Of a stretch of 54,893 nt of DNA, positions 1-54,893 are shown piece by piece. A program made the position numbers and the translations under genes. Origin of the DNA: an uncultured Geobacteraceae bacterium (GTDB lineage Bacteria > Desulfobacterota > Desulfuromonadia > Geobacterales > Pseudopelobacteraceae); contig CAIQWT010000040.1 of assembly GCA_903875605.1 (NCBI GenBank), forward strand, positions 1 through 54,893, read 5' to 3'. Numbering within the stretch: the stretch's first letter is position 1; every line of letters starts with the position of its first letter. The notes under the pieces were generated by a model, which worked only from the letters and a program-made list of their open reading frames with translations, had not been told where the DNA came from and searched no databases.

Positions 1-825
1 ATTGCCGGCGCCCTGCACCGCAACAGCCCGCGCTGTGACAAGCCGTTTATCTCCCTTAACTGTGCCGTACTCTCAGATACGCTGCTTGAAAGCCAATTAT
101 TCGGCCATGTACGTGGAGCTTTCACCGGCGCTGTTATAAACCAGAGAGGACTTCTTGAGGAGGCAGACGGCGGCACACTGTTCCTTGATGAAATCGGAGA
201 TGTCAGTCCAGCTGTGCAGGCCAAACTCCTGCGGGTGACTCAGGAGAAGGACTTCATCGTGCTGGGTTCGACACGAACCCGCAAAGTGGATGTGCGCTTC
301 GTGGCCGCCACAAACAAGGACCTGATGAATGAGGTAAAAAAAGGTCGATTCCGCGAAGATCTCTACTACCGCCTGAACGTAATATCAATCAATCTGCCAC
401 CACTACGCGACCGACGCGACGATATCGAACCGCTTGCTCGACATTTTTTGAAATCATCTACCCGCCGCATGAAAAAAGGTGTCTTTGACATCGATGACGA
501 TGCCTTACAGGCACTCCTGCAATATGACTGGCCGGGTAATGTCCGTGAACTGGAAAATGTCATGGAGCGGGCGGTTATACTCGCCCGTGGCGGCACCGTC
601 ACTTTCGACCTGTTACCACTTGGCGCGCGAATGGAGCAACCTACAACCCTGTTAAGTGCAGCCCCGTTGATTGCCCTTGATGAGATTGAACGTCAGCACA
701 TCACATCTATTTTTAAAGCTACCGGCTTTAATAAAAGCCGCGCTGCAAACATTCTGGGAATTTCACGTAAAACTCTGGATCGCAAGATTGTTGAGTACAA
801 ATTAACGGAAGGGGACGACAAGTGA
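1..825 (+). CDS. Sigma-54-dependent response regulator, NtrC family (5' end missing)
   Basis: This is the C-terminal 274 residues of an enhancer-binding protein that activates RNA polymerase-sigma54; the reading frame is open from base 1, so the receiver domain and Walker A lie upstream of the window. Visible parts are the sigma54-contacting loop RGAFTGA (around bases 114-134), the Walker B stretch [11 protein letters not shown] (bases 169-201), the sensor region with [11 protein letters not shown], and a C-terminal Fis-type helix-turn-helix ([20 protein letters not shown], near bases 730-790). Its TGA overlaps the GTG of the next gene, a histidine kinase, so the two form a translationally coupled two-component pair. 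The signal and target genes cannot be read from this fragment. Confidence 0.95.
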
Positions 826-1994
826 GGACCTCTTTACGATATTCAATCCGTTTTAAGCTGACTGCTGCCACTCTTACGCCACTTGTGACAGCAGCCGTCC
901 TATTTTGGGTGATTGGCGCGTCAACACTTTATCTGGGCATACCTGAACAGCCTGTTTTCGATCTACGTTCGCGTATTCATTTTATTTTTTCTGTAATTCT
1001 CCTGTTTGTCACACTGGTTGGAGTTTCGCTTTCGGCCTGGCTTGGCTCAAGTCTGGCCCGCCCGATTAAGGCAGTGGAAGAGGGAGCACGCTTACTCGCC
1101 CTCGGTGAGCATATCCCGGATATTGTTGTAGGGGGGCATGACGAAATTTCTGTCATGGCGGAAGAGTTCAATATTATGAAACACCGACTTATTGAGCGGG
1201 AAAACGAGATTTTGCGTCTTAATCAGATTTTGGAGGAAAAAGTTGCAGAACGAACCGCACAATTGAATGAAAAAGATCAGTGGTTACTTGTGGCTCAACA
1301 TGAGCTTATCCAAGCCGAACGGCTTGTGGGTATAGGCATACTGGCGTCTGGAGTAGCTCACGAAATCAACAATCCGCTGGCAATTATCCGTGGCAATGCT
1401 GAGCTGTTGGAAATGTCAACACGCCTGAATGACTCGGATCAATCGGAAGTGGAAACAATCATCAGGCAAGTTGGTCGCGTTGAAAGGATCGTATCCAATC
1501 TCTTGACTTTCGCCGGAACAAAGAAAATTGTTGTCCGGCCGTTTCTACTTGAAGCTCTTATTGACAGCATTCTGGACCAGATTGGTCACCAGATATCGAT
1601 GGACAGTTACCGCATTGCAAGACAGTATCGGATGAATACCGATGACACTATTGAAGGAGATGAGGATCAACTTCGTCAAGTATTTACGAACCTGCTCGTG
1701 AACAGTCTGCAAGCGATGGAAACAGGGGGTACACTTACTATTTCAACAAGTATGGACCGGCAGGCGGAATGTTGTTCTATTTCGATATGTGACAGCGGTA
1801 TCGGCATATCTCAAGACGTGATGAAAAAACTTTTTACCCCGTTTTTCACAACGAAACAAAAAGGGACCGGCTTGGGACTGGCTGTTTCCTACGGGATCAT
1901 TAAGGATCATGGTGGAGATATACATGTTGAGAGCGAAGAGGGACGAGGAGCAGAGTTTACTGTGGTACTGCCACAATTCACACGTGGTGCATAA
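822..1994 (+). CDS. Membrane histidine kinase (HAMP-HisKA-HATPase)
   Basis: This 390-residue sensor kinase is the likely partner of the preceding NtrC-type regulator. It starts at GTG 822 inside the upstream stop (GTGA overlap), with GGAAGGGG at 807-814 as ribosome binding site. Two membrane segments (about residues 13-38 and 52-75) enclose only a short periplasmic loop, so any input is probably sensed in the membrane or cytoplasm. HAMP (about 76-130) and a coiled coil follow. The phosphoacceptor is H180 in [12 protein letters not shown]. The ATPase domain shows the N box ([20 protein letters not shown]), DSGIGIS and [12 protein letters not shown]. Length and order are normal for NtrB-like kinases without a PAS domain. 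Confidence 0.95.
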
Positions 1995-2077
1995 CAAAAC
2001 TAATGGGGCGGTACTTGTCAATAATTCCGCTTTACACAGAGTTCCTGAGAGCAGTTAATAGAATACCAATACTATTT

Positions 2078-2362
2078 TTAGTACTCCGACTCGCTAGACA
2101 CAGTGGCAGTAATTGGCTTAAGCATTATCAATAGATCTGACAAGGCCGTTCTGATTCTAGCCTCTAACGGATCACAGCAAATTCCTTGTTTCATAATATC
2201 AAGCTCCGCCTGAAAAACCAGAACTTCTGCATAATGCCCTTTTGAAGAAATTTTGAGCAGGTATACATCGAGACAGCCAACACTTTTGCCATCGACAAGC
2301 AACACCTTAGACAATTTTACTCCCATGCCGACAGCGCACGCAGAAACATATTTTTTGATCAT
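2078..2362 (-). CDS. Small protein of unknown function
   Basis: This frame of about 94 codons fills the gap between the histidine kinase and the lipase-like gene. I chose ATG at 2362 because GAGGTG lies about 8 bases upstream; an in-frame TTG at 2368 is the alternative. The product begins MIKKYVSACAVG, has no clear signal peptide or membrane segment, and carries a Cys pair (GICCDP) before an amphipathic C-terminal stretch (LEARIRTALSDLLIMLKPI). I do not recognise the family. It is convergent with the upstream kinase. Coding status rests on the ribosome site and on the lack of a competing gene. Confidence 0.5.
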   Translation of the reverse strand: MIKKYVSACAVGMGVKLSKVLLVDGKSVGCLDVYLLKISSKGHYAEVLVFQAELDIMKQGICCDPLEARIRTALSDLLIMLKPITATVSSESEY

Positions 2363-2496
2363 TACCAATACACCTCGCCCTCAGCGCTCTTTTGAGAACT
2401 ATATCGGGGAGTTTTCTAATGAACAATTAAAATATTAGTGCTGTCACACGGCAAGCGACAGTTTTCACATAATTTTAGCAACAACACTCCGCAAAG

Positions 2497-2520
2497 TACT
2501 AATATTAAACTGTATTAGTA
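2497..2520. promoter_or_regulatory. Inverted repeat TACTAATA-N8-TATTAGTA
   Basis: The 8-base arms are perfect complements separated by TTAAACTG, about 60 bases upstream of the lipase-like gene. A related ATATTAGTG sits at about 2431-2439. The AT-rich symmetric form suits a repressor operator rather than a terminator, because no GC-rich stem or T tract is present. No binding protein can be named. Confidence 0.3.
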
Positions 2521-2570
2521 TTAAAGCATATGCACGATTACTAACTTAAGCCCATTCACTTTAATTTCAA

Positions 2571-3554
2571 ATGGATCTACACATGTCCCGTATGAATCGA
2601 ACATTTACATCCATAACGCTGACAATTGCCATCCTCGTCTTATCCGCATGCTCACCGCAGATAAATTACCCTGGGCAGCAGATATGTGACCCGCACATTG
2701 ACAAAGGGTCTTTTATTGCCATGGACGGGTTGACACTGCCGATACGGAAATGGATACCGCAGGACATCCCGCTCAAGGCGATCGTTATTGCGCTGCATGG
2801 CTTCAACGATTACAGCAACTTTTTTACCTCTGCTGGAAACTACCTTATCAGCCATGGAATCGCCAGTTACGCATACGACCAACGAGGTTTTGGCGGTGCA
2901 CCGGGACGTGGACTTTGGGCAGGAGTAGAGGCATACACGAACGACTTGGCAGGTTTTGTAAAAGCAATCCGGTCAATTCATCCGGGTGTACCGCTGTATG
3001 TCTTGGGAGAAAGCATGGGTGGAGCCGTGACTATCGTCACCATGACCGGAATGACCCCCCCAGATGTTGACGGAATTATCCTTGTTGCACCAGCAGTCTG
3101 GGGTCGTGACACCATGCCATGGTATCAAAGGTGGCTGCTTAATGTTTCTGCACACACACTTCCATGGATGCAACTGACAGGAAAAGGCATGAAGTTAATC
3201 CCATCAGACAACCGTGAGATGCTGCGGTCTCTGGGGCGCGATGCGCAAGTCATTAAGGCTACCCGCATTGACACGGTGTACGGCCTATCTGATCTCATGG
3301 ATGCGGCATTGCTTCAAGCTGAAAAATTACAAGTCCCCACCTTGGTGCAGTACGGAGAAAATGACCAGATTATTCCCAAAAAACCGATATTTATCATGCT
3401 CGGAAAGATGCCGGATTCGGCAAGAAAAGCATTCTACGTGAGTGGATACCACATGCTGCTTCGTGATTTACAAGGTGATAAACCTCTGGCAGATATCGCT
3501 GCCTGGATAGCCGATCATCACGTAACCTTACCGTATGGCACTGACAGCTGGTAA
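2571..3554 (+). CDS. Alpha/beta-hydrolase lipoprotein, monoacylglycerol lipase-like
   Basis: This is a secreted, membrane-anchored serine hydrolase of the monoglyceride lipase/lysophospholipase family (Hydrolase_4). An N-terminal hydrophobic segment ends in the lipobox LVLSAC, so the mature protein begins with a lipidated Cys. The nucleophile elbow is GESMGG, the acid is in the GENDQIIPK stretch, and the catalytic His is in GYHMLLRD, all in the family order. Starts at 2571, 2583 (MSRMNR) and 2592 are in frame and none has a clear Shine-Dalgarno; 2583 or 2592 would give a more typical signal peptide. It appears monocistronic. The substrate, probably monoacylglycerol or lysophospholipid, is inferred from the family. 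Confidence 0.88.
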   Translation: MDLHMSRMNRTFTSITLTIAILVLSACSPQINYPGQQICDPHIDKGSFIAMDGLTLPIRKWIPQDIPLKAIVIALHGFNDYSNFFTSAGNYLISHGIASYAYDQRGFGGAPGRGLWAGVEAYTNDLAGFVKAIRSIHPGVPLYVLGESMGGAVTIVTMTGMTPPDVDGIILVAPAVWGRDTMPWYQRWLLNVSAHTLPWMQLTGKGMKLIPSDNREMLRSLGRDAQVIKATRIDTVYGLSDLMDAALLQAEKLQVPTLVQYGENDQIIPKKPIFIMLGKMPDSARKAFYVSGYHMLLRDLQGDKPLADIAAWIADHHVTLPYGTDSW

Positions 3555-3631
3555 GTATGTCACTATCCATTGATTTGTATTTTGGAAACCAGATCCTTAT
3601 GAGGGAGGATTTGTTACATGCCGTGACGTAG

Positions 3632-4135
3632 CTACAAAATACTGTCAATCCGCAACATAACAAAACTGTTTATTTTTTCCGTGGATATGAGAAGTTGCAT
3701 TTCAGCGTAATCATCTGAAGTACCTTGAGATAGCCCCGCCGGTATCTTTGTGTGACTATTGCCTGAATGTAATGTATCCATTACGGTATTTCTTATTGTG
3801 CAGCCATCGCAGTGAATGGTCTTGCCGCATCCTTCAGGTAATTTGGCAAAAGCACATTCAAACACATTACCACCCTGAAAACCTTCTATCTCAAATAAAT
3901 CTTTTTGCAGCAAATCTCTCGCCATCTTGTTCGCAGCACAAACGTTTCCTGACAAGTTAATAACGACCACTGGCGCATCAAGACCATCGAGAAATTCGAC
4001 CATAGCAGGCCTGTTGGGCCACAAGAGAAGACTTGCACATTGGTCACAGGTTCCGCTTGTGATGACACGGTCTGAACTAAACCCTGAGGGTTCATCTCTA
4101 ATAACATTATTACATCTTGAGCAGAGTAATTTCAT
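3632..4135 (-). CDS. Zinc-ribbon plus PAS domain protein
   Basis: This 167-residue cytoplasmic protein starts at ATG 4135 with AGGAGAA 7 bases upstream. The N-terminus has two CXXC pairs (LLCSRCNN and GTCDQCAS) that suit a zinc ribbon. A PAS-like fold follows (about residues 47-165; DAPVVVINLSGNVCAANKMA). A second Cys cluster, CAFAKLPEGCGKTIHCDGC, lies inside the PAS region. No output domain (kinase, GGDEF, HTH) is attached, so it is probably a stand-alone redox or ligand sensor working through a partner. It is convergent with the lipase-like gene. The ligand is unknown. Confidence 0.75.
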   Translation of the reverse strand: MKLLCSRCNNVIRDEPSGFSSDRVITSGTCDQCASLLLWPNRPAMVEFLDGLDAPVVVINLSGNVCAANKMARDLLQKDLFEIEGFQGGNVFECAFAKLPEGCGKTIHCDGCTIRNTVMDTLHSGNSHTKIPAGLSQGTSDDYAEMQLLISTEKINSFVMLRIDSIL

Positions 4136-4546
4136 CAGCGACTTCTCCTGAATTTCAACTTATCCCAATTTGCTTTCATAAGATTCCTACCATAAACGGC
4201 ACTGCTCAACCACCATAAACGTACAATCAATTCGGCTTGAGTGACGGTTTCAAGTTAGACTGTAGCGTGACGACAGCATTTACATCCAATTTATCAATTT
4301 ACTGCTATTGAATCAAGGATCATAAACTTCACTCACCCTTGATCACGATGGTAACGTGTAATTACTGCTTCCCTAAAATCAATGGACTGTTAACATAAAT
4401 ATGCTAATATGCCCTTCAATTACATGGACTTACTGTAGCTTAAAAAGGGCGGTACGAATCTTGTGTGACAACTTCATGCGCAGGATCTGAACAAGAACTT
4501 AACTGGTTATATTCCCGTTAAAAATAAATCCGGAGGAGACTGATTA
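4136..4546. other. Gene-free stretch
   Basis: About 410 bases between the divergent PAS protein and the small Cys protein hold no supportable gene. It is AT-rich and must contain the two divergent promoters. One weak GG-N10-GC spacing occurs near 4425-4440 (GGACTTACTGTAGC), but it matches sigma54 consensus too poorly to call. Confidence 0.6.
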
Positions 4547-4876
4547 ATGGCAAATACATGGATAACAGACATGACCCATTTTCTGAATGAAGAGGGTTAT
4601 ATAGTCCTTGAATCCGGTCCGGGTCTCAAATTCACTGAATTTTTGACAGCAATAATATCCATGATATCTCATCCACCACCATTACCAGAAGAGTTCAAGG
4701 TACGTTGCAGACGGAGACCACAGAGAAAACCATGCAACGGAATCATTAAAGGCGAAGAAGATCCAGAGACAGAAGACTTAATTTGGTGGTGCCCGGAATG
4801 TGGTGACAATGGGACAATAAGTAATTGGCAGGATACGATATGGGATTTAAGTGACGCCTGGGGAGCGGTGCATTAG
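4547..4876 (+). CDS. Conserved small Cys-containing protein, function unknown
   Basis: This 109-residue protein has a clear ribosome binding site (GGAGGAG at 4531-4537). The C-terminal half contains KPCNGIIKGEEDPE followed by WWCPECGDNG, which together look like a metal-binding knuckle, and an aromatic tail with NWQDTIWDLSDAW. I recall similar uncharacterised proteins in many bacteria but know no function. It has no signal peptide and appears to be a single gene. Confidence 0.75.
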   Translation: MANTWITDMTHFLNEEGYIVLESGPGLKFTEFLTAIISMISHPPPLPEEFKVRCRRRPQRKPCNGIIKGEEDPETEDLIWWCPECGDNGTISNWQDTIWDLSDAWGAVH

Positions 4877-4930
4877 CATTTTCGCTATAAATGAAACTTT
4901 GGGGGTTACACTTGTAACGGGCGTAGAATC

Positions 4931-4965
4931 AAAAAGCGGGTTAGCTTTTCGATAAGCTAACCCGC
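4931..4965 (-). terminator. Rho-independent terminator of the ppcA-like gene
   Basis: A perfect 12-bp stem (4936-4947 with 4954-4965) has a 6-base loop. It is followed on the minus strand by five U (complement of AAAAA 4931-4935). It lies about 65 bases past the stop of the cytochrome gene. Confidence 0.88.
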
Positions 4966-5029
4966 CTGATCTGCTGCAATTATTCAAACAGAAACGACGC
5001 ATAATGATGCCGTTTCTGCAATAAAAGTG

Positions 5030-5296
5030 TTATTTTGTGTGACAACCTTTACAGCTTGCTGGACCTTTTTTCATTTCTACGTGGCACTCTTTACATTTTT
5101 TGTGGGCAAAGTCCTTACCGAAACCCTCAATTTTCCCGCCTTCAGCTTTTTCATGACACTTCTTGCAGTCCTTAACAGTATCGGCGTGCGCCTTGTGATT
5201 GAAAGTCACACCTTTTTTCAATTCCATCACATCAGCGGCAAAGGCCGAGCCAGCAAATACGGTTACTGCCAGTACTGCAATGATCATTTTTTTCAT
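5030..5296 (-). CDS. ppcA: Periplasmic triheme cytochrome c7, PpcA family
   Basis: An 88-residue precursor starts at ATG 5296 with AAGGAGAT upstream; the longer open frame to 5395 runs into the promoter. The signal peptide ends at GSAFA and the mature protein is about 69 residues. It has three CXXCH heme sites (CKKCH, CKECH, CKGCH) and the PpcA landmarks FNHKAH and GKIEGFGKDFAHKKC. PpcA-type proteins carry electrons across the periplasm from inner-membrane quinol-oxidising cytochromes to outer-membrane conduits in Geobacter. Here it is a single gene with its own promoter and terminator. Geobacters carry several paralogues (PpcA to PpcE), so the exact letter is uncertain. Confidence 0.93.
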   Translation of the reverse strand: MKKMIIAVLAVTVFAGSAFAADVMELKKGVTFNHKAHADTVKDCKKCHEKAEGGKIEGFGKDFAHKKCKECHVEMKKGPASCKGCHTK

Positions 5297-5381
5297 GTGT
5301 ACATCTCCTTGTGGTGTTGAATTTTCTGCGCATAACGCAGTAGATAAAGTCATCAGATAGAAGCATTTTGACAATTTCAAC

Positions 5382-5411
5382 CTTATATCATCCAAAACAA
5401 TCTGGCGTCAA
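5382..5411 (-). promoter_or_regulatory. Candidate sigma70 promoter of the ppcA-like gene
   Basis: On the minus strand TTGACG (5406-5411) and TATAAG (5382-5387) are 18 bases apart, each one mismatch from consensus. This predicts a start near 5375 and a leader of about 80 bases. Confidence 0.55.
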
Positions 5412-5446
5412 AGCTTTTTGTGTATTTTGTTAAGGAGATGACGCCA
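5403..5446. promoter_or_regulatory. Inverted repeat TGGCGTCA...TGACGCCA over the ppcA-like promoter
   Basis: Two perfectly complementary 8-base arms (5403-5410 and 5439-5446) are separated by 28 bases. The proximal arm overlaps the -35 box of the proposed promoter, so this could be a two-site operator. It lies between divergent genes and could serve either one. Confidence 0.35.
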
Positions 5447-5610
5447 ACCAGCAATAATAGTTTTATTGGTTAATCCCATACGAAACAACAAGAGGGTCTC
5501 TCGACCACACCTGCAACCCCCATTAGCACTTGACGACAACTTGAACTGGGGGGTATGGTCTTATAACCAATAAAGATAAAAATTCCTATCCGGCACTGGA
5601 GATGGAAACC

Positions 5611-6708
5611 ATGGCAAAAAACCTGTTCATTGCAGCAATTGACAAGAACAGTGGCAAGACTACTACGAGTATCTGCCTGATGCATCTTGCTCGCAAAAAA
5701 TACCAACGGGTCGGTTTTTTCAAACCTTTCGGCGGCCAGTCGCTTACCTTCCGAAAAACGGTCGTGGACAAGGACGTTTCCTTAATGTCTCAGGTTTTTA
5801 AACTGACTACAAACCCCGCAACAATGTCACCTGTGGTTCTCTCACCAGATACGACTCACAAAGTAGTAGATGGAAAAATCTCGCCGGCAGACCTTCAGGA
5901 AAAGATCGTCAGCGCTTATACTGAGCTGGAAAAAGAGTGCGATTTCATTATTGTTGAGGGGTCAGGACATCCTGGAGTAGGCTCGGTACTTCAACTGTCC
6001 AACGCCCGCATTGCCAGTATCCTGAAAACACCGGTGCTCCTTGTTACCGGTGGTGGACTGGGCGTCGTGGTCGATAGACTCGCCATGATTATGGCACTGT
6101 TCGAGAAAGAGTCTGTTGACGTGAGGGCGATACTCGTCAACCGTCTCATTGCCGAAAAGCGAGAGCGAAGCCTTGATTACCTCCGGCGCGCCATGATAAA
6201 CGAATCATTCAAAATTATAGGCGGATTCGACTATCAACCTATCCTGGCAAACCCGACTCTGCGGCGAATTTCAACCCTTCTTGATCTGCCTGTTCGTGGG
6301 AACCGGCGGGAACTCCAGAAAATCATCTACAAGGTGTTAGTGGGAGCGGCCTCAACCCAACGAGTGACCGAACTGCTTCAGGAACCGTCACTTATTCTTG
6401 TGACCAGTAGCAGAGACGAACTTCTGGTAACACTGGCCCATCTTTACCGGATGCCTCAGTACCGCCCTCTTATCGTTGGCCTAGTAATTTCAGGAGCAAC
6501 TCCCATCAGCCCCATAACCCAACTGATACTGGATAAGAGCAGAATCCCATACCTGCGTGAAGAGAGCCGGACATCTGCTGAAATGTACCAGATAATCGGC
6601 AGGGACGTATCCAAGATCATCGCAGAGGACACCGAAAAGCTCGACCTCATTAGATCTCTGGCCGATACAAGTTTTGATTTTAATGCCATAGACAGCCTGT
6701 TTTCCTGA
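5611..6708 (+). CDS. P-loop/DRTGG protein of the BioD-like phosphotransacetylase-associated family
   Basis: This protein of about 365 residues starts best at ATG 5611 (MAKNLF), since GGAG at 5598-5601 is 9 bases upstream; ATG 5602 is too close to it. The N-terminal domain is a dethiobiotin-synthetase-like P-loop fold (IDKNSGKTTTS, then FKPFGGQ and IIVEGSGHPG). The C-terminal part resembles a DRTGG domain. This arrangement is that of the N-terminal half of some phosphotransacetylases, but here without the acyltransferase domain. The catalytic role is unknown. It is followed after 35 bases by a Nudix gene and probably co-transcribed. Confidence 0.8.
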   Translation: MAKNLFIAAIDKNSGKTTTSICLMHLARKKYQRVGFFKPFGGQSLTFRKTVVDKDVSLMSQVFKLTTNPATMSPVVLSPDTTHKVVDGKISPADLQEKIVSAYTELEKECDFIIVEGSGHPGVGSVLQLSNARIASILKTPVLLVTGGGLGVVVDRLAMIMALFEKESVDVRAILVNRLIAEKRERSLDYLRRAMINESFKIIGGFDYQPILANPTLRRISTLLDLPVRGNRRELQKIIYKVLVGAASTQRVTELLQEPSLILVTSSRDELLVTLAHLYRMPQYRPLIVGLVISGATPISPITQLILDKSRIPYLREESRTSAEMYQIIGRDVSKIIAEDTEKLDLIRSLADTSFDFNAIDSLFS

Positions 6709-6743
6709 CGTATAAATCATCACAATTGTAAGAAAGGAACGAT

Positions 6744-7226
6744 ATGTCCACCGAGAAAGAACCTCTGCATACCCTGGTCGTCGGCTGTCTGGTTCGCAAC
6801 GCAAAAGATGAAATACTGCTTATAAGAAATCAAAAGCGCGGCTGGGAGATTCCTCAGGGGCGAGTGGAGGAAGGTGAAAATCTCATTGAGGCCTTGCAGC
6901 GCGAGGTTCGTGAAGAATCTGGCGTAGAGATCGAACCGGGACCACTGGCTGCAGTGTGGTCCAAGGCAACTTTGCCCCCTGCTGTAATATTCACCTTTCT
7001 TGGTCGCTACTTAAGTGGCGACCTGCAACCCAGCGGTGATAGTGTGGAAGCCCGTTGGATCGACCCCACCGAAGCGCTAGCCGAGGTTTCCAACAAAGTA
7101 ATGAAAGAACGGCTCCACGTTCTCCTTAACTATGAAGGAATCATTAATTACCGTTCTTACACACTGAAACCCTACCAGGTCCTGCTCGAGAAGGATTTGG
7201 GAGGGAGTAATACTGCTCTGAAATAA
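6744..7226 (+). CDS. Nudix hydrolase
   Basis: This 160-residue enzyme hydrolyses nucleoside diphosphate-linked compounds with Mg2+ or Mn2+. The full Nudix box is present, from GRVEEGENLIEA to REVREESGV. AAAGGAA precedes the start. The proline and tryptophan in GWEIPQGRVEEGE resemble the MutT/RppH type, but substrate cannot be decided. It probably shares a transcript with the preceding P-loop protein. Confidence 0.9.
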   Translation: MSTEKEPLHTLVVGCLVRNAKDEILLIRNQKRGWEIPQGRVEEGENLIEALQREVREESGVEIEPGPLAAVWSKATLPPAVIFTFLGRYLSGDLQPSGDSVEARWIDPTEALAEVSNKVMKERLHVLLNYEGIINYRSYTLKPYQVLLEKDLGGSNTALK

Positions 7227-7302
7227 CAACTGAATCAGATCGGATGTATATTTTATTTTGCTTTGAGAACGCGTCAAGTACAGTTAAACCGCCATTTTTG
7301 CA

Positions 7303-7331
7303 TTGACAATTTCGAGCTGCCCGACTATAAA
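7303..7331 (+). promoter_or_regulatory. Sigma70 promoter of the M-box operon
   Basis: TTGACA (7303-7308) and TATAAA (7326-7331) are separated by exactly 17 bases. Start of transcription is expected near 7338, a few bases before the 5' strand of riboswitch helix P1. Confidence 0.85.
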
Positions 7332-7343
7332 ATATGCAACATA

Positions 7344-7500
7344 TTCCTCGTAGATTGAGGCGTTTGCACAAACAGATGCTACTACCCAGAAACGTCGAAA
7401 GACGCCAATGTGGTTACCAGGTTTTGCCGGATTAAGGCTTAACCCAATGTAGCTGGAATTTTCCTACGTTGTGCTCTGCCGAAAGTCAGCCAGGGGGGAA
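7344..7500 (+). ncRNA. M-box (ykoK) magnesium riboswitch
   Basis: The leader matches the M-box aptamer in order. CGTAGATTGAGGC (around 7349-7361) is followed by GATGCTACTACCC, the hallmark AACGTCGAAAGACGCCAATG (around 7392-7411), ATGTAGCTGGAA and GTGCTC. TTCCTC (7344-7349) can pair with GGGGGAA (about 7494-7500) as the closing helix. M-box RNAs compact when Mg2+ is plentiful and then favour termination. The aptamer sits between a strong promoter and an intrinsic terminator, upstream of an MgtE-domain protein, as expected. The match was made by eye against the remembered B. subtilis mgtE leader. Confidence 0.88.
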
Positions 7501-7521
7501 GCGGTTTGGTTGCAATTTTGT

Positions 7522-7560
7522 AAAGGCCCTTTCTTCCCGAATGGGTCTTTTTTAGTTTTT
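7522..7560 (+). terminator. Intrinsic terminator, expression platform of the M-box
   Basis: AAAGGCCC (7522-7529) pairs with GGGTCTTT (7543-7550) and is followed by a T-rich run broken by one AG. It lies between the aptamer and the start codon at 7575, so Mg2+-bound RNA would stop here. Confidence 0.8.
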
Positions 7561-7574
7561 TAAAGGTTGTATTT

Positions 7575-8837
7575 ATGACAATAGAAATAAATGAAATCTA
7601 TCTGAGCTCCGTTATCGGGCGGGCTGTCATTAACAACAAAGGAGACCAGATCGGCGTCCTGCGTGATCTGATCATGATTCCGGGGGAAGTGTTCCCTGAG
7701 GTCTCACACATAGTAATTAAATCCCGTAAGGGCGTGCAAACTCTCCCCTGGAGTGAGGTATCCCTTTTCACGCATGTGGTAATTTCAACCAATAGCATCA
7801 AACCACACGATTTAGTTGCTTATACTCCTGCTGAGGGAGACATCCTTGTCAAACGAGATCTGCTCGATAAGCAGATCGTTGATGTAGACGGTGCCAAAGT
7901 TGTTCGGGTTAATGACATTAAGCTTGGTAATTTGAATCATAAGTTGTGCATATTTTCTGTAGATATCGGTTTTCGCGGTCTGCTCAGACGCCTGGGATAT
8001 GAGCGTTTTGGAGAGCGTTTTGCCCAGGCAATTAAACGTGATATTCCGCAAAGTGAGATCAGTTGGGAATATGTTCAACCGTTGGAAGCAAATTCATCAA
8101 AACTTGCACTCAATATTGCCCGTGACCAGATGAATGAAATGCATCCTGCCGATCTCGCGGATATCATAGAAAACATCCCAATTAAGAACATCCGCACCGT
8201 ACTTGATTCTATCGATGCGGAAACCACCGGTGAGACACTCTACGAGCTTGAATCTGACATGCGTAACCTCGTCATCAGTCAGCTAAACAATGAACAGATG
8301 ACTGATATTCTGGAGGAGATGGAACCTGACGAGGCTGCAGACGTATTAAGTGACCTGCCGGAACAGAAAGCTCAGGAACTGTTGGATATGATGGATCAGG
8401 AAGATGCTGAAGACATCCAGGAACTGCTTGAACATGAGGAAGATTCAGCAGGTGGCTTAATGAATCCGGACTACTTGAGACTCACATCGGACATAACAGT
8501 CGGGCGGGCGATGGAAATTCTTAAGGGGTGTGCCAATGAGGTTGAAACCATTTTTTATGGTTATGTGGTCACTGCAGACGACCAACTGGAAGGGGTTGTT
8601 TCTCTTAAAGGCTTGATAATGAACCCACCGGAAACACTTATTACCGATATTATGGAAGAAAACATCAAATCAGTACGCATCGACGCCGAACCGGAAGACA
8701 TGCTGGAAACACTCACCAAATACGACCTGATTGCCATCCCGGTTCTTGACTCAGAAGGGAAAATGGCAGGCATTGTCACCGTTGACGATGTACTGGCACA
8801 TTATCTGCCGCAGATCATTAAAATCAAGCGGCGCTAG
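7575..8837 (+). CDS. Soluble PRC-barrel/MgtE-N/CBS-pair protein
   Basis: This 420-residue protein carries the cytoplasmic half of an MgtE Mg2+ channel without its membrane domain. Residues 1-150 contain two PRC-barrel-like segments (GRAVINNKGDQIGVLRDL and DKQIVDVDGAKVVRVNDI). The MgtE N domain follows (about 170-290; MHPADLADIIENIP, MEPDEAADVLSDLP). Two CBS domains run from about 300 to 418 (last one IVTVDDVLAHYLP). The acidic N/CBS region is the Mg2+-sensing part of MgtE. No transmembrane helix follows; the frame ends in IKIKRR. The next gene, 12 bases away, is an NRAMP-like permease that it may gate. Controlled by the M-box upstream. Confidence 0.92.
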   Translation: MTIEINEIYLSSVIGRAVINNKGDQIGVLRDLIMIPGEVFPEVSHIVIKSRKGVQTLPWSEVSLFTHVVISTNSIKPHDLVAYTPAEGDILVKRDLLDKQIVDVDGAKVVRVNDIKLGNLNHKLCIFSVDIGFRGLLRRLGYERFGERFAQAIKRDIPQSEISWEYVQPLEANSSKLALNIARDQMNEMHPADLADIIENIPIKNIRTVLDSIDAETTGETLYELESDMRNLVISQLNNEQMTDILEEMEPDEAADVLSDLPEQKAQELLDMMDQEDAEDIQELLEHEEDSAGGLMNPDYLRLTSDITVGRAMEILKGCANEVETIFYGYVVTADDQLEGVVSLKGLIMNPPETLITDIMEENIKSVRIDAEPEDMLETLTKYDLIAIPVLDSEGKMAGIVTVDDVLAHYLPQIIKIKRR

Positions 8838-8849
8838 AAACCGGGTACT

Positions 8850-10148
8850 ATGTTCAACTATATTTCACAATTTAGATTTCTGAAACCGCTCAAGAGCTTC
8901 AGCCCCCGGAATGTCATGATCTTCCTGGCTATCCTGGGACCGGGTATTATTACAGCCAACGTGGACAATGACGCCGGCGGCATCACCACCTATTCACTGG
9001 CCGCAGCCAACTACGGCTACTCCATTCTCTGGATGATGATACCAACCACTATTGCTCTGGTTGTAGTCCAGGAGATGTGCGCCCGAATGGGAGCAGTCAC
9101 CGGCAAAGGGTTGTCTGATCTGATCCGTGAATCCTTCGGTGTCAAAGTAACATTCTACGTCATGATAGCCCTGTTACTGACCAATATGGGCAACTCCATC
9201 TCCGAGTTTGCCGGAATCGCCGCCAGCCTTGAAATCTTTGGCATCAGCAAATACATCTCTGTGCCAATAAGCGCAATTTTAGTCTGGCTGCTCATCGTAA
9301 AAGGATCGTACAAAGTTGTGGAAAAGGTGTTCCTCGTGGCGTGCCTTGTCTACATCGCTTATCCGATTGCCGCCTTTATGGCTGGCCCTGACTGGACAGT
9401 AGTCATGAAAGCGACTGTTACTCCCACTTTTAAAACCGACAGTGCTTATCTGATGACTCTGATCGGTATCGTCGGCACAACTATAGCCCCATGGATGCAG
9501 TTTTATCAGCAGGCTGCAGTTGTTGAAAAAGGAATAACCGCAGACCAGTACAATTTTTCACGGATAGATGTTATTTTTGGATGTATCATGGCTATTGTAG
9601 TGGCTTTCTTTATGATGGTTGCCTGCGCTTCTACAATACACCTGCATGGTTTAAAGATTGAAACGGCTACAGATGCAGCATTGGCACTTAAACCTTTGGT
9701 TGGCCAACATGCGTCAACTCTATTCGCTTTTGGACTTTTTAACGCTTCGCTGTTTGCCGCCTGCATCCTGCCGCTTTCCACCGCCTACTATATCTGTGAG
9801 GGCATGGGGTGGGAATCAGGAGTGGACAAGGACTTCGAGCAGGCGCCACAATTTTTCTGGCTGTTCACGATTATCATCGCCATTAGTGCCGGACTGATCC
9901 TGATTCCGAATGCTCCATTGATGTCGATTATGTTCATCTCTCAAGTGGTAAACGGTGCGGTGCTTCCTTTTGTGTTGATGTTCATGATCAAACTTATAAA
10001 TGATAAAAACCTGATGGGAACCTATGTCAACGGGCCGGTATTAAACATCATCGCCTGGCTGACCGTTGTTACAATGATAGTATTGACGGTAATTATGACT
10101 ACAGACATAGCGTTTCCGGGATTGATCAAACGGTTAATGAGTTTTTAA
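8850..10148 (+). CDS. NRAMP-family divalent metal transporter, atypical metal site (probable Mg2+ uptake)
   Basis: This 432-residue polytopic inner-membrane protein of the SLC11/NRAMP fold has about 11 membrane segments. Helix 1 reads PGIITANVDNDAGG: by alignment from the surrounding residues, D41-A-G-G44 replaces the usual DPGN, so the ligand Asn is Gly. Helix 6 reads GTTIAPWMQFYQQA: the usual M-P-H is A213-P-W, so the thioether ligand that favours Mn2+/Fe2+ is missing. With the M-box leader and MgtE-domain neighbour, Mg2+ is the most likely substrate. The family assignment is seen; substrate is inference. It is the last gene before a strong terminator. Confidence 0.9.
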   Translation: MFNYISQFRFLKPLKSFSPRNVMIFLAILGPGIITANVDNDAGGITTYSLAAANYGYSILWMMIPTTIALVVVQEMCARMGAVTGKGLSDLIRESFGVKVTFYVMIALLLTNMGNSISEFAGIAASLEIFGISKYISVPISAILVWLLIVKGSYKVVEKVFLVACLVYIAYPIAAFMAGPDWTVVMKATVTPTFKTDSAYLMTLIGIVGTTIAPWMQFYQQAAVVEKGITADQYNFSRIDVIFGCIMAIVVAFFMMVACASTIHLHGLKIETATDAALALKPLVGQHASTLFAFGLFNASLFAACILPLSTAYYICEGMGWESGVDKDFEQAPQFFWLFTIIIAISAGLILIPNAPLMSIMFISQVVNGAVLPFVLMFMIKLINDKNLMGTYVNGPVLNIIAWLTVVTMIVLTVIMTTDIAFPGLIKRLMSF

Positions 10149-10172
10149 ACGACAAGCCATAAACAAACGCAG

Positions 10173-10207
10173 AAATGCCCACTGGAGATATCTAGTGGGC
10201 ATTTTTT
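10173..10207 (+). terminator. Terminator of the magnesium operon
   Basis: AAATGCCCACT (10173-10183) pairs with AGTGGGCATTT (10194-10204), followed by further T. The reverse strand also ends in a short T run, so it could serve the convergent HIT gene too. Confidence 0.88.
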
Positions 10208-10225
10208 GTGTTTTGAAGTGAGCCG

Positions 10226-10570
10226 CTACCCTGGAGGCCAGGCCAGACTTCGCCCGGCCAGCAGGTGTAAGTGAATATGAAAAACGGATTGCCCCGCCCC
10301 AGCACCGTTGTTCTGCACTATTCTAAAGCCTGCTTCAGCGTATCCTTTTTCACGTGCTATCTCGCCACCCTTCCTAAATGCAAATCCGACTAATCCATCT
10401 TCCTCACCGGTCATATCAAGGCAATTTACAAAATGTTTTTTAGGCAACAGCAACAGGTGCAACGGCGCTTGCGGGGACAAATCTTCGATCACGAGCAACT
10501 GTTCATCCTCGAAAACCTTCTTTGAAGGTATATCTCCACGAATAATTTTACAGAAAATACAGTTTTCCAC
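10226..10570 (-). CDS. HIT family (histidine triad) protein
   Basis: This 114-residue HINT/PKCI-like nucleotide hydrolase acts on purine phosphoramidates and related AMP conjugates. It begins CIFCKII.GDIPS (zinc-type Cys pair) and ends with the triad HIHLHLLAGR. The start is GTG 10570 (M-E-N-C), preceded by GGGGGA. It lies 12 bases downstream of tlyA and is probably co-transcribed. Confidence 0.93.
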   Translation of the reverse strand: MENCIFCKIIRGDIPSKKVFEDEQLLVIEDLSPQAPLHLLLLPKKHFVNCLDMTGEEDGLVGFAFRKGGEIAREKGYAEAGFRIVQNNGAGAGQSVFHIHLHLLAGRSLAWPPG

Positions 10571-10582
10571 ATTATCCCCCTT

Positions 10583-11317
10583 TTACGGTAATTGCAGTAA
10601 TATCAAAAATTCACGGTTTCCATCCGCTCCTGTGATTGGTGATTCGCACAGGCCGGAAACAGTCAGCCCCATATCTAGCGCAGCTTGGCGAACATCCTCA
10701 ATAACTTTTTCATGGGCAGCCGGGTCACGCACAATCCCACCTTTCCCCACTTCTCCCTTACCGACTTCAAATTGCGGCTTGATCAGAGCGATTATTCGAC
10801 CAAGCGGACTCAACAGACCAACCGTAGCAGGAAGAACCTTGGCCAGTGCAATGAACGAGGCGTCAATAACAGCCAAGTCCGGCTCACCATCTAATTGATC
10901 CGATGTCACATAGCGAATATTGGTCTTCTCCATACTGATAACACGCGGATCTTGCTGCAGCTTCCAGGCGAGTTGACCATAGCCTACGTCAATGGCAAAG
11001 ACTTTGATAGCTCCAGCCTGCAGCAGACAATCGGTAAAGCCGCCTGTGGATGAACCGACATCTACAGCGACCAGTCCGGTTACATCAATACCAAACTGGT
11101 CCAACGCTTTACGCAGTTTAAGTCCACCACGGCTCACATAGGGGATGGTTTCTCCTTTGAAACGAATCTCTGCATCCAGTGCAACCTGATGTCCGGCTTT
11201 GTCTACCGTGTGTTCGCCCACAACAACCTGACCGGCCATAATCAGGGCTCTGGCTTTCTCGATTGAAGGTGCCAGGTTGCGTTCTAAAATCAGTCTATCT
11301 AGGCGTTGCTTTGTCAT
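10583..11317 (-). CDS. tlyA: TlyA-type rRNA 2'-O-methyltransferase (S4 plus FtsJ fold)
   Basis: This 244-residue protein of the TlyA/hemolysin A family methylates ribose 2'-O positions of rRNA using S-adenosylmethionine. The S4 RNA-binding domain covers about residues 1-62 (KQRLDRLILERNLAPS, SRGGLKLRKALDQF). The Rossmann methyltransferase follows, with the SAM motif AVDVGSSTGGFTDCLL. K-D-K-E positions such as KPQFEVGKGEVGKGG are present. No convincing Shine-Dalgarno precedes the ATG. In this group tlyA often sits near housekeeping genes. Confidence 0.93.
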   Translation of the reverse strand: MTKQRLDRLILERNLAPSIEKARALIMAGQVVVGEHTVDKAGHQVALDAEIRFKGETIPYVSRGGLKLRKALDQFGIDVTGLVAVDVGSSTGGFTDCLLQAGAIKVFAIDVGYGQLAWKLQQDPRVISMEKTNIRYVTSDQLDGEPDLAVIDASFIALAKVLPATVGLLSPLGRIIALIKPQFEVGKGEVGKGGIVRDPAAHEKVIEDVRQAALDMGLTVSGLCESPITGADGNREFLILLQLP

Positions 11318-11471
11318 ATTGGCGCACTTTTGGAGGATATTTTCGTTCGACTACAAACATGTTCTGACATAACAGAAAATTGCCAGGTTTCTACCCTTCA
11401 AATATTTTCCTCATTTCAATAGACACATTCACAGCATTTGTTACGTCCTTATCAGTCCTCGGTAAAAAGAG

Positions 11472-11505
11472 AAAAAAAACCCCGCTAGAACTACGCGAGG
11501 CTTTT
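11472..11505 (-). terminator. Terminator after pyrE
   Basis: On the minus strand CCTCGC pairs with GCGGGG (one G-U pair) around a short loop, followed by eight T. It lies about 10 bases past the pyrE stop and ends the purine/pyrimidine run. Confidence 0.8.
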
Positions 11506-11514
11506 TCAAAAACA

Positions 11515-12072
11515 TTACTCACCAACCAACTGGCTCTTGGTGAAGAGCGACCTTAGCCAGTACCCTTCAGCTTCAATGTTCTCCCGTCCGCCCTCTTCAC
11601 GATCTACAAGAGTCACAATCCCCAGCACAATCAACCCTTCTTCCTCTGCCCGGCGCACCGCCTTCATCGACGAACCACCCGTGGTGACGACATCTTCCAC
11701 AATAACAACCCGGGTGCCGGCGGGGAGATTTTTGCGCCCTTCCAGCCATTGGCCGGTGCCGTGCCCTTTAGGTTCTTTACGGATGATAAAGGCATGCATG
11801 CATTTACCATCCAAGTGGGCAGCAATCGATGTCGCCGTAGCGATAGGATCAGCCCCTAGCGTAATACCGCCAACGGCCTGAACATCTTCAACATCCTTAA
11901 TCGCATCATAAAACAGCTTACCGACAAGAAAGCCGCCTTCTGCGTGCAGCGTAGTCTGTTTGCCATCGAAATAAAAATCACTCTGACGACCTGACGCAAG
12001 CGTCACCGTACGTTTTTCGTAAGACAGTTCCAATATAATTTTTTTCAGTTGTTCACGATCACTCATGGTCAT
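11515..12072 (-). CDS. pyrE: Orotate phosphoribosyltransferase
   Basis: This 185-residue enzyme converts orotate and PRPP to OMP in pyrimidine synthesis. The PRPP loop is VVIVEDVVTTGGSS, and the GGITLGADPIA and FIIRKEPKGHG segments are as in the family. The start at 12072 lies within the 3' end of purF; the overlap is 14 bases, or 8 bases if ATG 12066 is used, and GAGGAG inside purF serves as ribosome site. The overlap implies translational coupling of a pyrimidine gene to purF; both use PRPP. Confidence 0.96.
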   Translation of the reverse strand: MTMSDREQLKKIILELSYEKRTVTLASGRQSDFYFDGKQTTLHAEGGFLVGKLFYDAIKDVEDVQAVGGITLGADPIATATSIAAHLDGKCMHAFIIRKEPKGHGTGQWLEGRKNLPAGTRVVIVEDVVTTGGSSMKAVRRAEEEGLIVLGIVTLVDREEGGRENIEAEGYWLRSLFTKSQLVGE

Positions 12073-13486
12073 TCATCTCCTCTTCGAATAGTCCCTGCTG
12101 CAAAGTTTCAACAGGTTTGGGGAATGCTACTGGGTAATCACCGGCAAAGCAAGCTTTGCAATAATGTGTGTTACCATGACCAATTGAGGAGATCAGTCCA
12201 TCTTCAGACAGGTACCCCAGGGTATCAGCGGTAACATAGCGACAGATTTCATCGATTGTATGTGACGACGAAATTAATTCCTTACGGTTAGGCGTGTCGA
12301 TGCCATAGTAACAGGGGAAACTGGTCGGCGGAGATGAAATTCGCAGATGCACCTCCAACGCTCCGGCATTACGGACCATCTTAACGATCTTGCGCGAAGT
12401 AGTGCCTCGTACAATAGAGTCATCAATCACAACGACTCTCTTGCCTTTCAGTAGTTCACGCACAGGATTGAGTTTTATTTTAACCCCAAAATGGCGGATT
12501 GACTGAGCCGGTTCAATAAAAGTCCGGCCAACGTAGTGGTTACGGATCAGACCCAACTCGAATGGGATTCCTGACTCTTCTGCATACCCCATGGCTGCAG
12601 GCACGCCGGAGTCCGGCACTGCAATGACAACGTCGGCATCAACCGGATATTCTCTTGCCAACTGGCGGCCCAGTTCTTTACGGGCCAGATAGACATTACG
12701 GCCGAAAATATACGAATCCGGACGGGCAAAATAAACAAATTCAAAGATGCAAGGCGTTGGTTCAATCTTTTTAAAAGGGAAGATCGACTTGATACCACCG
12801 TCTTTAGTACAGATAACCATCTCGCCCGGTTCAATTTCCCGGACAAACTCTGCTTCGATCAGATCCAGTGCGCAGCTTTCAGATGCAACCACCCAGGCAT
12901 TACCAAGCTTACCGAGGCATAACGGACGGAAACCATTCGGATCACGTACCGCAATCATCCTGGACTCCGTAAGGAATACAAGGCAATAGGCGCCCTGGAT
13001 ACGCTTCAGGGCATCCACAATTCGATCAATAAGCGAGTTTGTTTTGGACGCGGCAATAAGGTGAATAATTATTTCCGTATCCATTGTTGTCTGAAAGATG
13101 GAGCCGTATGCTTCCAGTTCTGCTTTCAGCAGCTGGGCGTTGACCAGATTACCATTGTGGGCAACCGCAATCGAACCGCGTGAATAATCAACCATTATAG
13201 GCTGGACGTTTTTTTCCACCGAAGCGCCGGCAGTTGAATAACGAACATGACCAATGGCTGATTTGCCCGGCAGTTTTTTGAAGACATCCGGATTACTGAA
13301 GACGTCTGCAACCAGCCCCATACGCTTGTGAGCATGCATGGCATTGCCGTCTGACGAGACTATACCGCAGCTTTCCTGACCACGATGCTGCAGAGCATAG
13401 AGACCAAGATAAGTCAGGTTAGATGCCTCCGAGTGATTATAAATACCAAAAACACCACATTCTTCTTGAGGACGGGATAACTTCAT
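12059..13486 (-). CDS. purF: Amidophosphoribosyltransferase
   Basis: This enzyme of 475 residues transfers glutamine amide nitrogen to PRPP, the first step of purine synthesis. I chose ATG 13486 because GGAG lies about 10 bases upstream and it leaves a short propeptide before the catalytic Cys (PQEECGVFGI). An upstream extension of the frame (to 13567) is hydrophobic and not conserved. The glutaminase domain is followed by the PRPP loop VVVIDDSIVRGTT. Cys residues in TPCIFEF, FPCYYG and HYCKACF match the [4Fe-4S] ligands of the Bacillus-type, oxygen-sensitive enzyme. Confidence 0.96.
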   Translation of the reverse strand: MKLSRPQEECGVFGIYNHSEASNLTYLGLYALQHRGQESCGIVSSDGNAMHAHKRMGLVADVFSNPDVFKKLPGKSAIGHVRYSTAGASVEKNVQPIMVDYSRGSIAVAHNGNLVNAQLLKAELEAYGSIFQTTMDTEIIIHLIAASKTNSLIDRIVDALKRIQGAYCLVFLTESRMIAVRDPNGFRPLCLGKLGNAWVVASESCALDLIEAEFVREIEPGEMVICTKDGGIKSIFPFKKIEPTPCIFEFVYFARPDSYIFGRNVYLARKELGRQLAREYPVDADVVIAVPDSGVPAAMGYAEESGIPFELGLIRNHYVGRTFIEPAQSIRHFGVKIKLNPVRELLKGKRVVVIDDSIVRGTTSRKIVKMVRNAGALEVHLRISSPPTSFPCYYGIDTPNRKELISSSHTIDEICRYVTADTLGYLSEDGLISSIGHGNTHYCKACFAGDYPVAFPKPVETLQQGLFEEEMNDHE

Positions 13487-13626
13487 AGGTAAAGGCTCCA
13501 TTTTTTTCACCACAAAGTCACTAATTACAAAGAGTAAAAACCAAATCACCAACAGATACGTCAACATGATGGTTATTTTATTTGGACTGCTCTATTGCTT
13601 CTTAGAGTCTGTAGTGGGTTACCTGG

Positions 13627-14454
13627 TTAAATAAGGTTATTTTCAACATACTCTGCAGCATTTTTATAGAGGAGCAGGCCATCACCCTCTTCCGGCAGAT
13701 CTTCTCTGGTCCATCTTGGGTGTTGCGTGTAATGGACAAACGCTTCCGGATGCGGCATAAGCCCCATCAGTCGTCCGGTGGGATCACAGATGGCGGCAAT
13801 GGCGCCGGTTGAACCGTTAGGGTTAGCGGGAAACTCCATGGTCGAACTGGCGTACCCGGCATCACTATAACGTAACACAGCAAGGTGCCCGTCTTCAATA
13901 CGAGAGAGTGTTGCAGCGGAATCACAGATAAACTTTCCCTCACCGTGACGTACAGGCAGATAGATGCCCTTATCTATGCCTTGGGTAAAAACACTGGGAG
14001 ACTCCGGGTCAGCTTTCAGGTAAGTCCAGCGATCCTGGAAACGACCGCAATCGTTGTGGGTCAATGTTACTGTCTGCTTTAGATATTCACCATCCAGCCC
14101 GGGAAGCATACCCATTTTGACCATCAACTGAAAGCCGTTACAGACCCCGAGGATTAACTTGCCACCAACTATAAAACGGTTAAATTGCTCAACCAGCTTT
14201 TCATCACTGCCAACGACAGCAGCATTCTTCAAACGATTGGCCTGCGCCTTGGCGCTCCCCAGATCGTCTCCGTCAAGAAAACCACCGGTCAGATTAAGAA
14301 AATGAAAGTCGTCCAAGCGAATCTCACCGGAGAGGATCTCGGCTATATGGGCTATAACAACCTCATCGAACCCCCCGAGGCGACAGGCATGAGCTGCCTC
14401 CATTTCGCAGTTGGTACCGTTACCGGTTATAACAATAGCGCGTGATTGTTTCAT
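13627..14454 (-). CDS. purQ: Phosphoribosylformylglycinamidine synthase, glutaminase subunit
   Basis: This 275-residue class I glutamine amidotransferase supplies ammonia to PurL. The nucleophile Cys is in LGVCNGFQLM and the His/Glu pair in MPHPEAFVHYTQHP. It is longer than the roughly 225-residue PurQ of Bacillus and of the type that partners a large PurS-PurL chain, which is encoded upstream at 17336-20326. The Phd-VapC pair and recQ separate it from purL. AAGGAG precedes the start at some distance (about 11 bases). Confidence 0.94.
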   Translation of the reverse strand: MKQSRAIVITGNGTNCEMEAAHACRLGGFDEVVIAHIAEILSGEIRLDDFHFLNLTGGFLDGDDLGSAKAQANRLKNAAVVGSDEKLVEQFNRFIVGGKLILGVCNGFQLMVKMGMLPGLDGEYLKQTVTLTHNDCGRFQDRWTYLKADPESPSVFTQGIDKGIYLPVRHGEGKFICDSAATLSRIEDGHLAVLRYSDAGYASSTMEFPANPNGSTGAIAAICDPTGRLMGLMPHPEAFVHYTQHPRWTREDLPEEGDGLLLYKNAAEYVENNLI

Positions 14455-14484
14455 GTAGTCTTGTGCTCCTTGGTTATATATAGG

Positions 14485-14895
14485 TTAGTTCTTACTATAC
14501 GGATTAAAGATCGGAACTGAAAAATTGCTGAAATGCCCTTCATTCCTGGTTACCACTGACAAACCATGCTGCATTGCAGTAGCAGCAATCATGACATCAG
14601 CCCCGTCATGACCAACGTGAGCAGTAAGTTCGCCCCAGCGGCAGGCGATTTCCGTCGTAATCGGCAGCACACGATCACCATAATTTCTCATCATCTCGTC
14701 AAGCCACAATTGTAAGCGCACCGCAAAAACAGTATCTTTGGGCCTTTGCAAAGCAATCCCTCTTTGAATTTCGCTAATGGTTATCACGCTAAGAAAAAGA
14801 CTTTTATCCGAGGTTGACGAGAGCCATGTCACAACATTCGGGTCAGGTGTTCGCTTACAAAGCTCCGAGATCACCATTGTATCAAGAAGCCACAT
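14485..14895 (-). CDS. vapC: PIN-domain toxin, VapC family
   Basis: This 136-residue PIN ribonuclease is the toxin of a type II toxin-antitoxin pair. The acidic metal site is visible: D5 in WLLDTMVISE, the Glu in TISEIQRG, and D in GADVMIAATA. It most resembles the FitB-like subgroup. Its ATG overlaps the antitoxin stop by one base (TGATG), the usual coupling for such modules. RNA target unknown. The pair lies between recQ and purQ in an otherwise biosynthetic run. Confidence 0.92.
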   Translation of the reverse strand: MWLLDTMVISELCKRTPDPNVVTWLSSTSDKSLFLSVITISEIQRGIALQRPKDTVFAVRLQLWLDEMMRNYGDRVLPITTEIACRWGELTAHVGHDGADVMIAATAMQHGLSVVTRNEGHFSNFSVPIFNPYSKN

Positions 14896-15155
14896 CAGAA
14901 TTCAAACTCACGGGAAAGAAACGGTACCCGTTCAAACGCCACCTCATCCTTTGGCAGCGCTAGTAAATGATCCACAAAACGAGGCATGGCTGCACTCTTT
15001 AATTTTTCAAGCCGCTTAAATTCATCTGCAGCTATAATAACAACTACTTCACGCCCACGCCTGGTCACATGCTGCGGTTCACCATGAAGCGCTGCTTCAA
15101 CAACTTTACTGAACTGGTTTTTAGCGTCCAACAATCGCCATGGTTGAGATTTCAT
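14895..15155 (-). CDS. Phd/YefM-type antitoxin
   Basis: This 86-residue antitoxin neutralises the adjacent PIN toxin. The N-terminal part (WRLLDAKNQFSKVVEAA, then VTRRGREVVVIIAADEF) is the DNA-binding Phd fold and the C-terminal tail (ERVPFLSREFEF) the toxin-binding part. GGGGGAGG lies upstream of the ATG. It is expected to repress its own promoter; paired TAGCTA sites sit just upstream. Confidence 0.9.
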   Translation of the reverse strand: MKSQPWRLLDAKNQFSKVVEAALHGEPQHVTRRGREVVVIIAADEFKRLEKLKSAAMPRFVDHLLALPKDEVAFERVPFLSREFEF

Positions 15156-15176
15156 TGAATTTGCCTCCCCCTGAAC

Positions 15177-15195
15177 TAGCTACATAATCTAGCTA
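15177..15195. promoter_or_regulatory. Paired TAGCTA palindromes, candidate antitoxin operator
   Basis: Two identical 6-base palindromes TAGCTA (15177-15182 and 15190-15195) are spaced 13 bases start to start, directly upstream of the antitoxin gene. Spaced short palindromes are typical operators of Phd-family antitoxins. Binding is inferred, not shown. Confidence 0.45.
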
Positions 15196-15363
15196 TATTG
15201 TGACAAAAGTGTGGCTGATGTCAAATACAAAACCATTGGTCAGGTTGCCGATGAACGGTCTCACCGTAAAATGCAACAAATCCAGCCGTCGCACATTCGA
15301 TATATTGCATCTCAAACCTCAACACGATCTACCAGATAAAACCAACAATCCTACTTTACCCTC

Positions 15364-17187
15364 TTACACGGCCGCTGAATTTTCTCGCTCATATTCGGAA
15401 ATAACGTCCATAAACGCCTTCCCGTACTGACGCAACTTATGCTCACCAACACCACTAACCTGCACCATTTCTCGTGAATGAGTCGGCCTGCTTCGTGCCA
15501 TATCAGCCAGGGTTGCATCGGAAAACACCACAAAAGGCGGCACGCTCGCGGCGTCAGCAATCCGTTTACGGGTCGCCCGCAAAGCATCAAAAAGCGCCTG
15601 ATCGTAATCTTTGCGACCAACGGCTCTCTTTTTGCCACGTTGGACTGCTTCAACGGTATCACGAGGCAAACCGAGGATGACTTCAGTCTCGCCCTTAAGT
15701 ACGGGACGCGCTGCTGACGACAACCCCAAGACTCCAAAACGGGTAAAATCCTGTACCAGGTAACCTAGATGAATCAGCTGGCGCATAATGTTTTCCCACT
15801 GTACGGCTGAAGTATCGGCGCCAATACCCCACGTGGAAAGCCTATCATGCCGCATGTCCATAACCCGCTGATTTTTACTGCCGCGCAGCACCTCAATGAC
15901 ATACATCATACCAAAGCGTTCACCAAGCCTATAAACGCAGGAAAGAGCTTTTCTGGCCTGCTCCGTGGCATCAAATCTTGTTGGCGGATCAGTACAGATA
16001 TCACAGTTGTCACAGGCATGCTCTCGCAGATCGCCGAAATATGACAGCAACGCCCGGCGACGACATGTCAACGCCTCAGCGTACCCTACCATTGCATTCA
16101 GCTTTTGCAGCTCGATTTTGACCCGTTCGGCATTGTCACTATTTTCGATCAGTTTGCGGGCGGTCATAACATCACCCATACCAAAAAGCATCAGGGCTTC
16201 AGACGGCAAGCCATCCCGCCCTGCCCGTCCCGTTTCCTGGTAATAACTTTCAACACTTTTGGGCATATCGTAATGCACCACAAAGCGCACGTTGGATTTG
16301 TCAATCCCCATACCAAAAGCCACCGTAGCCACTACAATACGTATGTCATCCCGCTGAAAGGACTCCTGGACGCGCTTTCGCTCATCATCCGGCAATCCGG
16401 CGTGATAAGCAGCCGCGTTGAAACCGGCGGTCCTCAACTTCTCTGCCACATCTTCCACCCGTTTGCGGCTTAAGGCATAAACAATACCAACCTCGTCGCG
16501 CCTGCCGCTAAGGAAGGCACTCAGTTGGACCAAAGGTTTCTGTTTGGGAATAACAGTATAAGTGATATTTGGGCGATCAAAACCAGCAACAAAAACAGTA
16601 GCTTCGGCCAAGCCCAGTTGGGCCAGAATATCCTTACGAGTTTCAGGATCTGCAGTGGCTGTCATAGCCACAATCGGAATGGCGGGAAAGAGCTCGCGCA
16701 GGCGACCCAATTGTATATATTGAGGACGGAAATCATGTCCCCACTGGGAAATGCAATGCGCCTCATCAATGGCAAACAGAGCAAGCTTCAGCGTGCTCAG
16801 CATATCAAGAAAATCCACCATCATCAAACGTTCCGGCGCAACGTAGAGCAGATCAAGACCCCCACTATGCAACTGCTGTAATACGCGACCGGACTCTCTT
16901 GAAGATAGAGATGAGTTGAGGCAGGCGACCCGTACACCGTTGGCAATCAGCGCGTCCACCTGATCCTTCATCAGGGCGATCAAAGGCGATACGACAATCG
17001 CCACGCCGTCCCTATGAATCGCAGGTATCTGGTAGCAAAGCGACTTACCCCCGCCGGTCGGCATAACCAGAAATACATCCTCACCAGCTATCACCCGCTC
17101 AATAACATCCTGCTGAGGAGGACGAAAATCATTAAAACCAAAGGTCGATTTGAGTGTATTATGGATTGTTGAGGTGATTACCCCCAT
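15364..17187 (-). CDS. recQ: ATP-dependent DNA helicase RecQ
   Basis: This 607-residue 3'-5' helicase acts in recombinational repair. It has the Walker A motif MPTGGGKSLCYQIPA, the DEAH box AIDEAHCISQWGHDFRP, motif VI region ETGRAGRDG, the zinc site (LTCRRRALL ... CDNCDIC) and winged helix, then a C-terminal HRDC domain (about residues 525-600). Start ATG 17187 follows GGAGAT. Length is normal. It stands between purL and the toxin-antitoxin pair on the same strand. Confidence 0.97.
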   Translation of the reverse strand: MGVITSTIHNTLKSTFGFNDFRPPQQDVIERVIAGEDVFLVMPTGGGKSLCYQIPAIHRDGVAIVVSPLIALMKDQVDALIANGVRVACLNSSLSSRESGRVLQQLHSGGLDLLYVAPERLMMVDFLDMLSTLKLALFAIDEAHCISQWGHDFRPQYIQLGRLRELFPAIPIVAMTATADPETRKDILAQLGLAEATVFVAGFDRPNITYTVIPKQKPLVQLSAFLSGRRDEVGIVYALSRKRVEDVAEKLRTAGFNAAAYHAGLPDDERKRVQESFQRDDIRIVVATVAFGMGIDKSNVRFVVHYDMPKSVESYYQETGRAGRDGLPSEALMLFGMGDVMTARKLIENSDNAERVKIELQKLNAMVGYAEALTCRRRALLSYFGDLREHACDNCDICTDPPTRFDATEQARKALSCVYRLGERFGMMYVIEVLRGSKNQRVMDMRHDRLSTWGIGADTSAVQWENIMRQLIHLGYLVQDFTRFGVLGLSSAARPVLKGETEVILGLPRDTVEAVQRGKKRAVGRKDYDQALFDALRATRKRIADAASVPPFVVFSDATLADMARSRPTHSREMVQVSGVGEHKLRQYGKAFMDVISEYERENSAAV

Positions 17188-17302
17188 ATCTCCGCCAAAT
17201 TTACCCAGATTGCTTTACGAATAAACCAAAATAAATTCAATAGATTCTGCTCCAATGGCAGCTTGAGGCACTTTTTAATAATAAACAGACTCTATTGTAT
17301 GC

Positions 17303-17323
17303 AAAAGGCTTAATTGGCCTTTT
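17303..17323 (-). terminator. Weak hairpin after purL
   Basis: A 7-bp stem AAAAGGC/GCCTTTT with a 7-base loop lies 13 bases past the purL stop. On the minus strand the 3' arm ends in four T and then G, so termination may be partial, allowing reading into recQ. Confidence 0.4.
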
Positions 17324-17335
17324 GAGTTACAAAGA

Positions 17336-20326
17336 CTACAGTTCGCGCAGAGTCTGCTGCCAGGCCTCTTTCAGTTCAGCCAGATCGGCATTGACAACAA
17401 CAGTACCATTCAAGCCGGTGATTGAAAGACAATGATTATCTGTCACAAAACCAATTGAGGCAAAGCAGTTGCCACTCATTATTGTTTCGAATTGGTCACG
17501 CTGTTCCGGGTGAACAGTCACGAGATGACGGGATGCTGATTCGGAGAAGAGCAGCACACCATCACTTTTACCACTAGTATCACCTTTCCAAAGTAAACTT
17601 GAAAGATTGAGATTCATGCCGAACCCTCCGGCAAAAGCGGATTCAGCTGCAGCAACCGCTAAACCGCCATCGGAGAGGTCATGACAGGAGGCAACCGTCC
17701 GCTGATTTACCGTTTCATGATAGGCCTTATAGCGCTGGTACGCCTTTACAGTGTCAACATGTGGAATCTTATTACCAATAGCACCGAAGAGTGCCAGATA
17801 TTCAGAACCGCCCAGCTCATCTGCCGTTTTCCCAAGCAGATAAACAATGTCGCCTGGACGCTTTACATCCATTGTCACAGCTTTTCTGGCATCATCAATC
17901 TTGCCGATAACTGAAAACAAGAGCGTAGGAGGGATGGATATTTTGGTGGTACCATCATAGAAATCGTTCTTCATGGAATCCTTGCCGGAGATAAGAGGCA
18001 GGTTATAATCCATGCAGACATCATACAACGCCTGATTTGAGCGCACCAACTGCGCCATTTTATACGCCCCATCCGGGGTTTTCTCTGATTCGACCGGATC
18101 ACACCAACAGAAATTATCCAGACCGGCGACCAGCTCCAGTGAACCACCAACAGCTACATAGTTGCGCAGTGCCTCATCAACGGCATTTGCGGTCATGTGG
18201 TAGGTATCAATGTCCGAAAAACGCGGGCAGATACCGTGTGCTGTGACAACACCCTCGAATGATTCGAGGAGCGGCCTGACTACTGCGGCATCTGATGGGC
18301 CATCGTTATTCACGCCAGTGAAAGGTTTGACAACCGAACCGCCCTGCACTTCATGGTCGTAGCGACGAACTACAGACTCCTTAGAGCAGATGTTCAACGC
18401 CGATAGCAACTGTTTTAAGTCACTGGTATAATTCTCTTTTTCTTCAAGAACCGGCTCATTATTATGCGGTGGAGTCCATTTGGCAGGTAACTGCATAGGT
18501 GGCAACCCCTCATGCATAAACTCCATCGGCAACCAGGCTACGGTACGGTCGCCATAGAGCATGTGGAATACACCGTTGTCAGTAAATTCTCCAAGGACAG
18601 TTGCTTCGACACCAAAACGTACCGCCATGGCAAGAAATTCATCTATCAGATCAGGCGGAACGGCAAGAGACATACGCTCCTGAGCTTCTGAAATAAGTAT
18701 TTCCCACGGATTAAGTCCCGGGTATTTTAGCGGTGCCCTGGCAAGATCCATCCTGCAGCCGCCACATTCACCAGCCATCTCACCAATTGAGGAGGATAAG
18801 CCACCTGCTCCGTTATCAGTGATAAAACGATAGAGTCCCTTATCGCGAGCCCTTATCAGAAAATCGAACATCCTCTTCTGAGTAATCGGATCACCGATCT
18901 GCACAGCAGTTACCGGTGAGTTTTCGTTAAGTTCCTCGGAAGAGAAGGTTGCTCCATGAATTCCGTCCTTACCGATCCTTCCCCCGGTCATGACGATCAG
19001 ATCGCCAGGCTCAATGGATTTTTCGTGTGCAGGCAAGCCATTGACTTCGGTAGGCATTAAACCGGCGGTCCCGCAAAACACCAGTGGTTTACCGGCAAAG
19101 CGGTCATCAAAAACCAACGACCCATTAACAGTAGGGATACCGCTTTTATTGCCTCCATGCTCAACACCTTCAACGACACCTTCGTAAATCCGGCGCGGGT
19201 GTAGCAAGCGACTTGGTAGCTGTTTATCATAGAACGGGTCGGCAAAACAGAATACGTCGGTATTAAAAATCAGTTTTGAGCCGATTCCAGTACCGAACGG
19301 ATCACGATTAACCCCCACGATTCCGGTCAGCGCCCCACCGTATGGATCAAGAGCTGACGGCGAGTTATGGGTTTCAACCTTAAAAACCAGTGAGTGCGTA
19401 TCATTAAATTTTATGACGCCGGCATTGTCTTTAAATACGGAGAGACAAAAGTCCTTGTCCCCCATCCGTTCGCGGACATCTTTAGTAGTACGCTGAATGA
19501 AGGACTTGAACAGTGACTTAATCTCCTGACGGTTTCCGTTTTCATCCTCATACTGTACGGTGCCGGCAAAAATTTTGTGTTTGCAGTGCTCTGACCAGGT
19601 CTGTGCCAGGCATTCCAACTCCACATCGGTCGGCTTTGCACCAAGACTTAACTTCTGACGTTCTGCCACAATCTTTGGATCACGGTAGTGCCCTTGAATG
19701 ATCTTCATCTCATCCAGAGTCAGAGCCAGAACTCCATCCTTGCTGATTCTCATCAACTCGGCGTCCGACACCTCAAGGTCTATTTCAAGTACTTCAGCCT
19801 TTGTTTCGCTACTCACTCTGGGGACATAGGCGGGGAAACCACCTTTAGTGGAGAAGTCAACGGCGGAAAGAGTATTGTAACGTTGAATGAGGGTGTTGCA
19901 GAGGAGTCCTGTAGCAATTTTTTCTATGTCTGCAGCAGACAACGGCCCTTTAAAAAGGTACTGCACGGCATGATAAACATTTTCTCCATTCACAAAGAGA
20001 CGACCGGTCAGATATTCGACTGCTTCTCGAGCGGTCCGGCCAACATTGTCGGTCACACCAGGACGAAAACCAACCTCCACGGCAAAATCAAAACCTGCAG
20101 CAGTCGGCCTGTTAATACTCCAGTCCTGAATAACCGGATCACTGAAGGGGCCAACTGCAACCGCTTCAAGTTCATCTGGCGTGAGCTCTGCATCGATTGT
20201 ATAAACGTCGATGGTACGCACATCATCAACCGGGAGATGCAGAAAATGTTCGATCTCGCGTTTTATCCGTTCACCGCGTGAGTCGCGTACTCCAACTTTT
20301 AATGCTGCTTCAATTCTGTTTGGCAT
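17336..20326 (-). CDS. purL: PurS-PurL fusion, phosphoribosylformylglycinamidine synthase
   Basis: This 996-residue synthase makes FGAM from FGAR, ATP and ammonia. The N-terminal 175 residues hold two PurS-like repeats (IEAALKVGVRDSRGERIKRE and FDFAVEVGFRPGVTDNVGRT), each followed by a similar helix-rich segment, mimicking a PurS dimer. The PurL core follows (LAQTWSEHCKHK, HNSPSALDPYGGALTG, DNGAGGLSSSIGEMAGECGG, second half with ATSHDLSDGG-like CHDLSDGGLAVAAAES). The glutaminase is the separate PurQ. ATG 20326 has only AGGA about 11 bases upstream. Confidence 0.95.
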   Translation of the reverse strand: MPNRIEAALKVGVRDSRGERIKREIEHFLHLPVDDVRTIDVYTIDAELTPDELEAVAVGPFSDPVIQDWSINRPTAAGFDFAVEVGFRPGVTDNVGRTAREAVEYLTGRLFVNGENVYHAVQYLFKGPLSAADIEKIATGLLCNTLIQRYNTLSAVDFSTKGGFPAYVPRVSSETKAEVLEIDLEVSDAELMRISKDGVLALTLDEMKIIQGHYRDPKIVAERQKLSLGAKPTDVELECLAQTWSEHCKHKIFAGTVQYEDENGNRQEIKSLFKSFIQRTTKDVRERMGDKDFCLSVFKDNAGVIKFNDTHSLVFKVETHNSPSALDPYGGALTGIVGVNRDPFGTGIGSKLIFNTDVFCFADPFYDKQLPSRLLHPRRIYEGVVEGVEHGGNKSGIPTVNGSLVFDDRFAGKPLVFCGTAGLMPTEVNGLPAHEKSIEPGDLIVMTGGRIGKDGIHGATFSSEELNENSPVTAVQIGDPITQKRMFDFLIRARDKGLYRFITDNGAGGLSSSIGEMAGECGGCRMDLARAPLKYPGLNPWEILISEAQERMSLAVPPDLIDEFLAMAVRFGVEATVLGEFTDNGVFHMLYGDRTVAWLPMEFMHEGLPPMQLPAKWTPPHNNEPVLEEKENYTSDLKQLLSALNICSKESVVRRYDHEVQGGSVVKPFTGVNNDGPSDAAVVRPLLESFEGVVTAHGICPRFSDIDTYHMTANAVDEALRNYVAVGGSLELVAGLDNFCWCDPVESEKTPDGAYKMAQLVRSNQALYDVCMDYNLPLISGKDSMKNDFYDGTTKISIPPTLLFSVIGKIDDARKAVTMDVKRPGDIVYLLGKTADELGGSEYLALFGAIGNKIPHVDTVKAYQRYKAYHETVNQRTVASCHDLSDGGLAVAAAESAFAGGFGMNLNLSSLLWKGDTSGKSDGVLLFSESASRHLVTVHPEQRDQFETIMSGNCFASIGFVTDNHCLSITGLNGTVVVNADLAELKEAWQQTLREL

Positions 20327-20357
20327 TGTAATAAATATCCTATCTTTTTTTGACGTA

Positions 20358-21566
20358 TCACTTCGTATTATTTTTCACAAAAGTTACTTCCACCCGACGG
20401 TTACCCTCGGGATTATTTTTGGGATAAATTATTTCTGCAGAACCGGAACCCACTGTTTCGACTCTAACGGCATCAAGAGAGCCTTTATCTACAAGGGTTT
20501 CACGAATAAGACGTGCCATTCGACTGGTGGCGGGAACATCCTCTTTTTTAGCCGGCTGTCCAAAGCCATGAACACTCAGCTTAACGTTAAACTCCGGATA
20601 CTTTTTCAGCAGCGCGACAATACGCAGCAGCGTTTTTTCACCTTCCGGAGTTAATATATCATTTTTGGGCGCCTTAAACATGGCAGAACGTACAAAAACA
20701 ACCGTCATATTATCTGATCCGGCCTTTACTGCACCACCAATCTTGCCAACCTCACCAAGAAAATCCTGTGCTCTTTTAAGTAACTGGATCTGTTCCTGGC
20801 TAAGGCTTTCTGCGGCCCCTTTTTGAGCAACCAGCGCGGCCAGATCTGTTCGCAGATGAGCAGTTTCCATCTTTGATACTTCCAGATTCTTTGTTACATC
20901 GGCTAATTGCTGTTCCATTGCTGCAAGTGCCTGCTGTTTGACTTTCAGCTCCTGAGCCCCTTCACTGTTTCTTGCTTCAGTCGCCGTCAGGACGGTTCCC
21001 TTCGCGGACAAATCAGCAGTAAGCTGAGTAATGTTACCTGTAAGCCGATCAATTTCTGACTGTTTGTTTTCAACCAGTTTTTTTTGACTAACCACCACGG
21101 CCTGCAAATCAGCAATAATAGCGTCACGTTTAACCAGGTCGACTTTCAAAGCAGATACCACTGCCTTTTTGTCGTCAAAAACTCTCACCTTGGCTTTAAC
21201 TTCAAGTGTTAGAGCCTCCAACCTTATCTGTTCTTTTTCCTGCTCAATCTTCCCTACCTGTGACAGGACTATGGATGCTTGTAAACAGGCCATATCAGTA
21301 TAATAGCGCACAGTTGACTCTGCTTTCTTATCCAGTTTGCCCCAGCTCTGATTCTTTTTATATTCCGTTTCGGCACGGCGCAGGTAATTTTGCCCAATCA
21401 GTACCGCATCAGAAAAATCATTATATCCGGCAGCCTTTGTGTTGGCTTGAGCAATCAGGGATTGTGCTTTGAGCATATATTCAGGCATAGCATCTTCGGC
21501 AAAAGAAAAGGTCGCGCTAAAAAGAGATATCGCGCACACAACACAAAAGCAATGAAGTATTTTCAT
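20358..21566 (-). CDS. OmpA-family protein with periplasmic coiled coil
   Basis: This precursor of about 402 residues starts at ATG 21566 after a GGGGGGG run. A signal peptide ends at FSFAEDA. A long Ala/Gln/Lys-rich coiled coil (roughly residues 110-260) leads to a C-terminal OmpA domain of about 120 residues (VKLSVHGFGQPA, SRMARLIRETLVDKG, NPEGNRRVEVTFV), which would bind peptidoglycan. The stop of the upstream DUF4398-like gene is one base from its start, so both are coupled. The pair probably links envelope layers; a specific role is unknown. Confidence 0.88.
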   Translation of the reverse strand: MKILHCFCVVCAISLFSATFSFAEDAMPEYMLKAQSLIAQANTKAAGYNDFSDAVLIGQNYLRRAETEYKKNQSWGKLDKKAESTVRYYTDMACLQASIVLSQVGKIEQEKEQIRLEALTLEVKAKVRVFDDKKAVVSALKVDLVKRDAIIADLQAVVVSQKKLVENKQSEIDRLTGNITQLTADLSAKGTVLTATEARNSEGAQELKVKQQALAAMEQQLADVTKNLEVSKMETAHLRTDLAALVAQKGAAESLSQEQIQLLKRAQDFLGEVGKIGGAVKAGSDNMTVVFVRSAMFKAPKNDILTPEGEKTLLRIVALLKKYPEFNVKLSVHGFGQPAKKEDVPATSRMARLIRETLVDKGSLDAVRVETVGSGSAEIIYPKNNPEGNRRVEVTFVKNNTK

Positions 21567-21567
21567 A

Positions 21568-21972
21568 CTAATTCCCCCCCTTTCCGGCCAGAATATCAGA
21601 CAAGCGCCGCTCTTGTTTTTCAAGCTCTGCCTTGGCAACCGCCGTCAGTTCCTCGGCTCCCCGTTCAGCAGCCAGCACATGAGCAAAAGTTATCTGCAGC
21701 AACGCCTTTTCCACTGCCTCGTGCGTAATGCTGTCGCTGCCGGACTTCAGCCCTTCCTGAGCAGCAGCAATGCTTTTACCGGCATCGCTGACTACCTCCG
21801 GAGCGCGCTTCGCCACCGCAGTTCCAGTGAGCGCCTCAACTTTTTCTTTCGTAGTTTTGTATTTTTCCATTGTAGTCGGCAGTACACCGGCAGCATCATC
21901 AACTGCAAACACGGTTGTGGAGCATAAGCAAAGTAATGCTGTAACAAGTAAGGCACCAGAAGTTTTTTTCAT
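21568..21972 (-). CDS. Secreted DUF4398-like protein
   Basis: This precursor of 134 residues starts at ATG 21972 with AAGGGGAAG upstream; the longer frame to 22047 is not credible. The signal peptide ends near TTVFAVDD. The mature part is helical and Ala/Glu-rich (RAPEVVSDAGKSIAAAQEGL), similar to DUF4398 domains that commonly precede an OmpA-like protein, as here. It may pair with the coiled-coil OmpA protein. Function unknown. Confidence 0.75.
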   Translation of the reverse strand: MKKTSGALLVTALLCLCSTTVFAVDDAAGVLPTTMEKYKTTKEKVEALTGTAVAKRAPEVVSDAGKSIAAAQEGLKSGSDSITHEAVEKALLQITFAHVLAAERGAEELTAVAKAELEKQERRLSDILAGKGGN

Positions 21973-22091
21973 GCGGCTTCCCCTTTTTTGTACGCTATAA
22001 GTTACTGTTCCCGTCCAATGTAGCAAGATTAGAATATCTTTGCACAACTTATATTACAGCAAACCACACTCCTGGTAAAAAACACTAGTTA

Positions 22092-23189
22092 CTACGCTTC
22101 TTGACTTTTTTCCATCCGCACCGTCCGGGTTGGGAACGGTATTTCAATCTTGTTCTCGTCAAACCTTTTAATAATAAGAGAATTAATTTTATCCGTAACA
22201 GCAAAGAGCGTGCTGTACTCCTCCACCCAGAAGAAAAGCGCCATATTGAGGGCGGAATCGCCAAAACTGACAAAAAATGCTTCGGGTAACGGGTCTGAAA
22301 GCACCTCCGCAACGTCGGCAGCGGTCGTTACCAGTAACTCTTTGACACGATCAACATCGCTGCCGTAAGCCACACCGATATTGATACGCCCTTTAGCACG
22401 ACTGTTCGGGAACGCCTGGTTCGTCAGCATTGTATTGCACAGGTCTGAATTAGGAATAATCAGCAATTGATTATCCATTGTCTTTATTTTGGTACTCCGC
22501 AGGCCGATATCAGCCACGTCTCCAATTTGTCCACCAATTAACTGGATTCGGTCTCCGATACGGAACGGGCGATCAAGCATTATAGTAAAACCGGAAATCA
22601 TGTGTGCCAGAGTGTCTTTAGCCGCCATTCCTATCGCCAGCGATCCAATTCCGAGGGCCGTGACGAGAGAAAAAATATCATAGTTAAAATGCTTAAGAAT
22701 CACAATTAAAGCAGCGCCCACCAGAAATAGTGACACTATTTTTTCAGCCACCGGCATCATCTGACGGGACATTACAGCTCCGGTACTATCTTGCTGGCTG
22801 ATTACATACCACTTCAGAAGTTCATCGATAACATGGTAGATCAGATTACAGACTATCACGACCAGAATTATATAGATTACACCGGAAGCCACAATCACAA
22901 GCTTTTCGTTAAGCGGTAACGAACGAATTGCCAGATAAACTCCAGTCACCGTGAACAATCGTGACACGTATGGCATAACCCGCTGCAGGACGCGGTCATC
23001 CAGATCTGTTGAGGTAAAGGCCGTCAGGCGACGACCCCACTTATTGAGCACCATCACCACCAGTTGTGACAGGGCCCAGAACAGTGCCAGAATCAGTAGC
23101 GCTCCCAGAATTTCCTTGGCCCACAGCAACAGGAAACCGTCGCCATTCTCCGTTTGAAGGAATCCCTGTATGACAGAGAGAATTCTACT
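22092..23189 (-). CDS. Small-conductance mechanosensitive channel, MscS family
   Basis: This channel of about 365 residues opens under membrane tension. It has several N-terminal membrane segments, then the pore-lining helix and beta domain (TALGIGSLAIGMAAKDTLAHMI, LDRPFRIGDRIQL, IGLRSTKIKTMDNQLLIIPNS). I put the start at GTG 23189, which overlaps the purB stop (GTGAGTAG); in-frame TTG 23246 and ATG 23222 would overlap purB further. No clear ribosome site exists, so coupling to purB translation is likely. Confidence 0.9.
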   Translation of the reverse strand, partial: SRILSVIQGFLQTENGDGFLLLWAKEILGALLILALFWALSQLVVMVLNKWGRRLTAFTSTDLDDRVLQRVMPYVSRLFTVTGVYLAIRSLPLNEKLVIVASGVIYIILVVIVCNLIYHVIDELLKWYVISQQDSTGAVMSRQMMPVAEKIVSLFLVGAALIVILKHFNYDIFSLVTALGIGSLAIGMAAKDTLAHMISGFTIMLDRPFRIGDRIQLIGGQIGDVADIGLRSTKIKTMDNQLLIIPNSDLCNTMLTNQAFPNSRAKGRINIGVAYGSDVDRVKELLVTTAADVAEVLSDPLPEAFFVSFGDSALNMALFFWVEEYSTLFAVTDKINSLIIKRFDENKIEIPFPTRTVRMEKSQEA

Positions 23190-24480
23190 CACCGAAAACA
23201 CGTTTAAAAATAGTACCAACATGTTTGAGGTGATAACTGAGATCAAAGGATTCGCGGATTTTTACTTCACCGAGAGCTCCGGCAACCTCCTGATCTGCAA
23301 GCAGTTCTGTTTGAAAATCCGCGCCATGCTCCCATACCTTCATAGCGTTGCGTTGCACCAGACGGTACGAATCTTCGCGTGACACACCGGCCTGAGTCAG
23401 GTCGAGCAGGATTTTCTGAGAGAATACAAGCCCTTTCATCTGGTTAAGATTTCTAAGCATGTTTTCGGGATAAACAACCAGGTTACGGATAAGACCATTA
23501 AGACGGCGCAGTGAAAAATCCAGCGCAACAGTGGCATCAGGAGCGATGTAACGTTCTACTGATGAGTGAGAGATATCCCTTTCGTGCCATAATGCTACAT
23601 TCTCAAGTGCCGGTATACAGAGGGAGCGGATGTAACGGGCCTGCCCGGTCAGGTTCTCGGACAGGATAGGATTACGCTTGTGAGGCATGGCGGATGAACC
23701 TTTTTGCCCCTTACTGAAAAACTCTTCCGCTTCCAGAACTTCCGTACGCTGAAGATGTCTAACCTCAACGGCAATACGCTCCATGGACGATGCAATAATT
23801 GCCAGGGTGCAGAAAAATTCGGCATGACGATCACGAGGAATAACCTGGCTGGAGACCGGCTCCGGCTTGAGCCCCATCTTGCCACAGACGTACTCTTCTA
23901 CGTATGGGTCTATATTTGCGAATGTGCCGACTGCGCCGGATATGGCGCCTGTAGCGATGTTTTCGCGGGCTGACAGTAAACGGACCCGGTTACGCTGCAT
24001 TTCGGCATAAAAAGAAGCCAGTTTGAGGCCGAACGTCACCGGTTCGGCATGAATACCATGCGAACGGCCGATGCATACTGTGTCCTTATGCTCGAATGCA
24101 CGTACTTTAAGTGACTCCAGCAACATGTCCAGATCAGCAAGTAATTCATCGGCAGCCTGAACAAGCTGCACCGACAAGCAGGTATCAAGGACATCTGAAG
24201 AGGTCATCCCCTGATGGATAAAGCGGGCTTCCGGACCTACGTATTCGGCAACTGAGGTCAGAAAGGCTATCACATCATGCTTTACTTCAGCTTCGATTAC
24301 ATCGATCCTGGCGATATCAAAATCACCTTTGGCACGAATTACCGGCACTACTTCTTTCGGGATGACACCAAGTTCGGCCTGAGCTTCGCAAGCAAGGGTT
24401 TCAATTTCAAGCCAGATGCGGAAACGGTTTTCAGCAGTCCAGATGTGCGTCATTTCGGGTCGGGAATAGCGTTCAATCAT
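23185..24480 (-). CDS. purB: Adenylosuccinate lyase
   Basis: This 431-residue lyase of the fumarase/aspartase superfamily cleaves SAICAR and adenylosuccinate. The signature GSSAMPHKRNP, the catalytic-His segment TSSDVLDT and SHGIHAEP are present. It heads the minus-strand run that continues to purL, purQ and purF, though with envelope genes between. Length is normal. Confidence 0.97.
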   Translation of the reverse strand: MIERYSRPEMTHIWTAENRFRIWLEIETLACEAQAELGVIPKEVVPVIRAKGDFDIARIDVIEAEVKHDVIAFLTSVAEYVGPEARFIHQGMTSSDVLDTCLSVQLVQAADELLADLDMLLESLKVRAFEHKDTVCIGRSHGIHAEPVTFGLKLASFYAEMQRNRVRLLSARENIATGAISGAVGTFANIDPYVEEYVCGKMGLKPEPVSSQVIPRDRHAEFFCTLAIIASSMERIAVEVRHLQRTEVLEAEEFFSKGQKGSSAMPHKRNPILSENLTGQARYIRSLCIPALENVALWHERDISHSSVERYIAPDATVALDFSLRRLNGLIRNLVVYPENMLRNLNQMKGLVFSQKILLDLTQAGVSREDSYRLVQRNAMKVWEHGADFQTELLADQEVAGALGEVKIRESFDLSYHLKHVGTIFKRVFGE

Positions 24481-24605
24481 TGTTCAAGACTCCTTAGTTT
24501 GTGTAATTATCATTACAGAATTCATTCTGGCTTTATATTCAGCAGATCAGCAGGTGAAAGGTTAATATTCTGGAGGCATTTACCATATCAGACACCCTAT
24601 TCCTG

Positions 24606-25376
24606 TCAGATTACCATCAGGCAACTTGCTTTGTACTGGTCACCGATGACGATCTTCGGCGCACAGATATTCTGATCCCGCAGAAACGATTCAGTCGTAC
24701 GTTCTACATGCCCTGGATGGTTATTTACCTCGGACAGATGCGCCATTACCAGCACTTCCAGTCCACCATGGGCAAGTTCATGCAGCAGAGCCAGCGACTC
24801 CTCGTTGGAGATATGGCCGTGCCTTGACTTGATGCGCTGCTTCAACTCCCACGGATAGGGACCGTTCATCAGCATATCAACATCGTGATTAGATTCCAGG
24901 TTGATAAAGCGGCAGCTACGCAGTTTTTCAGTTATCAAGCGTGTGACGATACCGAAATCGGTAACGGAAGCAGCACGTCCTTCTCTGGATTCAATAACAA
25001 AACCAACCGGATCGCAACTGTCATGAGTAACTGGTAGAGGATCAATCTGGATATCCCTGAAGGTGAGAGCCTGGCCGGATTCAAACTCGTTCACCATGGT
25101 CTTTTTAAAATATTTATCGGACTTGGCGCACACCAGATGACTGGCAAACACCGGTACATTGAATTTACGAGAGAAAGAGCCGGCGCTCCTGATATGATCG
25201 ATATGCTCATGTGTGACCAGCACCGCATTTATGCCTGAAGCATCGATGCCGACCGCTTCCAAACGAAACAATGTCTCGCGCAAAGACAAGCCGACATCTA
25301 TCAGAACACGGGTATCCCCGGACTCAAGATAGAGACAGTTACCTTTGCTGCCGCTAGCCAGCGAACAGATTTTCAC
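24606..25376 (-). CDS. MBL-fold hydrolase, YycJ/WalJ type
   Basis: This 256-residue metallo-beta-lactamase-fold protein starts at GTG 25376 (MKICSLASGSKGN) after GGAG. It has the metal motif THEHIDH, TDFGIVT and ESNHDVDML, which mark the YycJ/WalJ group thought to be DNA exonucleases linked to repair or cell-wall signalling. It has no signal peptide and is separated from purB by about 125 bases. Confidence 0.9.
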   Translation of the reverse strand: MKICSLASGSKGNCLYLESGDTRVLIDVGLSLRETLFRLEAVGIDASGINAVLVTHEHIDHIRSAGSFSRKFNVPVFASHLVCAKSDKYFKKTMVNEFESGQALTFRDIQIDPLPVTHDSCDPVGFVIESREGRAASVTDFGIVTRLITEKLRSCRFINLESNHDVDMLMNGPYPWELKQRIKSRHGHISNEESLALLHELAHGGLEVLVMAHLSEVNNHPGHVERTTESFLRDQNICAPKIVIGDQYKASCLMVI

Positions 25377-25559
25377 ACAGACTCCAGAAGTTTTTGGTTA
25401 ATTGATGCGCAGACAGATTAAAAACGGCCACAGCAGAGGAATTACAATAGAAAAGCAACAACTTCTCCGAGATAAATTACGTCATAAGGTAAGCGACATT
25501 TATACACCGAAGCATACTTTATTTTCAAGATTTATCGTCGCCGCAATAGAAGCCTATTC

Positions 25560-25835
25560 TCAAATCTCGGAGATGTCAGAAGCTGTTATTTCAACATCCG
25601 GCCATCCTTCATAGATCCAATTTTCTACACGCTCCATCACTTTACGCGGGATATTTTTATCCGGACTGACGGCAACAAAAGCAAGCACACCAAAGGAGGC
25701 GTTATCCTGACGATCAATCTCGGCACAGCCAACATTGAAGCGAAGACGCACTCGACCCAGAATACTTTTTACGATACCACGCTTCTCTTTGAGGGATTGG
25801 GATGGAAGAGAGAGATGAATTTCGAGGCAGAAGAT
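25560..25835 (-). CDS. DUF503 (YlxP-like) protein, no canonical start codon
   Basis: The DUF503 match covers about 91 residues: CLEIHLSLPSQSLKEKRG, VKSILGRVRLRFNVGCAEID and a C-terminal WIYEGWPDVEITASD. The family's conserved N-terminus lies upstream of the first in-frame ATG/GTG/TTG (GTG 25751), and the frame is closed by TGA at 25851-25853. I place the start at ATC 25833-25835 because AGGA (25842-25845) is 6 bases upstream; ATA 25841 is the other candidate. A gene starting at GTG 25751 would lose a third of the domain. It lies directly behind asnS. YlxP-like proteins accompany ribosome-maturation genes elsewhere; function unproven. Confidence 0.7.
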   Translation of the reverse strand: MFCLEIHLSLPSQSLKEKRGIVKSILGRVRLRFNVGCAEIDRQDNASFGVLAFVAVSPDKNIPRKVMERVENWIYEGWPDVEITASDISEI

Positions 25836-25843
25836 ATGTATTC

Positions 25844-27223
25844 CTAAAACTCACAGTGCCTCGGCGTTCGCGGAAAAGGGATTACGTCGCGGATATTCTC
25901 CATCCCGGAGAGATACATTACCAACCGCTCAAATCCGAGTCCAAATCCGGCATGCGGGCAACTCCCCCAACGACGGCTGTCCAGATACCACCAGAGCGGT
26001 TCTGTTGCGATCCCCATTTCTGTCATTCGCACTTCCAGGCGATCCAGTCGCTCTTCACGTTGACTGCCGCCGATAATTTCACCGATCTTGGGCACTAGTA
26101 AATCCATGGCAGCAACGGTACGACCATCATCGTTCTGTCTCATGTAAAAAGCTTTGATATCCTTTGGATAATTAAGAATAAAGGTTGGTCCACCGACAAT
26201 CTGCTCGGTTATATAGCGTTCGTGTTCCGTCTGCAGATCCAGTCCCCACTCCACCGGATAAGTGAATGTGGCACCTGAGCGTTGCAAGAGTTCAATAGCA
26301 TCCGAATATTCCATCCTGGCAAAATTAGCGTACGCCACACGATTGATACGCTCAATTAGTCCGTTTTCAATATGTTTATCAAAGAAGGCCATATCATCGG
26401 CACACTCTTCAAGTGCAAAGCGACAGAGCCAGGTAATAAATTTTTCCGCAAGATCGGCGTTGTCTGCCAGTGTGGCAAACGCCATCTCCGGCTCTATCAT
26501 CCAAAACTCGGAGGCGTGACGGGCGGTATTGGAGTTTTCTGCTCTAAACGTGGGGCCAAACGTGTAAATATCGCCAAAAGCCAAGGCGAAAAGTTCCCCT
26601 TCAAGTTGCCCGCTAACGGTCAAGCCGGTTTTTTGACCAAAGAAATCCTGGCTAAAGTCAGGGTGTCCATTCAGAACAGGAGGATCTGAAGCATCAAGAG
26701 TGCTCACTCGAAATAAATCACCTGCACCTTCACAGTCACTGGCAGTTATGATGGGCGTATTGACATAAAGAAAGTCATGCTCGGAAAAAAAACGGTGCAC
26801 CGCCTGGGCAAGACGCGAACGCAAACGGAACAAAGCCCCGAAAGTGTTAGTGCGGGGTCGCAGGTGTGAAATAGTGCGCAGATATTCAAATGAGTGTCTT
26901 TTTTTCTGGAGTGGATAGGCTGCATCTGCCTCGCCGACAATTTCAATGGTACCCGCCATAACCTCCCATTTTTGACCCGACGCAGGAGATTCAACCAGAA
27001 TACCGGAAACTGTGACGGCTGATCCGGTACCGAGGCGACTGACATAGCTGAAATTGGATAGCGTTGACTCAGCAACCACCTGAATACCATCAATTGTCGA
27101 ACCGTCGTTAATAACGATAAAACAAACATCTTTAGACGCCCTGACAGATCTCACCCATCCAGAAAATGCGCATGTTTTCGTCTCTACTCCCTGTTGAATA
27201 ATATGTTTGATTCGTGTTTTCAT
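25844..27223 (-). CDS. asnS: Asparaginyl-tRNA synthetase
   Basis: This class IIb synthetase of 459 residues has an N-terminal OB-fold anticodon domain (about 1-110; FSGWVRSVRASKDVCFIVINDG). The catalytic core follows with motif 2 (GPTFRAENSNTARHASEFW) and motif 3 (GFGLGFERLVMYLSG). ATG 27223 is preferred over 27235 because GAGG is 6 bases upstream. AsnRS rather than AspRS is supported by AENSNTARHASEFWMIEPEM. Divergent from the secreted thiol protein. Confidence 0.96.
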   Translation of the reverse strand: MKTRIKHIIQQGVETKTCAFSGWVRSVRASKDVCFIVINDGSTIDGIQVVAESTLSNFSYVSRLGTGSAVTVSGILVESPASGQKWEVMAGTIEIVGEADAAYPLQKKRHSFEYLRTISHLRPRTNTFGALFRLRSRLAQAVHRFFSEHDFLYVNTPIITASDCEGAGDLFRVSTLDASDPPVLNGHPDFSQDFFGQKTGLTVSGQLEGELFALAFGDIYTFGPTFRAENSNTARHASEFWMIEPEMAFATLADNADLAEKFITWLCRFALEECADDMAFFDKHIENGLIERINRVAYANFARMEYSDAIELLQRSGATFTYPVEWGLDLQTEHERYITEQIVGGPTFILNYPKDIKAFYMRQNDDGRTVAAMDLLVPKIGEIIGGSQREERLDRLEVRMTEMGIATEPLWWYLDSRRWGSCPHAGFGLGFERLVMYLSGMENIRDVIPFPRTPRHCEF

Positions 27224-27366
27224 AAGGGACCTCATACTCCGCTTGTTTGTTTGACCTTGCTGTACGCACTGTGTTAAATTTTTAGGAATGTATTACCTTA
27301 ATACAAGGTTTTGCGATGACCCCGCCTGCAGGCGTTGCGAATCTACACGGACCAAGGAGTATCTCC

Positions 27367-27741
27367 ATGATGCGAACAATCTTTACAGCACTTGCCTTAA
27401 CTCTTTTTACCTGCCTATTATGCGGCGCTGAAGATTCTCACCAGAGTATCTTGAACCCTGCTAAAGCAGCCGCGGCGAAAATGTACCCCCGTATTGTACT
27501 GTATTCGGTGGCCTGGTGCCCTCACTGCCGTGAGACAAAGGAATATCTTACCAAAAACGACATCCCGTTTATTAATCGGGATGTCGAAGTCGATACCAAA
27601 GCAATGGAAGATTTGACCATCAAATACAACAGCACCGGAGTTCCGGTGATTATTTTCGGCACGGGCAAAGATGAAATAGTTATGAAAGGATTTACGCCGG
27701 CACGGTTCCAGGATACGTTACAAAAAGCCCGTTTAAAATAA
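27367..27741 (+). CDS. Secreted glutaredoxin-like thiol protein
   Basis: This precursor of 124 residues starts at ATG 27367 behind AAGGAG (27354-27359); ATG 27370 is equally possible. A signal peptide ends near LLCGAED. The thioredoxin-fold domain has the active site WCPHCRETKEYL, a cis-Pro segment STGVPVIIF and the glutaredoxin glycine region. It probably works as a periplasmic disulfide reductase or in heme/cofactor handling. It is monocistronic. Confidence 0.85.
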   Translation: MMRTIFTALALTLFTCLLCGAEDSHQSILNPAKAAAAKMYPRIVLYSVAWCPHCRETKEYLTKNDIPFINRDVEVDTKAMEDLTIKYNSTGVPVIIFGTGKDEIVMKGFTPARFQDTLQKARLK

Positions 27742-27767
27742 ATTTGTACGATTATTGCGCTGACTTC

Positions 27768-28502
27768 TCAGCCGTACAATTTAAAAAGTTGAAGAACCAG
27801 CAGAGTAATCCCGGAACCGATACTGGCACCTATTATAATTTCACCCATTGAGTGGATCTTCATCAGCAGTCGCGAGTGACTCACCATCGTCGCCAACGAG
27901 AGCGACAACAAAGAAATCAGCGCATCACTGGTATTAAGCGACACTGCTGTAGCGATGGAAAATGCGACAGCAGCGTGTCCGCTAGGTACTCCGCCTCGAA
28001 GAGGGGTACCTGTGCCGGTTGCGCTCTTTACGATAACAACAGTTATGACTACTATCAGTATCGATACAACTGTACCCATGTCAGATGCTGTGCCAAACAT
28101 CGCCAGAACCTCCCCGTAACGCGGCAGAATGTATTTTGCAAGAATAAGATATCCCATAATGGCAGCACCGCATGCGGTAATCAGCACTGCACCGGCAGCC
28201 GTGTCTTTGGCTATTTTAGCCAAGGGGTGGAATCCGGGTGATACGAGGTCGACAACCGCCTCTACTGACGTATTAAACATTTCAGCGCACAGTACCGACA
28301 GAATTGATAATGCAAGCAGCGCAAACTCAACCGGGCTGACTTTAAGAAACAGGGCGACCAGCAACACAGCAATAGCAGCAATGAAATGAATACGCATATG
28401 CTTTTCAGTACGCACAGCATACAGAATGCCTTCAACAGCGCAGTTGGCCGATTCTATAAACCGGTCGGGCTTAACAACCCTTCCTTCTTCAGTATTCTGA
28501 AT
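27768..28502 (-). CDS. DgkA-PAP2 fusion, probable ATT start
   Basis: This membrane protein of about 244 residues joins a diacylglycerol/undecaprenol kinase-like domain (KPDRFIESANCAVEGILYAV, RTEKHMRIHF, AEMFNTSVEAVVDL) to a PAP2 phosphatase-like domain (GGVPSGHAAVAFS, SHSRLLMKIHSMGEIIIG). The first ATG/GTG/TTG in frame is GTG 28415, which would cut away the conserved DgkA N-terminus. ATT 28500-28502 has AAGGAG (28511-28516) exactly 8 bases upstream and starts just before that region, so I take it as the start. This gives a 49-base overlap with ybeY. Kinase and phosphatase activities on lipid carriers are inferred from family. Confidence 0.8.
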   Translation of the reverse strand: MQNTEEGRVVKPDRFIESANCAVEGILYAVRTEKHMRIHFIAAIAVLLVALFLKVSPVEFALLALSILSVLCAEMFNTSVEAVVDLVSPGFHPLAKIAKDTAAGAVLITACGAAIMGYLILAKYILPRYGEVLAMFGTASDMGTVVSILIVVITVVIVKSATGTGTPLRGGVPSGHAAVAFSIATAVSLNTSDALISLLSLSLATMVSHSRLLMKIHSMGEIIIGASIGSGITLLVLQLFKLYG

Positions 28503-28924
28503 AACTGCTGCTCCTTCTGCTGCATTTTTTTTGCTTCCGCTTCGCCGCTCCGTTCGTGGTCATAACCGCACAAATGCAAAATCCCGTGCAATAATAGAAA
28601 AGAAAGCCGCTCAAAAAACATAATCCCGCCAACCTCGGCCTCCAGCGCTGCGGTTTCAGCCGAAATAATCACATCGCCGAGAGCATATGGGTTTATCCCG
28701 CTGCAGTCCCCCTCTTGCAGTGAAAAAGAGATTACGTTGGTAGGATGGTCTTTGGCGAGATATTCCCGGTTAATGGTACGCATTGAGCGATCGCCAACAA
28801 TTGAAATGGAAAGTTCTGTTTCTTCAGGACATTCCAAGGCGCTTAAGATTTTCTCCGCCACTTTTTTGAGCTGCTGACTCTTGAAGCGCTGGCGTCTCTG
28901 GCGATTGTTCAACATTATCAACAT
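28454..28924 (-). CDS. ybeY: rRNA maturation endoribonuclease YbeY
   Basis: This 156-residue metalloprotein acts in 16S rRNA 3'-end maturation and ribosome quality control. The zinc site is HGILHLCGYDH and the conserved FVSFSL-like segment is NVISFSLQEGD. ATG 28924 has GGAGGGGAG about 5 bases upstream. The start lies 101 bases inside the upstream 7TM-HD gene. A longer frame (to 29038) has no ribosome site. Confidence 0.94.
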   Translation of the reverse strand: MLIMLNNRQRRQRFKSQQLKKVAEKILSALECPEETELSISIVGDRSMRTINREYLAKDHPTNVISFSLQEGDCSGINPYALGDVIISAETAALEAEVGGIMFFERLSFLLLHGILHLCGYDHERSGEAEAKKMQQKEQQLFRILKKEGLLSPTGL

Positions 28925-31196
28925 GTAACTCCCCTCCATGGCCGTTTTTAGCATGCTCACGTACTTCCGGTTTTCTGGAACCATCACCACCCTTATGGGC
29001 AGGCTCGGGGTAATTAACACGGTGGTGAAAAATACCATTCAGAATACCTGTAAAACTTTTGGCAATTTCGTGCAGATTTTTAAGAGTCAGCTCGCACTCA
29101 TCAAGCTGACCATCTATAAATACATTGTTAATAAGCTTTTGAACCAATCCCTGGATACGATCAGGCGTCGGATTAACAATAGTGCGTGATGCTGCTTCCA
29201 CACAGTCGGCAAGCATGACTATACCTGCCTCACGCGTCTGCGGTTTGGGCCCTGGATAGCGGAAATCTTTTTCTTCAACAGTCTGCCCGTTCAATATCGA
29301 CTGACTTTTGGCTCTCTCATAAAAAAACTTAATAAGAGCGGTACCGTGGTGTTGGCGAATGATATCGATAATGGGTTGCCCCAGCCTGTTTTCACGGGCC
29401 ATTTCGACTCCATCCTTTATATGTGAAATAAGGATCAGAGCACTCATGCTGGGAGTAAGCTTATCATGACGATTTTCTTCCCCGGCCTGGTTTTCAATAA
29501 AATAGTGCGGCTTTAATGATTTACCAATATCGTGATAATAAGCGGCAACCCTTGCCAGCAGTGGATTTGCACCGATAGACTCTGCTGCTGCCTCTACCAG
29601 GTTTCCAACTATCACACTGTGATGGTAGGTACCCGGAGCCTTGACCATCAACTCCCTAAGCACTGGAGAGTTAAGATTTGCAAGTTCCAGCAGCTTAATA
29701 TCTGTGGTGTACTGAAAAAGAGACTCAATAAGCGGAATGAAGCTTGATACAAAGCCGGCACTGATAAACCCGCTAAGCAGAGCGAAGAAAGCAACGAAAA
29801 GGGTTTGTGTGGTGAAGATAGCATTATTAAACGTCTGAAAAGACAAAGCCAGCGCCAGGTTTACAATGGATATTTTAAAACCTGCCGTGTAGACAGTACC
29901 ACGACTGGTACAATGCCTAACGCCATGAGCACCGATAATACTTCCCAGCAGCGAATAAATAACAACCAGCATGTTGTTTTCAAACATGATACCGAGCAGC
30001 GGAGCCAGGATGGCACAGTAGACAAGCGCTACCTCAGAGTTGATAAAGATACGGACAATCATCGCTCCGGCAGCAAACGGGAACAGATAGAAGTAACTGG
30101 ACGCATCTATTGATGGAAATACCGTACCGATGTTGTGAGTTATCAGCAGAGCCGTTTTGAAACAAATGAAGCTGATAGTGATAAGAAGAGATATTATGAG
30201 AACATCTTTGTTGGTCGGGTTGAACTTACGAATATTCTTGCAGGCAAACCGGTAGGGAAAGTAAAAAAGCACCAGAATCAGTGCAAAAGTCCCCAACGCC
30301 TTGAAGATTCTGCTGCCGCTGCTCTGGGAACCGAAGATAGCCTCAATTTTATGGGCCTGCTCAGAGGTAATCCGTTCTCCAACCCGTACAACCATCTCCC
30401 CCTTCTGAAGTTTAAAGAGCACGGATCGCACTGTCTCCATTGCGTTGCGGGAACGTGCCTCAGAGGCCTCCTTGTTGAAGAACAGATTTGGAAGCAGGAT
30501 TCTGGAAATAACCGCTGAAATTCGGGCACTGTCAGAAACAGCTCCGACTCCTTTAAAGCTCCAGCTGTTGACAATATGGCGTGCCTCGCCAATCTCCGTG
30601 ACACCGGTTGAAAAATCACCACCACCAATAGGGTGACCATTGTTGTCTGATATTTCGAGACCACGCCGTATGTCCGTTTGAAAGACTTTCCCGTCAAGGA
30701 CTATTCTTCGCTGATACAGCTCATTCATCATTTCTGCTGCACTTACAAGAAAGATCTTATCTGACTTGATTCGCGTTAGGGCCATAATTTCAGCTTCACT
30801 CAGATCTGTATCAAGAACCGGTGTCAAATGAGCGCGCCACAGAGCAAGTGAATATTCCGGTTTCACATCACGCCCGGCGCGGACAACTTCAAGTGCCTGC
30901 TGCAGTTTATCAACAAGAGCCCCGGATACCTGATCGCTCAAATTATACACAACAGGGGCGCTGTTCCCGGCATCTTTACGCCGTTGTTCAGTCAACGCCC
31001 TGTCTTCAAAAAGCATGTCCTGAGTTACTCGAATGTCGGAGGTGGCTATATCACCGACTTTATAGGAGAGACTGGAGGTATGCTGGCTTGGCAGTATGGT
31101 TAATGTCAGCAGCAGAGCGGTTGAAACAAGAAGAATAAAGCGGTTGCGGCTGGCCGTTTCAGGATTGGAAAACCTCTTAATCAGAGAATCGAGCAT
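28824..31196 (-). CDS. 7TM-HD (PgpH/YqfF) family phosphohydrolase
   Basis: This membrane protein of about 790 residues degrades cyclic dinucleotides such as c-di-AMP in the characterised members. An N-terminal TM helix (NRFILLVSTALLLTLTIL) leads to an extracytoplasmic 7TMR-HDED domain, then seven membrane helices, then an HD domain (TYHHSVIVGNLVEAAAES, YYHDIGK). ATG 31196 (MLDSLIKRF) fits family length; in-frame starts at 31265 and 31304 exist and none has a clear ribosome site. A polar C-terminal tail of about 50 residues overlaps the ybeY start. Confidence 0.92.
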   Translation of the reverse strand: MLDSLIKRFSNPETASRNRFILLVSTALLLTLTILPSQHTSSLSYKVGDIATSDIRVTQDMLFEDRALTEQRRKDAGNSAPVVYNLSDQVSGALVDKLQQALEVVRAGRDVKPEYSLALWRAHLTPVLDTDLSEAEIMALTRIKSDKIFLVSAAEMMNELYQRRIVLDGKVFQTDIRRGLEISDNNGHPIGGGDFSTGVTEIGEARHIVNSWSFKGVGAVSDSARISAVISRILLPNLFFNKEASEARSRNAMETVRSVLFKLQKGEMVVRVGERITSEQAHKIEAIFGSQSSGSRIFKALGTFALILVLFYFPYRFACKNIRKFNPTNKDVLIISLLITISFICFKTALLITHNIGTVFPSIDASSYFYLFPFAAGAMIVRIFINSEVALVYCAILAPLLGIMFENNMLVVIYSLLGSIIGAHGVRHCTSRGTVYTAGFKISIVNLALALSFQTFNNAIFTTQTLFVAFFALLSGFISAGFVSSFIPLIESLFQYTTDIKLLELANLNSPVLRELMVKAPGTYHHSVIVGNLVEAAAESIGANPLLARVAAYYHDIGKSLKPHYFIENQAGEENRHDKLTPSMSALILISHIKDGVEMARENRLGQPIIDIIRQHHGTALIKFFYERAKSQSILNGQTVEEKDFRYPGPKPQTREAGIVMLADCVEAASRTIVNPTPDRIQGLVQKLINNVFIDGQLDECELTLKNLHEIAKSFTGILNGIFHHRVNYPEPAHKGGDGSRKPEVREHAKNGHGGELHVDNVEQSPETPALQESAAQKSGGENLKRLGMS

Positions 31197-31382
31197 ATTT
31201 GACCCGAACTGGCTCAAATATGTCAACGTATGTTGTTCCCGTTTACTGCCGGATTGTTCGGACATAGATGCATACGCCAGTGGACAAATGGATTTCAGCT
31301 GCATTTAACAGGTAGGAACTCTAGTCTGATTACGCAAATGTGTCAACAAAACTACACAGAAACAACTGTGGGGCTCTTCAAG

Positions 31383-32270
31383 CTAGCCCCGCGGATGAAT
31401 CTGCTGATGCAGGCGCTTTAGCCGTTCCCGGGTTACGTGGGTATATATTTGTGTGCTAGCCAGATCGGCGTGCCCCAGCATAATCTGGACACTGCGAAGA
31501 TCAGCACCATTCTCCAGGAGATGAGTGGCAAATGAATGCCGCAGAGTGTGCGGTGATATGTTTTTCCGGATAGCTGCCATTTCTGCCCGTTTTTTTATGA
31601 TATTCCAGAAAGCCTGTCGACTCATTACTCCGCCAAGACGGGAAAGAAAAAAATGCGGGTTCTGCCGCAGCGGATCAAGTAACAACCTCACCGTATCAAG
31701 ATAGACGGCTACCTGTACGCGAGCCGATTCACCAATGGGCACCAGACGTTCTTTATTTCCCTTTCCAACAGTCATTAGATAGCCGGAATCAAGATTTACT
31801 TCCCGTAGTTTCAGATTAACCAGTTCGGATACGCGCAGACCGGTGGCGTACAACAGTTCCAGCATTGCCCGGTCTCGCAGATCCTCACCACGTTTGCCCA
31901 TACATGCTGTAAACAAAGCATCAACTTCCCGGCCATCCAGAAAGTGCGGGAGTTTGTGAAGTGTTCGTGGAGCTTCAATAATTGTAGCCGGGTTACTGTC
32001 AGCGTAGTTTTCAATCATCAGGAATTTGTGAAACATACGGATAGCTGAAAGGCATCGGGCGCGACTGCGCGGACCGTTATCAAGTTTCTGCAAGGCAGCC
32101 ATAAAAGAGGCTACATCGGCCGACCCAACATCGGATGGCTTATGACGTTCTATTTTTTCGAGAAAGTCCAAATAACGGGCAAGATCAAGACTGTAGGCGC
32201 TCCGGGTGTTCGCGGAGAGCCCTTTTTCTACGGCAAGATAGGAGATGAAGAGGTCGAGGTAGTCGTTCAA
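31383..32270 (-). CDS. xerC: Tyrosine recombinase XerC
   Basis: This 295-residue site-specific recombinase resolves chromosome dimers at dif. The catalytic residues are visible: R in ATGLRVSEL, K in VGKGNKERLVPI, H-x-x-R in SPHTLRHSFATHLL, H in MLGHADLAST and Y in TQIYTHVTR. It starts at TTG 32270 with only a weak purine-rich upstream site. It is downstream of the cytochrome operon on the same strand. An integron or phage integrase is unlikely, given length and household neighbours. Confidence 0.95.
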   Translation of the reverse strand: MNDYLDLFISYLAVEKGLSANTRSAYSLDLARYLDFLEKIERHKPSDVGSADVASFMAALQKLDNGPRSRARCLSAIRMFHKFLMIENYADSNPATIIEAPRTLHKLPHFLDGREVDALFTACMGKRGEDLRDRAMLELLYATGLRVSELVNLKLREVNLDSGYLMTVGKGNKERLVPIGESARVQVAVYLDTVRLLLDPLRQNPHFFLSRLGGVMSRQAFWNIIKKRAEMAAIRKNISPHTLRHSFATHLLENGADLRSVQIMLGHADLASTQIYTHVTRERLKRLHQQIHPRG

Positions 32271-32311
32271 TATTATTCTCTGTGCTTAGAATATAGTATG
32301 GTATTACGTCT

Positions 32312-32851
32312 TCATTCCCTGGGAGGTAGCCTACCGGTTCTAGTCACATACTCCAGATCTTCCCTGTTTTTGGAAATACCTTCGGCACAAAAAGTCCATA
32401 TCCGATAGCTTTCAACGCCAAGGATAGTAAAGCCGGAACCGAATACCGCCCAGTAATTATCTTCAAGCGATTTACCAAAATAATAAAAGATAAAAAAAGC
32501 AGTCAAGTAACCGACATGACTAAAACTGCTGCGGTGTTCCATATTTGCTGTCATGCGGGAAAGGCTCAAAATTATCGCAGAAAAAGTATACAGCAGCAAT
32601 ACTACGCTGATAATGCGTGATGATGGCGGTTTACCGATAACAGCGGTAACGGCATCAGGCTCCGGCAGAAAGAAAAAACCATACCAAGCAAGAATGCTGA
32701 CTACAAGAAAAAGCGATAGCGCCAAAACTCCGCGAGTTGAAAGACTGTTCAACCGGGTTATTTCTTTGACACATCCCTGTTGGAACAGGTCAGTGTCAGT
32801 CCTGACTGAAGTGACATCAGTCACCCACTGCTGTTTTTGAATGTCTTTCAT
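32312..32851 (-). CDS. Four-helix membrane protein, function unknown
   Basis: This 179-residue protein starts at ATG 32851 with GAGG 5 bases upstream. A soluble N-terminus of about 40 residues precedes four hydrophobic segments (VLALSLFLVVSILAWYGFFF, IISVVLLLYTFSAIILSL, YLTAFFIFYYFG, WAVFGSGFTILGV). No heme motif is present. I do not recognise the family. It follows the heme-sensor gene by 16 bases and so belongs to the cytochrome operon. Confidence 0.7.
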   Translation of the reverse strand: MKDIQKQQWVTDVTSVRTDTDLFQQGCVKEITRLNSLSTRGVLALSLFLVVSILAWYGFFFLPEPDAVTAVIGKPPSSRIISVVLLLYTFSAIILSLSRMTANMEHRSSFSHVGYLTAFFIFYYFGKSLEDNYWAVFGSGFTILGVESYRIWTFCAEGISKNREDLEYVTRTGRLPPRE

Positions 32852-32867
32852 GCAATCCTCGACATCA

Positions 32868-33695
32868 TTAGCTTGAACTCTTGTCATCGGATTGCTCAGA
32901 ATTATGTTTACTATCAGCTGCACCTTTTTTGATGTTATAGAAAACCGTAGCTATAATATCAAGATCGTGCGGTAAGTGCGGAGGCGGTTCCGGCAGGCTG
33001 TCAGAGTGTACTGACGATTCAACATAAATCCGCAGCCTATGAACCGGAAGAAAAACATTCTTTCTCAACAGAGCTGCCACACCGCCAATGGTCAGAATAA
33101 GGCTCATTAGAGTAAAGATAGTCATCTGTACGCGCAGCATTGCCAATGACCTGTCTAGTTCCGAACGTAACAGCCCTATATCAAGTGTCCCCAGAACTTT
33201 TTGAGCTGGTGGATGGCACATTGATGAAGAACAGTCCGGCTCATTGTAGATCGGTGCGGTGATCGCCATAACACCCATGCCGTTCTGATTTTTGAAAGTA
33301 CGCGCCTGCTGCATCGTCCCCGGATTAGTGACCGGCACCCCCTCCTTGTGACAGACTATGCACCCTTCAGTTTTTTTATCAACCTGACGGTTTATCTCGT
33401 CCTGTTTAGCTGAAAAGGTGACAACACCTTTTTTATTGAAAATTCTGACATGATCAACACCGCGCTGTTCACCCACGTTCCTTATTATTGTAGCCAGCGT
33501 TTCGCGATCGGACTTATGCATTGCATAGCGAGTGGATTTAAGGATGGTATCAGCAAGATTGGTTGCATGAACTATCTCACCGCGATGTAAATCCTCGCGG
33601 ATAACAGAATACAAAACAAGGCAGCATACGACCATAAATCCGGTAACGGCAAGACCAACCGGAACGAGGGCTTTTCCCGCGAGTGTAGCAAACAT
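32868..33695 (-). CDS. Membrane heme-c sensor protein without output domain
   Basis: This 275-residue protein has TM1 (about 10-32), a periplasmic PAS-like domain and TM2 (about 190-212), then a HAMP-like tail of about 60 residues that ends in a polar Ser/Asp tail. The sensor has a standard heme site C112-IV-C115-H116 and a second, wider site C155-SSSM-C160-H161 (CX4CH). The same layout occurs in the histidine kinase at 38149-39708. No kinase, GGDEF or chemotaxis domain follows. It may act as an electron-transfer subunit, or signal through a partner kinase. GGAGG precedes the ATG. Confidence 0.85.
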   Translation of the reverse strand: MFATLAGKALVPVGLAVTGFMVVCCLVLYSVIREDLHRGEIVHATNLADTILKSTRYAMHKSDRETLATIIRNVGEQRGVDHVRIFNKKGVVTFSAKQDEINRQVDKKTEGCIVCHKEGVPVTNPGTMQQARTFKNQNGMGVMAITAPIYNEPDCSSSMCHPPAQKVLGTLDIGLLRSELDRSLAMLRVQMTIFTLMSLILTIGGVAALLRKNVFLPVHRLRIYVESSVHSDSLPEPPPHLPHDLDIIATVFYNIKKGAADSKHNSEQSDDKSSS

Positions 33696-33731
33696 ATCAT
33701 TCCTCCGCAGTAACTGGCAGACAGATTACTG

Positions 33732-34721
33732 CTATATTTTATGGCATACTTCACATTTTTCTTTCACGCTGAAGGCGGTTTTTCCATCATGGCACCCACC
33801 GCAGGACTTCCCTTTTTCCATCTCCGGCATTGACACTCTAACCGCACTGCGCGTCGTCTGATATAGCGGTGTATGACAGTCCGCACAGGTGTAAAGACCT
33901 GAGTGCAGCTTGTGACTGAAAGTAACGTTACCGGCACTCTTTTCTTCAAAGACCAGTTCGCGTACCGGATGACATTTCGAACATTCTTTGACGGAAAAAG
34001 CAACTTTGGCATTGTGGCATGCGCCACAGGAGCGACCCTTTTCCATAGCAGCCATGCCGACTCGTTTGTTCAATTGAGTCGGGGAATACAATTTTGGATG
34101 GCACGAGTCGCATCCAGCAACCTCGACGTGAGTTTTATGACTGAAATGTGTCGGGCCGGTTTCTTTAACTTTATAAGTTATTTCCTTCACTGGATGGCAG
34201 GTCACGCATTTATCAACGCCAAAAGCATTCTTGCCGTTGTGGCAGGCACCGCACGATTTCCCCTGCCCCATGGCAGCCATGGTGAAACGCTTGTTGGGAC
34301 CAGCGGCAAAGATGGTCGGGTGGCATGTGCCGCAGTCAGCTGATACGGTAAGATGCGAGGTATGACTGAATCCGGTGGGACCAGTTGACTTGACTTTATA
34401 TATGATTTCTTTTGTCTGATGGCAGCGAACACATTCCGAGAGAGTAAAAGACTGTTTTCCGTCATGGCAGGCTCCACACGACTTACCTTTTGCCATATCA
34501 GCCATTGAATAATGTTTTTTCTTTTTAAGGTCGTACAACCCGTCGTGGCAGGCGCGACAATTATTGGCCATACTTTTGTTGTGTATATGGACGGCATGCT
34601 TGAAGACTACTTTACCGGCGTTTTTGGTATTATAGACCGCATCCCTTACAGTGACTGCAAAAACCGTACTCTGAAGAAGGAGAAATATTATAAGAGTGGA
34701 GAAGACAGTGCGGCATTTCAT
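33732..34721 (-). CDS. Dodecaheme c-type cytochrome of four c7 modules
   Basis: This precursor of 329 residues starts at ATG 34721 (AGGAG 9 bases upstream) with a signal peptide ending near STVFA. Twelve CXXCH sites fall into four three-heme modules, each with an FSH..H ligand pair and a MAxMxxGxSCGACHxxK element. The design is that of the rod-like periplasmic cytochromes GSU1996 and OmcQ of Geobacter, as I remember them. It is the third gene of the cytochrome operon and probably shuttles electrons away from the b/c complex. No outer-membrane anchor is seen. Confidence 0.93.
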   Translation of the reverse strand: MKCRTVFSTLIIFLLLQSTVFAVTVRDAVYNTKNAGKVVFKHAVHIHNKSMANNCRACHDGLYDLKKKKHYSMADMAKGKSCGACHDGKQSFTLSECVRCHQTKEIIYKVKSTGPTGFSHTSHLTVSADCGTCHPTIFAAGPNKRFTMAAMGQGKSCGACHNGKNAFGVDKCVTCHPVKEITYKVKETGPTHFSHKTHVEVAGCDSCHPKLYSPTQLNKRVGMAAMEKGRSCGACHNAKVAFSVKECSKCHPVRELVFEEKSAGNVTFSHKLHSGLYTCADCHTPLYQTTRSAVRVSMPEMEKGKSCGGCHDGKTAFSVKEKCEVCHKI

Positions 34722-34761
34722 GTGAGGATCTCCTATTCGGTCTATAGATTTATGGCGTCTA

Positions 34762-35445
34762 CTAATGGTTAACAGTTTTATTTTCCGGGGCCTTGTTTTC
34801 CTGAGAACTGTCTTCAACGAGCTCTTCTTCCCAACCGGTCCACATCGGCTTAAAATGAGCAAACGGAGTATGCCCGAGAGTTGCCAGATAGATATGTACA
34901 AAAAGGAACGCGGTAAAACAGCAGGCAAGAAGGAAATGTGATCCGACCAAGAGTTTTATCCCTCCGAGGAGGAGAAGTAATTCGCGCAGCGGGGCGACAT
35001 ACATAAGCAGCACACCGCTAAAAACAACCAGCGGTAACAGCACGAACATGATAACCAGATATGCTGCTTTCTGCATCGGGTTGAACTTGCTGTCCGGTGT
35101 GCTGTGATGTGGATTTGGCTTACCAACGAAGTAGGTAAGAAAATAGAAGTACGCCTGACGTAAAAGGCCTGATTTTAGATCTTCCAGAGTCGGAACATAT
35201 AACTTTATCAGACTTTTAGCCACTATCAGATAGTAAGTCAGCCAGAGCCCATAGGAGATGGAAACGACTACGCCAGCCGTATTGTGCAGTCGTATGGCGG
35301 CTTTGTATGCGCCGAAGATATTTATGTACTCTGGAAAGCGAATCTGCAGTCCGGTAACACATAAGGTGACTATTCCAAAGGCGTTCAGCCAGTGCCAGAT
35401 TCTGACCGGCATGGGGGTTAGGTAGACCATCTCTTTATGCTTCAT
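34762..35445 (-). CDS. cbcB: Di-heme cytochrome b subunit, CbcB-like
   Basis: This 227-residue inner-membrane protein of the HydC/FdnI cytochrome b561 type has about four helices. Heme-ligand candidates are His in [28 protein letters not shown] and [13 protein letters not shown]. It should oxidise menaquinol and pass electrons to the heptaheme protein. Its start overlaps the upstream cytochrome stop by 11 bases, and AAGGAG lies in that gene's end. The pair matches the CbcBA complex of Geobacter in size and heme count; the orthology is inferred. Confidence 0.9.
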
Positions 35446-36496
35446 GATCGTGCTCCTTTCTATTATTCCTGGTCAGAAACCGGAAAAAACCATGTGCAAG
35501 CGGAAAAGACAACCCCGCCGCCACGACCAGGGCACCTATTATGTTGAGAGCGGTGCTTCTTGTCGAACCAAGCATGTAAAAGTCAGGAGTTCCATAGAGA
35601 ATGTCAAGGATTGCCCCCTTCTCCACGGGAAGCCTCGTGTATCCACCATTCTTATCCGGAAAAGCGATAAAACTTTTCTGCATGGCCTTTGGGCCGGAAG
35701 CATGACAGAATGTACAGTCCCAGCGATTCTCCAGGATCTGGTAGCTGTGTGTGACCACCTCCGGTGTCATCATACCCCACAGGCGCATATTCTTGCCGCG
35801 AAGATGGTGATTGAACACTCTTAACTCTTCCAGTGAGATAAGATTGTCTCCGTTCAAGTCTATTACCCTGCCGATATCCTCCACTTGTATCAGCTTGGCA
35901 AGCTCTTCATATGATGCGGCTTTGAATATTTTGTTGGAACCCGGCAGACGACTTTCAATAGTCATTGTGATGACATAGTCCTTTGATCCGGTATGGCAGG
36001 TGATGCAAAGTAGCGATTCGATGTGAAGTTCCGCCTGAGGCAACCACTTGGCATGACTCTTAACGGTCTTTCTGGTGTCATGGCATTTAGCACATTTGCT
36101 GTTTATTTCATCTCCGGACATGAATACCGGGAGCTTAACTTCATGCGGGTTGTGACAGTCATTACAGCGGGCTTTTGCACCATGAAGACTTTTTGAATAT
36201 TCTTCATTCACGGGGGCATGACAATCTCCACACGTTGCCCGGGAAGGATTATTACCGTCAACGGAGTGAGCTGGCGGAACCCGGTCGTGGCAGGAAGTAC
36301 ATCCGACAATTGCGTGTGTAGTCGCTATAAACTTTACCGGATCGATATATACTTTGTTACCGGCAACACTTTTGATGTCTTTACGGGAATGGCAGCTCAT
36401 GCACTTTTCATTTGGTGTAACCTCAGCTGAAACGGTTACCGCCGAGATTATGAAAACGAGAAGAAACATCCACATAACTCTGATGTACACATGCAT
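35435..36496 (-). CDS. cbcA: Heptaheme c-type cytochrome with EF-hand, CbcA-like
   Basis: This 353-residue protein has an N-terminal signal/anchor, seven CXXCH sites (residues about 32-37, 66-70, 89-93, 111-115, 135-139, 164-168, 261-265) and a C-terminal helix (about 315-338) that anchors it to the inner membrane. Between hemes six and seven lies a canonical EF-hand loop [12 protein letters not shown] (residues 213-224). It would take electrons from the cytochrome b encoded next. GGGAG precedes the ATG. Size, heme number and gene order agree with CbcA, the low-potential quinone oxidoreductase subunit of Geobacter. Confidence 0.9.
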
Positions 36497-36734
36497 AATT
36501 TAGACTCCCTTTCCCCGTCTGCGTTTTTTGAAATGGAGACCGCGACTGTCCAAATGCGTCTCTTTTCTTGTAACACCTTTTTTGAATCTTGCAAGAAGTG
36601 GAGGCAAAATAACTACTTCAAGCTTCGATTTCCTCTCTTATCCCTCCTAATTCTCAATTTTGCCCGGTATCCGTTTGACATCTTTGAAATAAATGGTAGT
36701 TTTTATAATTACATCCACTCAAAAGGAACTCAGC

Positions 36735-38144
36735 ATGGAAAGCTCCAGACTTCTTATCGTTGACGACGAGGCAGTAATCAGGGATGGATTAAAACGCATT
36801 CTCACGGGAGAACTATTTATTGTTGAAACCTGCTCAAGTGGATTTCAAGCTATTGAAATTATGCAGCAGCGGGAATTTGACCTCATAATAACAGACCTGA
36901 AAATGCCTGGCATGAGTGGCATGGAAGTTTTAAAAAGTGTCCGGACACTACAGCCTGACACCCCGGTTATTCTGATTACCGGATATGCCTCGATCGATAC
37001 AGCCGTGGAAGCCATTAAAAACGGGGCTTCAGATTATATATCCAAACCGTTTGCCCCTGATATTTTGCTGGAAAAAGTACACAATGCCCTCAATCAGCGA
37101 TGCGTGCCAGCAGAGGATTCGAGTTTCAAAGAAGATGTCAGTCTTCACCATGGCTTCCATCAATTTATTGGCGAAAGCAAGGAGATGCAAAAAGTATATC
37201 ATCGCATCAAGCGTGTGGCAGCCACCAACAGCACAGTACTTATAACCGGCGAAAGCGGCACCGGCAAGGAACTGGCCGCCCGTGCAATTCATGATAACAG
37301 CCCACGAAAAGAACAACCCTTTGTGGCTGTAGATTGCTCCTCTCTGGCAGAAACTTTGTTGGAAAGCGAATTATTCGGCCATGTCAAAGGTTCTTTTACC
37401 GGTGCAATTCAAACAAAAACCGGGCTTTTTAAAGTCGCCGATGGCGGTACTCTTTTTCTGGACGAAGTTTCAAATATAAGTATCTCTACTCAGGCCAAAC
37501 TTCTGCGCGTACTACAGGAACGTAAAATAACTCCTATTGGTGGCACCCAACTGGTGCCGATTGATATCCATCTTGTCGCCGCAACAAACAAAAATCTTAA
37601 AACGATGGTACACGAAGGCCTTTTCAGGGAAGATCTGTTTTTTCGCCTTAATATAATTCCGATCGAACTCCCGCCACTACGCGAACGTAAGCAGGACATC
37701 CCTATTTTAATTCGTCATTTTTTAAAGAAATATACTGCCGAGATAGGCAAAGAAATAAGGGGAGTCGCACCGGATGTAATGTCATTTCTTGAGAATCACT
37801 CTTTTCCAGGAAATGTACGAGAACTGGAAAATATGATAGAGCGGGCAGTAGTTCTGGCAGAAGGAGATATAATCCGTAATGAGGATCTTGAACTGTGGGA
37901 CAGCACCGATACAAAACCAGACTGTTTAATTGAGCGGGTTCCGATAAACGTTGAAGAGCTTAAGGAGATGAAACGTCATATTAGAGATCATGCCATGGAA
38001 TCACTGGAGAGCGTCTTTGTAAGGAATGCCCTGGAGCGAAACGGCTGGAATGTCACCAGGGCAGCTGAAGAGACCGGAATACTCCGACCGAATTTTCAAA
38101 GCATGATGAAAAAACTGGGAATTTCAATAAGAGGAGAACACTGA
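36735..38144 (+). CDS. Sigma-54-dependent response regulator, NtrC family
   Basis: This protein of 469 residues has a receiver domain (LIVDDEA, phospho-Asp in IITDLKMPG), the AAA+ domain (Walker A GESGTGKE, Walker [11 protein letters not shown]) and a C-terminal Fis-type helix-turn-helix. The sigma54 loop reads GSFTGA instead of GAFTGA, a conservative change. ATG 36735 follows AAAGGA. It is divergent from the cytochrome operon and convergent with a heme-sensing kinase, 4 bases between stops. In Geobacter a regulator of this class (BccR) controls cbcBA, so the same role is inferred. A sigma54 promoter lies at 39953-39967. Confidence 0.93.
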   Translation: MESSRLLIVDDEAVIRDGLKRILTGELFIVETCSSGFQAIEIMQQREFDLIITDLKMPGMSGMEVLKSVRTLQPDTPVILITGYASIDTAVEAIKNGASDYISKPFAPDILLEKVHNALNQRCVPAEDSSFKEDVSLHHGFHQFIGESKEMQKVYHRIKRVAATNSTVLITGESGTGKELAARAIHDNSPRKEQPFVAVDCSSLAETLLESELFGHVKGSFTGAIQTKTGLFKVADGGTLFLDEVSNISISTQAKLLRVLQERKITPIGGTQLVPIDIHLVAATNKNLKTMVHEGLFREDLFFRLNIIPIELPPLRERKQDIPILIRHFLKKYTAEIGKEIRGVAPDVMSFLENHSFPGNVRELENMIERAVVLAEGDIIRNEDLELWDSTDTKPDCLIERVPINVEELKEMKRHIRDHAMESLESVFVRNALERNGWNVTRAAEETGILRPNFQSMMKKLGISIRGEH

Positions 38145-38148
38145 CAAA

Positions 38149-39708
38149 TCAGCCGAAAACCGGAAGCATAACAGTAAATGCCGTACCTTCTCCAACGATG
38201 CTCTTTACCTCGATCTTTCCGCCATTGTTTTCAATAATTCCGTATGATATTGACAAGCCGAGTCCAGTGCCTTCGGATTTTGTTGTAAAAAATGGATCAA
38301 ATATCCTCGCAAGATTTTCCTCAGCAATACCATTACCGCTGTCTTTAAGAGTAGCACAGATAAACTTTCCATCCGATGACCGGCAGGTGGTTATTTCCAA
38401 ATTGCCACCTTGCAACATCGCATGCCCTGCGTTAATAACCAGGTTAATAAACACCTGTCGAATCTGATTGGGATCGACAGCAATCGGCGGCAGATCGCTG
38501 CCGTAATTTTTGCTTATAACAATATTTTCAAAATCCGGCTGATTGTGAAAAAAGGTAACAACTTCATCAAGAATTGCATCAAGAACTATAATGCCTTTTT
38601 CCGGTAAAGATTCCCTGCTGAATTCAAGTAGATGCTTCACAATGCCGGCGCACCTTTGAGTTTCAGCAATTACTCTCTCCACGTCGGGCAACAGCTCTGA
38701 ATCAAGCCTTTTGTCACCGCTCAGGATGGAAGCATACAATAGAATACCGGTCAATGGGTTGTTGATTTCATGAGCGACTCCTGCCGCAAGGGTTCCAATC
38801 GAAGCCAGTTTCTCAGAGCGACGCAACTGCTCTTCCATCAGCTTGATCTCCCGGCTTCGCTCTTCTACTTTGTTTTCAAGACTGTCAGCCCACCCTTTCA
38901 GCTCTTTATCAGCCTTACCGAGGCTTTCTGTCATAAGGTTTACCGCTTCCGATAATGCCCCAAGTTCATCCCTGCTGGTGACAGGAACTCTTGATTTAAG
39001 GTCCCCTCCTGCGACAAGGGTGCTGTGCCGAACGAGCCTCTGTACCGGAATATCAATAAGATAATGCGTCAGAATAATCACCAGCATACCTATTATCAAC
39101 AGGAGAAGGCACGTCAACATGACAAATTCCAGTCGATATTCATGAGATTTCTGCCTGAGCATCTCCAGTGAAATTGAAATATCCAGCACTCCCAGCACTG
39201 TTTCACCCTTACCATGAAAATGACAGGAGGCAGCAACACAGGCAGGTTGATTGTAAATTACCTTGGTGAAGCCGAGCGTTTCTTTACCCGACCTGTTAAC
39301 AATAATCCTGCTTCGGTTCATTGATGATGGCAACATACCAGGGCTTGCAGAACCGTGACACATAATGCATTCGTCAGAGTGTTTACCAATGACAGACCCA
39401 ATTTCATTCTTTGTGTTAGAAAAGACTACCGCACCTTTTTTATTAATAAGCCGGATGTGTTCAATGTTTTTGCTTTCGCCAACTCTCCCGATCAAATGAT
39501 AAAGGCTGGTTTTATCATTCTTCATCATAGCGTCATACGCGCTCTGGTTGATAATGTCGGCAACCTCTTCAGCATTTGAAACAGCGTAATTTACCATTAC
39601 TTTTCTAAAGTTTTTTAGATTAATATTGTCCAGTAACCCCATGAAGACAAGCAGAATCAACGATGTGGCACAGGTAAGTTTTGCGATAAGAGATATGCGG
39701 ATGTACAT
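38149..39708 (-). CDS. Heme-c-sensing histidine kinase
   Basis: This 519-residue kinase has TM1 (about 9-27), a periplasmic domain with heme sites C114-IM-C117-H118 and C157-VAAS-C162-H163 (CX4CH), TM2 (about 194-214), HAMP, a coiled coil, HisKA (H313 in [12 protein letters not shown]) and HATPase (DSGNGIA, GTGLGLSISYGI). The periplasmic part is closely related to that at 32868-33695. Heme sensors of this PAS-like class respond to redox state or gases. It is the likely partner of the convergent response regulator. GAGGA lies upstream of the ATG. Confidence 0.93.
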   Translation of the reverse strand: MYIRISLIAKLTCATSLILLVFMGLLDNINLKNFRKVMVNYAVSNAEEVADIINQSAYDAMMKNDKTSLYHLIGRVGESKNIEHIRLINKKGAVVFSNTKNEIGSVIGKHSDECIMCHGSASPGMLPSSMNRSRIIVNRSGKETLGFTKVIYNQPACVAASCHFHGKGETVLGVLDISISLEMLRQKSHEYRLEFVMLTCLLLLIIGMLVIILTHYLIDIPVQRLVRHSTLVAGGDLKSRVPVTSRDELGALSEAVNLMTESLGKADKELKGWADSLENKVEERSREIKLMEEQLRRSEKLASIGTLAAGVAHEINNPLTGILLYASILSGDKRLDSELLPDVERVIAETQRCAGIVKHLLEFSRESLPEKGIIVLDAILDEVVTFFHNQPDFENIVISKNYGSDLPPIAVDPNQIRQVFINLVINAGHAMLQGGNLEITTCRSSDGKFICATLKDSGNGIAEENLARIFDPFFTTKSEGTGLGLSISYGIIENNGGKIEVKSIVGEGTAFTVMLPVFG

Positions 39709-40024
39709 GCCTGGATTCCTCGTTATTCTCCTGCTGTTCTGGCTGTTTAGAAACGCTATACACCTGATGGTGACCGTTTTGCAAAGGAGAAGGCGTAGCG
39801 GTCGACTTTAGGAGAAACGAATATCGGGCACGTATATCTTTTCTATACTTTCAGCCCGCTCTACATCACTCAAAAAAAATCTCGCTACAGCACGCACGCA
39901 TAACAATCTGTTATTACGAGATATTTATTCAGCTATGTATTTTGATACGTTTTGGCACAATCAATGCTATTTGTTAAGCAGACGAACAGCATCACGCACT
40001 TATCAATTGGAAGGAGAGATAGTC
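39709..40024. other. Intergenic region between kinase and small membrane-protein operon
   Basis: About 315 bases between divergent genes. The only clear element is the sigma54-type promoter at 39953-39967. No -24/-12 element facing the kinase was found on the minus strand. Confidence 0.6.
39953..39967 (+). promoter_or_regulatory. Sigma-54 (-24/-12) promoter
   Basis: TGGCAC (39953-39958), five bases, then ATGC (39964-39967) gives the required GG-N10-GC spacing and differs from TGGCAC-N5-TTGC at one base. The expected start near 39978 leaves a leader of about 47 bases before ATG 40025. A sigma54 regulator gene lies 1.8 kb away. Confidence 0.65.
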
Positions 40025-40240
40025 ATGAAAGCATTAGCCACCCTGATAGGAACAATGGCTCCAGTCGCAGCATTTGCTGCTGCAAATGCCCCCGCAGAAA
40101 GTGATGGCATTTTTGTCTGGATTTTTCTCGGCTTCTTTGCCCTGATAGTAGTGGGACAGCTCGTACCGGCGACTCTATTGATTATTGGATTGATCAAGGG
40201 AATCTCCACCAGGAGCGAAGTAAAAACTGAAGTACAGTAA
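40025..40240 (+). CDS. Small membrane protein, function unknown
   Basis: This 71-residue protein starts at ATG 40025 with GGAGAG upstream. A cleavable-looking N-terminus (TMAPVAAFAAANA) is followed by one strong membrane segment (GIFVWIFLGFFALIVVGQLV and beyond) and a charged tail. It is the first gene behind a sigma54-type promoter. I do not recognise a family; small size and control suggest a stress or respiratory accessory peptide. Confidence 0.75.
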   Translation: MKALATLIGTMAPVAAFAAANAPAESDGIFVWIFLGFFALIVVGQLVPATLLIIGLIKGISTRSEVKTEVQ

Positions 40241-40257
40241 AGATTGTGAGGTATGTC

Positions 40258-40485
40258 ATGTGGCAGCCGAATGAAAATTTTTTTTTAAAATTTCATATAG
40301 CCGGCTCGTTCGCCACTCTTGTGTGCTGCTTAAGTATCGTATATATTTGTCTCGTCCCCACTATGTTTCCTGATGTCTACATGTTAGTGGTTGATGATCG
40401 CATTGGTATTGTTATACCATATTTACTGTTTATCGCACTCGGAGAGGCTTTTTTTTCGATCTGGTATTTTCTTTTCAGAAAATAA
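40258..40485 (+). CDS. Small two-helix membrane protein, function unknown
   Basis: This 75-residue protein starts at ATG 40258 with GAGG 6 bases upstream; an in-frame GTG at 40246 has no site. Two hydrophobic stretches (IAGSFATLVCCLSIVYICLV and IGIVIPYLLFIALGEAFFSI) flank a short acidic loop. It lies 17 bases after the previous small gene and is probably co-transcribed. Family unknown. Confidence 0.65.
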   Translation: MWQPNENFFLKFHIAGSFATLVCCLSIVYICLVPTMFPDVYMLVVDDRIGIVIPYLLFIALGEAFFSIWYFLFRK

Positions 40486-40508
40486 TACATAAAAATATTT
40501 TCAAGGAA

Positions 40509-40838
40509 ATGAGTGCAGGAATGGTCAACAGCCCGGTCGATCCGGTCGAATACATAAATGTTATGAAAAAAACCCGCCGCCGCCGCACATTTTTTTTCAG
40601 TACGGTGCTTGTGTATGTACCTGCCTTGTGGATTACCTATAAAATTTCGCCCACTAACAGAGCCATGGGTACTGTATTTGCAATCTGGGTCGCCATATTG
40701 ATAGTTGCCACTTTTATGGCTGCTTTAAGCAAGTGCCCGAGATGCGGTAATTATTTTCACATGCACGGGATAACGCTTCTGATTCTGCGTAAATGCCTCC
40801 ACTGTCAACTCCATATCAGTTCCGATAACCTTCCGTAA
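40509..40838 (+). CDS. Membrane protein with zinc-ribbon tail
   Basis: This 109-residue protein has two membrane segments (FFFSTVLVYVPALWITY and MGTVFAIWVAILIVATFMAAL) followed by a cytoplasmic-looking zinc knuckle (KCPRCGNYFH ... KCLHCQLHI). Starts at 40509 and 40521 are both possible; the AAGGA ribosome site is too close to the first and rather far from the second. It is the third gene of the small membrane-protein operon. Confidence 0.72.
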   Translation: MSAGMVNSPVDPVEYINVMKKTRRRRTFFFSTVLVYVPALWITYKISPTNRAMGTVFAIWVAILIVATFMAALSKCPRCGNYFHMHGITLLILRKCLHCQLHISSDNLP

Positions 40839-40872
40839 ATGGTGTCAACCGTTTTTTGTTTTACCACTCATA

Positions 40873-41811
40873 TTAGAAAATCAGCAGATGAAGTACGCCA
40901 CGAATCACTATTCCAACGGCCGCTCCGGCTATCGCCGGCCTGACTACAGAGGCGCAGCGCGCCCCGGCCGAAATCAAAACAGCGACACCAACCAGATCGC
41001 AGGGATTTATGATAAACCCGGCCATACGGTTCAGCTCTTTAATAGTAATAGCCCCCTCTTTCAGCAAGTTAAGGGTAACACCCATCATCGCAGTTCCACC
41101 TGCCAGATATTTTGTAGCGATTGGAAGTACGGCGATAGCTGGGACTCCAACCATTGAGAAGAGGGGTGCCAACAGCGTTTCAAGCCCGTTAATTGCTCCG
41201 CTAGTTTTGAGAATATTTACCAGAAAAATTGCCAGAATCAAGATTGGGATAGCACCCAGAATCACTTGTACTGCTTCCTGTCCCCCCATGATCATGAGGT
41301 TTAACAATGAACCTTTGGCTGTTTTTTGATAGGTTTGCTCATTTACAGCTGCAGTGGCATCAATGCCATCTACTGAACGGGCAAACAGATAATAGGTCAG
41401 TGCCGCCGAAACAAGACCACCCGCCAGTGAAGTAGCCATAATAATGCTAAGATCCAGGCCAACCGCTACAAGCGGGAACACTGCATTAGCCTGAGACATG
41501 GTAAACAGCATGGCAAGGGTGGCCGCTATCCGGCGTCTAGCGGTACCGTCCTTCTCCATAATGGTCAAAGTGGCGAGTGGCGCGGCAAAGCTGACTAATA
41601 TCAGCTGCAACAGTGCAAACACACCGGCTCCGGGTACACCAAATAACCTTAGAACCGGTTGAATGATTCTGGCGACCAAAGCCAGCACCCCGCGCGCCTC
41701 CACTACTTTCATCAGCGCCATCATTATTACAAGCACCGGCAGCAGCACATACAACGCCAGTTCGAGTGCTGTTTTTCCGGATAACAGCACAATCTTTATA
41801 AATTCCTCCAC
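40873..41811 (-). CDS. Nucleoside-recognition (Gate) domain membrane protein
   Basis: This polytopic protein of about 312 residues has two Gate-type repeats (LYVLLPVLVIMMALMKVVE, VILGAIPILILAIFLVNIL) as in SpmA/SpmB and related permease-like proteins. I prefer GTG 41811 as start because AGAGG is 7 bases upstream; TTG 41841 would add ten residues without a ribosome site. Residues such as TMSQANAVFPL and GFIINPCDLVGVA are family-like. Substrate unknown. It ends the minus strand behind glnD. Confidence 0.82.
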   Translation of the reverse strand: MEEFIKIVLLSGKTALELALYVLLPVLVIMMALMKVVEARGVLALVARIIQPVLRLFGVPGAGVFALLQLILVSFAAPLATLTIMEKDGTARRRIAATLAMLFTMSQANAVFPLVAVGLDLSIIMATSLAGGLVSAALTYYLFARSVDGIDATAAVNEQTYQKTAKGSLLNLMIMGGQEAVQVILGAIPILILAIFLVNILKTSGAINGLETLLAPLFSMVGVPAIAVLPIATKYLAGGTAMMGVTLNLLKEGAITIKELNRMAGFIINPCDLVGVAVLISAGARCASVVRPAIAGAAVGIVIRGVLHLLIF

Positions 41812-41857
41812 CACTTCACCTCTTCGCAATTCAAAAGTCAACCATCAATAATTAGCG

Positions 41858-44569
41858 TCACACCCATTCATCAATTGCCGTCAATAATTTACTGCATATT
41901 TCGTTAAGTTTTTCAGGAGCGGTGATTTTATGGCCAAATATATCGCGCACATAGAATACATCTGCCACCTGATCCACTTTAGTGGAAATTTTGGATACGC
42001 CGATATACATCCCCAACCCTGCCAGCGTGCTGGTAATAAGATACAACAGTCCGACTTTATCGTGTGTCAGGATATCAATCACGGTATACTCTTCTGAAAC
42101 CTCATTATCGATATCGACCTTTGTTACAAAACGGGGAGCAGGACGGGTTGTCAGCAGTGTCGGGCGTTTCCGTTTGGCAACAAGTGATGACACCTGTACT
42201 TCACCATGGATTGCCTTGCGCATATCCTGTTCGATCTTGTCCCAACGCGTTGCATCGGTGACCAGATTTCCTTGCGGCGAATTCACCTGTAGAATATCCA
42301 GCACCTTGCCGTTCTTGCTGGTATTAATCTGAGCACCCAGGATATTTATGCCGTTAGCAGCCATGACACCTGTAATCCGGGAAAAAAGTCCCGGCATATC
42401 ATGAGCACAGATCGTGTATTCAGAGTAACCACCTTCAGTTTGATGAGTGAGTCGCAACAGAATATCTGACTGTTCCAGACCCAGAAGCAGACGTACCTGT
42501 TCTGCAATCAGTGCCGGTGGATTGGAAAGAAGTAATCGAACCGGCATTGACTTAAGCTCGTGGCGAATATCTGTAACGGGAAGATCGTTCTCAAGTATAT
42601 CAGCAACTTTATTAATAACGGAGGTAACCCGTTCGCTGCTGGCCTCCTGCTGAAATCCGCCCCTGTCAAGAATACTGAAGGCTTTTTCGTATAGTTCCTG
42701 AAACAGTGACGCCTTCCATGTTGTCCAAACATCCGATCCGACCGCACGAACGTCAGCTACTGTAAGCAAAAACAGCATCTTTAGATTTTCACTGGTTTCC
42801 ATCTGACGGGCAAACTGGACGATCATCTTTTCATCATTTAAGTCACGGCGCTGCGAAATGTGGGCAAACAGCAGATGTTGCCGCACGAGAAACTCCAGAC
42901 GCTCGCTCTCTTCCTTGGAAAGCCCCATCCGACGGGCAATTGTCGGAATCATGGCGGCACCCTTTTCGGCATGTCCACCACCAGACCCCTTACCGATATC
43001 GTGAAAGAGCACAGACAGAATAAGCAACTCCGGCTTGCCGATCTGGGAAGCAATCTCACAGGGAAGCGGCATACTTTTTCTAAGTTCACCATTGAGCATC
43101 TTTTCAGCCTGTTCAACAGCAAAAAGCGTATGAATATCAACTGTATAAATATGATACATATCGTGTTGAACCTTGCAGTAAATATGTTCAAGTTCTGGAA
43201 TATAACGGTTCAAAAATTCCAGGTGATGCATCAGCCTGAGTGTGTTTGCAACTCCTTTAGGTGACCGCAGAATATTAAGGAAAGACTGATTGACTTCACG
43301 ACTGCGACGAAACTTGTCGTTGATTAGTGCAAGATTTTTTCTGATGAGCCCCTTCACGCGTACATTAAGAGTAACTCCATGTTTTTGGGCAAGCTCGAAG
43401 ATCTCCATCATGACACCAGGATTATTCTCCACAATGCTTTCATCCGGGACAATTAATTCTCCCTTGAGCACAAAGCAACCGTCGCCGACCGGTCTTCGTA
43501 CAAAATAGCCGAGAATCTTTAACGCCCCCTCATCGCGCCAGATACAACGAGATATAAGGCTGGAAGTAAAATGTTCGACTTTGTTGCCATGTCGGTAATA
43601 ATCTCTCATGAAGTCTTCAACTGCCAGCACTCTGCCACTGTTTTTATATCCAAGAAAGCCTGCCAGATGCACCTGGGCATCAAAGGTAAGCTGGTCATTT
43701 TTTCGACCATTAAAATAATGCAGCTCATTACGGATGCGCCACAGATAGTCGAGCGCCGCGTAATATGCCTCCAGTTCTTCCTCATCAACAATGCCCTTAA
43801 TGATCAACTCACGTAACTCGGAAAATTTGTATTTAACACGCGCCACCCAGATAGCCGTCTGCAGATCACGAAGGCCACCCTCCCCTTCTTTCAGGTTTGG
43901 TTCCAAGAGGTAGACTGTAGAGCCGTATTTTTCACGGCGGCTCTTCATATCAGCCACCTTTTCCTTTATGAATGAATCGCTTGATTTGGGAAGAATCTGG
44001 GTAAAAATAACCTTGGTAAGATTTGCGAACAGCGGTCGACTACCGGAAAGAAAGCGAGCATCCATAAGCGCAGTTTTGACAGTACCGTCCGCCGATGCCA
44101 TTTCAACACAGTCAGAAATCATCCGCACTGAATAGCCAACATCCAGGCGCATATCCCAAAGGAAATAAAGCAGTTTCTGGGCAATGTCCTCGACTGTCGC
44201 ACCGGGAAGAGTGCCGTCATGCAAAAACATAATGTCAATGTCAGAAAAAGGATTCAGCTCCCCGCGACCATATCCCCCCACAGCCACAAGCGTAATATGC
44301 TCCAGCATGGCATCTCCACCGCTAATATCATAGATGATGGAAAGAAAAAGCTTGTTGTGCAACTCATCCATCATGTCACTGAGCAGGTGGGTTACATCAC
44401 TACCGCTGGCGCCGCCTTGATGCTGCTGATTTATATCCTCTCGATACTTTGCGAGAAAATTTTTACACCCCGAGAGGTATAGAGGACGTTTTTCATCAAA
44501 ACCGGCCATACCGGCATCGCCTACAGCATTGATTGAGTCGGGAAAATAAGGGTCGATATAAAATTGCAT
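41858..44569 (-). CDS. glnD: [Protein-PII] uridylyltransferase/uridylyl-removing enzyme
   Basis: This 903-residue enzyme senses glutamine and modifies PII. Domains in order are nucleotidyltransferase (GGYGRGELNPFSDIDIMFLH), PII-uridylyltransferase helical domain, HD hydrolase (SVLFHDIGKGSGGGHAEKGA) and two ACT domains (AHDMPGLFSRITGVMAANG and THDKVGLLYLITSTLAGLG). ATG 44569 has AAGGAA about 7 bases upstream; the frame extends to 44626 without support. Full length, all key motifs present. Confidence 0.96.
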   Translation of the reverse strand: MQFYIDPYFPDSINAVGDAGMAGFDEKRPLYLSGCKNFLAKYREDINQQHQGGASGSDVTHLLSDMMDELHNKLFLSIIYDISGGDAMLEHITLVAVGGYGRGELNPFSDIDIMFLHDGTLPGATVEDIAQKLLYFLWDMRLDVGYSVRMISDCVEMASADGTVKTALMDARFLSGSRPLFANLTKVIFTQILPKSSDSFIKEKVADMKSRREKYGSTVYLLEPNLKEGEGGLRDLQTAIWVARVKYKFSELRELIIKGIVDEEELEAYYAALDYLWRIRNELHYFNGRKNDQLTFDAQVHLAGFLGYKNSGRVLAVEDFMRDYYRHGNKVEHFTSSLISRCIWRDEGALKILGYFVRRPVGDGCFVLKGELIVPDESIVENNPGVMMEIFELAQKHGVTLNVRVKGLIRKNLALINDKFRRSREVNQSFLNILRSPKGVANTLRLMHHLEFLNRYIPELEHIYCKVQHDMYHIYTVDIHTLFAVEQAEKMLNGELRKSMPLPCEIASQIGKPELLILSVLFHDIGKGSGGGHAEKGAAMIPTIARRMGLSKEESERLEFLVRQHLLFAHISQRRDLNDEKMIVQFARQMETSENLKMLFLLTVADVRAVGSDVWTTWKASLFQELYEKAFSILDRGGFQQEASSERVTSVINKVADILENDLPVTDIRHELKSMPVRLLLSNPPALIAEQVRLLLGLEQSDILLRLTHQTEGGYSEYTICAHDMPGLFSRITGVMAANGINILGAQINTSKNGKVLDILQVNSPQGNLVTDATRWDKIEQDMRKAIHGEVQVSSLVAKRKRPTLLTTRPAPRFVTKVDIDNEVSEEYTVIDILTHDKVGLLYLITSTLAGLGMYIGVSKISTKVDQVADVFYVRDIFGHKITAPEKLNEICSKLLTAIDEWV

Positions 44570-44987
44570 TATGTGTTCCTTACATGGGTATATTGGGAGC
44601 GGAAGGCAACAGTGGCAACCGATCAAGGCGGGGATTATACGTCAGACACTCTAACGAGTCAAAAGCAATCACCGATAAGCTATTCAGAACATTTATGACA
44701 AAAAAAACACCGATATCGCAGCTGATAAAGCAACTATTCAGCACGCTTAAATCAGGTGTAAAAAGACTGCGGATGCTTGGATACGCCTTGCTTACGCATC
44801 TGAGACACCACCTGCCCCCATAGATTAATTCACTGTTCTTATTAGCGTTGGGAAGCACCAAAGGCAATTTGATTAACTGAGTTTATCGCAACTGTGTCAG
44901 TTTGCTTTTTGCATCTGCCTTAAAAGTCCCCCCTCTCCTTGTGGGAGTGGGGGCTTAGTGCAAAGACCAAACCGGAAGAAGCTGAGT
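44570..44987. other. Gene-free stretch with repeats
   Basis: About 418 bases upstream of glnD and downstream of the lipoprotein gene. It holds a 14-base direct repeat pair and a REP-like hairpin (listed separately). A frame of 95 codons on the minus strand (44580-44867) is not credible. Confidence 0.6.
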
Positions 44988-44995
44988 TTATCGCA
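44877..44995. repeat. 14-base direct repeat flanking a hairpin
   Basis: CTGAGTTTATCGCA occurs at 44877-44890 and again at 44982-44995, 105 bases apart, with a long hairpin between. The second copy covers the last codons and stop of the lipoprotein gene, so the first is a detached copy of that tail. This suggests a small insertion with target duplication or a local slippage duplication. Confidence 0.55.
44921..44956 (-). terminator. REP-like GC hairpin, likely terminator of the lipoprotein gene
   Basis: An imperfect stem of about 13 bp (44924-44938 with 44943-44956) with loop TTGT is followed on the minus strand by TTTT. It resembles widespread CCCTCTCC...GGGAG palindromes that are repeated in many genomes; only one copy is in this window. 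Confidence 0.55.
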
Positions 44996-45422
44996 GCTCT
45001 TCGAATTTCACAGAAATATTTCCGGCAGTGGATTGATAGTCTTGGTTGATTAACTTAATCGTAATTACTTCAATCGCTGTGTTTTGACTGGCCGGTATCT
45101 TGATAAACTTCCCATCCATTGATTCGGTATCAATAGCAGAAACATGTATCCAGCCTTCAGTTGTAGTAGCTGCTACAGCCATCAAAATGTTACTGTTGGT
45201 TGCTATCAGACGGTTATCTACATACAAAGGAGACACACCTTTTACAATAAAATCGACTCCTCTAATCTCGGAACCGGTTACGGAAATAACAATTCCTGAA
45301 CCCGTGACAGTTAAAGGGACAGATGGTATTGTTTTATTATTTTCAGAACTGATTGGCTCTGTTACACTCCCGCAACCATACAGCATGACCAAGCACGACA
45401 GCAGCAAAAAAGGATTTCTCAT
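44988..45422 (-). CDS. Lipoprotein, function unknown
   Basis: This 144-residue precursor has a lipobox VMLYGC. The mature part is beta-rich (TVTGSGIVISVTGSEIRGV, SAIDTESMDGKFIKIPA) and resembles an Ig-like or cohesin-like sandwich, though I cannot assign a family. GGGGGGG upstream of the ATG is the ribosome site. Single gene, divergent from the VF530 gene. Confidence 0.78.
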   Translation of the reverse strand: MRNPFLLLSCLVMLYGCGSVTEPISSENNKTIPSVPLTVTGSGIVISVTGSEIRGVDFIVKGVSPLYVDNRLIATNSNILMAVAATTTEGWIHVSAIDTESMDGKFIKIPASQNTAIEVITIKLINQDYQSTAGNISVKFEELR

Positions 45423-45725
45423 GACAAATACCCCCCCTATGTCCGTCTAAGAGAAGAAACCTATTAGCGCCGGTTTTATCTCAATTTACATATCATTTGG
45501 GGTTTACATCAGCATTTTTTGTGCCTAAGAACATTTATGATTTTATACGTGTAATTTCAGCTAATTGCAGGAATACAAACACAATTCGCAAAATTATTCT
45601 TCAAGCAACTATAATTGCCAAAAAATGGACATTTACTTATTTAATACTGTTATTTTATTCACTTGAATAAATCCGGACAAACATTGCTGTGCAACATATG
45701 TCTTTTTACTGAAGCCGGGGAGCAG
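45423..45725. other. AT-rich divergent intergenic region
   Basis: About 300 bases between the lipoprotein and VF530 genes. A weak promoter candidate facing right is TTGCCA (45615-45620) with TATTTA 17 bases on. Nothing else stands out. Confidence 0.4.
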
Positions 45726-46001
45726 ATGAAAACAAACATTGACGGGCAGGATTTTACTATTGTCACTGAATTATCTAAAAAAAACAGCCTTGACCCGCTG
45801 CAGGGTATTACTTTAAAAATGATCTTATCCGCACTGGTTGGCCGATATGGTTGGGAGGAAATGGGAGAGAATATTGAAATTCGCTGCTTTATCCATGATC
45901 CAAGTATTCAATCAAGCCTGAAGTTTCTGCGGCGGACACCATGGGCGAGGGATAAAGTCGAAGAGATGTATCTGCGCTGGAAACGGGATGAACCGGATTA
46001 A
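45726..46001 (+). CDS. VF530-family (DUF2132) DNA-binding-like protein
   Basis: This 91-residue protein starts at ATG 45726 behind GGGGAG. The VF530 core is complete: DPLQGITLKMILSALV, GWEEMGENIEIRCF, SSLKFLRRTPWARDKVE. The family has a helical fold with suspected DNA binding; the biological role is unknown. It is convergent with pyruvate carboxylase and separated from it by a terminator. Confidence 0.9.
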   Translation: MKTNIDGQDFTIVTELSKKNSLDPLQGITLKMILSALVGRYGWEEMGENIEIRCFIHDPSIQSSLKFLRRTPWARDKVEEMYLRWKRDEPD

Positions 46002-46024
46002 TGACATTACAAACCGTACACAGC

Positions 46025-46060
46025 AAAAACGCCCCACTTCCTTTACGGAAATGGGGCGTT
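46025..46060 (-). terminator. Terminator of pyruvate carboxylase
   Basis: AACGCCCCA (46028-46036) pairs with TGGGGCGTT (46052-46060), with further pairs inside. The minus-strand transcript ends in five U. It lies between convergent genes. Confidence 0.88.
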
Positions 46061-46083
46061 CGCTTGATTCAGAACAGTAAATT

Positions 46084-49000
46084 CTATTCAACGATAACAA
46101 TTACCAGATCTTCCTTCTCTACTTTATCGCCCTCTTTAAACTTGACGTCAGCCACCGCGCCATCCGCTTTGGCCTTGATGTTCGTTTCCATCTTCATCGC
46201 CTCGGTAACCATCAAAACATCGCCCGCTTTGATCGCATCACCCGCTTTGACATTTACCTTCAGCACCTTACCAGGCATAGGCGCCGCAATATGACAGGGG
46301 TTGCCCTTATCGGCCTTCACTCTAACAGCTTCGTCACTCTGAACCGATTGATCGCGGATAACAACCGAGCGGTTGTTGCCGTTCAACTCAAAATAGACTG
46401 CGCGGGTACCGTCTTTCTGTACTTTACCGACAGCATTAAGTTTGATGATTAAAGTTTTACCCGGTTCGATATCAAGAGATGTTTCCTGCCCCAATTCGAG
46501 ACCATAGAAAAAGATCGGAGTAGGAATAACGGACGTGTCAGAAAATTCCACACGATGCCGATCAAATTCAGGATAGACATTCGGATATAGAATGGCGGAA
46601 ATCAAAGCTCTGTCATCAACGCGATGACCAAGCTTTTCCTCAAGCTTAAGTTTCTCTTCAACAAAATCAACCGGTTCCAACAACTCGCCAGGGCGGCAGG
46701 TAATCGGCTGTTCACCTTTGAGGATTATTTTCTGAAGTTCCTGCGGCCACCCCTGGTACGGCTGGCCGAGCATCCCCTTGAACATACCGACGACAGATTC
46801 CGGAAAAGCCAGATCCTCTTTTGATGTAAAAACATCCTCCGGCTCAAGGTTGTTCTTGACGAGAAACATGGACATGTCACCGACTACCTTTGAAGAAGGG
46901 GTAACTTTGACAATATCGCCGAACATCATGTTAACCTTGTGATACATCTCCTTGCAGTCATCCCATCGTTCAATAAGCCCAAGACCGGCGACCTGTGGTT
47001 TATAGTTTGAATACTGGCCACCCGGTATTTCATGGTGATATACCTCGGCGGTACCGCTTTTGAGACCGGACTCGAAGGGAGAATAATAATCGCGAACAGT
47101 TTCCCAATAGTTGGCCAGTTTCTGTAGGCCCGGGGCGTTAACCAGTGGATCACGCTCGGTGCTTTCCAATGTAGCAACCAATGCGTTCAAGTTAGGTTGG
47201 GCCGTCAGGCCGGAAAGAGATGAGAGGGCTGCATCAACAATATCAACGCCGGCTTCACTCGCCTTAAGCAGCATGGCGCTACCGTTTGATGAGGTGTCGT
47301 GGGTATGAAGATGAATCGGAATGCCGATATTATCTTTGAGCGCCTTGACCAGTTTGTACGCAGCCATTGGCTTAAGCAGACCGGCCATATCCTTGATAGC
47401 AAGAATGTGAGCACCCATCTTTTCAAGTTCTTTCGCCATATTAACGTAATACTCAAGCGGATATTTATCCCGTTTCGGGTCAGTAATATCGCCGGTGTAG
47501 CAGATGGCCGCCTCACAGATTTTTCCTGATTTACGCACTGCGTCCATCGCTACCTTCATCCCGGTTGTCCAGTTAAGCGAATCAAAGACACGGAAGATAT
47601 CAACACCGGAGTCGGCAGCTTCTTCAACAAATTTCTGGACAACATTGTCAGGATAGTTGGTATAGCCAACCGCGTTCGAACCGCGCAGCAACATCTGGAA
47701 CAGGATATTGGGAATAAGTTCGGACAACTTTTGCAGTCGATGCCATGGATCCTCTTTCAAAAAGCGCATTGAAACGTCAAAAGTTGCTCCTCCCCAGCAT
47801 TCCAGAGAGAAAAGTTCGGCACCAAGATAAGAAGTCGGTTCGGCAATTTTAAGCAGGTCGTAACTGCGCACACGGGTTGCCAGGTTGGACTGGTGGGCAT
47901 CACGCATTGTAGTATCAGTAATCAGCAGTTTTTTCTGTTCCAGAATCCACCTGGAGAGACCTTCAGCTCCCATCTGCATGAATAGATCTTTGCTGCCGGC
48001 GGGACGTGGCCTGTTGGTATCCACGTGCGGAACGCGGGCTTCGATCAACTCTGACGATTTAAGCGGCTTAGCCACACCTGGCGAACCATTGACGATAACT
48101 TCACCAAGAAAACTGAGAACTTTACTGGCGCGGTCCTGTTTTTCGCGGAAACGGAGCAGTTCCGGATGCTTTTCAATAAAGGAGGTATCGCACTGCCCGC
48201 GCAGAAAGACCTGATGAGTTATTACATTCTCGAGAAAACCGATGTTGGTTTTCACTCCGCGAACGCGGAACTCCTGCAGTGCGCGGTTCATGATATTAGC
48301 AGCTTCTGAAAAGGAGAGCCCCCAGGAGCTTACTTTAACAAGCAGCGAATCATAATGTGGCGTGATCTTGGCGCCGGTATAGGCATTACCAGCATCAAGA
48401 CGGATGCCGCACCCGGCGGCGGAACGATAGGTGGTCAGCGTACCGAAATCAGGGGCAAAATTATTGGCAGGGTCTTCGGTGGTAATACGACACTGGATGG
48501 CATAGCCACGCATATCTATGGCACTTTGCGAAGGAATGTTGATCTCCGGATCGGAGAGTTTGTGTCCGCAAGCGACCAGAATCTGGTTCTGAACCAGGTT
48601 ACGACCGGTGATCATTTCAGTGACGGTATGTTCAACCTGGATACGAGGATTCATTTCAATGAAGTAGTGCTTACCTTCACTGTCCACAAGAAATTCAATG
48701 GTGCCGGCGTTACGGTATTTAACATGTCCGGCAATTTTAAGGGCAGCCGTACAGAGTTCCTCTCGTTGGGCCTGAGTCAGAGATAGTGATGGAGCAAATT
48801 CAACCACTTTCTGATGACGTCGCTGAACAGAGCAGTCACGGTCAAAGAAATGAACCAGATTACCGTAATTATCTCCCATAACCTGAACTTCTATATGTTT
48901 AGGGTGTGCCAGATAGCGCTCCAGAAACACCTCTGCATTACCAAAAGAAGCCTTGGCCTCACTGCTTGCAGTAACAAGGCCCTCAAGCAGCTCTTTTTTG

Positions 49001-49533
49001 TTGGTGGCAACGCGCATTCCGCGACCACCGCCACCCGCTGACGCTTTGATGATGATCGGATACCCGTGTTCCTTGGCAAAGATCAGTGCATCTTCTTCCT
49101 TATCGATAGGGTTTTCAGTCCCTGGAACCACATTTACACCGGCAGCAATTGCCGCTCTCCTACCGGAAACCTTATCTCCCAAAGAGCGCATCATTTCGGC
49201 AGTAGGGCCGATAAAGGTAATGCCATTAACGCGACATTCCTCTGCGAACTCAGCATTTTCAGCAAGAAAACCATAACCGGGGTGAATAGCATCTACATCA
49301 GCCTTAAGCGCCAGTGCTATTATCTCGTCAATGCCAAGGTAAGCGTCTATCGGTGACTTACCTTTGCCGATCAGATACGCTTCATCAGCTTTATAGCGGT
49401 GCAGTGAGAGTTTATCCTCATCAGAATAAAGTGCCACAGTGCCAATGCCCAACTCTGTGCAGGCGCGAAAGATGCGTATTGCAATTTCGCCACGATTGGC
49501 CGCCATAACTTTACGAAACCGGTATTTTTCCAT
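46084..49533 (-). CDS. pyc: Pyruvate carboxylase
   Basis: This 1149-residue single-chain biotin enzyme makes oxaloacetate from pyruvate, bicarbonate and ATP, refilling the TCA cycle. Domains in order are biotin carboxylase (KASAGGGGRGMRV; EMNPRIQVEHTVTE), carboxyltransferase (TTMRDAHQSNLATRVR; IKDMAGLLKP), allosteric linker, and a C-terminal biotinyl domain with VTEAMKMETN. GAGGAGAG precedes the ATG. It is transcribed alone. Length is normal for the alpha4 form. Confidence 0.97.
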   Translation of the reverse strand: MEKYRFRKVMAANRGEIAIRIFRACTELGIGTVALYSDEDKLSLHRYKADEAYLIGKGKSPIDAYLGIDEIIALALKADVDAIHPGYGFLAENAEFAEECRVNGITFIGPTAEMMRSLGDKVSGRRAAIAAGVNVVPGTENPIDKEEDALIFAKEHGYPIIIKASAGGGGRGMRVATNKKELLEGLVTASSEAKASFGNAEVFLERYLAHPKHIEVQVMGDNYGNLVHFFDRDCSVQRRHQKVVEFAPSLSLTQAQREELCTAALKIAGHVKYRNAGTIEFLVDSEGKHYFIEMNPRIQVEHTVTEMITGRNLVQNQILVACGHKLSDPEINIPSQSAIDMRGYAIQCRITTEDPANNFAPDFGTLTTYRSAAGCGIRLDAGNAYTGAKITPHYDSLLVKVSSWGLSFSEAANIMNRALQEFRVRGVKTNIGFLENVITHQVFLRGQCDTSFIEKHPELLRFREKQDRASKVLSFLGEVIVNGSPGVAKPLKSSELIEARVPHVDTNRPRPAGSKDLFMQMGAEGLSRWILEQKKLLITDTTMRDAHQSNLATRVRSYDLLKIAEPTSYLGAELFSLECWGGATFDVSMRFLKEDPWHRLQKLSELIPNILFQMLLRGSNAVGYTNYPDNVVQKFVEEAADSGVDIFRVFDSLNWTTGMKVAMDAVRKSGKICEAAICYTGDITDPKRDKYPLEYYVNMAKELEKMGAHILAIKDMAGLLKPMAAYKLVKALKDNIGIPIHLHTHDTSSNGSAMLLKASEAGVDIVDAALSSLSGLTAQPNLNALVATLESTERDPLVNAPGLQKLANYWETVRDYYSPFESGLKSGTAEVYHHEIPGGQYSNYKPQVAGLGLIERWDDCKEMYHKVNMMFGDIVKVTPSSKVVGDMSMFLVKNNLEPEDVFTSKEDLAFPESVVGMFKGMLGQPYQGWPQELQKIILKGEQPITCRPGELLEPVDFVEEKLKLEEKLGHRVDDRALISAILYPNVYPEFDRHRVEFSDTSVIPTPIFFYGLELGQETSLDIEPGKTLIIKLNAVGKVQKDGTRAVYFELNGNNRSVVIRDQSVQSDEAVRVKADKGNPCHIAAPMPGKVLKVNVKAGDAIKAGDVLMVTEAMKMETNIKAKADGAVADVKFKEGDKVEKEDLVIVIVE

Positions 49534-49722
49534 GCTGTAAACTCTCCTCAGTAAATTTATTTAGCAAAACTAAAAAAATTCAGCTATTTTAAATAGTTAC
49601 GAACAACAATGGCGGCACTAAAACAGATTGGTCAGTGTTTGTCAATTAGATTTTCATCTTGCCGCAATGTGCTGATATGTGATAATTAATTGGATGATTT
49701 ATTGATAACTGGAGGCATATTC

Positions 49723-50796
49723 ATGGATATTAAAATTGTTCCGTTGCCAGTCGAGAAGATGAAAACAAAAATTGTTGATCAATCTCAGCTGGGTTTTGGC
49801 AAATATTTTACCGACCGGATGCTGGTCGTTGAGTGGAAGGCCGGTCATGGGTGGTGTGACGCCAGGATTGAACCGTACGCACCATTCGTACTTGACCCGG
49901 CCTGTCTTGTTTTTCACTATGCCCAGGAGATATTTGAAGGACTCAAAGCCTACAAATGGGAAGATGGGAGAGTTGCCCTGTTCCGTCCCGAGATGAATGC
50001 CCGCCGTTTTAACCAGTCCGGTGACCGGATATGTTTGCCGCCAGTTCCGGAAGAGCTGTTCCTGAAAGGAATTGAACAACTGGTTTCTCTGGAACGGGAC
50101 TGGATTCCGACTGCTGCAGGAACTTCTCTCTATATTCGTCCAACACTGATTGCAGTGGAACCGGTACTTGGCGTTAAACCTTCAGACCACTATTATTTTT
50201 ATGTAATTCTCTCACCTGTAGGCGCTTATTACGCTGCAGGGTTCAATCCTATAAATATTATGGTTGAAGATTTTTATGTGCGGGCGGTACCTGGAGGTAC
50301 AGGTGAAGCCAAAACAGGCGGCAACTATGCAAGCTCGTTGAAAGCCGGACTTGAAGCCAAGCAGAAGGGCTACGATCAGGTATTGTGGCTGGACGGGCGA
50401 GAGCGGCGCTATATAGAGGAAGTCGGAGCCATGAACATGTTTTTTGCTTATGGCACTCATATTGTCACAGCACCTTTGACCGGCTCCATTTTATCCGGCG
50501 TAACACGTGATTCTGTCCTGAAGCTGGCCCCGACTCTTGGCTATACCGTAGAGGAGCGGCAAATTGATGTCCACGAGCTCATGGCCGATATTCGTTCCGG
50601 CAAAGTGACTGAGGCATTCGGTAGCGGAACAGCGGCCGTCATTACTCCTGTAGGAAGACTTTGCTATAAAGAGGAAAGCCTGCAATTGACAGGCGGCAGA
50701 GTGGGCGATATAACACAACAACTGTATGACACCCTGACCGGAATCCAGACAGGGAGACTGAAAGATGAATTTGGCTGGGTACGATTTGTCGAATAG
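49723..50796 (+). CDS. ilvE: Branched-chain amino acid aminotransferase
   Basis: This 357-residue fold-type IV PLP enzyme starts at ATG 49723 with GGAGG 8 bases upstream. Landmarks are the FHYAQEIFEGLKAY segment, the Lys in GGNYASSLKAGLEA region, EVGAMNMFF and FGSGTAAVITPVG. It interconverts Leu/Ile/Val and their keto acids. The length is that of the longer (BCAT type II) group. It ends at a terminator. Confidence 0.95.
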   Translation: MDIKIVPLPVEKMKTKIVDQSQLGFGKYFTDRMLVVEWKAGHGWCDARIEPYAPFVLDPACLVFHYAQEIFEGLKAYKWEDGRVALFRPEMNARRFNQSGDRICLPPVPEELFLKGIEQLVSLERDWIPTAAGTSLYIRPTLIAVEPVLGVKPSDHYYFYVILSPVGAYYAAGFNPINIMVEDFYVRAVPGGTGEAKTGGNYASSLKAGLEAKQKGYDQVLWLDGRERRYIEEVGAMNMFFAYGTHIVTAPLTGSILSGVTRDSVLKLAPTLGYTVEERQIDVHELMADIRSGKVTEAFGSGTAAVITPVGRLCYKEESLQLTGGRVGDITQQLYDTLTGIQTGRLKDEFGWVRFVE

Positions 50797-50806
50797 ACCA
50801 TTATTG

Positions 50807-50841
50807 CCGGAGCAGGAAGAGTAATTCCTGTTCCGGGTTTT
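50807..50841 (+). terminator. Terminator of ilvE
   Basis: A 12-bp stem with one G-U pair (50807-50818 with 50825-50836) and a 6-base loop is followed by GTTTTC. It lies directly before the ribosome site of the next small gene, so read-through is possible. Confidence 0.7.
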
Positions 50842-50852
50842 CAGGAAAATAC

Positions 50853-51029
50853 ATGTCCAACAATAAGTCAAAAAACAACCCCCCAACCAATAAACTCTGT
50901 ACTTCCTGTCGCCGTACCTGCAAGCAGGCGGCGAATGCCGTTGTCGCCAAATGCCCACGTTACTATCCCTTCAGTCACAAACAGACCAAGCGTGAGTCAA
51001 CATGGAAACAGATGGATCTGGGACTATAG
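50853..51029 (+). CDS. 58-residue Cys-rich small protein
   Basis: ATG 50853 follows AGGAAAA. The product has a CTSCRRTCKQ motif and a further Cys in KCPRYYPF, which could bind zinc or a cluster. The next gene, a ferredoxin, starts 28 bases before its stop. I recall short proteins with this CxxCRxxCKQ...CPRY pattern but no function. Low-complexity Asn/Lys N-terminus; basic overall. Confidence 0.65.
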   Translation: MSNNKSKNNPPTNKLCTSCRRTCKQAANAVVAKCPRYYPFSHKQTKRESTWKQMDLGL

Positions 51030-51232
51030 GCAACGGGACAGTTGCACCAAAGATAGATGTAACCCGCTGCAGCGGTTGCGGTCGCTGTGTAGCTGCATGC
51101 CCTCCCAAGTTAATAACCCTCGATATTTACGGATTTCGTAAATACTCAGTCGTCAGATCCCCTGAAAATTGTATTTTCTGTGCAAAATGTTCTGAAACAT
51201 GCCCCATTGAAGCAATTACAACTTTGTCATGA
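51002..51232 (+). CDS. 2[4Fe-4S] ferredoxin
   Basis: This 76-residue electron carrier has two cluster motifs, CSGCGRCVAACPP and CIFCAKCSETCPI. ATG 51002 lies within the preceding small Cys gene in another frame; the ribosome site is weak, so coupling is probable. A partner oxidoreductase is not apparent nearby. Confidence 0.92.
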   Translation: METDGSGTIGNGTVAPKIDVTRCSGCGRCVAACPPKLITLDIYGFRKYSVVRSPENCIFCAKCSETCPIEAITTLS

Positions 51233-51295
51233 CAGATGCCAAGAATATCTATATAATCAAATAAGTGATTTTAAAATGAGTAGTGGAGGCAACAG

Positions 51296-51934
51296 ATGCC
51301 TATTCGCTTGGTAATAGCAGATGATCATCCACTCTTCCTCAGCGCGCTGACGGATCTCTTCTTGCTGGAAAAAGATATGGAGGTTGTTGCCAGCTGCACT
51401 AATGGTACTGACGCCCTGCATGCAATAAGACAGCACCGTCCTGACGTGGCTTCACTTGATGTTCGCATGCCCGGCATGAACGGGCTAGAGGTTGCCAGCG
51501 CACTGCGGGCCGAAAATAACCAGACACGGTTGATTCTTCTGACAGCAGAAATAGACGAGACAGTTATGCTCGGAGTGCTCAAGTCTGGAATTCAGGGACT
51601 CATATTGAAGGAAATAGCGCCGGAGATGCTTACAAGTTGTGTTCGCAAGGTAAATGCGGGGGAACGGTGGATTGAGCAAAAGACTGTCTGGCACGCGCTG
51701 GACAATATACTGCATAAGCAGTCAGCATCTCGGCACCTGGAGTCTCAACTTACCCCCCGTGAGATCCAATTGGTTAAAATGGTCGCACAGGGGAATCGCA
51801 ACAAAGAAATAGCAGATAAACTTTTCATCAGTGAGGGGACAGTAAAAACACACCTGCACAACATTTATGACAAACTCGGAGTGAATGGGCGCTTAGAACT
51901 TATGCGCTTTGCCCATGTAAACAGATTGGTATAA
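51296..51934 (+). CDS. NarL/FixJ-type response regulator
   Basis: This 212-residue regulator has a receiver domain (VIADDHPLFLSALTD; phospho-Asp in VASLDVRMPG) and a LuxR-type HTH (LTPREIQLVKMVAQGNRNKE, SEGTVKTHLHNIYDKLG). GGAGG precedes the ATG. No kinase is adjacent, so it is an orphan. It lies 63 bases after the ferredoxin gene, possibly with its own promoter. Confidence 0.95.
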   Translation: MPIRLVIADDHPLFLSALTDLFLLEKDMEVVASCTNGTDALHAIRQHRPDVASLDVRMPGMNGLEVASALRAENNQTRLILLTAEIDETVMLGVLKSGIQGLILKEIAPEMLTSCVRKVNAGERWIEQKTVWHALDNILHKQSASRHLESQLTPREIQLVKMVAQGNRNKEIADKLFISEGTVKTHLHNIYDKLGVNGRLELMRFAHVNRLV

Positions 51935-52039
51935 TCGTTGTTCATCTCAGAACGTCCCCCCTGACAGTAAAACCAACCAGAATCATTTCGCCGGTCTTCC
52001 TACCGAATTACCTTTTAAATCGAAAAAGTTCCCGATCAA

Positions 52040-53860
52040 TCAGTTTATTACCCAATCGCTTTTTTTGATCAGGCCCGGCGTACTCCCGGATGACAACTGA
52101 ACAACATAACACCCTTTAGATATATAGCGCTGGCCAGAACCAAAGCTTACCCGCTCATATGCAAGACTGTTGGTGTCAGACATCATGCTTATAACGTCAA
52201 GCAGGTAGTCTCGGTAATAATTGCGTTTGACATGCATCAGCAACTCTGATTGTTCCTCCATAATAACCACTCCGTTACCCTGGCCAGAGGGATTGAAGTC
52301 ACGCTTGACAACCTGGAACGGCTCCAGAAAAACCTTAGTTAACGCAAACAGCCTGGTAGATATCTGCTGTTCTGAAACAGGAACCATATTCTTTTGCAGC
52401 CACGCACGAGCATTCAAATCAAACAACTCCTTACCTTCATTCAAACGGTATGGATAGCTGAGATAGGTAAATGGACGCGCTTTTTCAGGGATCTCTGCAA
52501 GGCGTTTCCCAAGAAGAGTGGATGAAACATGAACGCGCATCGGTGCAGACTTGCCGGCAGCCAACTCCGCAAGAATTGCCCCGGTCCGATCAGAGGTCCA
52601 GAGCAGTAATACGGCAGGACGTTCTTTATCAAGCGCCTGCTTGATAATTGCTGAAGAGGATTTGTTACCGGCTGTAACCGAAATTGTGGTTACCGGAGTA
52701 CGCTTTAAATCGCGCCATTCCTTCTCGAATCCGGTAGCCACTGCCCGGGCAACTGACGAATCATCAACCACCTGCAGAACTTTGGCATCAAGCGGAATCT
52801 CAGCTGTAAGAACAAGATAGCGAGCAGCGGCCTCTCCCTCCTGCCAAGCCCCTTTTGAAAAATAAAGGGTATACCAATCATTGTCCGAAACTACCGGCAG
52901 GTCAGTTATTGGTAAAAGACAAGGCACCTTGTTCTGTTCGCTAAACTCATGAACCGGCTGCCAAGTACCTGATGAAATGCCGCCAAGCAGTGCAAATACC
53001 GGCTCCTTCTTGTAATATCCTTCCAGTTGCTCACGCCAGGTGTCGGGGGGGCCTGTCAGCACCCAACGGGACAGAGTAAAAAACGGGTAATTGAACTTGG
53101 CATCTACCAACGGATTGTCGTCACCAAGGTTAATATGCTTGTTTCTCTTCCTTGCTTTTGCATTGTGATTTTTAATAACGGCATCAAGAACGGAAAGCAT
53201 CTCCTTACGCTGTCCGGCCTGGGTCTCTCCCGCTATTACGGTCGCGAAGCGGATCTCTTTCGGCGTAACACCCGGCGAGAATTCAGTAGAAAGAGTTTTC
53301 AAATAGGTTATCAGAATTTTCATGTCGCTATCACTAATCTGAAAATGTGGCATAACAGGGCTTAAGGAACGTCCGGCTGGATTTACACCGGTGCGGATCA
53401 CCTCTGCAAGTTTTTCGTCAGTGTAGGCAGGTCGATAGAAAGGTTTGGCACCGGGTCTATCCATCATATTTTTTGCTGGCAACTTATTCGGTTCGGGAAT
53501 GAATGGATTGTATTGGTAATAGGGCTTATACAACCTCGATCCACCAATCGGAGGACAGAGAAGCAACCCCTCCATAGAACCGATCCCGCTTCTTCTATGG
53601 CAGTTGACACAACTGAATGCCTCTCCCTGAACCTGCGCATCAATGCGTGTACCCTTAATTTCCTCACCCGAGGGAAGGACACCGCTACGGTACATTTTTT
53701 CACCTATTTTAACCATTTCATCCTGAGTTAATAAAGGTACCGGTTCCTTGACAAGACTTAGTCCATCCTTCGGCAGGGTAAGCAATAACAAAAACAGAAA
53801 GACAACTGCAGCAGCGACTCTGGTTATTGTACCGGTTGGCATATCATACAATTTATTCAT
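52040..53860 (-). CDS. Cytochrome c-periplasmic binding protein fusion
   Basis: This 606-residue protein has an N-terminal TM/signal (about 14-32), a mono-heme cytochrome c domain (CVNCH near residue 83, axial Met candidate in SPVMPHFQISD) and, from about 205 on, a type 1 periplasmic-binding fold like branched-chain amino-acid or urea receptors (LLGGISSGTWQPVHEF, VLQVVDDSSVARAVATGFE). The fusion suggests a redox-linked periplasmic sensor or carrier. No permease or kinase gene is adjacent. AGGG lies upstream of the ATG. Confidence 0.85.
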   Translation of the reverse strand: MNKLYDMPTGTITRVAAAVVFLFLLLLTLPKDGLSLVKEPVPLLTQDEMVKIGEKMYRSGVLPSGEEIKGTRIDAQVQGEAFSCVNCHRRSGIGSMEGLLLCPPIGGSRLYKPYYQYNPFIPEPNKLPAKNMMDRPGAKPFYRPAYTDEKLAEVIRTGVNPAGRSLSPVMPHFQISDSDMKILITYLKTLSTEFSPGVTPKEIRFATVIAGETQAGQRKEMLSVLDAVIKNHNAKARKRNKHINLGDDNPLVDAKFNYPFFTLSRWVLTGPPDTWREQLEGYYKKEPVFALLGGISSGTWQPVHEFSEQNKVPCLLPITDLPVVSDNDWYTLYFSKGAWQEGEAAARYLVLTAEIPLDAKVLQVVDDSSVARAVATGFEKEWRDLKRTPVTTISVTAGNKSSSAIIKQALDKERPAVLLLWTSDRTGAILAELAAGKSAPMRVHVSSTLLGKRLAEIPEKARPFTYLSYPYRLNEGKELFDLNARAWLQKNMVPVSEQQISTRLFALTKVFLEPFQVVKRDFNPSGQGNGVVIMEEQSELLMHVKRNYYRDYLLDVISMMSDTNSLAYERVSFGSGQRYISKGCYVVQLSSGSTPGLIKKSDWVIN

Positions 53861-53951
53861 AAATAGACACCCTTCTTAAATCGCTCCGGTTTTATGTCCC
53901 GGTGCCGTTAATTATCTGCTTCCATTCGTACTACAAAGAACATACTCAAAT

Positions 53952-53987
53952 CAAGTCCCTCTGACAATATTTTACCAGAGGGACTTG
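53952..53987 (-). terminator. Perfect 12-bp hairpin after the fibronectin-type gene
   Basis: CAAGTCCCTCTG (53952-53963) and CAGAGGGACTTG (53976-53987) enclose a 12-base AT-rich loop. It lies about 50 bases past the surface-protein stop. No long T tract follows, so it may act as RNA-stabilising hairpin rather than terminator. Confidence 0.5.
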
Positions 53988-54038
53988 TAAGATGCTGACT
54001 TTTTCAATTGATAATATAACTCATAATCTCTAGTACTG

Positions 54039-54893
54039 CTAAGGTGTTATCACCTTAGCAGCAGCGGTGTAGGCGGAGGTCCCTGCACCGTTAGTGGCTG
54101 CCACACGATAGTAATAAGTCGTTACAGCTGCCGTCGTAGTGTCGGCATATGCTGCAGTGTTTGCAGGCACAGTGAATGTCACAAGTCCTGTGGTGAACCT
54201 GGTACTGGTGGACCGCTGAATAGTATATCCGGTTTCGTTTGTGGCATTATCAAGCCAAGCCAGATTAACCAGAGTTGATGACGCTGCAACAGCAGTTAAA
54301 GTTGTCGGGACAGCTGGCAGTACCTGACTTACAACTAGGTTCAGAGCTTTTGTTACAGTAACAGCAGAGCTGGAACTTTCTGTCACTGAGACACTCACGG
54401 CAAAAGTTGCCGATAAACCGGTCGGAACCGCAGCCGACAACGGAGTGCCGCTAATGATACCAGTAGCAGCGTTGATGGTCAAACCGGCCGGAAGGCCTGT
54501 GGCGTTCCAGATGTACGGCGCTACACCTCCGGTAGCGGCAACGGTTGCCGTGTAGGCGGTGTTAACTTTTGCAGCAACAAGATTGGCAGTTGAGATAACC
54601 AGTGCTTTAGGCATGATGACTGTTACCGTGTTGGAGTACGTTGAAGTACCTTTGCCGTTGGTCGCAGCCACACGATAGTAGTAGGTGGTGCCTGCTACTG
54701 CAGAAATATCACTATAGCCTGTCAGGTCAGCAACTCCTGCAACAGTCAGGAGACCAGTAGTGAATCTGGTGCTTGTTGCACGCTGTATGGTGTAAGCGGT
54801 TTCGTTGGTAGCATTATCAACCCAGGCAAGATTAACCGTGGTCATGCCGGATACTGTACCGGTAAGAAGCGTCGGTGCAGCGGGCACTATCTG
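54039..54893 (-). CDS. Fibronectin type III/putative Ig repeat protein (N-terminus outside window)
   Basis: The frame is open to the window end, so this is the C-terminal 284 residues of a larger exported protein. Two near-identical FnIII modules (VNLAWVDNATNETAYTIQR and VNLAWLDNATNETGYTIQR, each ending TTYYYRVAATNG) flank a He_PIG-type Ig module (GLPAGLTINAATGIISGTP). Such Thr/Ala-rich repeat proteins are usually cell-surface or secreted. The stop codon lies within a 10-bp hairpin (54037-54060). No C-terminal anchoring motif is seen. Confidence 0.88.
   Translation of the reverse strand, partial: QIVPAAPTLLTGTVSGMTTVNLAWVDNATNETAYTIQRATSTRFTTGLLTVAGVADLTGYSDISAVAGTTYYYRVAATNGKGTSTYSNTVTVIMPKALVISTANLVAAKVNTAYTATVAATGGVAPYIWNATGLPAGLTINAATGIISGTPLSAAVPTGLSATFAVSVSVTESSSSAVTVTKALNLVVSQVLPAVPTTLTAVAASSTLVNLAWLDNATNETGYTIQRSTSTRFTTGLVTFTVPANTAAYADTTTAAVTTYYYRVAATNGAGTSAYTAAAKVITP

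Follow-up and report, generated by a model that had tools for sequence, protein, structure and literature searches.

An M-box operon pairing a predicted, detached MgtE-type sensor with a predicted NRAMP-related Mg2+ transporter, and the near-obligate pairing of the two genes across one phylum

M-box RNAs known from elsewhere undergo Mg2+-dependent compaction, whereby a tract is hidden and transcription is stopped. The closest described relatives of the locus analyzed here come from Shin et al. 2014 (PMC4072509, cited throughout from part of its text), who sought M-boxes ahead of genes for other metals and arrived at Nramp-related ones, for the most part from Clostridia and Deltaproteobacteria. 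In the available parts of that paper, Mg2+ transport is reported for two Nramp-related genes of C. acetobutylicum, whose products were active in B. subtilis without any MgtE-like fragment, and most members of the NrmT group are said to adjoin a homologue of the MgtE cytoplasmic domain. For the NrmT of A. capsulatum, which has the fragment adjacent, a Mn2+ transport defect was fully rescued and growth in Mg2+-poor medium partly so, co-expression of the fragment did not improve rescue, and the transporter was judged a likely manganese carrier. Cytoplasmic feedback by the fragment was offered there as speculation and its role was left open, a question on which the survey below bears. Our literature search, which most subscription papers fell outside, recognized no later work on the fragment, and it goes unmentioned in the available parts of PMC9606685, PMC12873925, PMC6711546 and PMC13209247.

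The window (the whole stretch of 54,893 nucleotides of DNA that was analyzed) is a further member of this operon kind rather than a new one, since operons of M-box, MgtE fragment and NrmT were already described by Shin et al. 2014 in the parts available. Gene content and riboswitch are alike; in C. acetobutylicum the fragment is spread over two genes, in the window it is a single sensor gene, and the host here is probably an environmental, Geobacteraceae-like bacterium. What is added here is a phylum-wide pairing of sensor and transporter in four arrangements, an inverse occurrence with MgtE, and changes in the residues and tail of the sensor. The operon spans positions 7303-10206 of the window, in the order promoter, M-box, terminator, sensor gene, permease gene and terminator:

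7303..7331, + strand: sigma-70-type promoter TTGACA-17-TATAAA, read from the sequence (TTGACA 7303-7308, 17-base spacer, TATAAA 7326-7331)
7340..7504, + strand: M-box Mg2+ riboswitch aptamer, full-length match to RF00380
7493..7538, + strand: proposed antiterminator, from the MFE fold and tract pairing in relatives
7522..7553, + strand: intrinsic terminator, putative riboswitch expression platform, 8-bp stem AAAGGCCC/GGGTCTTT and then a T run
7575..8837, + strand: gene 1, detached predicted Mg2+ sensor of 420 aa, from Pfam and an AF2 model
8850..10148, + strand: gene 2, predicted NRAMP-related Mg2+ transporter (NRMT) of 432 aa (PF01566, 343 bits; EleNRMT 7qia, E 2.2e-121; DxxG/TxxA site)
10171..10206, + strand: operon-end terminator, 16-pair stem with a T-rich tail

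The first-pass annotation had proposed, from the letters alone, a near-consensus promoter, an M-box, terminators in the leader and at the operon end, and a soluble PRC/MgtE-N/CBS protein with an NRAMP gene 12 bases on. This anatomy was borne out in full: the promoter and both terminators are present, Rfam returned the M-box at full length, and Pfam and the sequence agree with the two genes, the second starting 12 bases past the stop codon of the first.

The leader scores 125.5 bits with RF00380, whose gathering threshold is 44, at E 8.5e-28 and over model positions 1-169 of 169. Its folding energy is ordinary relative to shuffled sequences (z -0.86, the whole fold being no better), so it is the Rfam match, together with conservation, that makes the case for a riboswitch. 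Nine of the 15 leaders in the alignment have TTGACA at the same columns; the consensus promoter scan passed over the window's promoter because only a -10 element with T as its sixth base is accepted, and the standard terminator scan missed the leader hairpin because its loop limit is 8 and the loop here is 13. The arms of that hairpin occupy 7522-7550, followed by the T run; our own script recovered a terminator-like hairpin from every one of the 15 leaders, the stem being altered in L051 and in L071. In its MFE structure the leader pairs the purine tract (7493-7501) to 7530-7538 and 7503-7514 to 7519-7528, occupying the 5′ arm of the terminator. Pairing of the tract over at least 8 bases occurs in 14 of the 15 leaders (6 bases in L052), although in three of these 14 (L051, L066, L079) the best pairing falls on a T run. 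The leader thus reads as an M-box with an expression platform of terminator and antiterminator tract, for which a Mg2+ response is predicted. It is the sole M-box in the genome by the RF00380 scan. Among 80 named loci of relatives, 10 were left unscanned and 35 of the other 70 carry an M-box, some of the misses sitting at contig ends; there were none in nine scanned Desulfovibrionales loci and none in three Omnitrophota loci, and among the 14 survey loci whose flanks were short, 3 have one. In two loci where the NRMT gene comes first (L121, L122), the M-box still lies ahead of both genes.

The permease appears to belong with the Nramp-related Mg2+ transporters, with Mg2+ as its probable substrate. 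It matches PF01566, and its best match among solved structures is EleNRMT, aligned over 400 residues without gaps at 49% identity, with a TM score of 0.94 (target length) between the model and that structure. The signature of the NRMT binding site given in the available part of the EleNRMT paper (PMC8806188), DxxG in helix 1 and TxxA/T in helix 6, is present as D41-A-G-G44 and T210-T-I-A213, with G44 and T210 aligned to EleNRMT G58 and T224; fold and site are therefore alike in the two proteins. The genome (3.58 Mb, computed completeness 99.25%) has one other NRAMP gene (L011), which shares PF01566 with the permease but differs from it at the metal site, with a canonical MntH/NRAMP-type IDPGN/MPHN as against NDAGG/TTIA, and is accompanied by neither an M-box nor, within its 2.9 kb locus, a sensor match. 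There are also two CorA genes. No P-type ATPase exceeds the MgtA cut-off in the genome, and the MgtE pore domain PF01769 has no match anywhere in it.

The sensor comprises a PRC region (about residues 1-170), MgtE_N (189-290, 88.1 bits), a CBS region (about 295-409) and a tail (408-420). PRC was matched by Pfam, and the N-terminal part shows a further PRC stretch only when the threshold is relaxed (E up to 1); Pfam scores one CBS stretch (48.7 bits), and the first CBS was assigned from alignment to MgtE. A hydropathy scan of the whole protein gave no transmembrane stretch, and PF01769 is absent from its Pfam matches, so that an MgtE transmembrane domain elsewhere on the chain, which would have spoken against a detached sensor, was looked for in protein and genome and was absent from both. 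Its nearest solved relatives by sequence are the MgtE cytosolic domains. The AF2 model of the sensor alone has a pTM of 0.41, which we read as flexible domains.

The Mg2+-site residues of Thermus MgtE, as given in the available part of PMC5882242, were compared in an alignment of 140 sensor rows (including the window, and some genomes twice; 10 partial sensors were left out) with 9 sensors taken from other contigs and with 26 rows of true MgtE, the latter from 30 MgtE loci of which 4 failed the length filter. The position of MgtE D95, which is D256 in the sensor, is D in 140/140 sensor rows and in all 42 representatives below 70% identity. E or D stands at the position of E59 in 135/140, and D at those of D91 and D247 in 102/140 and 104/140, respectively; the Mg5 residue D226 is D in just 37/140 and N in 40. 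The window's own sensor is acidic at all five positions (59, 91, 95, 226, 247). Plug position 258 is K or R in 111 of the 140 sensor rows, a gap in 16 and never E, and position 259 is a gap in 39 and never D, while true MgtE rows keep the plug (E258 in 25/26, D259 in 26/26). Over at most 14 residues following L249, the 140 sensors average a net charge of +2.1 (range -3 to +6) and the 9 from other contigs +4.1, compared with -3.4 in MgtE. The sensor resembles the MgtE channel (2yvy, 2zy9) in its N domain and CBS and, in most sensors, at positions 95, 59, 91 and 247, and differs from it in the window by having no pore domain, no acidic plug helix, a mostly basic tail and an extra PRC region. Judged from the aligned residues, the sensor largely keeps the acidic sites of the N domain and CBS, with the plug helix rebuilt as a short, mostly basic tail. 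Given replacement of the acidic plug helix by a basic tail, the MgtE plug mechanism cannot apply unchanged and coupling must differ.

A survey of MgtE-N/CBS genes beside NRAMP genes had been proposed along with the first-pass annotation, and a sample of 395 genomes from the phylum showed the pairing to be near-obligate. A search with the window's permease (E <=1e-40) gave 91 genomes; three (G005, G119, G384) were set aside as their NRAMPs have a DDPxx-type site only (L180, L182 and L179), which leaves 88 genomes spread over 27 families by our own count. The NRMT site was read in 83 of these, and five fragments (G125, G137, G314, G337, G371) were counted on 53-60% identity. Sensors were sought with a 39-row profile of the PRC region (E <=1e-8, 89 genomes), which was built on sensors near NRMTs and might overlook a divergent one lying elsewhere. 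A sensor is present in 87/88 NRMT genomes versus 2/307 others, with neither gene in 305. The single NRMT genome counted as lacking a sensor, G344, has a sensor fragment at a contig end (L043); of the two with a sensor and no NRMT, G260 has an N-masked NRMT fragment adjoining the sensor and G042 is 67% complete. The Fisher value for the association, 2.5e-84, overstates the evidence, since it ignores kinship among the genomes and since the window or the surveyed genomes supplied 26 of the 39 rows in the profile.

Gene order varied among the 88: 56 are sensor-first tandems, 6 have the NRMT first, 12 are convergent, 13 have the sensor on another contig and 1 has none. Among the 13, the permease lies near a contig end in five (G297, G288, G127, G137, G125), and the NRMT neighborhood of the other eight (G060, G097, G152, G201, G224, G286, G306, G342) contains no sensor within about 4 kb on each side (0.2 kb on one side in G201, 2.4 kb in G286), the sensor being on another contig, in two pieces in G152 with one at a contig start. 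In one clade, f58, sensor genes stand apart from NRMT. A sensor match accompanies the permease in 75 of the 80 named loci; in the remaining five the permease begins less than 200 bases from a contig end. That the fragment is a passenger by co-transcription is rejected by the 12 convergent genomes and by the eight with the sensor on a separate contig in which the NRMT surroundings were read.

NRMT and MgtE occur inversely in the phylum. At E 0.001, PF01769 was found in 232/395 genomes, of which 229 exceed the cut-off; it is present in 12/88 genomes with NRMT versus 220/307 without, and six families (f12, f16, f21, f35, f45, f62) each contain both MgtE-only and NRMT-only genera. Taken together, the phylum surveys make it unlikely that the fragment is a mere passenger and point to replacement of MgtE by the sensor-NRMT pair.

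The reading we favor, and consider probable, is that of a Mg2+-uptake operon with an M-box and an NRMT importer, in which the sensor, as a separate subunit, throttles NRMT at high Mg2+. When Mg2+ in the cell is low, the purine tract of the leader would be free to block the terminator, and sensor and permease would be transcribed; when it is high, the aptamer would compact, hiding the tract, and transcription would end. NRMT would import Mg2+, the sensor would most likely bind Mg2+ at its retained acidic sites, and the loaded sensor would bind NRMT and throttle it. Several observations count against such a brake, namely transport by the C. acetobutylicum proteins without the fragment and the absence of gain on co-expressing the A. 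capsulatum fragment in the available text of PMC4072509, loss of D226 in most sensors, loss of plug residues E258 and D259, and an M-box in only 35/70 relatives. It had been proposed that the sensing half of MgtE was detached and re-used to control an NRAMP-type transporter under regulation at both RNA and protein level. A detached sensor, a carrier with an NRMT site, the absence of an MgtE pore from both chain and genome, and an M-box ahead of the genes uphold much of that proposal; control of the permease by the sensor, and with it the protein level, is plausible and is already in print as speculation, with the plug gone and no docking found (below). The operon is a well-formed member of a published system. 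More tentatively, and with somewhat less than even confidence, the sensor could be an obligate, trans-acting, Mg2+-responsive subunit of a secondary carrier, i.e. a channel gate transferred to an unrelated fold, its basic tail meeting the cytosolic face of the carrier, the pair repeatedly replacing MgtE and persisting with its genes apart. If the sensor does control NRMT, a single Mg2+-sensing module would regulate a channel as well as a LeuT-fold carrier.

We looked for contact between sensor and permease in a model and in covariation. A complex prediction, suggested with the first-pass annotation, took the form of an AF2 model of a read-through sensor-permease chain (83-row alignment, without an interface score) and gave no confident docking (pLDDT 81.4, pTM 0.64). 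Covariation over 139 sensor-NRMT pairs (effective number 54) was highest between sensor residues 400-420 and NRMT 316-345; of the 100 strongest pairs, 30 lay in cytosolic-side columns and 9 in periplasmic ones (81 and 69 columns, by our own assignment from model helices). With 12 shuffles per clustering cut, this bias was kept after shuffling within 55 clusters (32.5/7.8) or 20 (26.5/10.3) and was gone with 13 clusters (16.8/17.9) or one (24.3/28.4); the tail-loop block scored 5.06, 5.09 and 4.71 in the within-cluster shuffles and dropped to 3.07 in the full shuffle only. Because the signal survives shuffling inside clades, ancestry alone may explain it, and covariation was rejected as evidence of contact.

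Other functions for the pair were weighed against throttling. The sensor may activate, assemble or stabilize NRMT, being needed for full activity or membrane insertion with its Mg2+ sites structural; near-obligate co-occurrence even across contigs would be expected of a required subunit no less than of a brake, and the tail, basic on average where that of MgtE is acidic, could bind the membrane surface. We nevertheless regard this as unlikely, given that the C. acetobutylicum transporters did not need the fragment to function in B. subtilis (PMC4072509, in part) and that MgtE_N/CBS forms part of a Mg2+-driven gate in the MgtE studied (PMC5882242, in part). It is quite improbable that the sensor has another target, such as CorA, a signalling pathway or a nucleic acid, and that it stays with NRMT so that both are controlled together: the basic tail, the separated genes in f58 and the two CorA genes of this genome would fit, but CorA occurs in 14/14 control genomes and a sensor without NRMT in just 2 of 89 sensor genomes, those being the masked and the incomplete case. 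Just as improbable is a permease carrying mainly Mn2+ or Fe2+, as the A. capsulatum rescue in PMC4072509 (in part) would suggest, against which stand M-box control of the window copy, the DxxG/TxxA site, the closeness to EleNRMT, a described Mg2+ transporter (PMC8806188, in part), the inverse occurrence with MgtE and the presence of another, canonical NRAMP gene in the same genome.

Natural fusions of sensor and NRMT were not seen, as no frame matched both proteins in 110 loci (L014-L123), and the long frames of 486-669 aa in L023, L028, L032 and L043 have no sensor match. Nor is translational read-through of the TAG between the genes supported, for relatives differ in the spacing and in the frame. 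Among the named relatives, permeases 90-97% identical to that of the window occur in Geobacteraceae MAGs and in Pelotalea chapellei.

The Nramp-related Mg2+ transporter (NRMT) and its detached PRC/MgtE_N/CBS sensor were found in several arrangements among the relatives. In five metagenome-assembled genomes NRMT occurred in two copies with sensors (loci L049/L061, L062/L064, L054/L070, L090/L091 and L096/L113), and the M-box riboswitch was detected at only one copy of each of the pairs L054/L070 and L096/L113. It is possible that these double copies reflect mixed bins.

There was a clade (L171–L176) in which the permease was 34–35% identical and the sensor gene lay downstream. In the 39-row profile of the sensor's PRC region, four of the five sensors from this clade carried the residues LMGR (L171 and L173–L175), with L172 lacking them, and the remaining rows had LLDK or a close variant at that position.

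In clade f58 of the phylum survey and in genome G060, NRMT and the sensor gene were on different contigs (L184–L188 and L190–L193). The sensor was full-length at eight of these nine loci, the exception being L191, where it was cut, and by eye the gene adjacent to it in L184 and L186 looks like a TRAP-type transporter. In genome G260, counted as having a sensor without NRMT, the NRMT adjoining the sensor (L251) is mostly a run of N in the sequence record.

Nine relatives had a tmRNA gene approximately 0.6–1.6 kb upstream of the operon. Scanning of the window for tmRNA gave no match at the gathering score.

Opposite strand to the operon: tmRNA gene in L055, L066, L069, L072, L075, L077, L079, L082 and L093

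In the window genome, the second, canonical NRAMP begins 5 bases past the end of what looks, by eye, to be a gene for a gamma-type carbonic anhydrase.

L011, 821–2640: canonical NRAMP and the preceding gene
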